Assembly: GCF_902859945.1 (NCBI RefSeq)
Contig: NZ_CADIKL010000003.1
Location: 124,001-188,000 of the forward strand
DNA length: 64,000 nucleotides
DNA from: Paraburkholderia caffeinitolerans
GTDB taxonomy: Bacteria > Pseudomonadota > Gammaproteobacteria > Burkholderiales > Burkholderiaceae
Direction: 5' to 3'
Shown here: in pieces, positions 1 through 64,000 of the stretch
How the letters are laid out: the number at the start of each line of letters is the position of its first letter
How positions within the stretch are numbered: the stretch's first letter is position 1
Program-made: the position numbers and the translations under genes
Notes under the pieces: generated by a model
Seen by the model: only the letters and a program-made list of their open reading frames with translations
Database searches by the model: none
Told to the model about the DNA's origin: nothing

Positions 1-926
1 GCATGAGGAACGCGCCGAGCGCGAGCAGCATCGCGCCCGATGAGAACGCCCAGAGCGGCAGCACCGGCAGCGCGATCAGCGCCGAAATGAAAATGGTCTT
101 GCGGCGGCCGATTTTTTCCGAAAGCGAGCCGAAGAAAATGCCCCCGACGATCGCGCCGATATTCAGCGTGATGGTGATGAGCGAAACCGTATGCGGATCG
201 AAGTGATGCTGCTCGCGCAGGAAGGTCGGATAGAGGTCCTGCGTGCCGTGCGAGAAGAAGTTGAACGCCGTCATCAGCACGATCGCGTAGATCGAGAGGC
301 CGAGGTTGTGCTTGAGCGTGGAGAGCAGGCTCGGGCGTGCGCGCTTTTCCATCTCTTTCCAGGCCGGCGACTCGGGCACGTGCGCGCGCACATAGAGCAC
401 GAGCAGCGCGGGCAGCACGCCGACGAAGAACATGCCGCGCCAGCCGATGTACTGATAGAGCACGCCGAATACGATCGAGGCGAGCAGATAGCCGCTCGGG
501 TAACCGGCCTGCAGGAGGCCCGAGACGATGCCGCGCGCCTTCGGCGGGATGGTCTCCATGGTGAGCGCGGAGCCCACGCCCCATTCGCCGCCCATCGCCA
601 CGCCAAAGAGCGCGCGCAGAACGATGAACGTCGTGAGGTTGGGCGAGAAGCCAGTGAGCAGTTCGAGCAGCGAATAGCACGCGATATTGACCATCAGCGT
701 GGGGCGGCGGCCGAATTTGTCGGCGAGTCGGCCGAAGATCAAGGCGCCTAACGGGCGCATGGCCAGCGTGATCGTAATGGCAAATGCAACGGCGGGGATT
801 TGGGTATTGAATTCAGTGGCGATATCTTTCAGAACGAACACCATTAGAAAGAAATCGAATGCGTCGAGTGTCCACCCCAAATACGCTGCGATGGTGACGT
901 TCTTCTGCTCTCGCGTCCAGCTCATG
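1..926 (-). CDS. MFS transporter, SHS/lactate-sialate-like (3' end outside window)
   Basis: The reading frame opens at an ATG at 926 after a good Shine-Dalgarno (GAGGAG) and stays open to the window edge, giving at least 308 residues. The start MSWTREQKNVTIAAYLGWTL and the following FDFFLMVFVL segment resemble the SHS (sialate/lactate:H+ symporter) branch of the major facilitator superfamily. The loop GRLADKFGRRPTLM is the classic MFS motif between helices 2 and 3, and a second copy (GSLSEKIGRRKT) marks the other half. It is an inner-membrane proton-coupled carrier; a monocarboxylate or sugar acid is a guess at the substrate. The C-terminus lies outside the window. Confidence 0.85.
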
Positions 927-1236
927 GCGTTGTTCTCCTCATGTGGCCGCGCTTGTCCCTGTTTTCCGGCATTGCGCGCATGGCGTGCTCGGCCCCGCGT
1001 GGCGAGCTCCGTACGAGTGTACGCTGCGCATTAAACATTTGCAGGAATGTCCCGCGCAACCGGGACAAATCCCTGGAGAATCGGTTTATCGGGCCTTATC
1101 GATCGAAAGGTTATTGTTTTAATAGTAAATAAAACGTAATTTATTTGAATTAAAAATCGAATGCCTGGCGAATGAAGCGTGCGCGGTATTTCCGGGAATT
1201 ATCTGCAATTCTGATTGAATGCGAAGGTGCTGAAAC
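927..1236. other. Intergenic region upstream of the MFS gene
   Basis: About 310 bases without a convincing gene. The stretch near 1095-1165 is markedly AT-rich against its surroundings and probably holds the promoter of the leftward MFS gene. No repeat or RNA gene was recognised. Confidence 0.5.
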
Positions 1237-2646
1237 TCAACGTTGCATCAGCCATTCGGCGGCGCGGGATACGACATCGTCCCAGTCGCCGATGGTGGTC
1301 TGGCGCAGCACGTGAGCGTCGCGCATCCAGGGCGAACGCGTGCCGGCCGCGCCCCAGCGCCACTCGCCGGCCGGATTGACGAGCACGGCAGTGGGCTTGC
1401 CGCTCATGATCGCGAGATTGGCGACGCCCGAGTCGACGCTGATCACCGCGTCCAGTTGTTCGATGCACGCAGCAGTGTCGCCAAACGTCATGATGCCCGG
1501 CGCGTAGTGGGCGATGTTGCCGCGCGGCGAGCCGCCCAACATCTCCGCCGCGGGGTGATGGAGGCTGACGAAATGGACGTGAGCGCAGAGCGCCGGGTTC
1601 GTGGTGAGACGCTCGAGCGCCGCGAGCGGCAAGGAGCGCAGGCCGGCCCAACTGCGCTCCTTGCTGCGCATGTTGCGGTTATGGCGCTGCGCACAATCCC
1701 AGAACATGCCAACCAGCGCCTTGCCAGGGTGCTGGGCGCGCAACGTCTGCGCCCAGCTTGCCGCCTGGTCGCGCGCGAGTTTCGGCGCGCGTATCCAGGC
1801 TGCGAACCAGGGATCGGGGCGCGGCTGGAGGCGGGACGCGAGCATCGGCAGATGCAGTAGCGTGGCTTGCATCGTCGGTGCGAATGCCTCGACGGCGGGC
1901 AGCGTTTCTGCGTCCAATGGCGAGCGCTGGGCGAGCGGGCGGCGCGCGGCCACTACATGGCAGTCGGGCAGCGACGCTTCCACGACGCGGTAGATCGGCT
2001 CGTCGCAGGTCACCATGATCTCCGCCCCGGCCGCGCGCCAATGCGCGATGCTGCCGAACATCATGAACTGATCGCCGTAGCCCATCTGGTGCGTGACCAG
2101 CACGCGTTCGCCGCGCAGGTCACATTGTCCGTCCCACATCGGCACCGTGCCGTAGCGGTAGTTGCCGCTGTCACCGCGATTGCGCCAGACCCAGTGCGCG
2201 AAGCCGCGCGCGTCTCCCGCGCTGAGCAGCGCCTCGGCCAGCCATTTGCGCGCCCGCAGCTTGTCGGGATCGAGGTCGTCGGTCGAGCCATTTACCACGT
2301 GCTCCAGCAGCGCGATGGCGCGTGCGGTGTCGCCGCTCAGGTAAAGGTCGCGGCCGAGCCTTGCCTGATAGAACAGTGGCGACCAGTCGAGCGCCGCGAA
2401 ATCGATCCACGTTTGCGCCGCTTGCGCATGCTGGCCCAGCAGGCGCAGCGCGCGGGCGCGCGCGTGAACGAAACTGCGGTTGTGCGGGTCGAGCATCAGG
2501 CCCTTTTCGGCCCAAGGCAGTATGTGCTCGTCGCGCTTCACGCCGACGAGCGCTTCGCAAATCTGGATCAGTAGCGCAGGGTCGGAGGGGCAGTGGGCGT
2601 GCGCGACGAATGCTTGCAAGAGTCGCTGTTCCGGATCAATGGTCAT
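1237..2646 (-). CDS. TPR-domain protein with glycosyltransferase-9-like C-terminal half
   Basis: A 469-residue protein. Residues about 1-160 are alanine/leucine-rich helical repeats typical of tetratricopeptide units (for example ARALRLLGQHAQAAQTWIDF). The second half has features of the ADP-heptose/GT9 superfamily: a G-rich turn near VLVTHQMGYGDQFMMFGSI and a late acidic/serine segment, LDAVISVDSGVANLAIMSGK. In related TPR proteins this segment lies in the nucleotide-sugar binding half. It is probably a cytoplasmic protein acting in surface glycan assembly or protein glycosylation, but the acceptor cannot be told. It stands alone between divergent units. Confidence 0.7.
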   Translation of the reverse strand: MTIDPEQRLLQAFVAHAHCPSDPALLIQICEALVGVKRDEHILPWAEKGLMLDPHNRSFVHARARALRLLGQHAQAAQTWIDFAALDWSPLFYQARLGRDLYLSGDTARAIALLEHVVNGSTDDLDPDKLRARKWLAEALLSAGDARGFAHWVWRNRGDSGNYRYGTVPMWDGQCDLRGERVLVTHQMGYGDQFMMFGSIAHWRAAGAEIMVTCDEPIYRVVEASLPDCHVVAARRPLAQRSPLDAETLPAVEAFAPTMQATLLHLPMLASRLQPRPDPWFAAWIRAPKLARDQAASWAQTLRAQHPGKALVGMFWDCAQRHNRNMRSKERSWAGLRSLPLAALERLTTNPALCAHVHFVSLHHPAAEMLGGSPRGNIAHYAPGIMTFGDTAACIEQLDAVISVDSGVANLAIMSGKPTAVLVNPAGEWRWGAAGTRSPWMRDAHVLRQTTIGDWDDVVSRAAEWLMQR

Positions 2647-2910
2647 TGCTGGGGTGTCAGGAATATTTATCGGAGAAATCCTATTGAGGGGTATGGCCGG
2701 TCGATATCGGAGGCTTCTTAAAATGAGCGTCGCCGCTGCGCGCCATCTGCCGTCGGTGCAGCTTTGCTGCGCAGGTGCAAGCCATCGAGCACAATGAACG
2801 ACCGTGCTTTTCCTGATTCCGGTGAATGGACAGATTCACTAGAATCGGTTTGATCCCCCGCGTATTCCGTCATGCGGAACGGGGCCAGTAGATATCAAGG
2901 AGACGCAAGC

Positions 2911-3684
2911 ATGCAGGTCAGGGAAATGTTCGAATTGGGTGGACAGACGGCGCTTATCACGGGCGGCTCGCGCGGGCTCGGGCTGCAAATGGCCGAGGCG
3001 CTCGGCGAAATGGGCTGCCGTGTCGTCATTACGGCGCGCAAGGCCGACGAGCTTGCTGCGGCGGCGCAGCATCTGCAGGCGCGCGGCATCGAAGTCACGA
3101 CGATCGTGAGCGACCTGCAGCGTGCCGAGGCCGTCAAGCCTCTAGTCGATGAAACGCTGGCGGCATGCGGTCGGATCGACATTCTCGTGAACAATGCGGG
3201 CGCGACGTGGGGCGCGCCGGCGGAGGACTATCCCGATGAGGCATGGCACAAGGTCATGAACCTCAACGTCAACGCGCCGTTTTTCCTCGCTCGCGAAGTG
3301 GGCAAGCGCAGCATGATTCCCGCGCAGCGCGGCAAGATCATCAATATTGCGTCGGTCGCGGGCTTGAAGGGATCGCTTGGCCACATGCAGGCCATCGCAT
3401 ACAACACCTCGAAGGCCGCAGCCATCAACTTCACGCGCGCGCTCGCCGCCGAGTGGGGCAAGTACAACATCAACGTGAACGCGATCTGCCCGGGCTTCTT
3501 CCCGTCGAAGATGACGGCGGGCCTGCTCGATACGGCCGGGCAAGCGGTGATCGATCGTACGCCGCTGCATCGCCTCGGCGACGAAAGCGATCTTAAGGGC
3601 GCGGTGGTGTTTCTCGCGAGCGCCGCGTCGCGTCATGTCACCGGCCAGCACCTGGCGATCGACGGCGGCGCGAGCATCGCCTGA
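2911..3684 (+). CDS. SDR-family NAD(P)-dependent oxidoreductase
   Basis: 257 residues starting at ATG 2911 with AAGGAG upstream. It is a classical short-chain dehydrogenase: cofactor loop TGGSRGLG near residue 18, NNAG near 95, catalytic Ser in the IINIASVAG segment and YNTSK (Tyr-x-x-x-Lys) about residue 165. The C-terminal end HLAIDGGASIA is typical. SDRs of this size reduce or oxidise acyl or alcohol substrates. The next gene is an acyl-CoA ligase on the same strand 60 bp downstream, suggesting a short acyl catabolic operon. The substrate is unknown. Confidence 0.9.
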   Translation: MQVREMFELGGQTALITGGSRGLGLQMAEALGEMGCRVVITARKADELAAAAQHLQARGIEVTTIVSDLQRAEAVKPLVDETLAACGRIDILVNNAGATWGAPAEDYPDEAWHKVMNLNVNAPFFLAREVGKRSMIPAQRGKIINIASVAGLKGSLGHMQAIAYNTSKAAAINFTRALAAEWGKYNINVNAICPGFFPSKMTAGLLDTAGQAVIDRTPLHRLGDESDLKGAVVFLASAASRHVTGQHLAIDGGASIA

Positions 3685-3744
3685 CGCCGCACGAATTGCA
3701 CGCGTTCCACGAATTCCACCACGCTCACGAGACGATTACCCGCC

Positions 3745-5436
3745 ATGCCTCAGTCCACTACCGCTGCGTCGCGCACGAGTTCGCCATATTGGCCTTCGCA
3801 TCTCTCGCCGCACTTGAGCCTTCCCGCCACGAACCTGTTCTATAACGCCGAGGTTTCAGCCGCGCGTTATCCGGACAAGCCTTTCATCGTCTTCTACGAC
3901 ACGCCCGTTACCTTCGCGCAGTTCAAGGACGAGGCCGAGCGCGTGGCGGGTTATCTGCAGACGGAGTGCGGCGTGAAGGCCGGCGACCGCGTGCTTCTCT
4001 ATATGCAGAACAGTCCGCAATGGGTGATCGCCTATTACGGCATCCTGCGCGCGAATGCCGTGGTCGTGCCCGTCAACCCGATGAATCTCACCGACGAACT
4101 CGCGCACTACGTGGAAGATAGCGGTGCGACCACCGCGTTCGTCGCGCAGGATCTGTATCCGCGCATCGCGTCGCTGGTGGGCGCGGGAGAGGGGCAGGGA
4201 TTGCGGCATCTGCTTGTCGCCACGTACAGCGATTATTTGAAGAACGAACCGTTCTCAACGCCGCCCGAATTCGTGAGTGCGCCGCGCCACGTGCAGGGGC
4301 CGGGCGTCGCGCACTGGGCCGACGTGCTGGCGGCGGGCTGCACGCCCGGCGCACTCACGGCAGGACCGGACGATCTGTGTGTGATGCCATACACGTCGGG
4401 CACCACGGGCAAGCCCAAGGGCTGCATGCATACGCATCGCAGCGTGATGTCCACGGCCGTGGGTGGTTGCGTCTGGTTCGGCAATACTCAGGATGCCGTA
4501 CAGCTTTCCGTGCTGCCGCTGTTTCATGTGACCGGCATGCAGGGCGGCATGAACAGCCCGATTTACAACGGTTCCACGATTGTGATCCTGCCGCGCTGGG
4601 ACCGCGACGCCGCGGCGCGCGCGATCGAGCATTACCGCATCACGTGTTGGCAGTCGATCTCGACGATGGTCGTGGACTTCCTGTCGAATCCGCGCGTCGG
4701 CGAATACGACCTGTCGAGTCTCTCCGCGATGCGCGGCGGCGGCGCGACCATGCCCGATGCCGTGGTCAAGAAGCTGCGCGACCTCACGGGTCTCGAGTTC
4801 GTGGAGGGCTACGGCATGTCGGAGACGATGGCCGCCACGCATATCAATCCACCGCAGCACCCGAAGGCGCAGTGTCTCGGCATTCCGGTCTTCGACGTCG
4901 ATGCGCGCATCGTCGATCCGATCACGTTCGAAGAGGTGCCGGAGGGCGAGGCGGGCGAACTCATCATGAGCGCGCCGCAAGTGATGCAAGGCTACTGGGG
5001 CAACCCCAAGGCAACGAGCGAGGCCTTCATCGAGCGCGACGGCAAGCGCTTTTTGCGCACCGGCGACCTCGTGCGGCGCGACGCGGACGGCTATTACTTC
5101 ATGACCGACCGCCTCAAGCGCATGATCAACGCGTCCGGCTACAAGGTGTGGCCGGCCGAGGTCGAGGCGCTCATGTATCGGCATCCCGCCATCAAGGAGG
5201 TCTGCATCATCGGCGCCCAGGACCCGAAGCGCGGCGAGACCGTGAAGGCCGTCGTGGTGCTCGATCCGAAGCAGGTGGGCAGCGTGAGCGAAGCGGAGAT
5301 CGTCGCGTGGGCGCACGAAAATATGGCGGCCTACAAGGCGCCGCGCATCGTTCAGTTTGTCGAAGCGTTGCCGAAGTCGGGCAGCGGCAAGATTCTCTGG
5401 CGCAAGCTGCAGGAAGAGGAGGCCGCCGCGCGCTGA
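3745..5436 (+). CDS. AMP-binding acyl-CoA ligase (long-chain fatty acid-CoA ligase family)
   Basis: 563 residues. ATP/AMP signature YTSGTTGKPKGCMHTH near residue 216, the acyl-adenylate motif EGYGMSET near 355, a hinge TGDLVRRDADGYY, and the C-terminal catalytic lysine region SGSGKILWRKL are all intact. It should activate a carboxylic acid to its CoA thioester through an adenylate intermediate in the cytoplasm. Length fits medium- to long-chain ligases. It probably forms an operon with the SDR gene just upstream. It lies about 0.7 kb from the oxalate regulator, but a link to oxalate is not shown by the sequence. Confidence 0.9.
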   Translation: MPQSTTAASRTSSPYWPSHLSPHLSLPATNLFYNAEVSAARYPDKPFIVFYDTPVTFAQFKDEAERVAGYLQTECGVKAGDRVLLYMQNSPQWVIAYYGILRANAVVVPVNPMNLTDELAHYVEDSGATTAFVAQDLYPRIASLVGAGEGQGLRHLLVATYSDYLKNEPFSTPPEFVSAPRHVQGPGVAHWADVLAAGCTPGALTAGPDDLCVMPYTSGTTGKPKGCMHTHRSVMSTAVGGCVWFGNTQDAVQLSVLPLFHVTGMQGGMNSPIYNGSTIVILPRWDRDAAARAIEHYRITCWQSISTMVVDFLSNPRVGEYDLSSLSAMRGGGATMPDAVVKKLRDLTGLEFVEGYGMSETMAATHINPPQHPKAQCLGIPVFDVDARIVDPITFEEVPEGEAGELIMSAPQVMQGYWGNPKATSEAFIERDGKRFLRTGDLVRRDADGYYFMTDRLKRMINASGYKVWPAEVEALMYRHPAIKEVCIIGAQDPKRGETVKAVVVLDPKQVGSVSEAEIVAWAHENMAAYKAPRIVQFVEALPKSGSGKILWRKLQEEEAAAR

Positions 5437-5482
5437 CGTGCATTAACGCGGCGCACCGAACCTCTTTCCTTCCTCGCGAGCA

Positions 5483-5863
5483 TCAGGCGCCTGCCAATGC
5501 CGGCAGATGCAACTCGCTCCAACCCCATCCTCCGTGTGCCGCTTCGGCGGCCGCTCCCTTCGTTCCCGTGTGCTGCGCGACGTGACCCGGCGACCATTCG
5601 CCGGGCGCTTGCGCGTTCTTGCGCTCGAGAATCGCCTCGCACAGAAAGTCGATGCTGTACGCGTTCAGCAAATGCGCATGATGCGTTTCGATATAGGACG
5701 CGAGGCGCGCCGCCTCGCCCTTGATCGCCGCGAGGGAGTAAAGCGTGGTGGCATCCCAGCGAAAGCGCAGTCCGAGTTCGGCAAAGGCGGAATTGAATGC
5801 GCTCAACTGGTTGTGCAGGTGCTGATCGTGTTCCGTGGTCCGGCTGGCTGAAGAGTGGCTCAT
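5483..5863 (-). CDS. Hypothetical protein, 126 aa
   Basis: ATG at 5863 with GGAG nine bases upstream. The product is histidine-rich at its N-terminus and largely helical, with no recognised domain, signal peptide or membrane segment. It is convergent with the acyl-CoA ligase and divergent from the GntR regulator. I do not recognise the family. Function unknown. Confidence 0.6.
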   Translation of the reverse strand: MSHSSASRTTEHDQHLHNQLSAFNSAFAELGLRFRWDATTLYSLAAIKGEAARLASYIETHHAHLLNAYSIDFLCEAILERKNAQAPGEWSPGHVAQHTGTKGAAAEAAHGGWGWSELHLPALAGA

Positions 5864-6024
5864 GGCTGGTCTCCGTATGAGTTCAGATGACGTGAGCCAA
5901 TCGTAGAAGCGTAGATGAATAAACGATAGTTAAAGTTTTTTTAGATTTATATAAAGAATCGCATATAGATGCGAGACTGACGATCGGCCTACGCGTAAAC
6001 CCGCTTGGTGACGTGCTTGCTTCT

Positions 6025-6046
6025 GATATATTGTATGGCACATATG
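6025..6046. promoter_or_regulatory. Candidate GntR operator upstream of its own gene
   Basis: GATATATTGTATGGCACATATG contains ATATTGTAT, which recurs in the promoter of oxc (near 6969). Both sites sit upstream of genes in the oxalate island, so one regulator may bind both. This is inferred from the shared word and position only. Confidence 0.4.
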
Positions 6047-6095
6047 GAATTTGATCTTAACGCCGGCTAAACACAACGTTGGAGATAAACCACCG

Positions 6096-6815
6096 ATGTC
6101 TGCCGAACTCCAGGACGTAGCGGGGTTGTCCCCGCTGAGCTTGACGCTCGAACCCATCCACGCCACGGTTTCGCTGCGCGATCAGGCATACGCGAAACTC
6201 AAGCAGGCGATTGCAGAGACCGACATCTACCGCTCGCGAGACGAAATTCGCCTCGACGAAAAAGAGTTGACTGAAAAGCTCGGCGTGAGCCGCACGCCGG
6301 TGCGCGAGGCCATGACGCTGCTGGAACAGGAAGGATTCCTGCGTACTGTGCCGCGGCGCGGTGTCTATATTTTGCGCAAGACCCGCAAGGAGATCGTCGA
6401 GATGATCTATATGTGGGCCGCGCTGGAAAGCATTGCCGCGCGGCTCGCCACACAGCGCGCTTCCGATGAGGACATCGCGCGTTTGCGCCATATGTTCGCG
6501 GATTTCGGCGAGGACAAACCCACCGAGCACATCGAGGAATACTCGGAAGCGAACATCACGTTTCATCAAGCGCTGGTGGAGTTGTCCAAGTCGCCGATCA
6601 TCGTCGAGACCATCAAGAACATCTTCATGCATGTGCGAGCGATCCGGCGCATGACGATCGCGCAGAGCGATCGCGCGTCACGATCGATCGTGGACCACAT
6701 GCGGATCATCGAGGCCCTCGAGGCCCGCGATACCGAGAGAGTAGAGCGGCTCGTGCGCCAGCATTCGATCGATCTTGCGTTATTTGTCGAGGCGAACTGC
6801 GACTTTCTAGACTGA
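6096..6815 (+). CDS. GntR-family transcriptional regulator (FadR/FCD type) of the oxalate island
   Basis: 239 residues from ATG 6096, preceded by GGAG. The N-terminal winged helix is clear: DQAYAKLKQAI, then LDEKELTEKLGVSRTPVREAM and EGFLRTVPRRGVYIL. The C-terminal half has the all-helical FCD ligand-binding pattern (YMWAALESIAARLA, then histidines in FHQALVEL and VDHMRIIEAL). It directly precedes oxc on the same strand, so it is the likely effector-responsive regulator of oxalate degradation genes. Shared ATATTGTAT words upstream of this gene and of oxc support joint control. Confidence 0.85.
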   Translation: MSAELQDVAGLSPLSLTLEPIHATVSLRDQAYAKLKQAIAETDIYRSRDEIRLDEKELTEKLGVSRTPVREAMTLLEQEGFLRTVPRRGVYILRKTRKEIVEMIYMWAALESIAARLATQRASDEDIARLRHMFADFGEDKPTEHIEEYSEANITFHQALVELSKSPIIVETIKNIFMHVRAIRRMTIAQSDRASRSIVDHMRIIEALEARDTERVERLVRQHSIDLALFVEANCDFLD

Positions 6816-6947
6816 GCGGCTCGCGCGTACACATTGCGTGCCGCTGTTGTGCTTTTTCAAGTGTTGCCGTTGGTCAGTAAATTTGGACTCCGTAATAAAT
6901 AGTAGCGTCTGACGCTGCTACACAGAGCGGGGATCTCAAAAAAATGC

Positions 6948-6985
6948 TTGACTAATATTGTGTGTGGAATATTGTATATCACGAG
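6948..6985 (+). promoter_or_regulatory. Candidate promoter/operator of oxc
   Basis: TTGACT at 6948-6953 and TTGTAT at 6972-6977, spacer 18 bp, form a plausible sigma-70 promoter. The GAATATTGTATATCAC segment overlaps the -10 and shares ATATTGTAT with the site upstream of the GntR gene, a layout suited to repression or effector-dependent release. Confidence 0.45.
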
Positions 6986-7016
6986 TAACCCAACGCCCCG
7001 CCAACGAGGAGACGTC

Positions 7017-8762
7017 ATGGCAGAAGCAGGTATGAACGACGCGCAGAACAGCCCTGCGCAGGAAGCGCAACCGACGACCGATGGTTTTCACCTCGTCATC
7101 GACGCGCTGAAGCTCAACGACATCGACACGATTTTCGGTCTCGTCGGTATTCCGATCACGGACCTCGCGCGTCTGGCCCAAGCCGAAGGGATGCGCTTCA
7201 TCGGCTTCCGGCACGAGCAGAACGCGGGCAACGCCGCGGCCATCGCGGGTTACATGACGAAGAAGCCGGGCATCTGCCTCACGGTTTCGGCGCCTGGCTT
7301 CCTCAACGGCCTGACCGCGCTCGCCAACGCCACCACCAACTGCTTCCCGATGATCCTCATCAGCGGCTCGAGCGAGCGCGAGATCGTCGACCTGCAGCAG
7401 GGCGACTACGAGGAAATGGACCAGCTCAACGCTGCCAAGCCGTATGCCAAGGCCGCTTACCGCGTGCTGCATGCCGAGGACATCGGCGTCGGCATTGCCC
7501 GCGCGATCCGCGCTGCGGTCTCGGGCCGCCCGGGCGGCGTCTATCTCGACCTGCCGGCCAAGCTGCTCGCGCAGACCATCGACGCCGTGAAGGGCGAGCA
7601 GTCGCTGATCAAGGTCGTGGATGCCGCGCCGCGCCAACTGCCCGCTCCCGACTCGGTCCAGCGCGCGCTCGAAGTCCTCAAGACGGCCAAGCGCCCGCTC
7701 ATCCTGCTCGGCAAGGGCGCAGCCTATGCTCAGGCCGACGCGCAAATCCGCGAGCTGGTTGAGAAGAGCGGCATTCCCTATCTGCCGATGTCGATGGCCA
7801 AGGGCTTGCTGCCCGACACGCACGAGCAGTCCGCGTCCGCCGCGCGCTCGTTCGTGCTCGCCGAATCGGATGCCGTCGTGCTGATCGGCGCGCGTCTGAA
7901 CTGGCTGCTCTCGCACGGCAAGGGCAAGACCTGGGGTGCGCCGTCGCCCAAGCGCTTTGTGCAGATCGACATCGCACCCACCGAGATCGACAGCAACGTG
8001 GCGATCGAAGCACCGGTGATCGGCGACATCGGTTCGTGTGTTGAGGCGCTGGTCGCCGGCATGGGCTCGAACTTCCCGCAGCCGAGCGCCGAATGGCTCG
8101 GCGCCATTGCGGAGCGCAAGAACAAGAATCTCGCGAAGATGGCCGCGACGCTCGAGAAGAACCCGACGCCGATGAATTTCCACAGCGCCCTGCGCGCGAT
8201 TCGCGACGTGCTCAAGACGCGTCCCGACATCAACGTGGTGAACGAAGGCGCGAACACGCTCGACTATGCGCGCGCCGTGATCGACATGTACCAGCCGCGC
8301 AAGCGTTTCGACTCGGGTACGTGGGGGATCATGGGCATCGGTATGGGCTTCGCGGTCGGCGCGGCGGTCACGAGCGGCACACAAGTCGTGGCGATCGAAG
8401 GTGACAGCGCGTTCGGCTTCAGCGGCATGGAGCTGGAGACCATCTGTCGCTACAACCTGCCGGTCTGCACGATCGTCTTCAACAACAACGGCGTGTATCG
8501 CGGCACCGATGTGAACCCGACCGGCGGCGCCGACGTTGCGCCCACCGTGTTCGTGAAGGGCGCGCGCTACGACAAGATGATCGAGGCGTTCGGCGGCATC
8601 GGCCACCAGGCTACGACGCCCGAGGAATTGACTGCGGCGCTGCTCGAAGCGATCGCGTCGGGCAAGCCCACGCTGATCAACGCAGTGATCGACGAATCGG
8701 CCGGCACCGAAAGCGGTCGTCTCACGAATCTCAATCCGCAAAGCGCGGCCATGAAGAAATAA
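7017..8762 (+). CDS. oxc: Oxalyl-CoA decarboxylase
   Basis: 581 residues from ATG 7017 (GAGGAG upstream). A thiamine diphosphate enzyme that converts oxalyl-CoA to formyl-CoA and CO2. The catalytic-glutamate region [17 protein letters not shown] is present near residue 62, and the ThDP/Mg motif begins [10 protein letters not shown] and ends at NNNGVYRG. Length matches the Oxalobacter enzyme family (about 568). The next gene, frc, supplies its substrate and recycles its product, so the pair forms the core oxalate cycle. Expression is probably under the adjacent GntR regulator. Confidence 0.95.
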
Positions 8763-8800
8763 GCTGAGTCTCACAGGACACATTAATCAGGAGCCAGAAC

Positions 8801-10051
8801 ATGAGCAAACCCCTCGACGGCATCAAGATCATCGACTTCACGCACGTACAGGCAGGCCCCGCATGCACGCAAATGCTCGCGTGGTTCGGTGCGGACGTGA
8901 TCAAGGTGGAGCGCCCGGGCGCCGGTGACGTGACGCGCTCGCAGTTGCGCGACATTCCCGAAGCGGACGCGCTGTACTTCACGATGCTCAACAGCAACAA
9001 GCGTTCGCTCACGCTCGACACCAAGAAGCCGGAAGGCAAGGAAGTGCTCGAGAAACTGATTCGCGAGTCGGACGTGATGGTGGAGAACTTCGGCCCCGGC
9101 GCGCTCGATCGCATGGGCTTCACGTGGGAGCGCATCAAGGAGCTCAACCCGAAGATGATCGTCGCTTCGGTGAAGGGTTTCAGCGAAGGCCACCACTATG
9201 ACGACCTCAAGGTCTATGAGAACGTTGCACAGTGCGCGGGCGGCGCGGCCTCGACCACGGGCTTCTGGGACGGCCCGCCCACGGTCAGCGCGGCAGCGCT
9301 CGGCGACAGCAACACGGGCATGCACCTGGCCATCGGCATTCTTACGGCGCTGATCGGCCGCGACAAGACCGGCAAGGGCCAGAAAGTGGCCGTCTCGATG
9401 CAGGACAGCGTGATTAACCTGTGCCGCGTGAAGCTGCGCGACCAGCAGCGTCTCGATCGCGTGGGCTATCTGGAAGAGTATCCGCAGTACCCGCACGGCA
9501 CCTTCAGCGACGTGGTGCCCCGTGGCGGCAACGCGGGCGGCGGCGGCCAGCCGGGCTGGGTGCTCAAGTGCAAGGGCTGGGAAACCGATCCGAACGCGTA
9601 TATCTACTTCACGGTGCAGGGCCATGCGTGGGAGCCGATCTGCCGCGCAATCGGCAAGCCCGAGTGGATCGACGATCCGGACTACAAGACGGCCCAGGCG
9701 CGCCAGCCGCATATCTTCGACATTTTCGCGGTGATCGAGGAGTGGCTTGCCGACAAGACCAAGTTCGAGGCCGTCGATATTCTGCGCAAGTTCGACATCC
9801 CGTGCGCGCCGGTGCTCAGCATGAAGGAAATCGCCAATGACCCGTCGCTGCGCGAGAGCGGTACCATCGTCGAAGTCCCGCACAAGGAACGCGGCACGTA
9901 TCTCACCGTGGGCAGCCCGATCAAGTTCTCGGATCTGAAGCCGGAAATCACGGGTTCGCCGCTGCTCGGCGAGCATACCGACGAAGTGCTCGCCAACCTT
10001 GGCTACACGCCGCAGCAGATCGCGGCGCTGCATGAGGCGCGCGCGGTCTGA
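8801..10051 (+). CDS. frc: Formyl-CoA:oxalate CoA-transferase
   Basis: 416 residues, starting 38 bp after oxc with AGGAG before the ATG. Class III CoA-transferase that moves CoA from formyl-CoA to oxalate. The N-terminus [20 protein letters not shown] and the segment [14 protein letters not shown], which carries the catalytic aspartate of this family, are intact. Glycine-rich loops ([12 protein letters not shown]) match the active-site lid region. Length is close to the known enzyme (428). Same operon as oxc. Confidence 0.95.
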
Positions 10052-10151
10052 GGTACGGGACGCTCCGCAGGCCAGCGGAGCGCGGTGCGCGCATGAGGGT
10101 CGCGCGCGCCGCGCTCCGGCGATTCAATCCTTTCCCTTCATAGCCCATACC

Positions 10152-10586
10152 ATGTCAACCGCCATCGATTTCGCCCAGCTTGCCGACGCTATCGGCGACG
10201 CCATCGTTATCTCGGACGCCGCCGGCGACATCACGTACTGGAATCCCGCCGCTACGCGCATGTTTGGCTTTACGCGCGACGAGGCAATGGGCAAGACGCT
10301 CGACCTGATCATTCCCGAGCGGCTGCGCGGCCGTCACTGGGACGGCTATCACAAGACGATGGCGTCGGGGCAGACGCGTTACGGCAACGACGTGCTGCGC
10401 GTGCCCGCCGTCGACAAGGACGGGCGTGCACTGTCCATCGCATTTACCGTTGCGCTGCTGCATGGGCAGCAAGGCGAGATCACGGGCATCGTGGCCGTGA
10501 TTCGCGACGAGACCGCACGTTTTCAGGAAGAGCGCAATCTGCGCAAGCGCATCAACGAGCTCGAAGCCCAGGCCCAACAGTCGTGA
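10152..10586 (+). CDS. Single PAS-domain protein in the oxalate operon
   Basis: 144 residues from ATG 10152. One PAS domain fills the protein: AIVISDAAGDITYWNPAATRMFG, then EAMGKTLDLIIPERLR and the C-terminal beta strands VAVIRDETARF. A short coiled tail (RNLRKRINELEAQAQ) follows. There is no kinase, cyclase or DNA-binding output domain, so it may sense redox, ligand or oxygen and act through a partner. It follows frc on the same strand about 100 bp downstream. Confidence 0.85.
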   Translation: MSTAIDFAQLADAIGDAIVISDAAGDITYWNPAATRMFGFTRDEAMGKTLDLIIPERLRGRHWDGYHKTMASGQTRYGNDVLRVPAVDKDGRALSIAFTVALLHGQQGEITGIVAVIRDETARFQEERNLRKRINELEAQAQQS

Positions 10587-10658
10587 GCCAATGAGCCAGC
10601 CTGCGGGCTGGCCTGAGATCGCCTGATTCCCCTATCCAGGTCCGCACGGAGCGCTTCG

Positions 10659-10919
10659 ATGCATACAGAAAGACTCGGACATTACGAGGTCGAACTCTCG
10701 GCCCGTCAATTCATACACAACGGCGGATGGGCGGCGTTTGCCGCCATCCACGGCCAGCAGGACGAGGACGACGAGCACGCAGCGCGCGCCGCCGTGTTCC
10801 CCGAGCAGCGCGTGGCCGACGAGACTGTTTTCGCCAGCGAGGCTGCCGCCATAGCGGGCGCCCGCGAGGCAGCGCTCGTCGTACTCGGCGATCTAGGGAC
10901 CGTCAACCCGCCGCGCTAG
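10659..10919 (+). CDS. Hypothetical protein, 86 aa
   Basis: Starts MHTERLGHYEVELSARQF. The alanine-rich middle is helical, with no membrane segment or known motif. It sits between the PAS gene and the transhydrogenase genes on the same strand, with codon use like its neighbours, so it may belong to the oxalate operon. Function not recognised. Confidence 0.55.
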   Translation: MHTERLGHYEVELSARQFIHNGGWAAFAAIHGQQDEDDEHAARAAVFPEQRVADETVFASEAAAIAGAREAALVVLGDLGTVNPPR

Positions 10920-11020
10920 CGGTTCCGGCGACACGCAACGAGACAATGCGCGGCGCAGGGCGCGACGCGCAAGACTCGTCGCACACGAACAATTTCAACA
11001 TCTGGGCTTTGCATGGGACC

Positions 11021-11046
11021 GGAGTAAGTGCTGAAGCGCTTACTCC
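11021..11046. promoter_or_regulatory. 26-bp stem-loop/palindrome upstream of pntA
   Basis: GGAGTAAGTGC, a TGAA loop and GCGCTTACTCC form 11-nt arms that pair fully (one G-U as RNA). There is no T-run, so it is not a standard terminator. It lies between the PAS/hypothetical genes and pntA, and could be an operator or an mRNA-processing hairpin. Confidence 0.45.
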
Positions 11047-11165
11047 GGCCGACACAGGAGACGTTTCATGACGACATGGCCACGCCATCGGCGCGCCAGG
11101 GGCCTTTGCGCCCCGCCGATTCCTCGCGCCAGCAATAGCGCTTCATCCACGCGCGGAGGTTCGAC

Positions 11166-12740
11166 ATGGCAATGACCATTGCGGTGCCCCGCGAAGCATT
11201 CGAAGACGAACGGCGCGTAGCGGCGACACCTGAAAGCGTCGCACAACTAATCAAGCTCGGCTACGAGATCGAGATCGAAGCCGGTGCGGGCGAGCGCGCG
11301 TCGTACAGCGACGAAGCGTATCGCAAGGCGGGCGCGTGCATCGTCGAAAACGCGGCCGAACTCTGGGCGCACGCCGACATCGTGTTCAAGGTGCGTCCGC
11401 CGTCGATCGAAGAGGCGCAGTGCCTGAAGACCGGCGCGACGCTCGTCAGCTTCATCTGGCCCGCGCAGAACGGCGCGCTGCTCGACGTGCTCGCCACGCG
11501 CAATGCAACGGTGCTCGCGATGGACTGCGTGCCGCGCATCTCGCGCGCGCAAAAGCTCGATGCGTTGAGCTCGATGGCGAACATGGCGGGCTATCGCGCG
11601 GTGATCGAAGCCGCGCAACATTTCGGACGCATCTTCACCGGGCAGATCACGGCGGCGGGCAAGATGCCGCCCGCCAAGGTGCTCGTGATCGGCGCGGGCG
11701 TGGCCGGTCTAGCGGCCATCGGCGCGGCGCGCGGACTGGGGGCCATTGTGCGCGCATTCGATACGCGGCCCGAAGTCGGGCAGCAGATCGAGAGCATGGG
11801 CGCCGAATTCCTGAGCGTGGACGTGGAGGAAGAAGGCGGCGGCGGTGGCGGCTACGCGAAGGTGATGAGCGCGAAGTTCATCGAAGCCGAGATGGCGCTG
11901 TTCAAGGCCCAGGCGAGCGAGGTGGACATCATCGTCACGACCGCGCTGATCCCGGGCAAGCCCGCGCCGCGCCTGATCGACGAAGAGATGGTCGCGTGCA
12001 TGCGCGCGGGCAGCGTGATCGTCGACATGGCGGCGGAGCAGGGCGGCAACTGCGAACTCACGCGCGCGGGCGAAGTGGTGCATGCGCACGGCGTGACGGT
12101 GATCGGCTATACCGATCTGCCGAGCCGCATGGCGAATCAGTCGAGCCAGCTCTATGCGACGAACCTGCGCCATCTGCTGACCGATCTCACGCCTGGTAAG
12201 GATGGCGAACTAAAGATCGACATGGAAGATGTCGTGCAGCGGGGCACCACGGTCATGGAGCAGGGCAAGCTCTGCTGGCCCGCGCCGCCGGTGCCGACGG
12301 CGGCGGTGGCTCCGGCCGCACCGGCGAAGACCGTGCAGCCAGCGACTTCCGCACATGGCGCAGGCCCGGACGCTGCCGCAACGCGTGGCCGCAGTGCATG
12401 GCCGCTCGTCACACTGGCAGTGGCCGCAGTGTTGCTGCTCGCGCTCGGCGCCGTCGCGCCGCCTGCGTTCGTGGCGCACTTCACGGTGTTCGTGCTGGCC
12501 GTCTTCGTGGGCTATCAGGTGGTCTGGAATGTAACGCCTTCGTTGCACACGCCGCTCATGAGCGTGACCAACGCCATTAGCGGGATCATCGTGATCGGTG
12601 CGCTGCTGAATCCCGGCGGTGCGGAAACGAGCACGGTCGTGAAGGTGCTCGCGGGCGTCGCGCTCGTGGTGGCGACAATCAATATTGCAGGCGGGTTCCT
12701 CGTGACCCAGCGCATGCTCAAGATGTTCCAACGGACCTAA
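11166..12740 (+). CDS. pntA: Proton-translocating NAD(P) transhydrogenase subunit alpha
   Basis: 524 residues. Domain I starts [19 protein letters not shown] and has the NAD-binding fold [21 protein letters not shown] at about residue 175, plus the mobile-loop region [17 protein letters not shown]. After a proline/alanine linker (about 375-410), four membrane segments form the alpha part of domain II. This is the fused PntA form, as in E. coli, not the split form. With PntB it uses proton motive force to make NADPH from NADH in the inner membrane. Its place between frc and the oxalate transporter suggests a role in oxalotrophic growth. Confidence 0.92.
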
Positions 12741-12753
12741 GGAGACTGAAGTC

Positions 12754-14148
12754 ATGCTTGGTGGAATCGGCAATATGGCGTGGCTCGGCTCGGCCACGCT
12801 CTTCATCCTCAGCCTGCGCGGGCTGAGTCATCCGGCTAGCGCCCGGCGCGGCAATCTCTTCGGCATCTGCGGGATGGCGATCGCCGTGCTCGCCACCCTG
12901 CTCGTCACGGGCGGGGCGGGGCTCGAAGTCGCGCTTGGCGCGGCGCTGGTGGGCGGCGGCATCGGCGCCGTGCTGGCACGGCGCGTGGAAATGACGCAAA
13001 TGCCGCAACTCGTGGCCGTGCTGCACAGCTTCGTCGGCCTTGCGGCAACGCTCATCGCCGTCGCGAGCTTTCTTTCGCCCGCCGCCGCCATGAGCGCCGT
13101 CGAGCGAGGGATTCACGACACGGAGATCTATATCGGCGCGTTCATCGGCACCGTGACGTTCAGCGGTTCGATCGTAGCGTTCCTCAAGTTGCAGGGCACG
13201 GTGGGCGGCAAGCCGCTCGTGCTGCCCGGCCGGCATCTGATGAACGCGGTGGCGCTCGCGGTGTGCATCGCGCTCGGTTATGTTTTCGTGGGCGCACCGG
13301 ATGGCCCGTATGCGCTCGCCGCGCTCGGCGCGATGTGCGCGATTGCGGCGGTGCTGGGCGTGCATCTCGTGATGGCGATCGGCGGCGCGGACATGCCGGT
13401 GGTGGTGTCCATGCTCAACAGCTATTCGGGCTGGGCGGCCGCGGCAACCGGCTTCATGCTCGATAACGACCTGCTGGTGACGACCGGTGCGCTGGTGGGC
13501 TCGAGCGGCGCGATCCTCAGCTACATTATGTGCCGCGCCATGAACCGCAGTTTCGTCTCGGTGATTCTCGGCGGCTTTGGCGCCGTGGCCAGCACGTCGA
13601 GCGCCGCGCCGCAGGGAGAAGTGGTGGCGACTTCGGTCGACGAGGTGGGTGCGTTGCTGCGCGACGCCTCCGAGGTCGTGATCGTGCCCGGTTATGGCAT
13701 GGCGGTCGCCCAGGCGCAGAGCACAATCAGCGAAATCACCCGCAGGCTGCGTGCGCAGGGCGTGCGCGTGCGCTTCGGCATCCATCCGGTTGCCGGGCGT
13801 TTGCCGGGCCATATGAACGTGCTGCTCGCCGAGGCGAAGGTGCCGTACGACATCGTGCTCGAAATGGACGAAATCAACGAGGACTTCACGAACACCGACG
13901 TCGTGCTCGTGATCGGCGCGAACGATATCGTGAATCCGGGCGCGCAGGAGGATGCGGGCAGCCCGATCGCCGGCATGCCGGTGCTCGAGGTGTGGAAGGC
14001 GCGCACCGTGGTGGTTTCCAAGCGCAGCATGGCGACGGGCTACGCGGGCGTCGACAATCCGCTCTTCTATAAGGAGAACACCCGAATGCTGTTTGGCGAC
14101 GCAAAGGGTAGTGTCGATGCTCTGCTCAGACAACTAGAAACGGCTTGA
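12754..14148 (+). CDS. pntB: Proton-translocating NAD(P) transhydrogenase subunit beta
   Basis: 464 residues, 13 bp after pntA. The first about 260 residues are hydrophobic helices with the channel segment [20 protein letters not shown]. The C-terminal NADP-binding domain III has the signature [14 protein letters not shown] and ends with [15 protein letters not shown]. Length matches E. coli PntB (462). It completes the membrane enzyme with PntA. Confidence 0.95.
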
Positions 14149-14235
14149 CGAAGCAGTAGCGCGCGGCACGGCGAGACCCCGGCCGCGCGCAAGACCGCCG
14201 GGACTGGCGGATCACCGTACGACGGAGAGACAAAC

Positions 14236-15561
14236 GTGGCACAAACCGATCGCATCGACGCCCCTTATACGGCGCGGCGGCACAACCGCTGGGTGCAGCT
14301 CGTGGCCGGTGTCGCCTGTATGGGGCTAGTCGCCAATCTGCAGTATGCATGGACATTGTTTGTAGTGCCGATGGATTCGAAGCACCATTGGGGACAGGCT
14401 GCCATTCAGCTCGCGTTCTCGCTGTTCATCGTGACAGAGACGTGGCTCGTTCCCGTGGAAGGCTGGCTCGTGGACCGCTTTGGGCCGCGTCCGGTCGTGA
14501 TGGGCGGCGCATGCTGCGTGGCGCTTGGATGGGTGCTCGACGCGTGGGCGCCGGTATTGCCGGTGCTTTACCTGGCGGCGGTGATTTCGGGCATCGGCGC
14601 GGGATGCGTGTACGGCACGTGCGTGGGCACGGCGCTCAAATGGTTTCCGGACCGGCGCGGGCTCGCCGCGGGTATGACGGCGGCGGGCTTTGGCGCGGGC
14701 GCGGCGCTCACGGTCATTCCGATTGCGCGCATGATCCAGCATTCGGGTTACGAAACGGCCTTCGTCTTTTTCGGTTTGCTGCAAGGCGTGTGCATCATGG
14801 CGCTCGCGCTCGTGATGGTGCGCCCGAAGCCGCCCGCGCATGCGGCCGGCGTGCAGCGCGTGGTGGCTACGAAGACCGACTACACGACGCGGCAGATGAT
14901 CCGCGCGCCGCTGTTCTGGGTGATGTACGCGATGTTCGTGTGCGTCGCCACGGGCGGCATCATCGCTACCGCTCAGATCGGGCCGATTGCCAAGTCGTAC
15001 GGTTTCGCCTCGATGCCGGTGACGTTCATGAGCATGACGCTGCCGCTTTTGACGATGACGCTGTCGGTCAACAATCTGTGCAATGGATTCACGCGGCCGC
15101 TGTGCGGGCTTATTTCGGACCGGATCGGCCGTGAGAACACGATGTTCATCACCTTCCTCGGCGAAGGGCTCGCGTTACTCGGCCTGCGCTACTTCGGCCA
15201 CGACCCGTATCTCTTCATCCTGTTTTCGGGGCTCGTGTTCCTGTTTTACGGCGACATCTTCTCGAACTTCCCGGCCACCTGCGCCGACACCTTTGGCGCG
15301 CGCTACGCGGCGGGCAATGCTGGCACGCTTTATACGGCGAAGGGGACCGCTGCGCTGCTGGTGCCGGTTGCCACGCTGCTCGCAGTGCACGGCGGCTGGA
15401 ACACGGTGTTCGAATTCGCGGCCTGTATCGCAATGATGGCGGGGGTGTGCGCGAAGGTGGTGTTGCAGCCGATGCGGCGGCGCTGGATTTTCCAGTCTGC
15501 CAAGCCCGCTGGGCATGTTGACAGGGCGTTCGTTCGCAATCCGCTGGGCGCGGGCGAGTAG
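14236..15561 (+). CDS. oxlT: MFS oxalate/formate antiporter
   Basis: 441 residues with about 12 membrane segments. It resembles OxlT-family carriers: an N-terminal segment GVACMGLVANLQYAWTLF, the motif VDRFGPRPVVMG after helix 2, and the long first half ending before ATKTDYTTRQMIRAPLFWVM. The family exchanges external oxalate for internal formate. The position after oxc-frc-pnt supports this role. The exact substrate specificity is inferred. Confidence 0.85.
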   Translation: MAQTDRIDAPYTARRHNRWVQLVAGVACMGLVANLQYAWTLFVVPMDSKHHWGQAAIQLAFSLFIVTETWLVPVEGWLVDRFGPRPVVMGGACCVALGWVLDAWAPVLPVLYLAAVISGIGAGCVYGTCVGTALKWFPDRRGLAAGMTAAGFGAGAALTVIPIARMIQHSGYETAFVFFGLLQGVCIMALALVMVRPKPPAHAAGVQRVVATKTDYTTRQMIRAPLFWVMYAMFVCVATGGIIATAQIGPIAKSYGFASMPVTFMSMTLPLLTMTLSVNNLCNGFTRPLCGLISDRIGRENTMFITFLGEGLALLGLRYFGHDPYLFILFSGLVFLFYGDIFSNFPATCADTFGARYAAGNAGTLYTAKGTAALLVPVATLLAVHGGWNTVFEFAACIAMMAGVCAKVVLQPMRRRWIFQSAKPAGHVDRAFVRNPLGAGE

Positions 15562-15891
15562 TTAATAACGGGGCGGGCGGCTCGTGCTATCGGAATAGGG
15601 TGCTCCGCACGCCTGCGCGCCGCCGTCCGGGTGCGTGCGCAACCTTCGCATGAGCGCTGCCGCTGGCAACGCACGTACGCGCGCACGGCGCACCCGCCGG
15701 GAATCAGTGCGTGCCTGCACGCGGTGCGGGTCGGGCGCTTCGTTGGTGTCGTCCGCTGTGGATAGCGCCGCGTAGCGTCCCTCGGTCTGGCCGCGCTCGA
15801 TCCACTCGGCCGGCAATCGGGTCGCAATCAACCACGTCGCCGCGGCGCCGAAGCCCACGGCAATGATCGCGGCGATAACGACGATTTCCAT
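15562..15891 (-). CDS. Small membrane-anchored hypothetical protein
   Basis: About 109 residues from ATG 15891, preceded by GGAGCAGAA. An alternative ATG lies 18 bp upstream. The N-terminus MEIVVIAAIIAVGFGAAATW is one hydrophobic segment; the rest is arginine-rich and poorly conserved in appearance. The gene ends head to head with the transporter stop. Function unknown, and the C-terminal half may not be real coding sequence. Confidence 0.4.
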   Translation of the reverse strand: MEIVVIAAIIAVGFGAAATWLIATRLPAEWIERGQTEGRYAALSTADDTNEAPDPHRVQARTDSRRVRRARVRALPAAALMRRLRTHPDGGAQACGAPYSDSTSRPPRY

Positions 15892-16037
15892 TTCTGCTCC
15901 ATGTTTCATGGCTTGAACTCGTGCCGACGATGCGGTTCAGGCGCCGTTGGTTCGATTTCAATGTATACCACTAAACATAACGAGATGCTTTTGGAGTAAC
16001 GCACGTCCGTTCAGTCTTCAATCGGCGGGGAGCAGAG

Positions 16038-16390
16038 ATGAAGGTGACTTCAATCATGGTCGACGAGATCAACGCCATTTTGCTCGGCGCTCCGGATCCC
16101 GCGCACTACCTCAAGCGAACACAGGGTCAACCTTTCATCATCTATGGAATGGACGACCCGCAGCGCACCTATCTGGCGGTCGATCATTTCAGGAATCGCA
16201 GTCTTGGCGTGGCACCCACTTCCGCAGCAGAGATCGGGCACCGTGTGGGGGGTATGACAAGAAAAGAAGTCCTCTGGTCGCGAACTACGGCCTGCACTTC
16301 AACCCGCCAAATCAGCGAGTTTCATGGCAAGCACGCGGTGGTGCCGATCCGGTCGTGATTACGGCCAAATTGAGTGACTGGTGGATCTGA
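16038..16390 (+). pseudogene. Possible frameshifted small gene
   Basis: From ATG 16038 one frame reads a protein-like segment (ILLGAPDPAHYLKRTQGQPF) but degenerates after about residue 75. A second frame then reads a protein-like C-terminus (SPLVANYGLHFNPPNQRVSW) ending at 16390. This fits one gene of about 115 residues broken by a frameshift near 16250. No family was recognised. A strong terminator follows directly. Confidence 0.35.
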
Positions 16391-16397
16391 AGAAAAC

Positions 16398-16425
16398 AAA
16401 AAAGCCCGCAATTTGCGGGCTTTTT
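16398..16425. terminator. Bidirectional rho-independent terminator
   Basis: GCCCGCA/TGCGGGC stem with a three-base loop, flanked by six A on the left and five T on the right. It can end the small gene on the plus strand and the tRNA-Leu on the minus strand. Confidence 0.85.
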
Positions 16426-16450
16426 GATGAAACCGTTACTTGAAGAAGCG

Positions 16451-16537
16451 TGGTGCCCAGGAGAGGACTCGAACCTCCACAGTGTTGCCACCGCCAGGAC
16501 CTGAACCTGGTGCGTCTACCAATTCCGCCACCTGGGC
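16451..16537 (-). tRNA. tRNA-Leu (CAG)
   Basis: On the minus strand the acceptor GCCCAGG pairs with CCTGGGC. The anticodon loop TTCAGGT gives anticodon CAG, the long class II variable arm is present (GGTGGCAACACTG region), and the T-arm is GGTTCGAGTCC. CCA is encoded (16451-16453). Confidence 0.95.
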
Positions 16538-16702
16538 ACGTCTTCAAGCTAGACAGCGATTATAGCGTGTTTGCGAGCGCTGTCAATCAATGTTTTCAAA
16601 AAATCTTCACATCGCGAAAGATCTGTATCCGCGTGCGGGAAGCCGCGAAACATTCGGCGCAGTGTGCTCATATTGAGCTGCGGATCGTGCTGCGCGGAAA
16701 CG

Positions 16703-16731
16703 AAAAAAGCCGGCATAAAGCCGGCTTTTTT
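16703..16731. terminator. Rho-independent terminator after second tRNA-Leu
   Basis: GCCGGC/GCCGGC stem with an ATAAA loop, six A on the left and six T on the right. It lies just downstream of the minus-strand tRNA-Leu at 16738-16824. Confidence 0.85.
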
Positions 16732-16737
16732 GAATCT

Positions 16738-16824
16738 TGGTGCCCAAGAGAGGACTCGAACCTCCACAGTGTTGCCACCGCCAGGACCTGAACCTGGTGC
16801 GTCTACCAATTCCGCCACCTGGGC
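16738..16824 (-). tRNA. tRNA-Leu (CAG), second copy
   Basis: Almost identical to the copy at 16451-16537. One acceptor-stem change (CTTGGGC for CCTGGGC at the 3' side) keeps a G-U pair. Anticodon CAG, encoded CCA. Each copy has its own terminator, so this is a tandem duplication with separate transcript ends. Confidence 0.95.
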
Positions 16825-17032
16825 AAGGTGTCGCTTACTACTTGCTGCTGCGCTTGTTGTGCAGCAGAGAACGAGATTCTAGCGCGTCTGTAGGACCTGT
16901 CAAGGCCCTTTTGAGGAAGTTTGAGAAAAAAGTGCACTCCTGGCGTTGGTCGTGAGTCCGGCGCGTGAGGCGCGTGCAGCGGGCATCCGCAAGCTTCCAC
17001 GCTGAATTGCTGGGCGCGGCTCGGGTGTTAGA

Positions 17033-19621
17033 ATGCCTCGCAGCAAGACCGGGCGCGGCATGATTTCCCGTGTCCGCGCACTATCCGTTGTCCACGCCAC
17101 GAGAACAACCATCGACAAGCCCTTGAGCAAATATCCCTATCCGATTCCCAGCCGCGAAGAGATTCTCGGCGTGCTGCGGACCAGCGAATCGCCCTGTACC
17201 GCGAACGATATCGCCGAGGCTCTCGCCATCAAGCGCCAGGAGCGTGAAGGGTTTTTCAGGCGGCTCGCTGCGATGGAGCGCGACGGGCAGATCCGGCTCG
17301 ACTCGCGCGGCCATTATCAGCTTGCGCATCCTTCCAACTTTGTCGCGGGCCGCGTCCAGGGCCATCGTGACGGCTACGGCTTCCTCGTGCGCGACGACGG
17401 CCAGGACGATCTGTTTCTGCCGCAAGGCGAGATGCAGAAGGTCATGCACAACGACCGCGTGCTCGCGCGCATCGTCGGGTACGACCGCCGCGGGCGTCCG
17501 GAAGGGCATATCGTCGAGGTCACGGACCGCGCGAACCGCAGCGTGATCGGGCGGCTCTTGAACGAAAACGGCGCGCTCATCGTCGCGCCCGAAGACAAGC
17601 GCATCGGCCACGACATCCTCGTCACGCAGAACGCGAAGAAGGCCAAGGTCGGGCAAGTGGTGGTGGTCGAGCTCACCGACTTCCCGAGCCGCCACTCGCA
17701 GCCGCTCGGCCGCGTGCTGGAGGTGCTCGGCGACATCGACGATCCCGGCATGGAGATCGAGATCGCCGTGCGCAAGTACGGTGTGCCGCACGAGTTCAGT
17801 CAGCCCGCGCTCGACGAGGCCGCGAAGCTGCCCGACGCCGTGCGTCCGACCGATATCCGCTATCGCGTCGATCTGCGCGACGTGCCGCTCGTCACCATCG
17901 ACGGCGAAGATGCGCGCGACTTCGACGACGCTGTTTACTGCGAACCGATGAAGGTCGGGCGCGGTGACGGCTTCCGTCTGCTCGTGGCCATCGCGGACGT
18001 CTCGCACTATGTGCAGCCGGGCGGCGGGCTCGATGTGGACGCCATCGAGCGCAGCACCTCGGTGTACTTCCCGCGCCGCGTGATTCCGATGCTGCCCGAG
18101 AAGCTCTCGAACGGGCTGTGCTCGCTCAATCCGCACGTGGACCGCTGCGTGCTCGTGTGCGACATGGTCATCACCGCGCGCGGCGAGATCAAGGCGTATC
18201 AGTTCTACCCAGGTGTGATGCATTCGGCTGCGCGCCTCACGTATACCGAGGTCGCCGCGGTGCTCAAGAACACCAAGGGGCCGGAGGCGACGCGGCGTGC
18301 GACGCTGATGCCGCATCTGCAGAACCTCTATGGCGTCTACAAGTCGCTGTTCGCGGCGCGCCAGAAACGCGGCGCGATCGACTTCGATACGACCGAGACA
18401 TATATCGTCTGCAATGCGCAGGGCAAGATCGAGCAGATCGTGCCGCGCCAGCGCAACGATGCGCACAAGCTGATCGAAGAGTGCATGCTCGCGGCCAACG
18501 TCTGCGCGGCGGACTTCATGAAGCGCAACAAGCATCCGGGCCTGTACCGGGTGCACGCGGGGCCGAGCGCGGAAAAGCTCGAGAACCTGCGCACCTTCCT
18601 GCGCGGCATGGGTCTTTCGCTGGGCGGCGGCGACACGCCTCACGCGAGCGATTACGCGGCGCTGATGGCGCACATCCGCGACCGGCCCGATGCGCAGATG
18701 CTGCAAACGATGCTGCTCCGTTCGATGCAGCAGGCCGTCTACAGCCCGGACAACATCGGCCACTTCGGCCTTGCTTACGAGGCCTACGCTCACTTCACGA
18801 GCCCGATTCGCCGCTATCCCGACCTGCTCACGCACCGCTCGATCTACGCGATCCTGCAGGGCAAGAAGTATCAGCCGGCGGCGCCCGAAGGCGTCGAGCT
18901 CAACACGGCCCTCTCGCCGCGCGCCCGCGCGATGCAGGCAGAGGACGAGGCGAAGCGCGGCAAGCGCGCACGCGGCGCGAATACGGCAATCTGGGAAGAA
19001 CTTGGCCTGCACTGCTCGGCCAACGAGCGCCGCGCCGATGAAGCCTCGCGCGACGTCGAAGCCTGGCTCAAGTGCTATTTCATGCGCGACAAGCTTGGCG
19101 AGGAATATGGCGGCATGGTGAGCGGCGTGACGTCGTTCGGCATTTTCGTGCAGCTCGATTCGCTGTTCATCGAAGGCCTTGTGCATGTGACGGAACTCGG
19201 CTCGGACTATTTCCAGTACGACGAGATCAAGAACGAGTTGCGCGGCGAGCGTACCGGCATCCGCTATCGTCTTTCGGACCGCGTGCGCGTGCAGGTGAGC
19301 CGCGTCGATCTCGATGCGCGCAAGATCGATTTCCGCCTCGTGCGCGATACGCCGGTCAAACCCGCTCTGAATCGCGGCGGGCAAGGCCAGCAGGAACGTG
19401 GTGGGCCGCAAGAGGGTGGTGGTCCGCGCGTGCGTTCGATGCAGCAGGGCCAGGGGGGGCAAGGCGGCCAGGCCGGAGACGCTCGGCGCAAGAAGGCCGC
19501 GCCGGCGCAGAGCGCGGCCGTGAAGGAAGCGCGCGCGGCGCGCAGCGCGGCGAAGACCGCGAAGAAGCGCGCAGCGTCGAAATCGGCGGCCAAGAATCCG
19601 GTATCGCGCAAGAAGCGCTGA
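17033..19621 (+). CDS. rnr: Ribonuclease R
   Basis: 862 residues if ATG 17033 is used. A TTG at 17123 would begin SKYPYPIPSREEIL, where similarity to the family seems to start, so the start is uncertain. Domains in order: helix-turn-helix (about 40-95), cold-shock domains (about 110-245), the RNB catalytic domain with GEDARDFDDAVYCE (metal-binding aspartates), an S1 domain (MVSGVTSFGIFVQLDSL) and a lysine/alanine-rich basic tail. It is a processive 3'-5' exoribonuclease for structured RNA. Followed by rlmB, as in other proteobacteria. Confidence 0.95.
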   Translation: MPRSKTGRGMISRVRALSVVHATRTTIDKPLSKYPYPIPSREEILGVLRTSESPCTANDIAEALAIKRQEREGFFRRLAAMERDGQIRLDSRGHYQLAHPSNFVAGRVQGHRDGYGFLVRDDGQDDLFLPQGEMQKVMHNDRVLARIVGYDRRGRPEGHIVEVTDRANRSVIGRLLNENGALIVAPEDKRIGHDILVTQNAKKAKVGQVVVVELTDFPSRHSQPLGRVLEVLGDIDDPGMEIEIAVRKYGVPHEFSQPALDEAAKLPDAVRPTDIRYRVDLRDVPLVTIDGEDARDFDDAVYCEPMKVGRGDGFRLLVAIADVSHYVQPGGGLDVDAIERSTSVYFPRRVIPMLPEKLSNGLCSLNPHVDRCVLVCDMVITARGEIKAYQFYPGVMHSAARLTYTEVAAVLKNTKGPEATRRATLMPHLQNLYGVYKSLFAARQKRGAIDFDTTETYIVCNAQGKIEQIVPRQRNDAHKLIEECMLAANVCAADFMKRNKHPGLYRVHAGPSAEKLENLRTFLRGMGLSLGGGDTPHASDYAALMAHIRDRPDAQMLQTMLLRSMQQAVYSPDNIGHFGLAYEAYAHFTSPIRRYPDLLTHRSIYAILQGKKYQPAAPEGVELNTALSPRARAMQAEDEAKRGKRARGANTAIWEELGLHCSANERRADEASRDVEAWLKCYFMRDKLGEEYGGMVSGVTSFGIFVQLDSLFIEGLVHVTELGSDYFQYDEIKNELRGERTGIRYRLSDRVRVQVSRVDLDARKIDFRLVRDTPVKPALNRGGQGQQERGGPQEGGGPRVRSMQQGQGGQGGQAGDARRKKAAPAQSAAVKEARAARSAAKTAKKRAASKSAAKNPVSRKKR

Positions 19622-19893
19622 AGCCACGTTGCGCGCGAGAGCGCGCAACGTGGGTAGCAACCATGCGCCGCGCCGCGAATGCCGCGCGGCGCATGCACGT
19701 TTAATAGACACGCCGGGCTTGTCGCCTCGGTGGCCATCGAAATGGCCAGCGACGCGGGCAGGGCGTACCCGGACCGCGCGTCGGCCGGCAGAATCACACT
19801 CGTTCGCGGCGCGAGGCTCAAAACACGAGACTCAACGCACAAGGCCGCAGGCCACGTGCGCTGCGAACCGCTCATCAGAGGTTGTATCCAGTC

Positions 19894-20637
19894 ATGTCAC
19901 GTTTCAAGGTTCTTTACGGGTTTCATGCGGTGACCGCGCGCTTGCGGCACGACGCGTCCACGGTCGAGGATGTCTATTACGACACGACGCGGCGCGATCG
20001 CCGCATGCAGGATTTCCTGCACGCAGCGAAGGAAGCGGGTGTGCGCATCATCGCCGCGGACGAGACGCGCTTGTGGGGCCTCGCGCGCACGGAGCGCCAT
20101 CAAGGCGTGGTCGCGCGCGTGCACGACCTGCCGCTCGCGCAGAACCTGGCCGAGCTGCTCGACGGCATCCAGGGCTCGCCGCTGCTGCTCGTGCTCGACG
20201 GCGTGACCGATCCGCACAACCTCGGCGCATGTCTGCGCGTGGCCGATGCGGCCGGCGCGCACGCCGTGATCGCGCCGCGCGATCGCGCCGTGGGCCTGAA
20301 CGCCACCGCCGCGAAGGTCGCGAGCGGCGCGGCCGATACGGTTCCGTACATCACCGTCACGAACCTCGCGCGCGCGCTGCGCGAACTGAAGGACGCGGGC
20401 GTTTGGGTGGTCGGCACAGCGGGCGAGGCGAGCGCGAGCTTGTACCAGACGAAGCTCGACGGCCCCGTCGCGCTCGTGATGGGCGCCGAAGGCGAGGGCA
20501 TGCGCCGCCTCACGCGCGAAACCTGCGACGAGGTCATGCAGATTCCGATGGCGGGCACGGTCGAGAGCCTGAACGTTTCGGTGGCCTCGGGCGTGTGCCT
20601 GTTCGAGGCGGTGCGTCAACGTTCGGTCGCGCGCTGA
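19894..20637 (+). CDS. rlmB: 23S rRNA (guanosine-2'-O-)-methyltransferase RlmB
   Basis: 247 residues from ATG 19894. SpoU/TrmH (SPOUT) family: motif 1 is [20 protein letters not shown], motif 2 [14 protein letters not shown], motif 3 [20 protein letters not shown]. The N-terminal RNA-binding part starts [19 protein letters not shown]. It methylates G2251 of 23S rRNA in E. coli. The rnr-rlmB pairing supports the name. Confidence 0.93.
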
Positions 20638-20649
20638 CGCGTCCCGCGC

Positions 20650-21567
20650 ATGTCGATCCTGCGCAAGTCGAGGCTCGGCGTAGTGGCGTTCGCGGCGCTG
20701 GCGCTTGCCGCGTGCGCGCCCGCCACGATGGTCGATCGCGGCGGCTACGTTGCCGACACGCAATATCACGCGCGCAGCACCGACTCGCGCATCCGCTTTC
20801 TCGTGGAGCACTACACGCAGGGCGATGAACCCACCGCGCTCGAAGAGTTGACGCGCGAGAACGTGAGCGCCCATTACCTCGTTCCGGTGCATCCGCCGAT
20901 GCGCGACGGCAAGCCCGTCGTATTGCAACTCGTGCCCGAAGCGCAACGCGCCTGGCACGCGGGCGTGAGCGAGTGGCAGGGCACGACCGAGCTCAACGCG
21001 GCTTCGATCGGCATCGAAAACGTCAATCCGGGACCGCTCGACAACCTACAGGCAACATCACAAGCTACGCAGGAAGGATCTCTGCCGCGCGAGTGGGCGC
21101 CTTGGCCCCCCGATCAGGTCGCGGCGATCATCGCGCTCTCGAAGGACATCGTCACGCGTTACGGTATTGCGCCCACGCGCGTGGTGGGCCATAGCGACAT
21201 CGCGCCTCAGCGCAAGATCGACCCGGGGCCGCTGTTCCCGTGGAAACAGCTTTACGAGGCCGGCGTGGGCGCATGGCCCGACGACGCGACCGTGAAGGCC
21301 GACCTCGCGGGTCGGGCTCCCGACGCGCCGGCCGACGTGCTCGGCCTGCAAACGAAGCTTGCGCGCTATGGCTACGAGGTCCCGACCGATGGCGTGCTCG
21401 ACGCGCGCACGCGACGCGTGTTCGCAGCCTTCCAGATGCACTTTCGGCCACGCGACTACTCGGGCACGCCCGACGCCGAAACCGATGCGATTGCGCAGGC
21501 GCTGCTCGACAAATATGTCGACCGGACGACGCCCGCGCCGGCAGGCGCGAACGAAACGGCGCCTTGA
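20650..21567 (+). CDS. N-acetylmuramoyl-L-alanine amidase, AmiD/AmpD-like lipoprotein
   Basis: 305 residues. A lipobox (ALALAACA) follows a short hydrophobic signal, so the protein is probably a membrane-anchored lipoprotein facing the periplasm. The amidase_2 fold shows zinc-ligand histidines in FLVEHYT, WHAGVSEW and GHSDIAPQRKIDPG. A C-terminal peptidoglycan-binding domain reads LQTKLARYGYEVPTDGVLD. It should cleave the muramic acid-alanine bond during wall recycling. It starts 12 bp after rlmB. Confidence 0.88.
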   Translation: MSILRKSRLGVVAFAALALAACAPATMVDRGGYVADTQYHARSTDSRIRFLVEHYTQGDEPTALEELTRENVSAHYLVPVHPPMRDGKPVVLQLVPEAQRAWHAGVSEWQGTTELNAASIGIENVNPGPLDNLQATSQATQEGSLPREWAPWPPDQVAAIIALSKDIVTRYGIAPTRVVGHSDIAPQRKIDPGPLFPWKQLYEAGVGAWPDDATVKADLAGRAPDAPADVLGLQTKLARYGYEVPTDGVLDARTRRVFAAFQMHFRPRDYSGTPDAETDAIAQALLDKYVDRTTPAPAGANETAP

Positions 21568-21696
21568 ATGCGTTGCGCGAGGTGCGCGAGACATCGTGCA
21601 TCGGTGCGCAGCTTGCATAGTCGCGGCAGCGGTGACACGCAACTCCGGTAAACTATGCGTTTTCCGCGTTTTTCCCTCCTCGGGCAGCTCCCCATC

Positions 21697-22389
21697 ATGA
21701 CTCAAGACGAACTCAAGAAACTGGTCGGCCAGGCCGCCGCAGACTATGTCAACGCGCATGTGCCGGAAGGCGCCGTGATTGGCGTCGGCACCGGCTCGAC
21801 TGCGAATTGTTTCATCGACGCGCTGGCCGCCAGCAAAGGCCGCTATCGCGGCGCCGTATCGAGCTCGGTTGCGACGACGGCGCGCCTCGAAGCGCACGGC
21901 TTCAAGATCTTCGACCTGAACGAGATCGAATCGCTGCCTGTCTATGTGGACGGCGCCGACGAGATCGACGCATCGGGCGCGATGATCAAGGGCGGCGGCG
22001 GGGCGCTCACGCGCGAGAAGATCGTTGCGTCGGTGTCGGAGGTGTTCGTGTGCATCGCCGACGCCAGCAAGCGCGTGAACGTGCTCGGCCAGTTCCCGCT
22101 GCCCATCGAAGTCGTGCCGATGGCGCGCACGGCCATCGGCCGCCGCGTGACGGCGCTGGGCGGCGTGCCGGTGCTGCGCGTGCAGAAGGACGGCACGCCC
22201 TATATCACCGACAACGGCAATGAGATTCTCGACGTGAAGGGCCTGAGCATCAGCGACCCGCGCGCGCTCGAGGCGCAAGTCAACGCATGGCCCGGCGTGG
22301 TGACCGTGGGCCTGTTCGCGGCACGCGGCGCCGACCTGTGCCTGCTCGGCGGCGAGTCGGGCGTCGAACGCATCGATTACAAGGGCTGA
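21697..22389 (+). CDS. rpiA: Ribose-5-phosphate isomerase A
   Basis: 230 residues from ATG 21697. Substrate-loop motifs are intact: [22 protein letters not shown] and [14 protein letters not shown]. It interconverts ribose-5-phosphate and ribulose-5-phosphate in the pentose phosphate pathway. Length is normal for RpiA (about 220). Confidence 0.96.
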
Positions 22390-22577
22390 TAGCCTGCACG
22401 AGCGGCGGCGCGAGCACTGTTATGCGGTGCGCGCGCCGTCAAGTGAGCAAGTCCCTTTTGCAGGTGCCCGCAAATCGTTCAGGGATCCTGATGATGTGGC
22501 CATGCGGGCAGGCTTCGCGACCCGAGCCGTCATGACGAGAAAGCGATGCTGTCTCGTCGTGACGGCCAAGGATTCGC

Positions 22578-23312
22578 TCATTCCACCGTTTCCGCTTGAT
22601 GAAGGCGCGGCAGCAAGCGGTCGAATTCGCGGCGCACGAGGCCGTAGCACTCGCAGGCGCGGGCTTCGAGGCCCTTGCGGTCGAGCACGCGGATGCGGCC
22701 GCGGCTGTGGTGGATCAGGCCTTCGTCGTGCAGCTTGCCGGCCGCTTCGGTGATGCCCTCGCGGCGCACGCCAAGCATGTCCGCGATGAGCTGCTGCGTG
22801 ACCGTCAAGTCGTTCGACGCCACACGGTCCACTTCGATCAGGAGCCAGCGGCACAGCTGCTTGCTGAGCGAATGATGGCGGTTGCAGGCCGCGGTCTGCG
22901 CCACTTGCGTGAGCAGGGCGTGCATGTAGAGCAGCATGAGGCGGCGCAGAAAGTCCGAGCGCGCGAACTGCTGGCGCAGGCTTTGCGCACTCATGCGATA
23001 AGCGAAGCCCGTGCATTGCACCTGCACGCGATTGGGCATGGTTTCGCCGCCCGTGAGCACGGGCACGCCGGTCATGCCTTCGCGGCCTACCGCGGCGATC
23101 TCCACGGAGCTGCCGTCTTCCATCGTCGAGAGCATGGAGATGATGGCCGTGGTCGGAAAATAGACGTGATGAATGCGCTGGCCGGAGTCGCAGAGCAGTT
23201 GTTCGGTGCGCAGATGGACGAGTTCGAGATGCGGTGCGAGTGCTTGCCACTCGTGTGACGGCAGTGCTCCGAGCAAATGGTTGCCGTGCAGATCCGATTG
23301 AAGGGTCAACAT
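22578..23312 (-). CDS. Crp/Fnr-family transcriptional regulator
   Basis: 244 residues. The N-terminal cyclic-nucleotide-binding fold spans about 10-125 (LEIAAVGREGMTG-like turn region), followed by a long helix and the C-terminal winged helix LTVTQQLIADMLGVRREGITEAA. There is no Fnr-type N-terminal cysteine cluster, so it is not an iron-sulphur oxygen sensor. The ligand is unknown. It is divergent from the mannose-1-phosphate gene across a long intergenic region. Confidence 0.88.
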   Translation of the reverse strand: MLTLQSDLHGNHLLGALPSHEWQALAPHLELVHLRTEQLLCDSGQRIHHVYFPTTAIISMLSTMEDGSSVEIAAVGREGMTGVPVLTGGETMPNRVQVQCTGFAYRMSAQSLRQQFARSDFLRRLMLLYMHALLTQVAQTAACNRHHSLSKQLCRWLLIEVDRVASNDLTVTQQLIADMLGVRREGITEAAGKLHDEGLIHHSRGRIRVLDRKGLEARACECYGLVRREFDRLLPRLHQAETVE

Positions 23313-24044
23313 GATTTTGGTCCTCGTGCGAAGCGGCCTTCACCGCCTCTTGTCTTTTCGTTCCGGTCGTCGAACCGTTTTTTGTTTGCCGCTTCCCGTA
23401 GCGGCTATTGGTTCGTCGTGCCGGCCCCATAGTCCCGAATGCGTGCGCTATATCGGCTGTATGCGTCACGCTGTGTGGCGTATCCCACTAAGCAGGGTGT
23501 GTGCCAGAACGACACAAACCTCGTGTGCGCGGGGCTTTGCGGGTGTAACGGTGCGAACGCACCTAAGCAATTCGCCGTTTTTGTTTCAAATCTGTACGAC
23601 GCTTAGGGCAGGCCCGGGTGCCGCCGGAGCATTTTGTAACTAGATGTAACTTGGCAAGTAATTGAATTTATTGGTTTATTTGGTGTTCAAGGGCGCATGT
23701 TCAAAAATGACTCCATGCTGAAACACGCGTGATCGAGGACTGCGGCCGTCCGCGCGTAACGCACGCGGAACCGTTCGAATTTGATTCAGTTGTGTTGCGC
23801 CGCAGGCAATCTGCACGGAGATGTTCGCTCCTGAAACATGGATGCCTGGCCGTACTTGCTCAGCACGTGCGTGCGCAAATCTCTCGTTGCTCGACGGCAC
23901 GCCACTCGTGCGATCAGTGTGGGTATGCGTACAGAGTCGCTCGCTGCGCTTTGCTCCAATGGAGTCCGAATGCCCAGGGGGCGCGAGTCAGCACACGATG
24001 CCGCGCCTGTCCGGGACCAGATATCCGAACGGGGAGCTTCCTGC
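23313..24044. other. Long intergenic region between divergent genes
   Basis: About 730 bases without a supported gene. It must hold the promoters of the leftward Crp/Fnr gene and of the rightward manC-type gene. An AT-rich tract lies near 23630-23710. The distance is unusual and leaves room for an unrecognised small RNA or a long leader. Confidence 0.45.
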
Positions 24045-25658
24045 ATGAACCAGGTCGTTACGCAGGCCGGCTTGATTGCCGCGGCCAATGAACCCGAAGT
24101 CGCACTCGTCGTCCAGCCCGTCGTGCTGGCCGGCGGTTCGGGAACGCGGTTATGGCCGCTTTCGCGCGAACATTGCCCCAAGCAGCTGATCGACCTGCTC
24201 GATGGCGAGTCGCTGCTCGAGGCCACCGTGCGCCGCCTCGATGGTGTGTATGCGCGCGGTGGCGCGTCGGTGCGCAAGGCCGCGCCGCTCGTCGTGAGCA
24301 GCGAGGAACTGCGCCACATGACCGCCGACCGGCTCGGCCGCAGCGGCATGGCGGCGCGCGTCGTGTTCGAGCCGGTCGCGCGCAACACCGCGCCGGCGCT
24401 TACAGTGGCTGCGCTCGCCGCATGCGCGGCGCAGGCAACAGTCGAAACAGCGGCGGAAACCGCATCAGTAAATGCGCCGGCAAAAGCGCCGCAAAACGAT
24501 AGCGATCCGATCCTGGTCGCCATGCCCGCGGATCACCTGATCGCCGATCGGGCCGCGTTTGCCGCCGCGCTGGAAGACGCCGTGACCTACGCGGCGCGTG
24601 GAGCGATCGTCACGCTCGGCGTGCCGCCGCAACGCGCGGAGACGGGCTACGGCTACATCGGCGCCGGCCCGACGCTTGGCGCGAGCGGTGCGCGCACCAT
24701 CGAACGTTTCGTCGAAAAGCCCGATGCCGAGGTTGCCGCGCGTTACGTCGCTTCCGGCGATTACTGGTGGAACAGCGGTATTTTCGTGGTGCGCGCTTCG
24801 GTGTGGCTCGCGGCCATCGCGCGCTGCCGGCCCGCCATCGCGACGCAGTGTGCGCAGGCCTTCGAGCGCGCGAACGTCGATGCGGACGGCGCGATTCATC
24901 TGGATGCGGCGGCGCTGGCCGCGTGTCCTTCCGATTCGATCGACTACGCGGTGATGGAGTCCGTGGGCGCCGATGCGCTTCTGGCGGGCGTGGTCGTGCC
25001 ACTCGTGGCGGGCTGGTCCGATGTTGGCGCGTGGGACGCCGTCTGGCAGGTCTCCGACAAGGACGCGAGCGGCAATGTCGCGCGCGGGCGGGTGCTGTTC
25101 GAAGACTCGACCGAGAGTTTCGCGCACTCCGATGGCCGGCTTGTTGCCTGCGTGGGCGTGCACGGCGTGGTAGTGGTGGAAACCGCCGATGCGGTGCTCG
25201 TCGCGGCCAAGGATCGGGTGCAGAGCGTGAAGGCGATCGTCGGCAAGCTCAAGGCACAACGCGGCGAGGAGGCGCAGCATCACCGCCGCGTCGAACGGCC
25301 GTGGGGCTGCTATGACTCGGTCGACCGCGGGGAGCGCTTCCAGGTCAAGCGCATCGTCGTGAAGCCAGGCGGGCGGCTCTCGTTGCAGATGCATCATCAC
25401 CGCGCCGAGCACTGGGTGGTCGTGCGCGGCACGGCGCGCGTGACGCGCGGCGACGAAGTGTTCCTGATCTCGGAGAACGAGTCCACCTACATTCCGCTCG
25501 GCGTGAAGCACCGGCTCGAAAATCCTGGCAAGACGCCGCTTGAGATCATCGAGGTGCAGTCGGGTGGTTATCTCGGCGAAGACGACATCGTGCGTTTCGA
25601 CGATCAGTACGGGCGTGCGGGAGAACACGAAGACGCGCTCGCAGGGCCAAGAAAGTAG
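24045..25658 (+). CDS. manC: Bifunctional mannose-1-phosphate guanylyltransferase / mannose-6-phosphate isomerase (type II)
   Basis: 537 residues from ATG 24045 (GGGGAG upstream). The nucleotidyltransferase signature VLAGGSGTRLWPLSRE is near residue 29. The C-terminal type II isomerase domain is a cupin with RPWGCYDSVDRGERF, LSLQMHHHRAEHW and PLGVKHRLENPG. It makes GDP-mannose for exopolysaccharide or LPS. An alanine/threonine-rich stretch near residues 125-150 looks like a lineage insertion. It stands alone here, not inside an exopolysaccharide cluster. Confidence 0.92.
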   Translation: MNQVVTQAGLIAAANEPEVALVVQPVVLAGGSGTRLWPLSREHCPKQLIDLLDGESLLEATVRRLDGVYARGGASVRKAAPLVVSSEELRHMTADRLGRSGMAARVVFEPVARNTAPALTVAALAACAAQATVETAAETASVNAPAKAPQNDSDPILVAMPADHLIADRAAFAAALEDAVTYAARGAIVTLGVPPQRAETGYGYIGAGPTLGASGARTIERFVEKPDAEVAARYVASGDYWWNSGIFVVRASVWLAAIARCRPAIATQCAQAFERANVDADGAIHLDAAALAACPSDSIDYAVMESVGADALLAGVVVPLVAGWSDVGAWDAVWQVSDKDASGNVARGRVLFEDSTESFAHSDGRLVACVGVHGVVVVETADAVLVAAKDRVQSVKAIVGKLKAQRGEEAQHHRRVERPWGCYDSVDRGERFQVKRIVVKPGGRLSLQMHHHRAEHWVVVRGTARVTRGDEVFLISENESTYIPLGVKHRLENPGKTPLEIIEVQSGGYLGEDDIVRFDDQYGRAGEHEDALAGPRK

Positions 25659-25719
25659 GCAGGAGAATCCATACAGACTGCTTACGAATTGACATCGAAA
25701 AAGCGGTAAATCACAAAAA

Positions 25720-25777
25720 TCGGGAAACCAAAGGGCCTATCGGGAGAAACTCGGGACCAACTCGGGAGAACTCGGAA
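25720..25777. repeat. Helically phased TCGGRA repeats
   Basis: TCGGGA at 25720, 25740, 25751 and 25762 plus TCGGAA at 25772, spacings 20, 11, 11 and 10. The spacing follows the DNA helical repeat. It lies about 170 bp before the FadR-type regulator and may be a protein-binding array. Confidence 0.4.
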
Positions 25778-25944
25778 AAGCGGGTACGGACAGGGCGTTT
25801 GCCGCGCGATCCTTGCGTCAGGAGATATCCTGGCTGGCGGGTCATGCAATTTGCATGGCAACGTATGACTAAGTTCGACGAAGCACTAGGGCCCACGCAG
25901 CAACCGTCAAACAGGCGCGCTTACGCGGCATCGGGGGAGGGGTC

Positions 25945-26664
25945 ATGGAACTGGGGAATAAGGAACGCTCACTGGTGAGCAAGGTCATGGATGGCCTGAT
26001 TTCGGGCATCGTCGAAGAACGTTACGGCGCGATTCTGCCGCCGCAGGATGTCCTGTCCAAGGAATTCGACGTGAGCCGCACGGTCATGCGCGAAGCGCTG
26101 TCCATGCTGCTCGCGCGCCACATGCTCGACGTGCGGCCCAAGATCGGCACGCGCATCCGGCCCATGCGCGACTGGCGCATGATCGACGAAGACGTAGTGA
26201 GCTGGCGTTTTCGCGCGAAGCCGGACAAGAATTTTCTGCGCGACGTGATCGAGTTTCGCGCGCTGATCGAGCCCGCCGCGTGTGCGCTGGCAGCCGAGCG
26301 CGCGAGCACGGCGGATCTCACCGGCATTCGCGAGGCCTACGAGACGCTGCGCCAGACGAGTCCCGGCGAAGCGGGTTGCGAATCTGCCGATACGCTCCTG
26401 CACACGCGCATTCTTGCCGCGAGCGGCAATCAGTTCTATCAGCAGATGGCGGCTATCATTCGCGGCGCGCTCACGCTCGTGGGTCCCATCCTGAGCCAGC
26501 GCGAGGACGGTTGGATCAACGTGGTCAACGCGCACGGCAGCGTGGTCGACGCGATCGAGCGACGTGCGCCCGAGGACGCGCGCGCGGCCGCGATGGCCAT
26601 GATCGAACTCACCGCCGACGAACTTCACAGCGCGCTTTCGCCCGAGGTTGTCGAGCCGCGCTAA
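25945..26664 (+). CDS. FadR-subfamily GntR regulator
   Basis: 239 residues. The winged helix reads ILPPQDVLSKEFDVSRTVMREAL and is followed by MLDVRPKIGTRI. The C-terminal FCD domain has the histidine pattern of metal-binding members (DTLLHTRILAAS, NVVNAHGSVVDAI). It sits directly before an oxidoreductase gene and may control sugar or sugar-acid use. Its effector is not known. Confidence 0.88.
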   Translation: MELGNKERSLVSKVMDGLISGIVEERYGAILPPQDVLSKEFDVSRTVMREALSMLLARHMLDVRPKIGTRIRPMRDWRMIDEDVVSWRFRAKPDKNFLRDVIEFRALIEPAACALAAERASTADLTGIREAYETLRQTSPGEAGCESADTLLHTRILAASGNQFYQQMAAIIRGALTLVGPILSQREDGWINVVNAHGSVVDAIERRAPEDARAAAMAMIELTADELHSALSPEVVEPR

Positions 26665-26850
26665 CGCTTTCGTGCGTTGCCTGAGCGTCTGATGAGCGTT
26701 CGACTGCGTGAATAATTGCGCGATTCACTGCGCGGTTGCCTGCGCGCGCGCAAGCCCGTATCGTGCGTATTTTTGCTTCGCTGCGGCCGGTGTCCGGTGC
26801 GCGGCGTGCAGGATCACGCAATCGACACAATCGGCGATACGAGGCAAGGC

Positions 26851-27864
26851 ATGGGCGATTCAAGGCACAGCAGCGCAACCAGCAACGCAAGCACATCGGC
26901 CACGATAACCTGGGGCATCGTGGGCGCCGGACGCATCGCGCGCCGTTTCGCGCAGGGCGTGGCGCACGTGCAAGGCGCCCGCGTGGGCGCGGTGTGGTCG
27001 CGCCGCGCGGCGCCGGCCGAGGCGCTTGCGCAGGAGTTCGGCGCCACTGCGTGCGCGAGTTTCGAGGCGCTGCTCGCGAGCGGCGTCGACGCCGTCTATA
27101 TCGCGACGCTGCAGGACAGCCACGCGCACTATGCGGTCGCGGCGCTGGAGGCCGGCCTGCACGTGCTTTGCGAAAAGCCCGCGACGGTGAATGGCGCGCA
27201 ACTCGAGCGCGTGCTGGACGCCGCGCGGCGCGCGCAACGTCTCTTCATGGAGGCGATGAAGCCGCCGTTCTATCCGCTATATCGCGCCTTGCGCGCGCAT
27301 TTGCAGGCCGATCCCATCGGCCCCGTGGGCCTCGTGCGCGCGGGCTGCTCGGTTGCCAACGTTCCCGCCGACCATCCGTCGTTTTCGTTCGAGCACGCGG
27401 GCGGCGCGCTACTCGACATCGGTGTGTACGAGATGTTTCTGGCGGTCGACTGGCTCGGCGCGCCGCGCGAGGTGCAGACCTTCGGGCGTCTGGGCGCCAC
27501 GGGCGTGGATACGTTTGCAAGCCTCAATTGCCAGCATGAAAACGGCATCGCGCAACTCTTCTGCGGGCTCGACCTGCACGGTTTTGGCGATGCGCTGCTG
27601 GCGGGGCCGCTCGGCAACGTAACGATTCATGCGAACTGGTGGAACCCGGCGCGCGCGACGATTCGCTATGTCGACGGCCGCACGGTCGAGTTCGACGAGC
27701 CCTTCGAAGGCGGCGGCCTGAACTACGAGACCGCGCACTTTTGCGAGTTGCTGCGCGCCGGCGTGCTGGAGAGCCCGGTCATGCCGCACGAGACCTCGAG
27801 GCGCATGATCGCGATGGCCGATGCCGCTCGCGCGGCGCTCGGCTTGCGCTTCGACTGCGAGTGA
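26851..27864 (+). CDS. Gfo/Idh/MocA-family oxidoreductase
   Basis: 337 residues from ATG 26851. The N-terminal Rossmann motif is WGIVGAGRIARRFAQG, the conserved EKP is in LCEKPATVN near residue 112, and the C-terminal half has the GGALLDIGVYEM segment typical of the family. It is an NAD(P)-dependent sugar or diol dehydrogenase; the substrate is not evident. It is probably controlled by the FadR-type regulator next to it. Confidence 0.88.
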   Translation: MGDSRHSSATSNASTSATITWGIVGAGRIARRFAQGVAHVQGARVGAVWSRRAAPAEALAQEFGATACASFEALLASGVDAVYIATLQDSHAHYAVAALEAGLHVLCEKPATVNGAQLERVLDAARRAQRLFMEAMKPPFYPLYRALRAHLQADPIGPVGLVRAGCSVANVPADHPSFSFEHAGGALLDIGVYEMFLAVDWLGAPREVQTFGRLGATGVDTFASLNCQHENGIAQLFCGLDLHGFGDALLAGPLGNVTIHANWWNPARATIRYVDGRTVEFDEPFEGGGLNYETAHFCELLRAGVLESPVMPHETSRRMIAMADAARAALGLRFDCE

Positions 27865-27899
27865 CGCTCAGTGTCCCCTCAGTGCCCCCTCAGTGACAC

Positions 27900-28559
27900 T
27901 CAATGCCGCGCGGGCAGCGCGAGGCGTTTTTCATACCAGTGCTGGATCCACTCGAGCACTTGGCAGAGCACCCAGTAGACGGCGGCGGCCGCGAGATAGA
28001 GCGGCAGCGGCTGATACGTCGAAGCGATGATCTCCTGGGCGCTGCGCAGCAGTTCGGTCACGGTGATGACCGAAACGAGCGACGTGTCCTTGATGAGGCT
28101 GATGAGGCTGTTCGAGAGGCTCGGCACCGCAATGCGCAGCGCCTGCGGCGCGATCACGTAGCGCAGCGTCTGGCGCCGCGAGAGCCCCAGGCTATAGGCC
28201 GCGAGCCACTGGCCGCTGTGGATGCCGAGAATCGCGCCGCGCATGCTCTCGGAGAGATAGGCCGCAACGTTCGCGGAGAGCGCGATCACGCCGGCGGGCG
28301 TGGGGTCGAGCGAGATGCCGATGCTCGGCAATCCGTAGTAAATCACGAAGATCTGCACGAGCAGCGGCGTGCCGCGCATGAGGCTCACGTACACGCGCGC
28401 GATGAACACGAGCGAACGGTTCGAGCTGATGCCCATGAGCGCGAGCACCGCACCGCCGACGAGCCCGAAGATCATCGACAGGACTGCGAACTTGACCGTC
28501 AGTACCGCGCCCTGCGCGAGCACCGGCAGCGACTGGATGATGAGCGTGGAGATGGGCAT
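27900..28559 (-). CDS. Polar amino-acid ABC transporter permease
   Basis: 219 residues from ATG 28559. HisM/ArtQ-type permease with about five membrane segments and the family motif RGTPLLVQIFVIYYGLP. The EAA loop region follows near LGLSRRQTLRYVIAPQALRIAVPSL. It works with the binding protein just upstream (28647-29444). No ATPase gene is next to them, so one must be encoded elsewhere. Confidence 0.9.
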   Translation of the reverse strand: MPISTLIIQSLPVLAQGAVLTVKFAVLSMIFGLVGGAVLALMGISSNRSLVFIARVYVSLMRGTPLLVQIFVIYYGLPSIGISLDPTPAGVIALSANVAAYLSESMRGAILGIHSGQWLAAYSLGLSRRQTLRYVIAPQALRIAVPSLSNSLISLIKDTSLVSVITVTELLRSAQEIIASTYQPLPLYLAAAAVYWVLCQVLEWIQHWYEKRLALPARH

Positions 28560-28600
28560 GGGAGGACGGGGATGGGAAGCGCTCGCGAGGCGAGCTATAA

Positions 28601-28633
28601 AAAACAAGGGGCGGCGCCCTGGGATGCCGCCCC
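28601..28633 (-). terminator. Attenuator-like hairpin between binding-protein and permease genes
   Basis: GGGGCGGC/GCCGCCCC arms with a 10-nt loop at 28608-28633, followed on the minus strand by a T-rich tract. Partial termination here would give more binding protein than permease, as is common in such operons. Confidence 0.6.
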
Positions 28634-28646
28634 GTGACTTGCATCG

Positions 28647-29444
28647 TTACTTCGTGATCGGCTTGGTCACGTCGATGCCGAACCACTTGTCCGAGATCTT
28701 CGTGAAGGTGCCGTCGGCTTCGAGTTGGGCCATGGCGTCGTCGATGGCCTTGGCGAACTTCGGATTACCCTTCTTGAACGGAATGGCCGACGGGTTGCCG
28801 GTGCCGACCATCGCGCCCGTGCGCAGCGGCAGCTGCGAGTTCTTCAGCAGGTAGGCGAGCATCAGGCGGTCGTTGAGCGCCGCGTCCAGACGGCCGGCCG
28901 CGAGGTCGCGCAGGTATTCCGGCGCACCGGGATAGGTCTTCACGTCGATGCCCGGCACCGACTTCGCCATGTCCATGTAGTTGGTGCCCAGACCCACGCC
29001 GAGCTTCTTGCCCTTAAGCTCTTCGAGCGACGTGAACTGGCGCGTATCGTCCTTGCGCTGAATGAGTTGCGCGGCCGAGTACGTGTAGGCCGGCGAGAAG
29101 TCGAGCACGGCCTTGCGCTGGTCGGTGACGCCCACCTGGTTGACGATCACGTCGAATTTGCCGGCCTGCAGACCCGCGATGATGCCGCTCCATTCGGTCG
29201 TGACGAATTCGGGCTTCAGGCCCATCTTCGTGGCCACGGCCTTGGCGATGTCGACGTCAAAGCCAACCAGATCGCCGTTGGGCGCCTTCGAGTTGAACGG
29301 CGGGAACGTGCCTTCGAGGCCGATGCGCAGCGTGCCGCGCGCCTTCGCCTGATCGAGCAGGTCTTCGGCGTGGGCGCTCGCTGCAACGAACGATGCGCCG
29401 ACGAGTGCGAGCGCAAGGAGCTTTTTCAGCAAGGCGACTTTCAT
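28647..29444 (-). CDS. Periplasmic amino-acid (cystine-like) binding protein
   Basis: 265 residues from ATG 29444. The signal peptide ends near ASAHA-ED. The SBP family 3 pattern follows: LRIGLEGTFPPFNSKAPNGD and GFDVDIAKAVATKMGLKPEF, with TEWSGIIAGLQAGKFDVIVNQ. These resemble FliY/TcyA cystine-binding proteins. It delivers its ligand to the permease encoded downstream. Confidence 0.9.
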   Translation of the reverse strand: MKVALLKKLLALALVGASFVAASAHAEDLLDQAKARGTLRIGLEGTFPPFNSKAPNGDLVGFDVDIAKAVATKMGLKPEFVTTEWSGIIAGLQAGKFDVIVNQVGVTDQRKAVLDFSPAYTYSAAQLIQRKDDTRQFTSLEELKGKKLGVGLGTNYMDMAKSVPGIDVKTYPGAPEYLRDLAAGRLDAALNDRLMLAYLLKNSQLPLRTGAMVGTGNPSAIPFKKGNPKFAKAIDDAMAQLEADGTFTKISDKWFGIDVTKPITK

Positions 29445-29569
29445 TGTTTTCCTCTTGTTTTGCTGCGGTTTTGTAGCGAGCCCGAGGATTCCCCGGACCT
29501 GCCGTCTTCTGGAGCGGCGTTCATGGCCCGATGCGCGCCATGCGTCGCACATGGCCTGAAACTATAGCC

Positions 29570-30604
29570 TCACGCGCGGCCCGAGGCCAGCGCCCGCGCG
29601 CATTCGGCAACGAGCGCCGGGCCGCGGTAGATGAAACCCGTATAGACCTGCACGAGAGAAGCGCCCGCGGCGATCTTCGCGCGTGCGTCCTCGCCCGAGA
29701 AGATGCCACCCACGCCGATGATCGGCACCTGCTCGCCGAGTTCGGCGCGCAGCTTGCGGATCACCTCGTTGGAAGCGTCGAACACCGGGCGGCCCGAGAG
29801 ACCGCCGGTTTCGCTTGCGTTGGGTAGCCCTTCGACGGCGGCGCGCGAAAGCGTCGTATTGGTCGCGATCACGCCTTCGATCTGGTGGCGCAGGAGCGTG
29901 TCGGCGATCTCCTTGATCTGCTCGTCGTCGAGGTCCGGCGCGATCTTCAGCGCGAGCGGCACGAGCTTGCCATGCATATCGGCGAGACGCTGCTGCTTGT
30001 CCTTGAGCGCGGCGAGCAGGGCGTCGAGTTCGCCGCCGCCCTGCAGTTGGCGCAGATTCTTCGTGTTCGGCGACGAGATGTTGATCGTCACGTAGCTCGC
30101 GAACGGATAGACGCGCTCGAGACAGAACAAGTAATCGTCGGCGGCGCGCTCGATCGGCGTGTCGGCGTTCTTGCCGATGTTCAGGCCGAGGATGCCGCGA
30201 TAGCGCGCAGCCTGCACGTTCTTCACGAACTGCTCGACGCCCTGGTTGTTGAAGCCCATCCGGTTGATGATGCCGCCGGCCTCGGGCAGGCGGAAAATGC
30301 GCGGCCGCGGATTGCCCGGCTGCGGACGCGGCGTGACCGTGCCCACTTCGATAAAGCCGAAGCCCAGCGCGGCGAATCCGTCGATGGCCGCGCCTTCCTT
30401 GTCGAGGCCCGCGGCGAGACCCACCGGATTGCGGAACGTGAGACCCATGACGGTGCGCGGCGAGTCGGGCACGCGCGGCGCGATGAGGCTTGCCATGCCC
30501 GTGCGGCCCGCAGCGCCGATCATGCGCAGGGAGAGGTGGTGGGCGTCTTCGGCGTCCATGCGGAAGAGCCGGTCGCGGACGAGCGGATAAAGGGTGCTGA
30601 ACAC
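29570..30604 (-). CDS. pyrD: Dihydroorotate dehydrogenase (quinone), class 2
   Basis: 344 residues. The N-terminal membrane-association helix ([20 protein letters not shown]) marks the quinone-dependent class 2 enzyme. The motif [18 protein letters not shown] carries the catalytic serine, and FMN-binding segments GVIATNTTL and [11 protein letters not shown] are intact. It oxidises dihydroorotate to orotate in pyrimidine synthesis at the inner membrane. Confidence 0.96.
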
Positions 30605-30758
30605 TGGAAAAAGGCGTGGGCGCCGGAAAAATGAGAACCCGTCATTTTAGCGACAAAGTCCGCGGCGCAGTTCACAACGCAGTTCACAACGCCATTCATC
30701 GCAAACAGCAGGGTGCCGGGCGCATGCACGGGAAGATCGCCGTGGCGCCGCTTGCGGG

Positions 30759-31538
30759 CTAGCTTTCGGCAGCTTCGCCAGTGGGCCCAAGCGCACACCA
30801 GACGCCGTCGAAGAGGCCTTCGAGCGGCTGAAAGCGGGCTTTATAGGCCATTTTCGGGCTCTCGCGAATCCAGTACCCGAGATAGACGTAGGGTAGTTGC
30901 AGACTGCGCGCCTGCTCGATTTGCCAGAGGATGTTGTAGGTGCCGTAGCTCGTGTGCGGGCTGTCGGGCTCGAAGAAGGTGTAGACCGAGGAGAGCCCGT
31001 CGCCGAGGATGTCGATCATGCTCACCATGCGCAGCGTGCCGGGCTCGTCGGGGCGCTGCGGATCGGGCTCGCGAAATTCCACGAGGCGCGAGTTGATCCG
31101 GCTTTGCAGCAGGAACTGCTCGTACTGGTCGCGGCTGTCGCGATCCATGCCGCCGCCCGCGTGCCGCGCCGACTGGTAGCGCATGTAAAGCGCGTAGTGT
31201 GCCTCGTCGTAATGGAGCGGAGCGACCGTCGCCACGAGTTCGCCATGGTGCTTCCAGGCGCGGCGCTGGGTGCGGTTAGGCGTGAAGCGCTCGACCGGCA
31301 CGCGCACCGGCACGCAGGCGCGGCAGCCGTCGCAGTACGGGCGATAGGTGAAGACACCCGAGCGGCGGAAGCCCGCCTTCACGAGATCGGTGTAGACGTC
31401 GGAGTTGATGAGATGGCTGGGCGTCGCCACTTGCGAGCGCGCGATGCGCCCCTCCAGATAGCTGCAGGGGTAGGGCGCCGTTGCATAGAATTGCAGCGCG
31501 GAAAGCGGTGAAAGCGGCAGCTCGTTCGGATGCGTCAC
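30759..31538 (-). CDS. bpt: Aspartate/glutamate leucyltransferase
   Basis: 259 residues. Bpt/ATE-family motif [18 protein letters not shown] with the N-terminal CPYxE-like segment [17 protein letters not shown]. It transfers leucine from tRNA to N-terminal Asp or Glu in the N-degron pathway. The next gene, aat, works in the same pathway, so the two form a functional pair. Confidence 0.94.
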
Positions 31539-31708
31539 GTTGGCAGCTCTCGTAGCGGTTCGGATCGTCGCGCAGCGCCACGCGCAGCGGATGCGACGTT
31601 TTCTCCTTGCATACTAACATTGACGCCTGACGGGCATCCATCGAATTACGCGCCGCCGTGCATGCCTGGCGGGCGTGAGCGTGCTTTGGCGCGTGCCTTC
31701 GAGTGGCC

Positions 31709-32473
31709 TTAGAGTACGGATACGGCGCTGTTGTCGGCGTGGTCCTGGCGGACCCAATCGGCGAGCACGCTTTTATCGAAACGCCAGCCGATCGCGCCTG
31801 CGCCCACCGTCGCGCGCACATGGGTGATGAACGCCTTGCGCCCGATTTCGCGCCCGCCTAGTGAGGCCAGATGGGTGGTGTTCTGCTGGCAGTCGATTAG
31901 CTCGACGCCGTTGCGGCGTAGATGCGCGACGAGTGCGGCGAGTGCGATCTTCGAGGCGTCGGTGATGGACGCGAACATCGATTCGCCGAAAAACATCTTG
32001 CCGAGCGAGACGCCATAGAGGCCGCCCACGCGCTGGCCGTCGAGCCACGCTTCGATGCTGTGCGCGTCGCCAATGCGATGCAGGCTCGAATAGGCATCGA
32101 TCACATCGGAGGTGATCCAGGTGCCGCGCTGGCCACGTCGCGGCGCGTTCGCGCAGGCGCGCATCACGGCGGCGAAATCGTTGTCGACGCGGATTTCCCA
32201 GGCGGGGTCGCGCAGCACGCGCTTGAGCGTTTTCTTGAGCGAGGGCGAGACCTTGAACTCGTCGGGGCGCAGGATCATGCGTGGATCGGGGCTCCACCAG
32301 AGCACGGGCTGGCCGTCCGAATACCACGGGAAAATGCCGTGCCGATAGGCGTCGACGAGGCGCGAAGGCAACAGGTCGGCGCTTGCGGCAAGCAGTCCCG
32401 GCGCGCCGCTCGACGCGCCAAGGGCGCGCTCGACAGGCGGGAACGGGTCGTCGGGCGAAAGCCAGGGCACCAT
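31709..32473 (-). CDS. aat: Leucyl/phenylalanyl-tRNA-protein transferase
   Basis: 254 residues. Signature segments [20 protein letters not shown] and [17 protein letters not shown] are intact. It adds Leu or Phe to N-terminal Arg/Lys for ClpSAP degradation. It lies upstream of bpt on the same strand and 14 bp after a Nudix gene. Confidence 0.95.
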
Positions 32474-32487
32474 CGCCGTAACGCCGG

Positions 32488-33039
32488 TCAGCCGTCGCGC
32501 AGGGAGCGCAGGACGTCGCCCGTGTGCAGGCCGTAGCTACCCGACTGGCGGTCGGCGAAGAAGAAACGCAGGGTCTGGCCAACGGTGGGGAACGCGATGT
32601 CGTCCCACGGGATTTCGTGTTCTTCGAAGAGGCGCACTTCGAGGCTCTCTTCGCCGGCTTCGATATCGAGGTCGAGCAGGCGTGCGAGATAGAACAGATG
32701 CACCTGATGCACGCGCGGCACGTTCAGCAGCGAGAAGAGATTCTGTACTTCGACGCGCGCGCCGGCCTCTTCCAGCGTTTCGCGCGCGGCGGCCTCGGAG
32801 GTCGTCTCGCCCATCTCCATGAAGCCCGCCGGCAGCGTCCAGTAGCCGTAGCGCGGCTCGATCGCGCGGCGGCACAGCAGCACCTTGTCTTCCCAGACGG
32901 GAACGGTGCCGACCACGTTACGCGGGTTCTGGTAGTGGATGGTGCCGCAGTGCGAGCAGACGTAGCGTTCGCGGTTGTCGCCGGGCGGAACGAGCAGGCT
33001 GACCGCCTGACCACAAGTCGAGCAGAATTTCATGGGCAC
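32488..33039 (-). CDS. Nudix hydrolase with N-terminal zinc ribbon
   Basis: 183 residues. The N-terminus has CSTCG and CSHCG pairs, a zinc ribbon as in NudC/YfcD-like proteins. The Nudix box is [20 protein letters not shown] followed by AG. It should hydrolyse a nucleoside diphosphate linked to another moiety. Likely co-transcribed with aat and bpt. Confidence 0.9.
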
Positions 33040-33362
33040 GATAGGGGGATGGGTGATGCGAGTGTATCACCGCAGGGCGGGGCGACGGGAGCGGGCGCGG
33101 ATTCCCGGTATAGCGGGGCGCGTCTGCTGGTGTGCCGATGGGAAATCGGTCGATTTCAGCCGGGATTACCTCGAACAATGCGTCAGGCTTCATCCTTGGC
33201 ATGAGCAACCGGGCACACGATGCGCCAATGAAAAACCCCGACCGGGTACCCAGATCGGGGCTGTTTTTACGTCGGCGGCGGGAGAGGCTGACCATCTCAT
33301 TAATCCCGGCGCGAGGCCGGGCTTCTTTTCATGCTACGTGCGTAACCGGATGGGATGCCCGA
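33040..33362. other. Intergenic region with a hairpin
   Basis: About 320 bases without a supported gene. A stem formed by CCCCGA and TCGGGG near 33236-33262, followed by TTTTT, looks like a terminator. Nothing else was recognised. Confidence 0.45.
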
Positions 33363-33647
33363 TTAGCATTCGCCTTTCTTGGCGTGTCCGGGCGGGCAGT
33401 GCCAACCTTTGTCGTGGTGATGGTGCCGTTCCCAGTCGTCGCGGTCCCAGTAACGACGGCCATCCCAATAGCGGTCGCCATGCCAACCAGGCGTGACGAC
33501 GATAGCGGCGGGCGGTGGCGGCGCGACCACGACAGGGACGGGGGTACCCACGTTGATTCCCACGTTAACATCGGTCGCGTATGCCATGCTGGCCACGCCG
33601 ATAGAGGCGGCAGCAAGTGCCAAACAAACGAATGCTCGTTTCTTCAT
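33363..33647 (-). CDS. Small secreted histidine/tryptophan-rich protein
   Basis: 94 residues from ATG 33647. The signal peptide MKKRAFVCLALAAASIGVAS is followed by a proline/valine-rich segment and a tail with tandem YWDGRRYWDRDDWERHHHH. The tail has histidines and two cysteines and could bind metal, but no domain is recognised. An upstream ATG at 33662 is also possible. Similar short proteins are frequent in Burkholderia. Confidence 0.7.
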   Translation of the reverse strand: MKKRAFVCLALAAASIGVASMAYATDVNVGINVGTPVPVVVAPPPPAAIVVTPGWHGDRYWDGRRYWDRDDWERHHHHDKGWHCPPGHAKKGEC

Positions 33648-33696
33648 GGAACGGTCCCCCAATATTGCCCGTGTTCGGGACAGATTTCGCTGGACA

Positions 33697-33721
33697 ACAA
33701 AAAACCCGCCGAAGCGGGTTT
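33697..33721 (-). terminator. Terminator downstream of tRNA-fMet
   Basis: AACCCGC, a CGAA loop and GCGGGTT, followed on the minus strand by a run of T. It lies downstream of the minus-strand tRNA. Confidence 0.7.
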
Positions 33722-33766
33722 GATGGCACGACGATTTTTTCGCAAAGCCTCGAACATGAACAGGCT

Positions 33767-33844
<78 letters not shown>

Positions 33845-34064
33845 TCCGTCAGAGAAAAAGATTATAGGGCAAATCTCGCCGCGGCGCAACAACAATTAAC
33901 GAATAACCTTCTGACCGATTGCAGAACGATTGCGGACAGGGCGGGCGAGGCTGCACCCGGGCCGTTTGCGCAGGGCGCCAGGCTAGAATCGTGTGCCCGG
34001 TTGCCGCAGCAGAAGTCGCGCGCCGCCCAACCTTTTCGCCCCTGACTCAGCCTCATCACCTCTC

Positions 34065-34562
34065 ATGGACATCGCCCTCGATCTGCAATCGATAGCCGCG
34101 CAGGAAAACGCGCTGGTGTTCCCCCGTTTCGACGCCGATCGCGCCTGGCAACTCGGCGCTTCGTTGCGTGAGCTTGCTGTTGCGCGTTCGCACGCGGTTG
34201 TCATTGACGTGCGCACCTTTGGTTTGCCACTGTTCTTCTGCGCGCTTGCCGGCGCGACGCCCGAAAACGTCGAGTGGGCGCGCCGCAAGTCTCGCGTGGT
34301 TGAGCATTTCCGGCGTAGTTCGTACGCAATCGGCCTGCGCGTGCAGCAGTCGGGCTCTTCGCTCGCCGAGAAAAACGGCTTGCCCGTGGCCGATTACGCC
34401 ACGCACGGCGGCGCATTTCCACTGACCGTCGCGGGCGCCGGCGTGATCGGCTCGGTGACGGTTTCGGGCCTGCCGCAGCGCGCCGATCACGAACTCGTGG
34501 TCGAGGCGCTGTGCGCGCATCTCGGCGCCGACTACAGCAAGCTCGCGCTTGCGAAGGCGTGA
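34065..34562 (+). CDS. UPF0303/GlcG-HbpS-like heme-degrading domain protein
   Basis: 165 residues from ATG 34065. The fold pattern [20 protein letters not shown], then a glycine-rich [20 protein letters not shown] and [13 protein letters not shown], matches the GlcG/HbpS family (UPF0303). The family has been linked to heme or cofactor binding, but its role is not settled. It precedes an SMR gene by four bases. Confidence 0.75.
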
Positions 34563-34566
34563 CGCG

Positions 34567-34905
34567 ATGCGCATGTCTCCCTGGCTCTTTCTCATCATCG
34601 CCATCGTCGCCGAAGTCATTGCCACGTCCGCGCTGCGCGCTTCGGAGGGTTTTTCGCGGCTCGTGCCATCGGCGGTGGTAGTCGCCGGTTATGGCGTCGC
34701 GTTTTACTGTCTCTCGCTCACGCTCAAGAATCTGCCCGTGGGCGTGGTCTACGCCGTCTGGTCCGGCGTGGGCATCGTGCTCATCACGCTCGTCGCGATG
34801 GTGCTCTACAAGCAGGTGCCCGATCTGCCCGCGGTGCTCGGACTCGGGCTCATCGTGTCCGGTGTGGTCGTGCTGAATCTGTTTTCAAAAATGCAGGCTC
34901 ACTAA
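34567..34905 (+). CDS. Small multidrug resistance (SMR) efflux protein
   Basis: 112 residues with four membrane segments. The glutamate in the first helix ([14 protein letters not shown]) is the proton/substrate residue of EmrE-like carriers. The signature [15 protein letters not shown] is present. It should export cationic compounds or guanidinium; which one cannot be told. Confidence 0.88.
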
Positions 34906-34946
34906 GCCCGCACTGCGAGCCCGCACTGCGGCCACACCGAGGTCAT

Positions 34947-35159
34947 TCAGTATTCAGGCGGCACGATGCGGATGCCGCTGCTCGCGATGGTCTCGCGGCT
35001 ACGTTCGCCTTCGGGCGTGGCCGCGTCTTCCCACAGGCTGATCGCGCGCGAGACCTCGATGCCGTTTTCCTGCGCGTAAGTGAACCAGCGGCTCGCGGCC
35101 TGCGGCTCCGGTATTTCGCGGTTTTGTTCGAAGTATTGGCCTCTCAGGTGCGATTCCAT
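34947..35159 (-). CDS. Hypothetical protein, 70 aa
   Basis: ATG 35159 with AGGAG upstream. The product starts MESHLRGQYFEQNREIPEPQ and is charged and soluble, with no recognised domain. Function unknown. Confidence 0.6.
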   Translation of the reverse strand: MESHLRGQYFEQNREIPEPQAASRWFTYAQENGIEVSRAISLWEDAATPEGERSRETIASSGIRIVPPEY

Positions 35160-35418
35160 AGTTCTCCTGCGTTGAACGGGGCTGGCGCTCTGCTTTATGC
35201 AAGGCCGCGCTTGCAATAGTGAAAGGGTTGTATGGCGCGCTTTTCTCGCGTGCCGGGCATGTTCCAATGCTGCAGGTTCCATGCCCATTCGTCTAGCGTT
35301 TGCACGGCGCCCGATGTCGCGTATCGGTCCTGTCGCGGCGTGCAGCGAGTAACATGGGATGCGATCTCGCCTCCCGCCGGCGCGGGTTTTCTTCTGCAGA
35401 TTTTCAACGGGGCTGGAC

Positions 35419-35703
35419 ATGGATATCCGTTTCCCTTCCGAGGCGCCGTCCTGGCATGATGCGACTCTCACCGTGGGATTTCCGGCGCTGGTGGACGGTG
35501 CGCGCGTGCCCTGCACGATCTCCGTCGAGGCGCTCGAAGATCATTTCGGTGCGCTGTCCGCTGGACGCGAGGCGTGGATGCAGGCGTTCGATGCGGGACG
35601 CACCCGCATCGAGGCTGTCGCGCGTACGCATCTGGAACTCAGCAACGGCACGCCGGTACTGCTCAAAAGCGGCCATTTCCCGCCGGGCCGTCTGTTTTCC
35701 TGA
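35419..35703 (+). CDS. DUF1488-family protein
   Basis: 94 residues from ATG 35419. The pattern TVGFPALVDGARVPCTISVEALEDHFGA and the length fit DUF1488, a small family of unknown function common in Burkholderia. It precedes a TetR regulator on the same strand. Confidence 0.7.
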   Translation: MDIRFPSEAPSWHDATLTVGFPALVDGARVPCTISVEALEDHFGALSAGREAWMQAFDAGRTRIEAVARTHLELSNGTPVLLKSGHFPPGRLFS

Positions 35704-35772
35704 CGACGCTGCGCGTACCCGCGCCGCACGAGTTCGGCGCGATGGTTCGATAATCGCGCCCAGGCTGTTCTC

Positions 35773-36504
35773 ATGAACACCGCTGAACCCAAAGATCCCG
35801 ACGCCACCGCGTTTCGCGTGGCACTGCGCGCGCGCATACTCGATGCCGCGCGACGCATCGTGACGCGTGACGGGCTTCATGCGCTTTCGATGCGCAAGCT
35901 TGCCGAGGCGATCGGCTATTCGCCGGCTTCGCTTTACCTCCATTTCGACAGCCGCGATGAGATTGCCCGCGCGTTGGGACGCGAGAGCTTTGCACAGTTG
36001 CTTGCGCATCTCGAACCATGCGCGCAGATCCGCGACCCGTGGGAGCGGCTTCATGCGCTGGCGCATGCCTATGTCGCATTTGGGCGCGCGCATCAGGAGG
36101 CTTACCGGCTCATGTATATGGAGCCGGGAGAGGGTGGCCGTTCTAGGGCGCACGGGGCGGGCCGGGCGCAAACGCGGGAGGCAAGCGAACCGCCGGCGCT
36201 TGGCGAACCGGGCGATGCGCTGCCTTGCGAGGAGGCCGCACGCGTAGCGGATTTGTTTGCCGATGCGCTGGAAGCGCTTGCGAACGCGGGGCATTTGCGC
36301 AGCGGCGCGCAAGGCGAGCCTGCGCTGCTCGCACGCGCGTTATGGGCGATGCTCCATGGCGTGGTGATGTTTTCGCTGATCGGGCCGGGGTTCGCGCGTG
36401 AAGCGTCGTTGGCGCCGATCGTCGACGCCGGGCTCGGTGGCTGGCTTGGCGGTTCGCTGCCACCGGCTCGTGCAGCGGAGAAAGCGCAGGAGGGCCCGTC
36501 GTGA
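35773..36504 (+). CDS. TetR-family transcriptional regulator
   Basis: 243 residues. The N-terminal helix-turn-helix is RILDAARRIVTRDGLHALSM followed by RKLAEAIGYSPASLYLHFDS. The C-terminal helical half (TetR_C) has an alanine/glycine-rich insertion around 120-150. It is followed by an enoyl-CoA hydratase-family gene that it may control. Confidence 0.88.
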   Translation: MNTAEPKDPDATAFRVALRARILDAARRIVTRDGLHALSMRKLAEAIGYSPASLYLHFDSRDEIARALGRESFAQLLAHLEPCAQIRDPWERLHALAHAYVAFGRAHQEAYRLMYMEPGEGGRSRAHGAGRAQTREASEPPALGEPGDALPCEEAARVADLFADALEALANAGHLRSGAQGEPALLARALWAMLHGVVMFSLIGPGFAREASLAPIVDAGLGGWLGGSLPPARAAEKAQEGPS

Positions 36505-36603
36505 TAGCCTCGCTGGGCGCGGTTAGCTGAGGGCGTGAGCATGGCGCGCGCTGTCGCAGATCGCATTTTTTCATCGTGCTTTCATCCTGATCGATCGATT
36601 GCC

Positions 36604-37761
36604 ATGTCACAGGAAGTCACCGCAAGCGCCTTTGCCGCCGATGCAGCGCAGTACGTGCTCACGCAGGTCGAGAACCGCATCGGCTTCATCGAGCTCGATC
36701 GCCCGCAGGCGCTCAACGCGCTGTCCACGGCGATGATTCGCTCGATGCAGGCCGCGCTCGACGCCTGGCGCGACGACCCCGAAGTGCTCGCCGTGATCGT
36801 GCACACGCGTCATCCGCGCGCATTCTGTGCGGGCGGTGACATCCGCTTTCTCCATGAGTCGTTCCGCGCTGGCGATCAGGATGCGCTTGATACGTTTTTT
36901 ATCGAGGAATACCGGCTGAATCATGCAATATTCAGTTATCCGAAACCTTATATCGCGCTGCTGAATGGCGTTGTAATGGGCGGCGGTATGGGGATTTCGC
37001 AGGGCGCGCATCGCACCGGCGGACTGCGCGTGGTGGGCAGCACGACACGCATGGCGATGCCGGAGACGCGCATTGGGATCTTTCCCGACGTCGGCATGAG
37101 CTGGTTCCTCGCGCGCACGCCGGGTGCGCTCGGGCGCTATCTCGCCGTGACCGGAGAGACGATCGATGCAGACAGCGCGCTATACGCCGGTCTTGCCGAT
37201 GTGTTCATCGACGAATCGGCGCGGCCCGCGCTGCTCGATGCACTGCTGACCGAGCCGTTCGCAACGGGCGAGGAAATCGTCGAACGGATTCGCGGCGCTG
37301 CCGCTTCGAGCGAGGCGGTGCAGCGCGGTGTAGCGTGCTCCGCGCTGGCCGTTGCGCGCGCATGGATCGATCAGCATTTTTCTCGGCCCTCAGTGGCGGC
37401 GATTCTGGCGTCGCTGGAGAGCGTGAAGCGCGATGCGAAGGATGCGCAAAGCGACTGGGCCGAGCAGATCGTGGGGGTATTGCGCGAGCGCTCGCCATTG
37501 TCGATGGCGGTGTCGCTAGAGGCGGTGTCGATGGCGGAAGGTTCGATGGCCGATGTGTTGCGCCGCGATCTCGATCTCACGCGGTCGAGCTTTGCCTTGG
37601 GCGACGCGATGGAAGGCATACGCGCGCGCATTATCGACAAGGACAATGATCCGCACTGGCGTTTCGCGCGTATCGAGGATGTGCCGCCCGCCGACGTGCA
37701 GGCGATGTTCAAGAGCCCTTGGGATGCGGCCGGGCATCCGCTGAGGGCGCTGCCGGATTAG
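36604..37761 (+). CDS. Enoyl-CoA hydratase/isomerase family, 3-hydroxyisobutyryl-CoA hydrolase-like
   Basis: 385 residues from ATG 36604. The crotonase core is shown by RPQALNALSTAM, AFCAGGDIRFLHES and GVVMGGGMGISQG. The motif MPETRIGIFPDVGMSWFLAR and the long C-terminal half are typical of 3-hydroxyisobutyryl-CoA hydrolases of valine catabolism. Hydrolase rather than hydratase is likely. An upstream in-frame ATG at 36535 is less likely. Confidence 0.85.
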   Translation: MSQEVTASAFAADAAQYVLTQVENRIGFIELDRPQALNALSTAMIRSMQAALDAWRDDPEVLAVIVHTRHPRAFCAGGDIRFLHESFRAGDQDALDTFFIEEYRLNHAIFSYPKPYIALLNGVVMGGGMGISQGAHRTGGLRVVGSTTRMAMPETRIGIFPDVGMSWFLARTPGALGRYLAVTGETIDADSALYAGLADVFIDESARPALLDALLTEPFATGEEIVERIRGAAASSEAVQRGVACSALAVARAWIDQHFSRPSVAAILASLESVKRDAKDAQSDWAEQIVGVLRERSPLSMAVSLEAVSMAEGSMADVLRRDLDLTRSSFALGDAMEGIRARIIDKDNDPHWRFARIEDVPPADVQAMFKSPWDAAGHPLRALPD

Positions 37762-37823
37762 ATCTGCTCCGGTGGGTACTGCGCGCGGTGCACCTGCATC
37801 TTGCGCCGCGCACGTGAGCCGGC

Positions 37824-38249
37824 TCAGTCTTCGCTGGTTTCGCTCATGAAAGCGCGCATGAACACGAGTGCGCCCCAGCCCCAGACCGCATTCGACGCAA
37901 AGCCCATGGCGACGCGAGGCAGCATGTTGCCGCTCGGCCAGATGCCGCGCAGCGGATCGACCACGAACAGCATCGCGGCAGTGAGCACGATGCCGCCGAA
38001 CACGAACGCCGGCACCCACGGCGCGGGGCGCGACGGCGAGATGCGCAGCAGCCACGTCATCGGGATGGCCCACAGCGCGCTCCAGATTGCATTGACGAGG
38101 AATTCGGGCAGGCCGACAGGTGCGAACGGCTCGGTGGAGAAGCCGGCGGCGTCGATGACTTGCGCCGCGTGCAGCAGCGCGAGTGTTGCCTCGCGAAAGA
38201 ACAGTGAGGCCAGAAAGCCGGATACGAACGGCAAAATCAGTTTTTGCAT
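37824..38249 (-). CDS. Integral membrane protein, 141 aa
   Basis: Four hydrophobic segments (for example LILPFVSGFLASLFF and ALWAIPMTWLLRI), ending in FMRAFMSETSED. It has no recognised family beyond small proteobacterial membrane proteins. It is divergent from the ssu cluster. Confidence 0.7.
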   Translation of the reverse strand: MQKLILPFVSGFLASLFFREATLALLHAAQVIDAAGFSTEPFAPVGLPEFLVNAIWSALWAIPMTWLLRISPSRPAPWVPAFVFGGIVLTAAMLFVVDPLRGIWPSGNMLPRVAMGFASNAVWGWGALVFMRAFMSETSED

Positions 38250-38610
38250 GAGGAGGCGCGAGGATTGCGTGGCGAGGACCGCGCATGCCTGAAATGAAAA
38301 GGCGTAAAAGCGCGGCCGGCCGGATTATTGTCGATGTGTGGGCCATTATATCGGCGCGCCGCGCCTGTGATTGCACCGGCGTATGTTAAAGCGTCGCGTA
38401 AAGCACGAAATTGGAAAACCTAAGCTAAAAAAAATCGTTCAAAACGCTTAGGGCGATCCCTAGACTGGGTCTCCATGAAGACGGCGCCACCGTTGTGACC
38501 CCGCCGATGTAATCGACTCTGCCGGCCTCGCCGGTGTTTCGGTCCTTGCAATCGCATGGGCCGCGCCCCGAATTTCCGTTTCACGGCTCGAACAAAAGCA
38601 GGAGCAATGC
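38250..38610. other. Upstream region of the sulfonate cluster
   Basis: About 360 bases. An AT-rich tract (38390-38450) with a run of eight A probably holds the ssu promoter. No gene seen. It separates the divergent membrane protein and ssuD. Confidence 0.45.
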
Positions 38611-39768
38611 ATGAATGTGTTCTGGTTCATCCCGACCCATGGCGACAGCCGTTATCTGGGTACGGCCGAAGGCGCACGCGCCGCTGATCTCGCCTATTTC
38701 CAGCAGGTGGCTGTCGCGGCCGATACGCTCGGTTACGAAGGCGTTCTGCTGCCGACGGGCCGTTCATGCGAAGACGCGTGGGTTGTGGCATCGAGTCTGA
38801 TTGCCGTGACGCGGCGCCTGAAGTTCCTCGTCGCGATTCGCCCGGGTCTTTCGTCGCCGGCGCTGTCCGCGCGCATGGCTGCGACTTTCGATCGCCTTTC
38901 GAACGGACGCTTGCTCGTCAACGTCGTGACGGGAGGCGACGCCGCCGAACTCGAAGGCGACGGGGTGTTCGTCGATCACGACACGCGCTATGAAATCACC
39001 GACGAATTCCTGCATATCTGGCGCAAGCTGCTGGCCGCTTCGCATACGAATGAATCTATCGATTTCGAAGGCAAGCACCTGAGTTCGAAGGGGGGCAGGG
39101 CGCTTTATCCGCCGGTGCAGCATCCGCATCCGCCGTTGTGGTTCGGCGGCTCGTCGCCGGCTGCGCACGACATGGCGGGCGCGCACATCGATACTTATTT
39201 GACGTGGGGCGAGCCGCCCGAGGCCGTCGCAAAGAAGATCGCCGATATCCGCGCACGGGCCGAGCGACATGGCCGCAAGATCCGCTTCGGCATTCGCATG
39301 CACGTGATCGTGCGCGAGACCGAAGAAGAAGCGTGGGCAGCAGCGGAGCGCCTCATCAGCCGTCTCGACGACGACACCATTGCGCGGGCCCAGTCCGCGT
39401 TCAACAAGATGGACTCCGAAGGCCAGCGCCGCATGGCTGCGCTGCACGGCGGCAAGCGCGGCACCCGCAAGGAACTGGAGGTGTATCCGAACCTGTGGGC
39501 GGGCGTGGGCCTCGTGCGCGGCGGCGCGGGCACCGCGCTGGTCGGCAATCCGGAACAGGTTGCGGAGCGCATGAAGGAGTACGCGCAACTGGGTATCGAG
39601 ACCTTCATTCTTTCTGGCTACCCTCATCTTGAGGAATCCTACCGTTTTGCCGAGCTGGTGTTCCCGCTCTTGCCGGGGCGTCGTACGAAGACGTCCGATG
39701 GTCCAGTCTCCGGTCCGTTCGGTGAGGTGGTCGGCAATCAGTATCTGCCGAAGGTGAGCCAGAGCTGA
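38611..39768 (+). CDS. ssuD: FMNH2-dependent alkanesulfonate monooxygenase
   Basis: 385 residues. It opens [20 protein letters not shown] and has the luciferase-like TIM-barrel motifs [20 protein letters not shown] and [17 protein letters not shown]. It releases sulfite and aldehyde from alkanesulfonates using reduced flavin. The flavin reductase SsuE is not next to it. It is the first gene of an ssuD-C-B-TOBE cluster. Confidence 0.94.
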
Positions 39769-39860
39769 TCCGCAATCAATAGCGCGTCAGGCCGCCGAGT
39801 GGCGACACCCGCGGATGCCTCATCGCTCGAACCGCGCAATATGATAAGGATGACATATCG

Positions 39861-40709
39861 ATGAATCAATCCGCCGTGACTGCCGCTGGAGCGGCCGTAG
39901 CCCCACGTAGCGGGCGGCCACTCGCCTTCGTCGGGCGCAAGGCGTTCGCCCGCATTGCTCCCTGGCTCGTGCCGCTCGCGATTCTCGCCGCATGGGAACT
40001 GGCCGCCCGCAGCGGCGCGCTTTCCACACGCGTGCTGCCCGAACCGCTCGCGGTCGTGAAGGCCGCCTGGTCGCTCATCGAATCGGGCGAGATGCTGCAG
40101 GACGTGCGCGTGAGCACGTGGCGCGCGATTTCGGGTTTCGCGATTGGCGGCAGCATCGGTCTCGTGCTCGGTCTTGCCACTGGGCTCTTCAAGCCCGCTG
40201 AAACCGCGCTCGACTCGACCATCCAGATGATCCGCAATATTCCTGCGCTCGCGATGATTCCGCTCGTGATCCTTTGGTTCGGTATCGAGGAGCAGGCGAA
40301 GGTGTTTCTCGTCGCGCTCGGCGTGTTCTTCCCGGTGTATGTGAATACCTTTCACGGCATTCGCTCGGTGGACGCGAACCTCATCGAGATGGCGCGCAGC
40401 TACGGCCTCAGAGGTTTTGCGCTCTATCGCGAGGTGATTTTGCCGGGCGCGCTGCCGTCGATTCTCGTGGGCGTGCGTTTCGCGCTCGGGCTGATGTGGG
40501 TGACGCTGATCGTTGCAGAAACGATTTCCGCGCAGTCGGGCATCGGCTACATGACGATGAACGCGCGCGAATTTCTTCAGACCGATGTGGTGGTGGTTGG
40601 CATTCTTCTGTATGCCGCGCTGGGCAAACTCGCCGACTGGCTCGCCAAATGGCTCGAGCGCGTCGCGCTGCGCTGGCACCCCGCCTATCAACAAGGGAGC
40701 GATGCATGA
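39861..40709 (+). CDS. ssuC: Aliphatic sulfonate ABC transporter permease
   Basis: 282 residues, six or so membrane helices, with the motif [24 protein letters not shown] (EAA loop) that docks on the ATPase. The stop overlaps the SsuB start (ATGA). It imports sulfonates with SsuB and a binding protein not seen in this window. Confidence 0.93.
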
Positions 40710-41698
40710 ACGCAAGCACGTTGGCGGTTCACTTCGGCGGCGTCGCGGGCCGCGATCTCGAGGCCGAGATCGAATTGCCGCGCACTCAGGAGCGCGAAGC
40801 GCATGAGGCCGATGAGCCGCGTGGCACGCAACGGATTCACGCCGGCGATCAGGGTCATCGCACGCCAGTAACGACAGAAACGGCAACTGCGCGCAGCGGC
40901 GCGCGTGCGAACGATCCCGCCGTCGAATTGCGTCGCGTGAGCAAGCGCTACGGCGATCGCGTCGTGCTCGATGGCTTTGACCTTTCGATCGAGCGCGGTA
41001 GCTTCGTGGCGATCGTGGGGCGAAGCGGCTGCGGGAAGTCCACGCTGCTGCGGCTCGTCGCCGGGCTCGAAGCGCCCGATGCCGGCGAATTGACGCGGCG
41101 CGACGAGCACGGCGCACCGCTCGAGACACGCATGATGTTTCAGGACGCACGGCTCCTGCCGTGGAAGACGGTGCTCCAGAACGTGATGCTCGGGCTTGGG
41201 CGCGGGGCGCGCGACGACGCTCGCGCGGTGCTCGATGAAGTAGGGCTGCTCGCCCGCGCCGATGAATGGCCCGCGCGGCTCTCAGGCGGGCAGCGCCAAC
41301 GCGTAGCGCTCGCGCGGGCGCTGGTGCACCGGCCGAGCCTGTTGCTGCTCGACGAGCCGCTCGGCGCACTCGACGCGCTCACGCGCATCGAAATGCATGC
41401 GCTGATCGAGCGCCTTTGGCGCGAGCATCGCTTTACCGCGCTACTGGTCACCCACGACGTACACGAGGCCGTCGCGCTGGGCGACCGCATTTTGCTGGTG
41501 GAGCAGGGCTGTATCGCACTCGACCAGCGCGTGCCGCTCGAACGCCCGCGAGCTCGCGCAGATGCACGCTTTGCCGGGATCGAAGAACGCGTGCTCCGGC
41601 GCGTGCTGGGCAGCGAGACGCCTGCGAGCGCGCATGCGCCGCGTGCCAACGAAATGCCTTATGGCCTGCGACCCGCCGAGGTGCGCTGGGCAGTGTAA
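40706..41698 (+). CDS. ssuB: Aliphatic sulfonate ABC transporter ATP-binding protein
   Basis: 330 residues. Walker [10 protein letters not shown], signature LSGGQRQR, Walker B LLLLDEP and the H-loop THD are intact. About 70 N-terminal residues rich in Glu/Arg precede the ABC fold and are longer than in most SsuB proteins. Coupled to ssuC by an ATGA overlap. Confidence 0.92.
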
Positions 41699-41758
41699 CT
41701 GCGGGGCAAAGAACCCGTACCCGACGATTTTCGTTTATCAACTTCAGGAGCCGAATCA

Positions 41759-41974
41759 ATGAGCATTTCCGCCATCAACGTGCGCAACCAGTTCCGCGGC
41801 AAGGTCAAGGAGATCATCCGCGGGTCGGTGGTATCGGAAGTCGACGTCGACACACCGTTCGGTGTAGTCACGTCGGTCATCACGACGCGCTCGGTCGACG
41901 AACTCGAGCTGAAAGTCGGCTCGGAAGTCGTCGCGCTCGTGAAGTCGACGGAGGTGTCGATCGCGCGCTTGTGA
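41759..41974 (+). CDS. ssuF: Molybdopterin-binding-like TOBE-domain protein of the ssu cluster
   Basis: 71 residues forming one TOBE (Mop) domain: ISAINVRNQFRGKVKEIIRG, then LKVGSEVVALVKSTEVSIARL. In pseudomonads and Burkholderia such a gene (ssuF) closes the ssu operon and is needed for sulfonate use. It may bind molybdate or another oxyanion. Confidence 0.88.
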   Translation: MSISAINVRNQFRGKVKEIIRGSVVSEVDVDTPFGVVTSVITTRSVDELELKVGSEVVALVKSTEVSIARL

Positions 41975-42039
41975 GTTTAGTTGTGCGCTCGGCGTGGAAG
42001 TGCGAGGATGGGTCACTCAGCCACGACGGAGAGACGATC

Positions 42040-42282
42040 ATGGAGCCGAAAGGCATCGACATGGGCGACTACGAAGAGCGCTACAAGGACTACGATATCG
42101 AAGTCGCGGTCGAGCAGGTGCTCACGGGCGTGAAGGCGCACTTTCGTGTGCTCAAGGCCGGCGCCCTGGTAACCGACTGGCAACTGGTCCATATCGACCG
42201 CCTCTGGTCGACCGAGCATGCGGCGGCCGAGGCGGGTTTCGAGGCGGCGCGCGCGTGGATCGACGGCGGTGCTGTGCAATGA
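42040..42282 (+). CDS. Hypothetical protein, 80 aa
   Basis: ATG 42040 with GGAGAG upstream. Acidic soluble protein starting MEPKGIDMGDYEERYKDYDI with a Trp-rich C-terminus (DRLWSTEHAAAEAGFEAARA). No domain recognised. Last gene of the ssu strand block. Confidence 0.6.
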   Translation: MEPKGIDMGDYEERYKDYDIEVAVEQVLTGVKAHFRVLKAGALVTDWQLVHIDRLWSTEHAAAEAGFEAARAWIDGGAVQ

Positions 42283-42328
42283 GGCTTACTTCGTTGCCGG
42301 CACGGCGCCGCCCGGTAATTTGCACGCT

Positions 42329-42700
42329 TCAGAAGGCGTGCGCCTCGCTTTTGCGTGGGTCCGGATAAAAGCGTGTCCGGTTGAATTTATCGGGGCCTAC
42401 AAACAGCAGCAGCACCACGCCGATCTGGGCAAGCGGCATGGCTGCCATCAACCACCACCACCATCCGCTCACGCCAATATCGTGGAGCCGGCGCACCATT
42501 GCAGCAATGAGAACCCAGAATGCCACGCACACAATCACTATGCCGAGAATCGTGGCCGGGAGCGTGTTGCCGAGCCCGTCTTCGGGCGTGAAAATGTCGA
42601 GCGCGTAAACGAATATCAGGAACAGCGCCATCGTGCTGGCGTACTCGCGGCGCGTGGCGCGGCCAGAAAGCGTGAAGCGTCGTTCGAGCCATTTTTCCAT
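42329..42700 (-). CDS. DUF805-family membrane protein
   Basis: 123 residues with about four membrane segments. The RFTLSGRATRREYASTMALF start and the VRRLHDIGVSGWWWWLMAAM motif are the DUF805 signature. Function of the family is unclear. Confidence 0.85.
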   Translation of the reverse strand: MEKWLERRFTLSGRATRREYASTMALFLIFVYALDIFTPEDGLGNTLPATILGIVIVCVAFWVLIAAMVRRLHDIGVSGWWWWLMAAMPLAQIGVVLLLFVGPDKFNRTRFYPDPRKSEAHAF

Positions 42701-43012
42701 GGTGTCGATATTTCCGTCGTCGATTGCGTGCTATTGGATTTATCCCGCTGTGGAAAGCGATTTTACGCAAGTGTGACGGCGGGATGTCATCGATATTTTC
42801 GAATTTATTGATTTGGCGTCCTGCATATTATTCGTGGTGAATAGATTTTCCTGAATTACTCATTCTGCATACGGTAAAGGCCGCTTTGGGCATTAAGGTG
42901 TTGAGTCGCCGGCAGTCCGTAGTGTGATGGAATTCATAAGGACTCCACGGGACTGATCATTCGCTGAGTTGATGGCGGAGAGGAGGGAGCAGCTAATCGA
43001 ACGCCAGAAAGC
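42701..43012. other. AT-rich intergenic region
   Basis: About 310 bases between DUF805 and tRNA-His. The AT-rich tract (42790-42870) may hold the DUF805 promoter. No gene seen. Confidence 0.45.
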
Positions 43013-43043
43013 AAAAAGCCCGGTTCAATGAACCGGGCTTTTT
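43013..43043. terminator. Terminator downstream of tRNA-His
   Basis: GCCCGGTTC/GAACCGGGC stem flanked by A and T runs. It lies just past the minus-strand tRNA-His. Confidence 0.85.
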
Positions 43044-43055
43044 GCTTGAATTTCT

Positions 43056-43132
43056 TGGGGTGGCTGATGGGACTCGAACCCACGACGACAGGAATCACAA
43101 TCCTGGACTCTACCAACTGAGCTACAGCCACC
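43056..43132 (-). tRNA. tRNA-His (GTG)
   Basis: Acceptor GTGGCTG/CAGCCAC with the extra G-1:C73 pair of tRNA-His, D-arm TAGCTCAGTTGGTAGAG, anticodon loop TTGTGAT (GTG), T-arm GTGGGTTCGAGTCCCAT, and CCA encoded at 43056-43058. Confidence 0.95.
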
Positions 43133-43225
43133 ACTGTTACTGCTTCCTTGCTAGCGCTGCTTTTTGAGCGGCATCAATCAAGAAGCAAGATTATATACAT
43201 AGTGGATCGGGCTTGCCTAGCCCCT

Positions 43226-44251
43226 TTATTCAAATATTTCAGAAGAAAGCGCGGGCGACGCTTCCATAGGGCTGCGCAGGTGCGCGCGCGCCTCCTCGAA
43301 GATCGCGAGGTCGCCCTTGGCGAGCTTGCGATTGTCCGACAGCACGCGCCGCCATCCGCGCGCGCCGGCTTCGCCGCGGTACAGCCCCAGTGCGTGGCGC
43401 GTGATCGCGGCCAGATGTGTGCCACGCGCCATTTCGCTCGCGCAGTACTGCATCAGCTTGGCTTCGATGTCGTCGCGCGTAGGCGTGGGTTCGCTGGCGC
43501 CATAGAAGCGCGCATCGACACCGGCCAGCACGTAGGGGTTGTGGTAAGCCTCACGGCCGAGCATCACGCCGTCGACGTGCTCGAGGTGCAAAGCCACCTC
43601 GTCGAGCGTCTTGATGCCGCCGTTAATGATGATCTCGAGCTGCGGAAAATCGCGCTTGAGCTGCCAGGCGTATTCGTACTTGAGTGGCGGAATCTCGCGG
43701 TTTTCCTTCGGGCTCAATCCTTTGAGGATGGCGTTGCGCGCATGGACGATGAAAACCGTGCAGCCCGCATCCGCGACGGTGCCGACAAAATCTCGCACGA
43801 ACGCGTAGTCCTCGACCGCATCCACGCCGATGCGGTGCTTGACCGTCACCGGCACCGAGACCGCGTCGCGCATCGCCTTCACGCAGTCAGCCACAAGCTG
43901 CGGCTCGTTCATCAGGCACGCGCCGAATGCGCCGCGCTGGACGCGTTCGGACGGGCAGCCGCAGTTCAGGTTGATTTCGTCGTAGCCCCATTGCTCGCCG
44001 AGCTTGGCCGAGCGGGCGAGGTCGTCGGGCTCGCTGCCGCCCAGTTGCAGCGCGACGGGCGCTTCGTCGGGCGTGAACGCGAGATGGCGCGGCACGTCGC
44101 CGTGGAGCAGGGCGCCTGTCGTCACCATCTCGGTATACAGCCACGTGTGCCGTGAGATGAAGCGGTGCAGCGAGCGGCAGTGGCGGTCGGTCCAATCCAT
44201 CATCGGGGCAACGGCTACCTTTCGCGGCCTTGATTTTGCAGTGCTTTTCAT
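43226..44251 (-). CDS. dusA: tRNA-dihydrouridine(20/20a) synthase DusA; prophage integration locus
   Basis: 341 residues from ATG 44251 (an upstream start at 44299 would add 16 residues). The flavin-binding pattern VAVAPMMDWTDRHCRSLHRF opens the protein. NCGCPSERVQRGAFGACLM carries the catalytic cysteine. It reduces U20/U20a in the tRNA D-loop. The 5' end faces a phage integrase 110 bp away, and prophages with such integrases insert in the first codons of dusA while rebuilding them. The first codons here may therefore be phage-supplied. Confidence 0.93.
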   Translation of the reverse strand: MKSTAKSRPRKVAVAPMMDWTDRHCRSLHRFISRHTWLYTEMVTTGALLHGDVPRHLAFTPDEAPVALQLGGSEPDDLARSAKLGEQWGYDEINLNCGCPSERVQRGAFGACLMNEPQLVADCVKAMRDAVSVPVTVKHRIGVDAVEDYAFVRDFVGTVADAGCTVFIVHARNAILKGLSPKENREIPPLKYEYAWQLKRDFPQLEIIINGGIKTLDEVALHLEHVDGVMLGREAYHNPYVLAGVDARFYGASEPTPTRDDIEAKLMQYCASEMARGTHLAAITRHALGLYRGEAGARGWRRVLSDNRKLAKGDLAIFEEARAHLRSPMEASPALSSEIFE

Positions 44252-44304
44252 AAAAATCAATGAGTTAAGTATTTCGCCTTCGGTAGCGGTTCTTCCCAAT
44301 TACG

Positions 44305-44319
44305 CTACTTATTTGGTAG
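44305..44319. promoter_or_regulatory. Repressor-like operator near integrase start
   Basis: CTACTTATTTGGTAG, a diverged copy of the prophage palindrome CTACCGAAACGGTAG. It lies 45 bp upstream of the integrase ATG, where bound repressor could block transcription. Confidence 0.5.
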
Positions 44320-44363
44320 TATTTGCCCTGTTGGTGTTACTGAAATGTTACTCGGGGAACGGT

Positions 44364-45389
44364 ATGGCAACTTACATCAAGGTCGGCGAGCGTTGGCGCG
44401 CTCAAGTCAGAATTAAGGGGCATAAGCCCGTCGCTAGGACTTTCGATAAGAAAGCCCAGGCGGTCGCGTGGGCGACGAAAGCCGAGGATGAGATTCGAAG
44501 CGGCGGATTTGCTGACGCGCGCGCGTTGGCGGATTTTACCATTCCGAGCCTAGTCACCCGCTATGAGGAGGAGTTTGGGCCATTCAGGAAATCGAAGCGC
44601 GGCGCGCTCAAAATGCTACGCCGCCATATGAAGAACGATTCGCTCGCGTCGCTTGATGACGTTTCGATGATCGCCTACGCGAAGCGCCGCAACGCTATGG
44701 GCGCAGGCGGCGTCACGATCGGTCTGGAACTCAACTACCTGAGCGGGCTTCTGACGGTCGCGCGCACGGTCTGGAAAATCCCGTTTCGGGCTCAGCCGGT
44801 GCGCGAGGCGAGGCCCGCGCTGAAAATGCTCGGGCTGCTGTCGAAGTCAAAGGAGCGTGACCGGCGTCCGACGTCGGAGGAGATTGAGGCGCTCTGCCGC
44901 CATTTCGACGGCAAGGCGCGTCAGGTGATTCCGATGTCTGACATTATCCGGTTCGCGGTCGCGACGGCGATGCGCGCAAGCGAGATAACGTCGCTTCTGT
45001 GGGATGACCTCGACAGCGAAAACCGGACGATCGTCATCCGCGATAGAAAGCATCCTGAAGAGAAAATCGGGAACAATCAGACTGTCCCTCTTCTCGGCGA
45101 GGCGTTCGAAATCGCCAGTCGACAGCCGCGGCGTGGTCCGTTTGTCTTCCCTTACAACGCGCATAGCTTCTCATCGATCTTCCCGCGCGCCTGCGGCGAG
45201 TTGAAGATCGTCGACCTCCGGTTCCATGACCTTCGCCATGAAGGCGTCTCGCGGCTGTTTGAGCAGGGATACCGGATCGAGCAAGTCGCGCTAGTGAGCG
45301 GGCATCGAGACTGGAAGATGCTTCGTCGCTATACGCAAGTCCGCGCGCGAGACCTACATCGGGACTTCCCTGTGTCGACAGGCGAATAA
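44364..45389 (+). CDS. int: Tyrosine recombinase (phage integrase), dusA-type
   Basis: 341 residues from ATG 44364 (GGGGA upstream). It has a three-stranded N-terminal arm-binding start (MATYIKVGERWRAQVRIKGH) and a core-binding helical domain. The catalytic domain carries Arg in AVATAMRASEITSLLW, HDLRHEGVSR (His-x-x-Arg), LVSGHRDWKM (His) and the nucleophile Tyr in LRRYTQV. It is transcribed away from dusA, the usual layout of dusA-specific integrases. It should catalyse insertion and excision at dusA. Confidence 0.93.
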   Translation: MATYIKVGERWRAQVRIKGHKPVARTFDKKAQAVAWATKAEDEIRSGGFADARALADFTIPSLVTRYEEEFGPFRKSKRGALKMLRRHMKNDSLASLDDVSMIAYAKRRNAMGAGGVTIGLELNYLSGLLTVARTVWKIPFRAQPVREARPALKMLGLLSKSKERDRRPTSEEIEALCRHFDGKARQVIPMSDIIRFAVATAMRASEITSLLWDDLDSENRTIVIRDRKHPEEKIGNNQTVPLLGEAFEIASRQPRRGPFVFPYNAHSFSSIFPRACGELKIVDLRFHDLRHEGVSRLFEQGYRIEQVALVSGHRDWKMLRRYTQVRARDLHRDFPVSTGE

Positions 45390-45390
45390 G

Positions 45391-45426
45391 AAAAAAGCCG
45401 CGGTGCTTAGCATCCGCGGCTTTTTT
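45391..45426. terminator. Bidirectional terminator between integrase and the next gene
   Basis: GCCGCGG/CCGCGGC stem with a ten-base loop, six A on the left and six T on the right. It separates the rightward integrase and the leftward small DNA-binding gene. Confidence 0.9.
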
Positions 45427-45428
45427 GT

Positions 45429-45689
45429 TCATGCTGCGATTCCCATTCGCTTCCGTAGCGCGTCATGGGCCTGCCGGGCTAGCTCGCGCTGCGCATCTAG
45501 GTATTCGGCCACGTCGCGCGCATCAGCGAACCATCGCTTACCCTGTTTCCGCATCGGAATCGGGAACGCGCCCGCGCCGAGTTGGTTGTAGACGGTCTGG
45601 ACTTCGAGGCCGATCGTGTCGGCGACTTCCTCGATGTTCAGGACAAGGCGACCGTCGACGCGGCCCATAACCCAAAACAGAGCATTCAT
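45429..45689 (-). CDS. PrtN/AlpA-like helix-turn-helix protein
   Basis: 86 residues from ATG 45689 (GGAAG upstream). It opens MNALFWVMGRVDGRLVLNIE, like pyocin activator PrtN, and has an excisionase-like helix-turn-helix: VADTIGLEVQTVYNQLGAGA, then RKQGKRWFADARDVAEYLDA. It is the last gene of the leftward transcript, next to the integrase, so it is a candidate excisionase or activator. The two roles cannot be told apart from sequence. Confidence 0.7.
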   Translation of the reverse strand: MNALFWVMGRVDGRLVLNIEEVADTIGLEVQTVYNQLGAGAFPIPMRKQGKRWFADARDVAEYLDAQRELARQAHDALRKRMGIAA

Positions 45690-45770
45690 TTTCTTCCTTC
45701 AGTCCGCTTGCGGAGTTAAATCTTGATTTATGTGTTTCAGGCGATCCGGTCTTCATAGACCGTCGCGTTG

Positions 45771-46895
45771 TTATGCGCCCCGATAGGTCTTCGTGAAATT
45801 CTGATCGACCGATTTCCCGCGCGATCGCACGACGTTCGCGAGCCGCGCGCGGTCATAGTGGCTGGCTGTCGCCTGTCCCAATAGGCCGAAATAGGAGTTC
45901 GCAACTGACATCAGATCATCGACCGGCGTTGCGATTACGCGGCGAAGCGCTTCGTTGCGCGTGCGCTTGCGCGTCACGCGATGCCACGGCTTGATAACTT
46001 GCCCTACAAAGTCCACGCCTCGGGCTACCGGCTGAAGAATGGTCTTGCGTGGATTGATCCGAACACCGAGGCGTTCTGGGAGGAACGCCGTCACGTCGGC
46101 GAGAATCTCAGTCAGGCGTTTTGGAGACTCGTGCAGGAACACGAAGTCATCGACGTACCGGATATAGTGCCGCGCTCCGAGGACGTGTTTCGCGCGCTTG
46201 TCGAGTACATCTAGATAGACGTTCGCGAAGAACTGGCTCGACAGGTTCCCGATCGGCAGCCCAAGATGGGCTGGCTGGTCGAGCAGGCGTTTATGCTGCG
46301 GAACGAGCTTCATCATCGCCGGATCGCCCCGGTAGACGAAGTCGACCCGTGGGTCGTGCATCAGCACGATCTCGGTCAGGGTGCGCCAGAATGGCTCGGT
46401 GACCTCCGCAAGCAGCAGATCGAGAAGAATGCGCTTATCGATGCTTACGAAGAAGTTCGCAAGATCGCACTTTAGGTAGTGCGCGGGACGCGACCAGTTC
46501 TGCGTGATCGAGCGAACCTTTGCTTCTAGGCGGCGTGCGGCATATAGCGTGCCGCGGCCCTCAATGCACGCGCATGAGTCGGCGATGAATGAGCGCTCGA
46601 AACGCGGTCCGATGTGGTTGTAAAGAAGATGGTGCACAATGCGATCGCGAAATTCTGCCGCCCATACCTCGCGTGGCTTCGGTCTCGTGATGACGAAACA
46701 CTTCGATCGTCCTGGCGCGTAAGCGCCAGAGGCTAACTCGTCGTAAAGACGGCGCAGATTGCGTTCGAGATTCAATTCGAACGCAATCGCGGCGCCGGTG
46801 TTGCGCTTCGTGCGACGGCAGTCGAGATACGCCTCGACAAGCTCGACGAACGAAAACTCGTTTCGATCTGCGGACGGCGCGGGCGCGCAACTCAT
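45771..46895 (-). CDS. DGR reverse transcriptase
   Basis: 374 residues from ATG 46895, which lies inside the template repeat. Reverse transcriptase motifs in order: HYLKCDLANFFVSID (motif A aspartate), LGLPIGNLSSQFFANVYLDV (motif B, with the GNxxSQ form of DGR enzymes), IRYVDDFVFL (catalytic YVDD) and GVRINPRKT. It copies TR RNA with adenine errors into cDNA that replaces VR. The frame is open upstream to 47105, where an ATG has GGAGG 11 bases before it and overlaps the avd stop. That would give a 444-residue form translated through TR, so the start is uncertain. Confidence 0.92.
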   Translation of the reverse strand: MSCAPAPSADRNEFSFVELVEAYLDCRRTKRNTGAAIAFELNLERNLRRLYDELASGAYAPGRSKCFVITRPKPREVWAAEFRDRIVHHLLYNHIGPRFERSFIADSCACIEGRGTLYAARRLEAKVRSITQNWSRPAHYLKCDLANFFVSIDKRILLDLLLAEVTEPFWRTLTEIVLMHDPRVDFVYRGDPAMMKLVPQHKRLLDQPAHLGLPIGNLSSQFFANVYLDVLDKRAKHVLGARHYIRYVDDFVFLHESPKRLTEILADVTAFLPERLGVRINPRKTILQPVARGVDFVGQVIKPWHRVTRKRTRNEALRRVIATPVDDLMSVANSYFGLLGQATASHYDRARLANVVRSRGKSVDQNFTKTYRGA

Positions 46896-46956
46896 TGTTG
46901 TGGTTGTTGTAGTTCTGGTTGCCATTGTTGAAGTTCTGATACCAAGCCCAGCCGGA
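46868..46956 (-). repeat. DGR template repeat (TR)
   Basis: 89 bp. On the coding (minus) strand it holds many AAC/AAT codons in the frame of the targets. It matches VR1 and VR2 except at template adenines. The GC-rich last 27 bases (46868-46894) are identical in all three copies and correspond to the IMH-like end. The TR lies between avd and the reverse transcriptase. Confidence 0.95.
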
Positions 46957-47097
46957 AATATCGTGCTATCTACGTCGCCCGGTCGATTTCTCAAGCGGGA
47001 AACTGCGCTGGACCTATCTGCACGCTGGCAGTCGGTTTCCTCGATGCGCATGGCGGTGGCCTTGTGAGCCAGCGGCACGACCAGATTGAAAGATCGC

Positions 47098-47475
47098 TCA
47101 GCCATGAAAGCCTTGACCTCCACGGAGCGGGCGATTGTCTGCGGAACGCTTCCACCCGTTGGCCTGCTTCCCAATGCTCGTCGTCTGCTCGATCGCGCCA
47201 GCGTATGCCTGTCGCGCGATCAAGCGCTTGTCCATGCCGAGCCTAAGCAGAAGCTCAATCACCTGAAGGCGTTCGAGCAACTCGGAAAGGTGCGCCGACT
47301 TTTCGGATGCGACGTTCGCGCGAAACACGAGGACCATAATCTCGATGCATTCTGCGCTGATCTTTTCGCCAATGCTGCGCTTGAAGTCGCGAGGCATGTT
47401 TTTGACCAAGTCGGTTACGACGTCGAGCAGGCTGTATGCCGCTCGATAAATTGGCAATTGGGTATGCAGTGCCAC
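47098..47475 (-). CDS. avd: DGR accessory variability determinant (Avd-like)
   Basis: About 125 residues from GTG 47475. The start is uncertain, as no strong Shine-Dalgarno is seen. Helical protein with four amphipathic helices (AYSLLDVVTDLVKNMPRDF; EKISAECIEIMVLVFRAN; HLSELLERLQVIELLLRLGM; QAYAGAIEQTTSIGKQANGW) and basic surface residues, matching the four-helix-bundle Avd family. In the Bordetella system Avd is a ring-forming, RNA-binding partner of the reverse transcriptase and is needed for retrohoming. It lies 14 bp after the target 1 stop and before TR, the usual order. Confidence 0.88.
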   Translation of the reverse strand: MALHTQLPIYRAAYSLLDVVTDLVKNMPRDFKRSIGEKISAECIEIMVLVFRANVASEKSAHLSELLERLQVIELLLRLGMDKRLIARQAYAGAIEQTTSIGKQANGWKRSADNRPLRGGQGFHG

Positions 47476-47489
47476 GGGGGTCTAAATAA

Positions 47490-47954
47490 TCAAATTACTG
47501 AAGGGATAAACCTGCGGACGGCGCGGGCGCGCAACTCATTGCGGTGGTTGCTGTAGTACTGGTAGCCATTGCCGAAGTACTGATACCAAGCCCAGCCGGA
47601 GTTGGTCTCGTGACGCTCTCCAGACCAGTAATAAGCGGCCTCGAACTCGCCCTTCAGGTTGGCGAATAACAGTGATTGCTCGCTGCGTGTCGGCAGTTCG
47701 CCACCTTGCTCAATGGCCCATTCGCAAGCGCGCCCCCACTGTGCATCCTCGATCTCGCCCGAGATCAGGATCAAGTGATAGTCCGGCTCGCCGTTCTGGC
47801 CGAGTACCAGACCTGCGTAGCGCTCGCCCGGCGCGAGCGGGATTTTCACGCCAGCGACGATGTATTCCGTCGCCTTCGGCTGCTTTTTGAACTCCTCGAT
47901 CAGTGCGCTGATGCGCGCGTGATCGGCTTCGATCTGTTCGAGCGTGATCGTCAT
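47490..47954 (-). CDS. DGR target protein 1 (DUF1566-like, variable C-terminus)
   Basis: 154 residues from ATG 47954, preceded by GGAG. Residues 1-30 are a helical coil (MTITLEQIEADHARISALIE). The rest is one module with GELPTRSEQSLLFANLKGEF and YYWSGE, close to the DUF1566/C-type-lectin-like fold used by other DGR targets. The last 29 or so residues lie in VR1 (SGWAWYQYFGNGYQYYSNHR region), so the binding face would be diversified. It has no signal peptide or membrane segment. It is paralogous to target 2. Confidence 0.88.
   Translation of the reverse strand: MTITLEQIEADHARISALIEEFKKQPKATEYIVAGVKIPLAPGERYAGLVLGQNGEPDYHLILISGEIEDAQWGRACEWAIEQGGELPTRSEQSLLFANLKGEFEAAYYWSGERHETNSGWAWYQYFGNGYQYYSNHRNELRARAVRRFIPSVI
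47512..47600 (-). repeat. DGR variable repeat 1 (VR1)
   Basis: 89 bp at the 3' end of target 1. Aligned to TR without gaps it differs at 8 positions, all template adenines on the coding strand. They give AAC to TAC (three times), GGC, AGC and CGC. The final GC-rich 27 bases are identical to TR. Confidence 0.96.
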
Positions 47955-47984
47955 TGCGATTCTCCGTTGAAAATGGACAAAGAG

Positions 47985-48338
47985 TTAAATCGACAACCTG
48001 CGGACGGCGCGGGCGCGCAACTCAATGCCGTGGTCGATGTAGTCCTGGCCGCCACTGGTGAAGTGCTGACACCAAGCCCAGCCGTCTTCGTCGTTCTGGT
48101 TACTCCAATACCAATCCATCTTGAACTGGTCGCGGTGATTCGCCCACAGCATGGCCTGCTCGACACGTGTCGGGAGGTCGCCGCCGATGCTTTTGGCCCA
48201 GTCCATCTGCGATTGCCAGCTAGCGTCGTCGTTGTCACCCGGAAGCAGGATGACGTGATGGAGGTCGCCGTTCTTGTCGCCGATCACGCCGACATAGACC
48301 TCGCCTTCGGCAAGTGCCGGTATTTGAACTCGTTGCAT
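47985..48338 (-). CDS. DGR target protein 2 (DUF1566-like, variable C-terminus)
   Basis: 117 residues from ATG 48338 with a strong AAGGAG. It lacks the N-terminal coil of target 1 but has the same module: YVGVIGDKNGDLHHVILLPG, GGDLPTRVEQAMLWANHRDQ and WYWSNQNDEDGWAWCQHF. It ends ELRARAVRRLSI. The C-terminus falls in VR2. It is upstream of target 1 with 30 bp between, so both are likely co-transcribed. The partner or ligand is unknown. Confidence 0.88.
   Translation of the reverse strand: MQRVQIPALAEGEVYVGVIGDKNGDLHHVILLPGDNDDASWQSQMDWAKSIGGDLPTRVEQAMLWANHRDQFKMDWYWSNQNDEDGWAWCQHFTSGGQDYIDHGIELRARAVRRLSI
47998..48084 (-). repeat. DGR variable repeat 2 (VR2)
   Basis: 87 bp at the 3' end of target 2. 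It differs from TR at 12 positions, all template adenines on the coding strand, giving among others TAT to TGT and AAC to CAC, ACC, GGC, GAC and ATC. The GC-rich end is identical to TR. Confidence 0.96.
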
Positions 48339-48369
48339 GGTTTCTCCTTGTGAATTGGTATTGATTTGG

Positions 48370-48528
48370 TTAGCGAATGGCCGTTTGGGCGGAGAGGCTC
48401 GCGACGCCGTATCCGGTCAGTTCAGATGCTTGCGCGATCGCGCCGCGGTCCGTGAGTGCGCTTACGACTGCGACGAGCTTGTCGGCGGCGTACACATAGA
48501 ATTTTTTGAGTTGCGAGCGGGGGTACAT
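48370..48528 (-). CDS. Small phage protein, 52 aa
   Basis: ATG 48528 with GGAG nine bases upstream. Reads MYPRSQLKKFYVYAADKLVA and continues as a helical alanine-rich protein ending TAIR. Not recognised. It lies upstream of target 2 on the same strand. Confidence 0.6.
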   Translation of the reverse strand: MYPRSQLKKFYVYAADKLVAVVSALTDRGAIAQASELTGYGVASLSAQTAIR

Positions 48529-48550
48529 TCAGGGTTCTCCGGGCGTATGG

Positions 48551-48892
48551 CTATGATCGAAAGAGGCGTCGGGAGGCTTCGCAGACTGCGCGGTGTCGGG
48601 CGAGAGTCGCCTCGTATCCGGTGAGCTGCCCGCGCATCCAATCGGGGATGTCGACTCGGTCCGCGCTGCGCTTGCGCATGTCGTCGAAATCTTGTTCGGA
48701 AAGCCGGATGTATTCCCATCGACCGCCGACATAGGTTTTCCAGACGTCGCCCTTATCGACCAGGCCGCTCAGCGCATCCTTTACTGCGGCCTTCGGCGCT
48801 TCCGGTATCAGTCGAGCTACCGCGTCGAAGCGGTAGCTGTGGCCCTGGACCATTGCGGCGAGCAATTCGCTTTCTGTAACCAAAATCGGCAT
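48551..48892 (-). CDS. Hypothetical phage protein, 113 aa
   Basis: Starts MPILVTESELLAAMVQGHSY. The segment RLIPEAPKAAVKDALSGLVDKGDVWK resembles a winged-helix DNA-binding fold, but no family can be named. It lies between the Ref-like gene and the DGR block on the leftward transcript. Confidence 0.6.
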   Translation of the reverse strand: MPILVTESELLAAMVQGHSYRFDAVARLIPEAPKAAVKDALSGLVDKGDVWKTYVGGRWEYIRLSEQDFDDMRKRSADRVDIPDWMRGQLTGYEATLARHRAVCEASRRLFRS

Positions 48893-48906
48893 TCGAGACG
48901 CCCCGT

Positions 48907-49227
48907 TCAGTGAATGGTCTCGGACAGGGGTAGGTGCTTCTTCAGCCTTTCTCGGGCCTCGTCTACGAGTTCCGCCTCGGTGAAGCCAAACATTTCGAGA
49001 TATTGGTCAGCGCCCATGTCATGTATCCCGACGCCGCTATGCTGATGGTGCGTCGGGCATACAGGAATGGTGCGGAAGTGACTCGACCTTCCCCATCCTC
49101 CGCGCCCGCGAATCTGGTGATGCACGATCGCGGGCGTTCCTTCGTATCCGAGGCGCTGACAGACAATGCAGCCGAGTTCGGCGACTTTGCCCATGTAGCG
49201 CCTTTCGGCTGCTGTCGTTGCAGGCAA
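48907..49227 (-). CDS. Ref-family HNH-type phage recombination nuclease
   Basis: 106 residues. Pattern AAERRYMGKVAELGCIVCQR, then HHQIRGRGGWGRSS, IPVCPTHHQHSG and GADQYLEMFG. These match the Ref/DUF968-type HNH fold, known from phage P1 Ref, a RecA-dependent nuclease. Zinc ligands (CxxC, CxxH-like) are present. It lies beside NinB, a common partner. Confidence 0.8.
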   Translation of the reverse strand: MPATTAAERRYMGKVAELGCIVCQRLGYEGTPAIVHHQIRGRGGWGRSSHFRTIPVCPTHHQHSGVGIHDMGADQYLEMFGFTEAELVDEARERLKKHLPLSETIH

Positions 49228-49236
49228 CTACTAAAC

Positions 49237-49282
49237 CTCCCAACTTGGTAGTGATACTACCATAGAACTACCGAAACGGTAG
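49237..49282. promoter_or_regulatory. Operator-like palindromes between NinB and Ref genes
   Basis: A perfect copy CTACCGAAACGGTAG (49268-49282) and a diverged copy CTCCCAACTTGGTAG (49237-49251) lie in the gap between these leftward genes, just upstream of the Ref gene. Confidence 0.6.
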
Positions 49283-49309
49283 CTGTTACGGTCGAAAAAA
49301 ATCGGCCGC

Positions 49310-49711
49310 TCAGACGCGGGCGAGATACTGATCCTTGGGCGCGGCAAAGCGGACGTTTCGCTCGGCGCCGAAGGCGAAAATCAGTTCGATCAGTTCCGAA
49401 AACTTCTTTTTCGACATGGTCGACGTCCGCTCGCCGAGCGCAACGAAGCCGGTTCCGTCCATGTTCGGGACGACATCCATTCCGAACAGGGCCGCAGTGA
49501 AGAACGACTTCCATTGATTCTGCGAGAGCTTTCGCCCGTACCAAACGACCTGACGTGAGACCTCGGTAAGTAGGGGCCAAAGGAGCGCGTTTTGATCGAG
49601 CGTGCGCGTCGGCTCGCTGACGATGACCATGTGACCGTCAGGCGAGTCGCGGATCGTCTCGGCGACGAATCGTCGATTTGTGCGCGTGAGCGTGAAAATC
49701 TGTTTGTCCAT
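49310..49711 (-). CDS. ninB: NinB-family phage recombination protein
   Basis: 133 residues. The NinB signature RTLDQNALLWPLLTEVSRQV is followed by KLSQNQWKSFFTAALFG and STMSKKKFSELIELIFAFGA. The family binds ssDNA and aids lambda-type recombination. It is encoded between Ref-like and Gp157-like genes. Confidence 0.88.
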   Translation of the reverse strand: MDKQIFTLTRTNRRFVAETIRDSPDGHMVIVSEPTRTLDQNALLWPLLTEVSRQVVWYGRKLSQNQWKSFFTAALFGMDVVPNMDGTGFVALGERTSTMSKKKFSELIELIFAFGAERNVRFAAPKDQYLARV

Positions 49712-49726
49712 CGTCGCCGCTCCCGA

Positions 49727-50227
49727 TCAGTGGAGGAACGTCAGGCGGTCTTTCTTCACAAGCTCCGCGCCGGGGACCTTGCCGCCGCTCTTCAGGGCCG
49801 CTTTGATCGCCGTCTTGTCGGGGAAGGTTTCGCTCTTCGTGCGGAGGAAGTTGATCGGCACGTCATCCGGATTGCTGATGATGATTTGATCGTCTCGCCC
49901 GATGTAGAGCTTCACGCGGATGAGCGGGTGATCGACGCTTGTGCGGCCCGTCGTCGCGAGCGAGTTCGACAGATACGAGCGCAGCGACTTCGAGCGGTTT
50001 TCGAGGAGCGTCGCCTCTTCGGTGAACTTCTTTGCGAGCGCCTTCTTCGCGTCGGCCATCGCGTCGAATTCCTCGATAACCATCGCGACGCGCGAGACCT
50101 TCTCGTCGTATTCTCCAGACTCCGCATCGAGCGTGTCTGCGATCGTCGTTTCATCGAAACCGGCGTCGGCGAGTTGGTTTCGCATTTCGAGCCATTGGCC
50201 GGTCAGGTTGTAAAGCGAGAGGGACAT
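49727..50227 (-). CDS. Siphovirus Gp157-like protein
   Basis: 166 residues. The pattern SLSLYNLTGQWLEMRNQLAD, the EKVSRVAMVIEEFDAMADAKK helix and LENRSKSLRSYLSNSL match the Gp157 family, thought to act in phage early functions. It has a long coiled-coil middle. An operator-like CTCCAGAAAAGGTAG lies at 50232-50246, directly upstream. Confidence 0.82.
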   Translation of the reverse strand: MSLSLYNLTGQWLEMRNQLADAGFDETTIADTLDAESGEYDEKVSRVAMVIEEFDAMADAKKALAKKFTEEATLLENRSKSLRSYLSNSLATTGRTSVDHPLIRVKLYIGRDDQIIISNPDDVPINFLRTKSETFPDKTAIKAALKSGGKVPGAELVKKDRLTFLH

Positions 50228-50231
50228 ATAT

Positions 50232-50246
50232 CTCCAGAAAAGGTAG
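50232..50246. promoter_or_regulatory. Operator-like palindrome upstream of Gp157 gene
   Basis: CTCCAGAAAAGGTAG, a diverged copy of the prophage palindrome. A further half-site (TTTGGTAG) lies at 50283-50290. Confidence 0.4.
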
Positions 50247-50404
50247 TTGATGCGAGCGCTATGCTAGTGGAGTGGCGCTCGATTTGGTAGCCATTTGGAG
50301 TGGTGTCCTTCGGGCGGCAGCGACAGGGGCGTGCGATGCGCTTAGCTGAAGCCCTAGGCGTATGAGGTAGACTTTCCATCCCTAATTTATCGAGCAATAC
50401 CACT

Positions 50405-50821
50405 ATGAGACTTTTGAGGCTTCCCGTGGTGGCGTTGGCTGCGGTGATTGTTGCGATTAACGCCCGTGCGGACGGTAATGCAGGGTGTCACTTGAAGACT
50501 CGTGCTGCAATCGGATGCGCGTCTCCTGATGTGGCGGCGCTCGTATTTGAGCGATTTGGCTTCAATGCGGCGGCGTCTGAGAAATCGAGCATCCAGTCAC
50601 TTCTCCATCAGGCTCAATGTCTGAGGGCGGGTGAAGGGTACAAGTCTGTCAAGTTGTTGGCTTTTGAGAACGGAAGCGGTCGCGTTCCTATGGCGGATGG
50701 ATGGGTCGATGTTCTATTTCTAGATGTAGATAATGGGAAGTACCCGCTCTATTTTGCGTCAGGGTATGTTGAAGGCGTATGCGAAAAATTTCGGCCAATT
50801 TCCATAAAGGGAAACCAATGA
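50405..50821 (+). CDS. Secreted protein on the opposite strand (moron candidate)
   Basis: 138 residues with a clear signal peptide (MRLLRLPVVALAAVIVAINA, cut near ARA-DG). The mature part has four cysteines and reads GWVDVLFLDVDNGKYPLYFA. Lower GC than its neighbours, and transcribed against the surrounding leftward genes. The signal points to an exported product, perhaps a lysogenic conversion factor. No family recognised. Confidence 0.7.
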   Translation: MRLLRLPVVALAAVIVAINARADGNAGCHLKTRAAIGCASPDVAALVFERFGFNAAASEKSSIQSLLHQAQCLRAGEGYKSVKLLAFENGSGRVPMADGWVDVLFLDVDNGKYPLYFASGYVEGVCEKFRPISIKGNQ

Positions 50822-51024
50822 AGAGAAGCGAGAAGATCGCGCTGGGGAGCATTGCGAGCGGCGTCGCCGCAGGAGCCGCGCTTTGGTACTTCACGGACGA
50901 CGCCTTCAGTGCGTGGGTCTATTGGGCCGTCGGCGCCGTCGTCGCGGGAGGTCTGTTCAAAAACCTTCTGAGCATGATCGCCGACGAGAGCATCATCGAC
51001 AGCAAGACCATCAACCGGGAATGA
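50818..51024 (+). CDS. Small two-helix membrane protein coupled to the secreted protein
   Basis: 68 residues from ATG 50818, overlapping the previous stop (ATGA). Two hydrophobic segments (SIASGVAAGAALWYF and VYWAVGAVVAGGLFKNLLSM). It probably works with the secreted protein. No signature for a holin or toxin is certain. Confidence 0.65.
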   Translation: MKRSEKIALGSIASGVAAGAALWYFTDDAFSAWVYWAVGAVVAGGLFKNLLSMIADESIIDSKTINRE

Positions 51025-51054
51025 CGCGGCCCGAAGTATCGGGCCGTAGTTGCT

Positions 51055-51291
51055 TCAGTCGATGAGTTCGGGCGTCAATGCGGCGTTGCGGGCGCGCTCG
51101 CGGCGCTTTTCGGCCTTGCGGCGCTCCGCGTACTCGATTTCGGTTTGCGCGAGGAGGCGCTTCGCGTGGCGGATGTTGTCGCGCGCAAGCTGGACCGATT
51201 CGGCGGTCGGGCCGTTTGCGATTGACTCGCCGAATTCTGTGAGCGTCTTTCGGTTGATGAGGTGAAGCTCGGCGCTGTTGGTGGTGCTCAT
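51055..51291 (-). CDS. Hypothetical phage protein, 78 aa
   Basis: ATG 51291 overlaps the previous stop (ATGA). Helical, charged, ending RRKAEKRRERARNAALTPEL. Not recognised. It belongs to the leftward early transcript. Confidence 0.6.
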   Translation of the reverse strand: MSTTNSAELHLINRKTLTEFGESIANGPTAESVQLARDNIRHAKRLLAQTEIEYAERRKAEKRRERARNAALTPELID

Positions 51292-51494
51292 CGGTTGGTC
51301 GCTCCTTTCATCTTGAGTATCGCGACGCCCTGGGTGACTTCGTGAATCGCGAAACAGGCGTCGCAGTGATGTAAAACCGTCTTGAACCAGTGCGATATGA
51401 CGTAGGGTGGCAGTACGTGAGGCTTGCCGCACGTCCCGCATGCGTAGGACGGCACGTCGCGATAGTTGCGACGCTCTGTCGGGGTCGTACTCAT
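51288..51494 (-). CDS. Small zinc-finger phage protein, 68 aa
   Basis: Has CxxC pairs (ACGTCG, HHCDAC) typical of a zinc ribbon. The start overlaps the gene before it by four bases. Exact role unknown. Confidence 0.6.
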   Translation of the reverse strand: MSTTPTERRNYRDVPSYACGTCGKPHVLPPYVISHWFKTVLHHCDACFAIHEVTQGVAILKMKGATNR

Positions 51495-51808
51495 GCGGCG
51501 ATCAGTGCTGCGACTTCGTCGTCCGTCAGGTTGCGATCGGCGAAGTCAGGGTCTCCGGGAGTGCGGGTCGAGCCGTCTGCTCGATGCCAGCAATAGAGGC
51601 TTCCGCGTCGATGCCAAAACCAATAACCGGCGCAAGTGCACGTCATCGCTCGGACATTGCGATTCATCATATATGCGTCGAGGCGATAGTCGCGCTCGCC
51701 GCAGCAACGGCACTTCGGCGCCTTGTCGTGCGAGTTGTATTGGTCGGGATGGAAGGGCAAGACGCGGCGCGTCTCGCACTTCCGGCAACGAACGTGGAAG
51801 CGCGCCAT
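51491..51808 (-). CDS. Cysteine-rich zinc-ribbon phage protein
   Basis: 105 residues. CRKC, CRCCG, CTC and CWH pairs suggest two zinc sites. Likely DNA or RNA binding. Part of a run of ATGA-coupled genes. Confidence 0.6.
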   Translation of the reverse strand: MARFHVRCRKCETRRVLPFHPDQYNSHDKAPKCRCCGERDYRLDAYMMNRNVRAMTCTCAGYWFWHRRGSLYCWHRADGSTRTPGDPDFADRNLTDDEVAALIAA

Positions 51809-51811
51809 CGT

Positions 51812-52738
51812 TTAGCCTCCCGATGCCTGGTGGGCTGCGATTGCGTTGTCGATCGCCTCGCGCATGGTCGAGCCCTTCGCGACGTCATCGCCTGCGTTGT
51901 TCGCTACGATGAACGTTCCGCCGTATTCGCCGACATACCAAGAATTCGCGGTAAAGGCTTCAAGGCGGATCGTGTCGGGGTGGCGGGCGTCGATGCCTTC
52001 TCCGGTCCCGCTGGACGCCGTGAGCGTCTTCGCGGGCGCCGTCGACGGCTTCAGGTGCTTGCTTGTCACCTTCTCTTTGCCCGCGGCTTTCGCTGCGGTC
52101 TTCGCGGCTTCGAGGGCGCCCGTGGCGTTCGCGCCTTCTGCCTTGATCGTCTTGACCGCGGTCGTCGCCGAAACCTCGCCCGCGGCGACCATATCGCGGA
52201 TAGCGGCAGGCGCGGCGACGAGCGTCAGCGCGTTCATGATCTTCGTGATCGAGTAGCCGAGACGTCGCGCGATTTCCTTCTCTCCGATGCCGCGTCCGAG
52301 AAGTTGCTTGATAACCATCGCCTCGCCGAGCGGAGTCAGCTTGCGACCGTTGTTGTCGAGGATCAGGCCGAAGATTCGGTCCTCTTCCGTCGTGCCGCGC
52401 ATTTCGTTGATGACGGGAACTGATTCGATGCCTGCGCCCTCGCTGTTCGCGAGATTGGCGGCGTCGAAGCGCGTATGACCGTCGTCGATGTAGAGAAGGC
52501 CGTCAGACGCTGCGGCGACCTTGATCGGCTTATGGCGAAAGAAGCCGTTAGCCTTCATCGAGTCTGCGAGTTCGCGGACGGCGAGCGGATAGTCCGGATC
52601 TACTTCGCGCGCTGCGTTGAAGCCCGGACGCTTTCTGAGCGCTTCGAGCTTCACCATGTAGACGTCCGCTACGCCCGTCTTGTGCGCGCGCATGACTTCC
52701 TTGACGTTGCCGGGGACAATCTCTTGAAGTTGTTCCAT
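51812..52738 (-). CDS. ParB-like domain protein
   Basis: 308 residues. The N-terminal ParB/Srx fold reads VRELADSMKANGFFRHKPIK and LYIDDGHTRFDAANL. The central helix-turn-helix follows in KQLLGRGIGEKEIARRLGYS. The C-terminal part is unlike partition proteins. In phages such proteins may be nucleases or regulators; there is no ParA partner here. Confidence 0.82.
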   Translation of the reverse strand: MEQLQEIVPGNVKEVMRAHKTGVADVYMVKLEALRKRPGFNAAREVDPDYPLAVRELADSMKANGFFRHKPIKVAAASDGLLYIDDGHTRFDAANLANSEGAGIESVPVINEMRGTTEEDRIFGLILDNNGRKLTPLGEAMVIKQLLGRGIGEKEIARRLGYSITKIMNALTLVAAPAAIRDMVAAGEVSATTAVKTIKAEGANATGALEAAKTAAKAAGKEKVTSKHLKPSTAPAKTLTASSGTGEGIDARHPDTIRLEAFTANSWYVGEYGGTFIVANNAGDDVAKGSTMREAIDNAIAAHQASGG

Positions 52739-52810
52739 TTTCTCTCTCTTCGGTTCGGACTACTGATTGCACTTCGTGAGGGGCGCCGAAGCGCCCGCGG
52801 GTTACTCCTC

Positions 52811-53248
52811 CTAGAAGGGGATGTCGTCGTCAGGAATGTCGTCGGCGCTCATCGAGTGACGCGTCCCGTTCGGTTGCGCGCTGCTCTGATTGCGGGGGTC
52901 TCCGCGCTCGCTCGAACGCGGGCCGCCGAGGAGTTGAAACGTCAGCGCTGCAATCTCCGTCGAATAGCGATCGGTCCCGTCCTGCGCTTGCCATTTGCGC
53001 GTCCTGATCTTCCCTTCGACGTAGACCTGAGCACCCTTGCGTGCGTACTCCTTGACGATTTCGGCGAGCCTCCCGAAAAAGCTCACCCGATGCCACTCGG
53101 TGACCTCTTTCATTTCGCCGCTCGACTTCTCGCGATAGCGGTCGGTCGTCGCGAGGCGGATCGAGGCGACGGCGTCGCCGCTCGGCAGGTAGCGGACTTC
53201 CGGATCGGCGCCAAGATTGCCGATCAAAATTGCTTTGTTGACGCTCAT
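52811..53248 (-). CDS. ssb: Phage single-stranded DNA-binding protein
   Basis: 145 residues. The OB fold opens [20 protein letters not shown], includes [20 protein letters not shown], and ends with the acidic tip DIPDDDIPF used to recruit partners. Its start overlaps the ERF stop (ATGA), so SSB and annealing protein are coupled. Confidence 0.92.
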
Positions 53249-53916
53249 CAGGCGGTCGCCTCCGCGGGCTTCTGCTCGGTCGTCTGAGCGGGCTTCTTCT
53301 TCGCCTCGGCGAGTTCTTCGGCGCGCTTCTTCTTCGCCTCATTGAACGTCTTGCGGGACTCTTCGTCAGCGACGCGCACGGCTGCGGCGGTAGCGAGCTT
53401 GTGAGCGCTCGTCAGCAACTTCGTGTCGGGCGCGGCGAGGATCGCGCGCTCATGCTTCGTGCGCTCGGATTCCGTCAGGCGCGCCGCGGCGTTGTGGCTG
53501 GTCGCGTCGGCGTCTGCGTTGTTCTTCGTCGCAATGCAGAAGGTTTGCGTCACGGCGACCTTGTAAGCGGCTGTCATCGCCTTGTTGGTCGCCTTGTCGG
53601 CAGTGTCCATCGCTTCGCCGTAGACCTCGACCGATGCGACGCTTTCGTCAATCGCCGACGTAAAGTCGTATCGAACGCGCACGGTCGCGAAGAAAAGCGC
53701 CATGCCTGTAGCCGTGCGGCGCTCGACCGATTCGCGCTCGATGACGGTCGGCAGGATGAGGAGGTCGTGATCCGCGAGGAGCGTCGACAGCTTTTCGAGG
53801 AGGTCGTCGATCGTGCGGAACGAATAGCCGTCTTCGGCGTTTTGTCCCGTCTTCGCAATGCCGTCGACGGAAATCGCCTTCGAGACTTGCTTGATCGCTT
53901 GATGAACGTGCTTCAT
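53248..53916 (-). CDS. erf: ERF-family ssDNA annealing protein
   Basis: 222 residues from ATG 53916. The ERF pattern [20 protein letters not shown], the segment [20 protein letters not shown] and [11 protein letters not shown] are intact. The C-terminus is Lys/Ala/Glu-rich. It anneals single strands in phage recombination, coupled to SSB. Confidence 0.9.
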
Positions 53917-53920
53917 GTGG

Positions 53921-54073
53921 TCAGGCGTTCCATTTGGGTTGAATTCCGCGTGCTGCGTGCGGGGCGTTTTCGTTGTGGGCCGGATAGGATTCGTGTCCCG
54001 CGATCGCGCCGACTGCGAGCGCAATCAGCGCGGCGGCGATCCAGTCGGCGAAAACCGCCGACCGGGCTCTCAT
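53921..54073 (-). CDS. Small membrane protein, 50 aa
   Basis: ATG 54073 overlaps the previous stop. One hydrophobic segment (WIAAALIALAVGAIAG) and a polar C-terminus. Not recognised. Confidence 0.55.
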   Translation of the reverse strand: MRARSAVFADWIAAALIALAVGAIAGHESYPAHNENAPHAARGIQPKWNA

Positions 54074-54513
54074 CGCTGGATTCGGCGGAGAATCGTTGCG
54101 GCGCGGCCCGAGAGCAGCGCGATCCACTCGGGGCGAACTTCGTGCGGGAAGTTGGCGCGACGGCGTTCCGGCTCGGTGGCGAGGTCGGCGAGAAGCGCGA
54201 TGATTTCCGGGAGAGACTCGATCGCGGAAATCTGATGCTCGACGAGCGTCGCGATGCGCTCCGCGTCTGCGACGGCATGGCTTGCGTGCGTGTCGTTGAA
54301 ATAGCGGCACGACTTCGCGATTGCGACGCCGTGCGCCGCCGAGGCGCGGGCGTTCGCGATGAGTTCCGTAAAACCTCCGATTCGCGGCGCCAGTACCGTT
54401 TCGGTAGCCAATACGGGCGCAAAAACGCCAGCTTGGGCGCGTGCGGCCGACTCGCGGATCGCGATGCGAGCCGCTTCATTGTTGAGCGCCGTCGTGCAGG
54501 ACAGATGTTCCAT
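54070..54513 (-). CDS. Hypothetical phage protein, 147 aa
   Basis: ATG 54513 with GGGAGAAACGAAG upstream. Helical protein starting MEHLSCTTALNNEAARIAIR. It contains an intragenic copy of the prophage palindrome (54393-54407). No known domain. Confidence 0.55.
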   Translation of the reverse strand: MEHLSCTTALNNEAARIAIRESAARAQAGVFAPVLATETVLAPRIGGFTELIANARASAAHGVAIAKSCRYFNDTHASHAVADAERIATLVEHQISAIESLPEIIALLADLATEPERRRANFPHEVRPEWIALLSGRAATILRRIQR

Positions 54514-54556
54514 CTTCGTTTCTCCCGATGTGGGTCGTTTTGAAGTGTCTTTAATG

Positions 54557-54571
54557 CTACCGAAACGGTAG
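54557..54571. promoter_or_regulatory. Perfect operator-like palindrome in early operon
   Basis: CTACCGAAACGGTAG, a perfect 15-bp palindrome arm set, in the gap (54514-54611) between two leftward genes. It splits the early operon into two possible units. Confidence 0.6.
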
Positions 54572-54611
54572 CTGTAGCGCAAGCGAAAACTTACTTTCTT
54601 GCGCGCGTTTC

Positions 54612-55157
54612 TCAGGCTGCTTTCAATTCGCGCGCACGGAGCCATCCGCGGGGCTCGAATACTGCGCGAAGCGCGGCCTCGACTTCGGTCTCCAGTGACT
54701 TGATGACGGATCGCGCCTTGCGCGCCGACTTCTCGGTGGTGCTTAGCGATACCTGGCATTCAAGCGCGATTTGCGGGAGCGACTTCGAATAGGTCTCGCC
54801 GAAATCAAATTCACGGAGGAGAAGCTCGCGAACGAGAGCGTCGCGGCGCGCGATGCCCGGATACGTCCGCGTCAGCAGATCGAGCGCGTCCTCTCGCTCG
54901 ACGCCGAGCCCGTCATAGGTCCCGGTGACGTATGCGCGCTGTGCTTCGTTGAGGGTCGCTTCGACGACCTGAATCACCCATGTCGCCTCTGTGAGCCGAT
55001 CCGTCGCGCTCAGGCGATCGGTCGAGCTACTCGCGGCGGTCTGAATGCCGTAGGACGCGACCTTCACGCCCGACGCGGCGCGGACCTCGTAGACCTTTGC
55101 GAGCGCCTGATCGACGCTTTTGAACAGCGGGAATTGCTTAAGAGGCTTGCTCTGCAT
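54612..55157 (-). CDS. Hypothetical phage protein with possible C-terminal HTH
   Basis: 181 residues with GGAG before the ATG. The C-terminal LPQIALECQVSLSTTEKSARKA resembles a helix-turn-helix as in sigma-like or antitermination proteins, but this is not certain. It lies just before an operator palindrome (54557-54571). Confidence 0.55.
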   Translation of the reverse strand: MQSKPLKQFPLFKSVDQALAKVYEVRAASGVKVASYGIQTAASSSTDRLSATDRLTEATWVIQVVEATLNEAQRAYVTGTYDGLGVEREDALDLLTRTYPGIARRDALVRELLLREFDFGETYSKSLPQIALECQVSLSTTEKSARKARSVIKSLETEVEAALRAVFEPRGWLRARELKAA

Positions 55158-55377
55158 TGCGGCTTCTCCAGTGTTGGCGGTACGAATCAGAATTCACGTA
55201 TTGCTTGCATCGCTTGCGCATCAGGCGGTCTTTCGCGCATACCGATTCGTCGAAAAACTCCGTTTGTCCGATCGCCCAAACGCACCCTTTGCAGGTTCGC
55301 GCCTCGGCGCGGATCAGGGCGATAAGTGGGTTCCCGTAGTCGGCGCGCGTCGCTTCAGCGCTTTGAAACTGGCTCAT
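55138..55377 (-). CDS. Small cysteine-containing phage protein, 79 aa
   Basis: Starts MSQFQSAEATRADYGNPLIA and holds four cysteines with CKGC. The start overlaps the stop of the winged-helix gene before it (ATGA). Role unknown. Confidence 0.55.
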   Translation of the reverse strand: MSQFQSAEATRADYGNPLIALIRAEARTCKGCVWAIGQTEFFDESVCAKDRLMRKRCKQYVNSDSYRQHWRSRNAEQAS

Positions 55378-55664
55378 CGTTGCCCCGCGAAGAGGTCCGG
55401 GGCCGCGCGAACGGGCTTCACCATGCGATCAGTCCCGGCGTCGAGCTTCGGGAGGTCTTCGACGACGAGGCCGTCGTCTTTGAGCTCTCCGACGCGACCG
55501 CATACCGACTGGATCGGCATGTCGAAGTGACGCGCGATTTCGTTTCGGCTCATCGCTCGCGAGGGGTCGGCGCGAAGGTGGTTCAGGATTGCGAGGCGCT
55601 GTCCCGCGGCCTTCCCGGATTCCTTGTGCGCGATCAGCGAGTCGACGCTAGTCGAGGCAATCAT
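55374..55664 (-). CDS. Winged-helix DNA-binding phage protein
   Basis: 96 residues, AAGGAG upstream. GQRLAILNHLRADPSRAMSR, then NEIARHFDMPIQSVCGRVGE is a clear winged helix. Probably a regulator or replication accessory. Confidence 0.7.
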   Translation of the reverse strand: MIASTSVDSLIAHKESGKAAGQRLAILNHLRADPSRAMSRNEIARHFDMPIQSVCGRVGELKDDGLVVEDLPKLDAGTDRMVKPVRAAPDLFAGQR

Positions 55665-55674
55665 TGCGGCTCCT

Positions 55675-56709
55675 TCAGGGTTGCTGCGAGGGTTGGCTCA
55701 GCGCTCCGGCATTGCGGGCGCGGAGAAGCGCGAGCGATTCGGAGAGCGACGCGCGAGAGGCTGGCGACGGCCCGCGCTTCTCGTCCTCATTCGGCAAGGT
55801 CATTTGCGGTGCCGCGGATTGGATCGCTCGCGGTGCGGGCGGCTTGCCTCCGTTGTCGATCGCTGCGCGGATGCGTGCATGCCATTGCGCGTCAGATTCG
55901 CCGCGGAGTGCGGGGCCGACGCCGACCTCATTCGCCTTCGCGAGAGCGCTCTCAGGCGCGAGCCACCATGCGCCGCCGCTCTTCTTCGTGCCACGCATCG
56001 GCCCTGCCTTGCGAACCCAGTTGCGCCACGTCGCGGGCCAGTCGGTGCGCGACGCATCCTTGCCGGATTTGGCGGTCCAGTAGTCGCGGAACTTCTCGGC
56101 CTCGAAAAGCGTGTGTTGCACGGACCATGCGCCGTCTTTCCATTCGTCGAGTTCTTCAGCGAAGCGGGCGGTCGACGTCGTCGTCCAGTCGAGCCATTCC
56201 GTCTTCAATTCCCAGTCCGAGGGCAGGCGCGAGCCTCGCGCCGTACTGACTGGTTCAGTTAAACCTTTAGGTTTAACTATGACTGGTTCATGTCCGGCAG
56301 ATTTCGCCGGTTGGTTTTGCAGTTTTTCGCCGTCGGCGAAATCTGCCGTCGGCGAATTCTGCCGGTTGTTCTTCGGCTTTTCGCTTGCGGCGAAATCTGC
56401 CGGTTGCTTCTTTCTCTTCGTTTTGAATTCTGCGGCCGGTTTTTGGAGGTTGAGGTAATACGCGTCGCTCGCGTTCGTGCCGTCCGGACGCTTGCGAGCG
56501 CAGCGCGTCAGGTAGCCGTTTGCTTCGAGCCATACGAGGTGATCGCGGACGGTCCGCTCGCCTTGCTCGGTGTACTCCGCGAGCATGCGTTGTCCCGGCC
56601 AGCAATAGCCGTCCTCGTCTGCGAACTGGGCGACGCCCATCAGCGTAGCCTTACGCCCCGCGCTCCCGGTCTTCTGATTCCATGCCCAGGCGAGTGCGTC
56701 AAAGCTCAT
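55675..56709 (-). CDS. Phage replication protein O-like (helix-turn-helix N-terminus)
   Basis: 344 residues. The N-terminal HTH_36-like part reads KATLMGVAQFADEDGYCWPG, then RTVRDHLVWLEANGYL. A charged, low-complexity middle follows with repeated PADFA/PTADFADG units (about 105-140), then a C-terminal helical domain. It resembles O-type initiators that open the phage origin. The repeated middle holds direct DNA repeats (about 56288-56420), which could act as an origin inside the gene, as in lambda O. Confidence 0.75.
   Translation of the reverse strand: MSFDALAWAWNQKTGSAGRKATLMGVAQFADEDGYCWPGQRMLAEYTEQGERTVRDHLVWLEANGYLTRCARKRPDGTNASDAYYLNLQKPAAEFKTKRKKQPADFAASEKPKNNRQNSPTADFADGEKLQNQPAKSAGHEPVIVKPKGLTEPVSTARGSRLPSDWELKTEWLDWTTTSTARFAEELDEWKDGAWSVQHTLFEAEKFRDYWTAKSGKDASRTDWPATWRNWVRKAGPMRGTKKSGGAWWLAPESALAKANEVGVGPALRGESDAQWHARIRAAIDNGGKPPAPRAIQSAAPQMTLPNEDEKRGPSPASRASLSESLALLRARNAGALSQPSQQP
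56288..56420 (-). repeat. Direct repeats inside the replication gene (possible origin)
   Basis: Units related to GGCGAAATCTGCCGG and TCGGCGAATTCTGCCGG recur at least four times in this stretch. Lambda-like phages place iterated initiator sites inside the O gene. No binding data are available. Confidence 0.45.
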
Positions 56710-56999
56710 GCGCTAGCCTCCGCAAGTGATGCAGCAAAGGCTGCGGCGCGCTCTTTTCGGCGAGCTTCGCGCTTGCTCTCGGCAGTCTCGCCGATCGGCT
56801 TGCGCATCGACGCGGCGTCGACATGAAGGCCCGTTAGTCTTTTCGCCGCCTCGGCGATCGCGCCCGCGAGTGCTTCGCTTGGGCGCTTGCGCCCGTGCGC
56901 AATGTGTTCAAAATATTCGAAGGTGGTCCCGGCGAGCCCGCACACTTCGCGCGCCTTTGGGGTGCCGACCTTTCTCCAAAACTCGATCGCGGTGAGCAT
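56706..56999 (-). CDS. Cro/YdaS-like regulator, first gene of the leftward early operon
   Basis: 97 residues from ATG 56999 (AAGGAGG upstream; a TTG at 57002 also fits). MLTAIEFWRKVGTPKAREVC with AGTTFEYFEHIAHGRKRPSE is a Cro/YdaS-like DNA-binding fold. It lies across the operator region from the CI-like gene, as expected for the lytic-side regulator. Confidence 0.72.
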   Translation of the reverse strand: MLTAIEFWRKVGTPKAREVCGLAGTTFEYFEHIAHGRKRPSEALAGAIAEAAKRLTGLHVDAASMRKPIGETAESKREARRKERAAAFAASLAEASA

Positions 57000-57020
57000 C
57001 AAATTAGCCTCCTTGTTCAG

Positions 57021-57111
57021 CTACCGAAACGGTAGCTTATCAGGATAGGCGTGCGGTGGCGAGCAAATGATGCTACCCCATAGGTAGTTTCAAGCCCTAC
57101 CGATATGGTAA
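57021..57111. promoter_or_regulatory. Immunity switch with three operator-like palindromes
   Basis: Three 15-bp copies lie between the divergent cro- and cI-like genes: CTACCGAAACGGTAG (57021-57035), CTACCCCATAGGTAG (57073-57087) and CTACCGATATGGTAA (57097-57111). Spacing 52 and 24 bp. This is the expected place for an OR-like switch; which protein binds is inferred. Confidence 0.65.
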
Positions 57112-57160
57112 TCTGGCGCTTGTCGGATGTAACAACGCAATCAAACCGGGGAGTAGCAAA

Positions 57161-57568
57161 GTGGAAAACCAAGAAGCTCGAATCAAACAGATTCGTCGAG
57201 AGAACTTTCTTTTCCTATTCGATCAGTTCAAGGAGCGTGTTCGCCAGACGCTTCCTTCTGAGCCGGATCGCGGCATGCTGAAGCGCTTTGCTGAGCAGCT
57301 TGGTATCTCTGATAAGTTCGTTTCACACATCAACACCGGTCGCAAGCCTATCGGCGACAAGTCCGCGCTAAAGATCGAGGCCGCAATGGGGCTTCCGCGT
57401 GGTTGGATGGACGAAACCCATTCCGAGGAGTCGGCTGAGACCCTGTCGCCGATGAAGCAAGAGGTCGTCGCGATGGTAGTCGAACTGCTGAAGAGCGGTA
57501 GCGAAGAGGGCGCCGCCGAGGTTATGAAGCTCGTCCGGGAGAAAATGACTGGCGCGAAAAAGAGTTAA
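57161..57568 (+). CDS. CI-like phage repressor (XRE helix-turn-helix)
   Basis: 135 residues. The helix-turn-helix is MLKRFAEQLGISDKFVSHIN, then TGRKPIGDKSALKIEAAMGL. The C-terminal half is short and lacks a LexA-type peptidase domain, so RecA-driven self-cleavage is unlikely. Dimer contacts may lie in the C-terminal helix. It is transcribed rightward from the palindrome cluster. Confidence 0.78.
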   Translation: MENQEARIKQIRRENFLFLFDQFKERVRQTLPSEPDRGMLKRFAEQLGISDKFVSHINTGRKPIGDKSALKIEAAMGLPRGWMDETHSEESAETLSPMKQEVVAMVVELLKSGSEEGAAEVMKLVREKMTGAKKS

Positions 57569-57632
57569 TGCGCTTTGCATGCAAATTTTATTTTGAGGTG
57601 TTGGTTAGGTAACAAAATGTTTCTGCGTAGTG

Positions 57633-57647
57633 CTACCATGTCGGTAG
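57633..57647. promoter_or_regulatory. Operator-like palindrome after the repressor gene
   Basis: CTACCATGTCGGTAG, a near match to the prophage palindrome, 43 bp before the GTG of the next gene. Confidence 0.5.
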
Positions 57648-57689
57648 TTGTTTTGTGAGTAGGTCACAAGCAATGTTCGATATGGAGCC

Positions 57690-57929
57690 GTGAACGTGAT
57701 AGAAAAAGCAGTAAGCTTGGGGGCATCCATCCAAAATGTAGGGAGCGCATACCCCATCCTGGGGTGCGCGGTGGACGGGCCGGGTCTTTCCAAGGTGGGG
57801 CAAGAAACTGTAGGGGATTTGGTTCGCATGCTCAGTGCGATCGACGAGAGCGACGTCCCTGAAATTCACAATTTGGCTGCAACTCTGACGCGCGAGCGAA
57901 GTCGAGGAGGTTCCTCCGGGCTTGCTTGA
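57690..57929 (+). CDS. Small hypothetical protein in the immunity region
   Basis: 79 residues from GTG 57690 with GGAG upstream. Starts MNVIEKAVSLGASIQNVGSA. Helical and soluble, no domain recognised. Position next to the repressor suggests expression in the lysogen. Confidence 0.6.
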   Translation: MNVIEKAVSLGASIQNVGSAYPILGCAVDGPGLSKVGQETVGDLVRMLSAIDESDVPEIHNLAATLTRERSRGGSSGLA

Positions 57930-57958
57930 CGTCTCCGATTCACTCCAATACGATTCCG

Positions 57959-57973
57959 CTATCGTTTCGGTAG
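57959..57973. promoter_or_regulatory. Operator-like palindrome
   Basis: CTATCGTTTCGGTAG, one mismatch from the reverse consensus, in the gap after the small hypothetical gene. Confidence 0.5.
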
Positions 57974-58002
57974 CGGAAGACGCGCGTTTCCATCTTCTGA
58001 AA

Positions 58003-58035
58003 GGGCCGCTACGGTAAAACCGTCGCGGCCCTTTT
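58003..58035 (+). terminator. Rho-independent terminator
   Basis: GGGCCGCTACGG and CCGTCGCGGCCC pair, followed by TTTTT. It ends the rightward repressor-side transcript. Confidence 0.8.
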
Positions 58036-58119
58036 TGCTTGTTGCGCCTCAGCAACATTTATCCAATCGTATGAAGAAAATCCAGATTTAGGGGTTTTCA
58101 CCTAAAGTAGCCGTAATGG

Positions 58120-58134
58120 CTACCGAAACGATAG
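58120..58134. promoter_or_regulatory. Operator-like palindrome upstream of the RyR-domain gene
   Basis: CTACCGAAACGATAG, one mismatch from consensus. A half-site (TTCGGTAG) follows at 58151-58158. Together they flank the likely promoter of the gene at 58187. Confidence 0.55.
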
Positions 58135-58186
58135 TTGAATTTGTTAAATATTCGGTAGCCGTACATCTTTGGGAAAGGGGTTGAGA

Positions 58187-58564
58187 ATGAATGTAACGCA
58201 GGTCGCGCGAGTGGTTCATGAGGTCGAACGCGCATATCGGACGTCGGTCGGCGAGGTCGACGTTCCGTCGTGGGAAAGGGCGTCGGCGCAAGCGCGCGAG
58301 GGCGCGATCTTCTCGGTTCGCGCTGTCGCTGGGGGCTTCATGACGCCCGAGTCGACGCACGAACAATGGGTCAAGGAAATGACGCGTCTCGGATGGACGC
58401 GAGGCGATGTGCTCGACAAGAATGCGAAGACGCATCCGCACCTGATCGAGTACGCTGCGCTCCCGCGTGAGGTCCAGACGCGAGACGCGCTGATGGTCGC
58501 CGTCGTGCGTGGCGCGCTCGGAATTCGTGAGCCTGAGAACGACGAAGAGGCGGAGGCCGCGTGA
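58187..58564 (+). CDS. RyR-domain protein
   Basis: 125 residues from ATG 58187 (AAAGGGG upstream). The RYR domain pattern is ARVVHEVERAYRTSVGEVDV, PSWERA, then TPESTHEQWVKEMTRLGWTR and KTHPHLIEYAALPREVQTRD. This fold was named from ryanodine receptors and is found in some phages and bacteria, where its role is unclear (nucleotide or ligand sensing has been proposed). It is expressed away from the switch with an overlapping small gene. Confidence 0.85.
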   Translation: MNVTQVARVVHEVERAYRTSVGEVDVPSWERASAQAREGAIFSVRAVAGGFMTPESTHEQWVKEMTRLGWTRGDVLDKNAKTHPHLIEYAALPREVQTRDALMVAVVRGALGIREPENDEEAEAA

Positions 58565-58788
58565 CGGTTCGGCAGATAGTTTCGGGGCTGAAGGCGGACA
58601 TCGATCGGCATGTCCCGAAGCTCCACGTCCACGCGCCTGACCTTGGTGACGCGCTTGCTACGCTGAATCGGGCTGATGCATGGCCCGACGGCGTAGAGGT
58701 CAGCGTAAAACAGGCCGTCGAGTGTTGGCGCGTCGTCCAATACGTTCGCGAGCTTCCGGGGCCGCTCAGTGAAGCATTCAAGCTGTGA
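58561..58788 (+). CDS. Hypothetical phage protein, 75 aa
   Basis: GTG 58561 overlaps the RyR stop (GTGA). Starts MTVRQIVSGLKADIDRHVPK. No known domain. Coupled translation suggests a linked role. Confidence 0.6.
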   Translation: MTVRQIVSGLKADIDRHVPKLHVHAPDLGDALATLNRADAWPDGVEVSVKQAVECWRVVQYVRELPGPLSEAFKL

Positions 58789-59042
58789 GCGTCGTCGTAG
58801 AGGTTGAGGAGATCGTCCCACCGACGAAGCCGCCGTCGACGCATGCCTCAGAATCGGAAGAGCCCTCGGGCGATTGCCGACAATGTCGGTCCGCCGTCGG
58901 GCTCTCAGGGTATTGCGTGGTTTGTGGGATCTTTACGGCGCGGCCTTGCATTCGCCGCCTGCCTGGCCCATACAGCGGAGTTCGCATGCCTTGTCGTTGT
59001 ACGCGCATTTGGCCAGCGCTGCCGCATCTGCGGCGACGGTAG
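58785..59042 (+). CDS. Possible small zinc-ribbon protein
   Basis: GTG 58785 overlaps the previous stop (GTGA). The region GDCRQCRSAVGLSGYCVVCG has two CxxC pairs spaced as in a zinc ribbon. Its C-terminal third overlaps the leftward gene at 58933-59862, so the real end or existence is uncertain. Confidence 0.4.
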   Translation: MSVVVEVEEIVPPTKPPSTHASESEEPSGDCRQCRSAVGLSGYCVVCGIFTARPCIRRLPGPYSGVRMPCRCTRIWPALPHLRRR

Positions 59043-59862
59043 GCGTAGGGGCGACGGCGCGCGCATTTACGAGCGCGTCGAGGCAAGCGTTCCAGCCAAT
59101 GCGAAACTCGATCGACTTCTCGTAGCGGTCCTGCGAGTCGCGGAAGTAGTCATGCGCGTTCGCGACCAGATCCCCCTTCGAAAGGATCGCGTCGAGCGCG
59201 GCCGATGCGCGCTTCGCATCCTCCAGCATGTCGCCGGTGTCCAGGTTGCTGTCGATCTTGTTGATCAACTCAAACAGCGCACTTTCGAACGGGAGTGTCT
59301 CGTTTCGCGGCGCTGCCGCAGCAGGAACGGCGGGAGCGGCGGCGATCTGCTCGGGCTCGTAGCGGCAGCATATATCGAAATCGTGATTCGGGAATTCGCC
59401 CCATGCCAGGCAGACGTCACAGTCGTCGTTGTCCTGCTCCGGGTGTTCTGTGCAACGCGGCGGTCGGTGCTCGACGTTCGTCTGTACGGTTCGGTGCGTG
59501 ACGATTCCAGAGACGACGCTCGTGACTTCTTCGCTCCAGCCGTCGTCCAGATACCCGTCGATTGCCGCTTGGTGCGCCTTGTCGCGCGCCTCGTCGGTGT
59601 CGAATTCCTCGTACCCGCAGTCGTTGTCGTAGACGAAGTGCCGCATCGGCGCTTGCGCTGCATCGGAAGGGAAAGTGGGCGCCGCGGTGTCGCGCTCGCT
59701 CAGATGCTTTGCCAGCACGCACGCGAAATCTGCCGCGAGCCGTTGCTTGATATAGCGTTGGAAGTCGTGACGGCGAAGGCGCTTCGCGAAAAACTCAGCG
59801 ATGTAGCCGCGTCCACCATCGCTAGTTTTCAGGTCGTGCTCGCCAATGTGCGTCTGGTTCAT
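58933..59862 (-). CDS. Hypothetical phage protein, 309 aa
   Basis: ATG 59862 with GAGAAGCAAC upstream. Starts MNQTHIGEHDLKTSDGGRGY. Acidic middle with cysteine pairs (RCTEHPEQDNDDCDVCLAWG, a possible zinc site) and an alanine-rich linker near residues 185-205. Resembles variable phage early proteins, none named with confidence. Confidence 0.6.
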   Translation of the reverse strand: MNQTHIGEHDLKTSDGGRGYIAEFFAKRLRRHDFQRYIKQRLAADFACVLAKHLSERDTAAPTFPSDAAQAPMRHFVYDNDCGYEEFDTDEARDKAHQAAIDGYLDDGWSEEVTSVVSGIVTHRTVQTNVEHRPPRCTEHPEQDNDDCDVCLAWGEFPNHDFDICCRYEPEQIAAAPAVPAAAAPRNETLPFESALFELINKIDSNLDTGDMLEDAKRASAALDAILSKGDLVANAHDYFRDSQDRYEKSIEFRIGWNACLDALVNARAVAPTPTVAADAAALAKCAYNDKACELRCMGQAGGECKAAP

Positions 59863-59876
59863 GTTGCTTCTCTCGG

Positions 59877-60089
59877 TTATTGGTTGCGGACGGTGACAGA
59901 CCAAACGCGAAGCGCTCGGCGGTGACTGCAAGTGACCTTCTTCTTCCGGTAGTGGTAGGCGACTCGAAGCGCGTTCAGCTCATCGCTGAAGAGCGCGACG
60001 AAGCCGTCGGCCCGAATCTCTACAAACGTCGGTGCGCTTCCGGCGACCTCGGTCAGTGTGTTCAAAAGCACGGTCTTCGCATCACGCAT
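59877..60089 (-). CDS. Small hypothetical phage protein, 70 aa
   Basis: ATG 60089 with GGGAG six bases upstream. Starts MRDAKTVLLNTLTEVAGSAP, basic C-terminus. First gene of a leftward pair with the 309-residue gene. Operator-like palindromes lie directly upstream (60095-60145). Confidence 0.6.
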   Translation of the reverse strand: MRDAKTVLLNTLTEVAGSAPTFVEIRADGFVALFSDELNALRVAYHYRKKKVTCSHRRALRVWSVTVRNQ

Positions 60090-60094
60090 AAAAG

Positions 60095-60265
60095 CTCCCA
60101 TAATGGTAGTTTTACGTCTGCGAGGCAAAGATACCAATTTGGTAGTCGTCATGCAAGCCGAAATGCGGTGTTTCCGTGACTTGCGCTACCGAATAGGAGG
60201 GAATTTTAGAAAAGCGCTTGACGCTTTTACGGGGTTCCAATACCATTCAGCTACCGTAACGATAG
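60095..60265. promoter_or_regulatory. Cluster of operator-like palindromes at a divergent promoter
   Basis: CTCCCATAATGGTAG (60095-60109), ATACCAATTTGGTAG (60131-60145), CTACCGAATAGGAGG (60186-60200) and CTACCGTAACGATAG (60251-60265), all copies or near copies of the prophage palindrome. The cluster lies between a leftward pair of genes and the rightward late-side leader. Confidence 0.55.
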
Positions 60266-60303
60266 TCTATCTGAACGGTTCTTCTCTCTCGGTGCAGGGC
60301 TCC

Positions 60304-60338
60304 GGGGCCGCTTCCTGTTGTGGGGAGCGGCCCCTTTT
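60304..60338 (+). terminator. Rho-independent terminator
   Basis: GGGGCCGCT pairs with AGCGGCCCC around a 13-base loop, followed by TTTT. It would stop rightward transcripts from the operator cluster unless an antiterminator acts. Confidence 0.75.
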
Positions 60339-60917
60339 ACTTGAGAATGGGGGATCGTGCAGCGAGGTAGGCAGTTACGCAAGGAATGCCGCGTCTGAAA
60401 GCCGCATCGTTTGGCGAAACGTAGAAACGCCCCTTCGGGAATGGTTGTCGGCCCCGTCATTGCGTCCGGTCGGCGCTCTGCTGACGCGAGCAATGCGGCA
60501 ACCATCCCCGAGGGTTTCCGGCAGTAAAGCGGCGTGAGAGCTACGCCGCGAACTATTGAGCGACGCCAGCACGGGCGATTAGTAAATGCGTGCGCTTCTA
60601 TGGAGGGGCGTCGATGAAGAGATAGGAAGCCGCTAACGCGGCGCATTACATGCGCGATCGCGCTTGATGTGAAAAATCAAGTTGGCCCGTCTGTGTGTCG
60701 GGCTATCCGGTCCCAACAGAGCGCGCTCTAGTGAATCAAGTAGGCGACGACGCTACGCGTAGGCGTTCTCGGGAAAAGGGTTCGCAATCGATGTTTGCGG
60801 GATGCGGGACGTAGAGGTAAGTGAGATAGCGGGGGCTTCCTGCAAGCCCGCGAGCGGCGCTGAGCCCGTCGCCCCCGCAAGTCTTTAAACAGAATTCAAC
60901 CGCGAGGAGCGGAACCG
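60339..60917. other. Non-coding leader region of the rightward phage transcript
   Basis: About 580 bases without a supported gene. It holds an imperfect inverted repeat around CGGGAATGGTTG (about 60437) and CAACCATCCCCG (about 60490). It may be a structured leader or an antitermination region. Confidence 0.45.
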
Positions 60918-61049
60918 ATGCCGCTTCTTCTGTTTTTGCTGTGCGCGCTGTGGACTCCAGCGCTCGCGGCTCCCGGCGAATACGAGCGCGAGGCGCCGAT
61001 TCGCCGTTTCTACCGGACCAATAAGCCGACCCAAACGGAGTACGGCTAG
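60918..61049 (+). CDS. Short secreted peptide, 43 aa
   Basis: ATG 60918 with GAGGAG upstream. The signal peptide is MPLLLFLLCALWTPALA, followed by a basic tail ending TQTEYG. Small exported peptides are common in phage lysis or conversion modules. The role here is unknown. Confidence 0.6.
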   Translation: MPLLLFLLCALWTPALAAPGEYEREAPIRRFYRTNKPTQTEYG

Positions 61050-61091
61050 GTACGCAGTAGCCTTTAGATTATGAGAGTCCAGTAAAGATGA

Positions 61092-61340
61092 AAAAGCCCG
61101 TTGCGAAATCGCGCGGGCTTGTTTGCTTTCACGCATGGCGACTGATTCGGCGCGGAAACGGCTGATCGCTACTCCTCCATCAGTCGCCAATCGTGAGAGC
61201 AAGTCGCCCGTTTCGGCGGGCTTCTCACGCATGGCGGTGCTAAAAGGCTGTCGAGACCAACTCCGGACTAAATGCCGCGAGTCGATGGCGCCTAGCTGAC
61301 GGGAATACTAGCCGCGCTTTGGTCGGCGCAACGGTCAGTC
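61092..61340. other. Structured region with terminator-like hairpins and short repeats
   Basis: AAGCCCGTT...GCGCGGGCTT (61093-61120) and GCCCG...CGGGC near 61207-61221 are hairpins with partial T-runs. The words TCACGCATGGCG and CAGTCGCCARTCGTGAG each recur twice. It lies before tRNA-Gly and could be a regulatory or RNA-processing region. Confidence 0.4.
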
Positions 61341-61359
61341 GCCAGTCGTGAGGATCAAC

Positions 61360-61434
61360 GCGGGCTTAGTTCAGTGGAAGAACGACAGCCTTCCAAGCTG
61401 TATGTCATCGGTTCGATCCCGATAGCCCGCTCCA
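61360..61434 (+). tRNA. tRNA-Gly (TCC), phage-encoded
   Basis: Acceptor GCGGGCT/AGCCCGC, D-arm TAGTTCAGTGG, anticodon loop CTTCCAA (TCC), T-arm ATCGGTTCGATCCCGAT, and CCA encoded. It lies inside the prophage, well away from the attachment site. Confidence 0.93.
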
Positions 61435-61490
61435 TATTTAAGCCGCGCCCGCTCCCGTTCATCGGGGCGGGCGCTTTTGTTTCCTCGGTC

Positions 61491-62111
61491 ATGTTCGACA
61501 TTCGAGTCACGGCAGACGTGAAGAAGCTAGCGAAGGATTTCAGCTTCTTCGCGCAAGGGCAAATCCCGTTTGCGACGGCGAAGGCATTGAACGCCGTCGC
61601 CGAGCGCGTTCGCGACGAAGAACGCGCAAACATGCTCAAGGTCTTTGATGGGCCTACGCCCTTCACGATCAACGCCGTCCGAATCAAGAAGGCAACCAAG
61701 GCGAAGCCCGAGGCGACCGTCTTCGTGATGGACAAGACGGCTGAATACCTGGAGCCGTATGAAAACGGCGGCTTGAACAAGCTCAACAGTCGAGCGCTGC
61801 TGAAGCCGGTCAAGCAGAAAGTCAACCAATACGGGAACCTCCCGGCGCGAGCGCTTCAGCGCTTGAACGCGCGAAAGGATGTCTTCGTCGGCAAGGTCAA
61901 GACGAAGAACGGCGTCGTAAATGGTTTCTGGCAGCGCACGAAGGTGAAGCGCGGCAAACCGGGCGGATTGAAGCTCCTCGTCAAATTCGAGGACGCGCAC
62001 GAAGCAAAGCAACGCCTCAACTATCGGGCGGTCGCCAAGCGATCGGTCGATGCGGGGTTCAAACGGGAGTTTCTGAAGGCAATGGACGCGGCGCTCCAGT
62101 CGGCGCGTTGA
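61491..62111 (+). CDS. Phage morphogenesis-like hypothetical protein, 206 aa
   Basis: ATG 61491. Basic protein starting MFDIRVTADVKKLAKDFSFF with many Lys/Arg and helical blocks (FATAKALNAVAERVRDEERA). It resembles small phage minor tail or head-completion proteins, but the family is not certain. First of a run of rightward genes. Confidence 0.6.
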   Translation: MFDIRVTADVKKLAKDFSFFAQGQIPFATAKALNAVAERVRDEERANMLKVFDGPTPFTINAVRIKKATKAKPEATVFVMDKTAEYLEPYENGGLNKLNSRALLKPVKQKVNQYGNLPARALQRLNARKDVFVGKVKTKNGVVNGFWQRTKVKRGKPGGLKLLVKFEDAHEAKQRLNYRAVAKRSVDAGFKREFLKAMDAALQSAR

Positions 62112-62220
62112 GAGACCGGGAGAGATATGAATCGAATGCGAGCGAAGTTTGACCCCTTCCTTCAGTGGTTGGGGCGTCAGGTTGCAACGTGTTTTAAGCC
62201 GTGGGCGGGAGTCGCGTCGA

Positions 62221-62610
62221 ATGCCTAAGTTGATTCAACGCGTTTTTGCGCCTCGCCAGTCGGGCAAAACGACAGCCGCCGCGGCGCTAGTCATCGGCTA
62301 CCGCGAGATCGGAATCCAAGCGGCCTACATCGCAGAAAAGGAAGTTTGCGCGATTGGCGCCGCAATGCGCCACGGGATGCCGAGGGCATCCGCGTTCGGA
62401 TGGTCGCTGGAGCTTCTGAGTTCAGGGGTTCTCGACAAATATCAGGCGATCGTCCTCGACAACGCGGAACGGCTGCGCTCGATCGAGGGCGACGCGCTCG
62501 ACCTTCTCGCGCAGCGCTATCGGTCGCGTGAGGCGCCGTCGCCGACGATCATCGGCTTCTATTGCGGCGAGCCGCCTGACGAGGGAGGCCGCGGCAATGC
62601 AACGAATTGA
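62221..62610 (+). CDS. P-loop phage protein, 129 aa
   Basis: ATG 62221. RVFAPRQSGKTTAAAALVIG is a Walker A-like loop, and YQAIVLDNAERL a Walker B-like strand. Short for an ATPase. Perhaps a packaging- or DNA-related accessory. Confidence 0.6.
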   Translation: MPKLIQRVFAPRQSGKTTAAAALVIGYREIGIQAAYIAEKEVCAIGAAMRHGMPRASAFGWSLELLSSGVLDKYQAIVLDNAERLRSIEGDALDLLAQRYRSREAPSPTIIGFYCGEPPDEGGRGNATN

Positions 62611-62959
62611 AGTCGCCGGTCTCATCGGCTCGGCTCTCGACTACTGGGTCGCGCGCTCGATCGAGATGCGCAAGCCCGTAATCGTGGTCGAGAGCAACGG
62701 CGCGAGCGAGTGTCTCGTCGAGGTCGACGGGACGGTATTCGAGACCTTCGCGCCGTCGGCTGACGAGGACCTTTGCGACAAGATCGTCGGCGCTTCGCCG
62801 GTTCGCCTGATGCGGATCGGAACGCCGATCGGTCCCGCATGGGCCGCGCTCACGCCGACGGGGTTCCGGTTCATTTCGGTTAGCTGGAGGGTCGCCGCGC
62901 TTCGTGCGCTGGTGGCCCTCCGCTATGGTGCATTCGTTTTCGACGAGGTCGACACATGA
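62597..62959 (+). CDS. DUF2591-like phage protein, 120 aa
   Basis: ATG 62597 overlaps the previous gene by 14 bases. ALDYWVARSIEMRKPVIVVE matches DUF2591, phage proteins of unknown function. Confidence 0.6.
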   Translation: MQRIEVAGLIGSALDYWVARSIEMRKPVIVVESNGASECLVEVDGTVFETFAPSADEDLCDKIVGASPVRLMRIGTPIGPAWAALTPTGFRFISVSWRVAALRALVALRYGAFVFDEVDT

Positions 62960-63270
62960 CAGACATCGAACTGATGCAGCGCGCCGCGAAGGCCGCGGGC
63001 ATCAAGCTGGACGTATGGGAGGACCATCGCGGCGACGGTACGAAAGACATCAAGCTCCGTTTCGCCGGGGCGCCACATGCCGCGTTCGATCCGCTAGCGT
63101 CCGATGCTGACGCCTTTCAGGTGCTGATCGGCTCGGGCGTCCGCGTGCTGGTCAATGACCATACGGTCGTCGCGGACGCGGGAGCGATCCTTTTCAACTA
63201 CCACTACACGGGCGACCGTGCGGCGGCGACGCGCAAGGCGATCGTCGAGGTTGCGGCGGTGCTGGTGTGA
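62956..63270 (+). CDS. Hypothetical phage protein, 104 aa
   Basis: ATG overlaps the previous stop. Starts MTDIELMQRAAKAAGIKLDV; the segment AFDPLASDADAFQVLIGSGV resembles phage proteins of the DUF2591 neighbourhood. Role unknown. Confidence 0.6.
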   Translation: MTDIELMQRAAKAAGIKLDVWEDHRGDGTKDIKLRFAGAPHAAFDPLASDADAFQVLIGSGVRVLVNDHTVVADAGAILFNYHYTGDRAAATRKAIVEVAAVLV

Positions 63271-63515
63271 CCGGCGTCGCGACGTTGACCGTCAGCGGCG
63301 CGGTCGTCGGGCGCTTGCAGTCGTTTTCAGTAACAACGCAGAAAGGTGTTTTGCTGATGTATGGCGATGGCGTCCAAATGGTCGAGCCTGGTGGAGCGGT
63401 GACGCTCAGTTGTCGCGATGGTCGATGGGCAGTCTATTCGGGCGCCGCTGAGAAGCGCGAGCGCCGTCGGGCTCAATGGAAGGATGAACAGTCGCGCTAC
63501 GGGCGCAAACGATAG
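63267..63515 (+). CDS. Hypothetical phage protein, 82 aa
   Basis: GTG 63267 overlaps the previous stop (GTGA). Beta-rich start TGVATLTVSGAVVGRLQSFS, basic tail. No family recognised. Confidence 0.55.
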   Translation: MTGVATLTVSGAVVGRLQSFSVTTQKGVLLMYGDGVQMVEPGGAVTLSCRDGRWAVYSGAAEKRERRRAQWKDEQSRYGRKR

Positions 63516-63526
63516 GGGATCGTCAA

Positions 63527-63829
63527 ATGAAGTTGCTCGTTAAGTTTCATTGGGATTGCGGTCGTCAGGGTGAGGTCGACGGCCTTTTCGTCGTCGAGAA
63601 GGACGTTCTCGAAAAGGCATACGGGAAGGAAGTCTACTTCGGCGAAATCCTCGGCAAGCATTCCGAGGTCTCCGGGACGCTCGACCGTGGCGACATTACG
63701 GTCAAGTCGGAAGATCAGGACTTTATTGCGAAGGTCGAGGAGTTGCTCGGCTCGCATTTGAGCGGTTACGACCCGTTCGACTATATGCAGGAAGACGAAG
63801 ACTCGGAAGACGAGTCGGACGAAGAATGA
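63527..63829 (+). CDS. Acidic-tailed phage protein, 100 aa
   Basis: ATG 63527. Starts MKLLVKFHWDCGRQGEVDGL and ends with an acidic run (EDEDSEDESDEE). Unrecognised. Overlaps the next gene by four bases. Confidence 0.6.
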   Translation: MKLLVKFHWDCGRQGEVDGLFVVEKDVLEKAYGKEVYFGEILGKHSEVSGTLDRGDITVKSEDQDFIAKVEELLGSHLSGYDPFDYMQEDEDSEDESDEE

Positions 63830-64000
63830 GCGCGGCGCCAGGGTCCGAGCCGATCGCGGCGCGATTCCGGCTGCGCTTCGAGTATCTCGGTCCGAATGAG
63901 GAAATCGTCCGGACTGAGCATGTGTACGGAGCGGATCAGTTTCTCTCGCTCCAAAACGCCGAAAGCGCCGTCGCGAAGAAGGCCATCGAGCTTCAGGAAA
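63826..64000 (+). CDS. Hypothetical phage protein (3' end outside window)
   Basis: ATG 63826 overlaps the previous stop. Visible part reads MSAAPGSEPIAARFRLRFEY and runs off the window edge. Not recognised. Confidence 0.5.
   Translation, partial: MSAAPGSEPIAARFRLRFEYLGPNEEIVRTEHVYGADQFLSLQNAESAVAKKAIELQE

What the first reader, a model, noticed from the sequence alone, without database searches (positions are those of the whole stretch)
45771..48338. Complete diversity-generating retroelement with two target genes in a prophage
The sequence shows a reverse transcriptase (IRYVDDFVFL, LGLPIGNLSSQ), an Avd-like helical protein, one 89-bp template repeat (46868-46956) and two variable repeats (47512-47600 and 47998-48084) at the 3' ends of two paralogous genes. 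The order (target 2, target 1, avd, TR, RT, all leftward) is a canonical DGR. The system class is known from Bordetella phage BPP-1. What is less usual is two small targets and their place next to the integrase.
Basis: partly seen in the sequence, partly recalled or inferred. Interest (0 to 1): 0.95.

Follow-up and report, generated by a model that had tools for sequence, protein, structure and literature searches.

The report
Mutation machine with back-to-front RNA
This prophage carries a gene-rewriting cassette (one template and two small target genes that differ from it almost only at the template's A's), and in its branch the template is likely read as part of the copying enzyme's own gene, behind a structured RNA whose role had not been named.

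Summary
In detail: a complete diversity-generating retroelement (DGR) lies at 45771-48338, and all 20 differences inside the two variable repeats fall on template adenines. It is not canonical. (1) Rfam's RT-15 RNA (E 2.9e-41; named, no role given) lies directly upstream of the template repeat (TR); in BPP-1 the structured RNA lies downstream, in a 144-nt spacer. RT-15-type DGRs have almost no spacer there (median 12 nt, 80 loci; 134-341 nt in six other groups; one group of 4 loci 35-84). (2) In the window's clade the RT frame likely starts before the TR and runs through it: 31 of 97 in-frame relatives have no start codon in TR or linker, and 19 linker length changes never break frame. (3) The GC-rich hairpin that BPP-1 needs behind its VR was not found (0 of 161 VR flanks of close relatives). 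Two or more small targets is the rule (149 of 162 loci), not the exception. A second DGR with three targets lies in the same genome. Two relatives with identical RT DNA differ at 10 VR sites, all template adenines, so the family is active. A phylogenetically paired test of point 2 was underpowered. New variant of a known kind; nothing tested at the bench.

The parts
45771..47105 (-). Reverse transcriptase, likely reading frame from ATG 47105-47103 (overlaps the avd stop codon; GGAGG 47121-47117 and AAGG 47114-47111 upstream) or ATG 47051-47049; conserved RT domain from about 46865. ATGs inside the TR at 46925-46923 and 46895-46893 are rival starts.
   Evidence: start site inferred
46868..46956 (-). 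Template repeat (TR), 89 nt, 25 adenines; inside the RT frame
46954..47136 (-). RT-15 RNA (Rfam RF03018), ends at the TR's 5' edge and covers the avd 3' end
   Evidence: 166.6 bits, gathering 82
47098..47475 (-). Avd (accessory variability determinant), 125 aa, GTG start
47490..47954 (-). Target 1 (T1), 154 aa, lectin-like, no signal peptide seen by eye
47512..47600 (-). VR1: 8 differences from TR, 8 at A
47985..48338 (-). Target 2 (T2), 117 aa, paralogue of T1
47998..48084 (-). VR2: 12 differences from TR, 12 at A
44004..45389 (+). Tyrosine integrase ORF (domain from about residue 290; true start probably downstream of 44004)
45429..45689 (-). HTH_17, excisionase-like

Best explanation
This is a DGR in a prophage whose single template repeat would be copied, with errors opposite adenines, into two small lectin-like target genes by a reverse transcriptase whose reading frame likely begins upstream of the template and runs through it. 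The likely order on the transcript is T2, T1, avd, RT-15 RNA, TR, RT domain. RT-15 is predicted to be the 5' part of the template RNA: it would recruit the RT-Avd complex and end cDNA synthesis at the 5' edge of the TR. cDNA would start near the GC-rich 3' end of the TR (GCGCGCCCGCGCCGTCCGCAG), which TR and VRs share, without the 3' spacer that primes synthesis in BPP-1; what primes it here is unknown. The cDNA would then replace the VR of T1 or T2. Because the same stretch of RNA would serve as RT message and as template, translation and templating would compete, a possible brake on the system (inference). Shown: the parts, adenine-only differences, RT-15 and its place, the missing 3' spacer, frame conservation, recent VR change in relatives. 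Inferred: start site, RNA roles, priming, homing, what the targets bind.
For: Adenine specificity: window 20 of 20; 138 family VRs with a clear core: A changed 1651 of 3486, C 50 of 4039, G 78 of 3150, T 48 of 1379. Activity in the family: L033 and L030 share 900 identical nt of RT and 300 identical nt before VR1, yet VR1 differs at 10 sites, all TR adenines. RT-15: window, second DGR, Magia, QDWS, Cruim01, Haboob; all 9 over-cut-off hits in 98 genomes have an RT homologue just downstream (in one, L176, the RT is in two pieces). Other DGRs carry their Rfam RNA 3' of the TR: BPP-1 Phage_DGR, BalMu-1 RT-14 and Mushu RT-9 (with TR distances). TR-to-RT gap: RT-15 type -3 to 70 nt, median 12 (80 loci); BPP-1 type 144-191 (48), VP58.5 139-226 (32), BalMu 134-240 (28), Wae 147-202 (12), Lagaffe 302-341 (9), Mushu 223 (1). 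Frame: of 75 relatives at 70% or more RT identity the TR-RT linker changed length 19 times on the tree and never out of frame; the RT-15 part changed 5 times, once out of frame, against 15 and 12 in the Pseudomonas-type clade. 31 of 97 in-frame-open loci, the genome's second DGR among them, have no ATG, GTG or TTG from -150 to +30; 48 loci without a near ATG all have the open frame, 36 closed loci all have a near ATG. Synonymous variation is 0.07-0.40 of expectation over RT-15 and TR but 0.66-0.83 in the first 60 RT codons, so no conserved RNA is hidden 3' of the TR (79 loci).
Against: The paired test that allows for kinship had only about 1.3 informative pairs on starred branches and does not reach significance. 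The RT-15 sequence itself holds stops in the other two frames, so the stop counts (RT frame 1 of 77 loci, others 72 and 76) are not independent evidence. An open frame through the TR also occurs in 27 of 48 BPP-1-type and 19 of 32 VP58.5-type loci that have a spacer. The window itself has two ATGs inside the TR. In the Pseudomonas-type clade the frame is closed in 29 of 36, so reading through is not needed for function. AlphaFold leaves residues 5-75 of the extension under pLDDT 50. L018, L112 and L173 break the frame rule. Group F2 (4 loci) also has a short gap, 35-84 nt, and its one scanned member showed no Rfam RNA, so a short gap is not unique to RT-15 DGRs. No homing, cDNA or protein was measured.
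Confidence: 0.7

Rival explanations
1. An ordinary DGR whose RT starts inside the TR (ATG 46925 or 46895); RT-15 is a separate regulatory or binding RNA and the open frame upstream is a by-product of RNA conservation.
For: The window has these ATGs; all 36 closed-frame relatives have an in-frame ATG near the RT start; RT-15 sequence alone closes the other two frames; BLAST aligns brt only from our residue 5.
Against: The second DGR of the same genome and 30 other loci have no start codon there; frame is kept through linker and, mostly, RT-15 length changes in the window's clade but not through RT-15 in the Pseudomonas-type clade; good ribosome-binding sites precede the upstream ATGs (by eye).
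Confidence: 0.25
2. The window's DGR is a fossil: its VRs were diversified long ago and the element no longer works in this lysogen.
For: The only identical copy found, L015, has identical VRs; VR2 has two non-A mismatches at its edge; no hairpin follows either VR.
Against: RT, Avd and both targets are open; 20 of 20 interior changes are at A, whereas decay would add other changes; relatives changed recently.
Confidence: 0.12
3. On the targets' role: T1 and T2 are small adhesins that join the virion, as Mtd does, rather than proteins of the early or lysogenic phase.
For: The model of T1 best resembles Lcl C-terminal domain and C-type lectins; Magia's authors suggest host-range change; BPP-1 precedent.
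Against: In the window, Magia and QDWS the DGR lies among early or integration genes away from the tail module; Magia's third target lies next to the repressor region; no virion data.
Confidence: 0.45

Closest known systems
BPP-1 DGR (Bordetella phage, NC_005357)
   Same: avd-TR-RT order on one strand, adenine-only VR change, GC-rich 3' end of TR and VR, DGR-type RT (32% identity over 306 columns)
   Different: BPP-1's TR abuts avd and is followed by a 144-nt spacer with Phage_DGR RNA; here RT-15 precedes the TR and the RT domain follows at once. BPP-1 has one annotated VR in mtd and a required hairpin (passages of PMC3240598); here two small targets and no hairpin. Avd proteins show no BLASTP similarity. 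YVDD here, YMDD in brt.
Burkholderia phage Magia DGR (NC_070954)
   Same: Same cassette, RT-15, two cassette targets; RT 84% identical
   Different: Magia has a third, distant target (gene 57). Its paper names genes 47 and 57 as targets (text read); a VR also lies in gene 46.
DiGReF structural group 3
   Same: [quoted passage not shown] multi-VR DGRs listed, two Burkholderia among them (passages, PMC3521204)
   Different: There an annotation class; here frame conservation is tested and the 5' RNA identified.
Rfam RT-15, RT-14, RT-9, Phage_DGR RNAs
   Same: Structured RNAs beside DGR RTs
   Different: Of the four seen here only RT-15 lies 5' of the TR.

Membership tests
DGR | RT of DGR type | tested here: met
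   GxxxSQ and YVDD motifs (motif meaning from PMC3521204 passages); phrog_1423; brt 32%. No tree against non-DGR RTs was built.
DGR | TR and VR differing at TR adenines | tested here: met
   20 of 20; family 138 VRs
DGR | Avd-like accessory protein | tested here: met
   Pfam bAvd over cut-off, phrog_3206; under the NCBIfam cut-off
DGR | Target with C-type-lectin-like VR domain | tested here: inconclusive
   Lcl_C under Pfam cut-off; Foldseek best 8q4e Lcl domain, probability 1.00, E 0.025, no match at E 0.001 or better; VR part of the model pLDDT 50-55
DGR | Mutagenic retrohoming in this phage | not testable with these tools
   Only relatives show recent VR change
BPP-1-type DGR | Structured spacer RNA between TR and RT | tested here: not met
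   No Phage_DGR hit at E 1; gap near zero; no synonymous suppression 3' of the TR
BPP-1-type DGR | GC-rich hairpin downstream of VR | tested here: not met
   None at VR1 or VR2 with stem 6 or more; 0 of 161 flanks at stem 7 (7 at stem 6) in close relatives, 37 of 141 in distant ones
Rfam RT-15 | Covariance-model score over the gathering cut-off | tested here: met
   166.6 against 82 bits

The most novel reading that the evidence does not exclude
RT-15 DGRs are a mirror-image DGR lineage: the template RNA's structured domain has moved from the 3' to the 5' side of the template, the 3' spacer that primes cDNA in BPP-1 is gone, and the template has been absorbed into the RT gene as a dual-coding segment (asparagine-rich in the targets' frame, threonine-rich in the RT's). 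Priming and target recognition must then work differently from BPP-1, with translation of the RT and use of its message as template excluding each other.
Probability: 0.45. Interest if true: 0.75.

Novelty: new variant of a known kind. Interest (0 to 1): 0.6.

Why it matters
How DGR cDNA synthesis starts and how the target is recognised is known almost only from BPP-1, where a 3' spacer RNA and a target hairpin are needed. A widespread lineage without either, with a conserved RNA on the other side, is a natural experiment on which parts of the mechanism are essential. It also gives Rfam's RT-15 (and, by position, RT-14 and RT-9) a testable role. The family includes cultured phages (Magia, QDWS, Cruim01, Haboob), so it can be studied directly.

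Tried and rejected
Sparing of TR adenines followed by G: a first count gave 14 of 1218 changed, against 46-64% for other adenines, and seemed to hold at synonymous third positions. With the frame set properly and only VR interiors counted, third-position AG sites were 6 and four-fold sites none; CAG 3 of 567 and AAG 4 of 130 were spared, but GAG 4 of 15 and AGC 2 of 12 were not. Selection on conserved Gln/Lys explains it as well, so I dropped the mechanistic claim and the third-position argument. Other groups: BPP-1 type 13 of 24, VP58.5 8 of 35, BalMu 7 of 22.

Cross-talk between the genome's two DGRs: the TRs differ at 6 sites and each VR carries its own TR's letters (in VR1_B one of the six is an A of TR_B, mutated to G); no cross-copying seen, which separate histories would also explain.

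Attachment repeats near the integrase: none convincing; right end of the prophage not placed. A pairing of UCUGGU in RT-15 with ACCAGA in the TR was proposed by RNAalifold but hardly varies, so it is unproven. PDB sequence hits of Avd (DARPins) and T1 (antibodies) looked like chance matches.

Full report
What is there. The stretch 45771-48338 holds, read leftward, T2, T1, avd, TR and RT. RT and Avd match the expected families; in PADLOC the RT matches many defence RT profiles, as any RT would, with a generic RT profile best. The rightmost-lying neighbours are phage early genes: Ref-like nuclease, NinB, Gam, ParB-like, SSB, Erf, a replication initiator; a minor tail gene begins at 61374. The integrase lies at 44004-45389.

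Second copy. The same genome (8.05 Mb, 138 contigs) carries another DGR at C6: TR 103558-103646 and three VRs. Of the 14 matches to the TR at E 1 or better, seven are TRs or VRs; the other seven are short and weak. VR1_B 14 of 14, VR2_B 11 of 11 and VR3_B 9 of 10 differences are at A. Its integrase is 2.9 kb from the RT. TR_B has lost both in-TR ATGs.

Relatives. I took the best 80 of 516 viral and 80 of 129 genomic relatives of the RT, plus Magia, QDWS, Cruim01 and Haboob. Of 162 loci with enough upstream sequence, 5 show no VR by my finder, 8 one, 110 two, 37 three, 2 four; short contigs lower the low counts. Of 347 VRs, 341 were placed in an ORF; median target length 158 aa (some starts are over-long by my rule, so this is rough). 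The set is redundant: several phages occur in both collections (pairs).

Activity. Among near-identical pairs most have identical VRs, probably the same strain twice. L033 and L030 are the exception: RT identical over 900 nt, T1 identical for 300 nt before the VR, VR1 different at 10 sites, all TR adenines. L060/L061 differ at 2 sites in VR2, one at A and one at G.

RT-15. Rfam RF03018 matches 46954-47136, its 3' end at the TR; also in DGR B, Magia, QDWS, Cruim01 and Haboob, and Cruim01's own record annotates it. In 98 genomes (own plus relatives) 8 have hits over the cut-off, 9 hits in all, each just upstream of an RT homologue; 3 hits under the cut-off have none. An alignment of the window and 54 of the 81 diverse loci gives 55 consensus pairs, 26 of them with two-sided changes in at least one sequence. 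Searches for RT-15 with DGRs found no paper that links them (open-licence library only); the paper I recall as the source of the RT-n motifs was not held.

Which side. BPP-1: TR 2887-3020 abuts avd at 3021 and lies 144 nt from brt; Phage_DGR RNA fills 2750-2882. In BalMu-1 RT-14 and in Mushu RT-9 lie between TR and RT. Across groups named by best-matching query, 130 loci of six groups have TR-RT gaps of 134-341 nt; RT-15 type (80 loci in which this stricter finder placed the TR) -3 to 70; F2 (4 loci) 35-84. A 2026 study says the BPP-1 spacer recruits RT-Avd and primes cDNA, and that avd's 3' end stops it (PMC12875486: passages and section 7).

Reading through the TR. From the RT domain the frame is open for 357 nt upstream in the window and 396 in DGR B. 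144 distinct loci: 108 open from an RT-15 anchor to the RT; of these, 97 have an anchor distance divisible by 3, in 15 different lengths, 8 do not and 3 had no anchor; of 36 closed, 31 are not divisible. Defining the clade by RT identity alone (70% or more), 21 length changes and 2 frame changes; Pseudomonas-type clade 15 and 12. By segment: linker 19 and 0 (Pseudomonas type 4 and 0: coding in both); RT-15 part 5 and 1 against 15 and 12; TR 5 and 1 against 0 and 0. TR indels are also tied to the targets' frame, so I rest on linker and RT-15. Trees are FastTree only. The kinship-aware pair test was underpowered. Rare start codons beyond ATG, GTG and TTG were not counted.

Missing hairpin. PMC3240598 (passages) shows a GC-rich hairpin behind VR is needed in BPP-1 and proposes it as general. 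Mine: none at stem 6 or more behind VR1 or VR2. Close relatives 0 of 161 at stem 7, 7 of 161 at stem 6; distant relatives 37 of 141 and 64 of 141. My scan is imperfect: it finds 9 of 38 in BPP-1-type flanks and 14 of 22 in VP58.5 type.

Targets. T1 has a helical N-terminus, then a lectin-like domain; best structural match is Legionella Lcl C-terminal domain, with C-type lectins filling most of the list, none at E 0.001. Role unknown; virion adhesin or early-phase binder are both open.

Verdict. A real DGR, of a widespread but little described lineage, with a reversed RNA layout. Known kind, new variant.

Noticed in passing
G000 contig C6 103558-105158 (L009 10558-12158): A second DGR in the same genome with three small targets; its TR differs from the window's at 6 sites that mark its own VRs.
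   Followed up: yes
L255:4798-4941 and L260:4540-4639: Rfam RT-14 and RT-9 RNAs lie between TR and RT in BalMu-1 and Mushu DGRs, where BPP-1 has Phage_DGR.
   Followed up: partly
TRs of RT-15-type loci: CAG and AAG adenines inside the VR are almost never changed (3 of 567, 4 of 130) while neighbouring AAC adenines mostly are; context effect and selection not separated.
   Followed up: partly
OP650936.1 and OK094664.1: A 'Hujiaoplasma' phage record has the same length (47,902) and near-identical DGR match as Shewanella phage QDWS; possible mislabelled host.
   Followed up: no
L011:32316-32780 (Magia gene 46): Holds a VR (32336-32425) but is annotated hypothetical; the Magia paper names only genes 47 and 57 as targets.
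   Followed up: yes
L176: RT-15 locus whose RT matches in two pieces with about 90 residues missing between them: possibly a broken DGR.
   Followed up: no
window 43226-44299: ORF beside the integrase looks like a tRNA-dihydrouridine synthase (recalled resemblance, not tested), a possible integration site.
   Followed up: no
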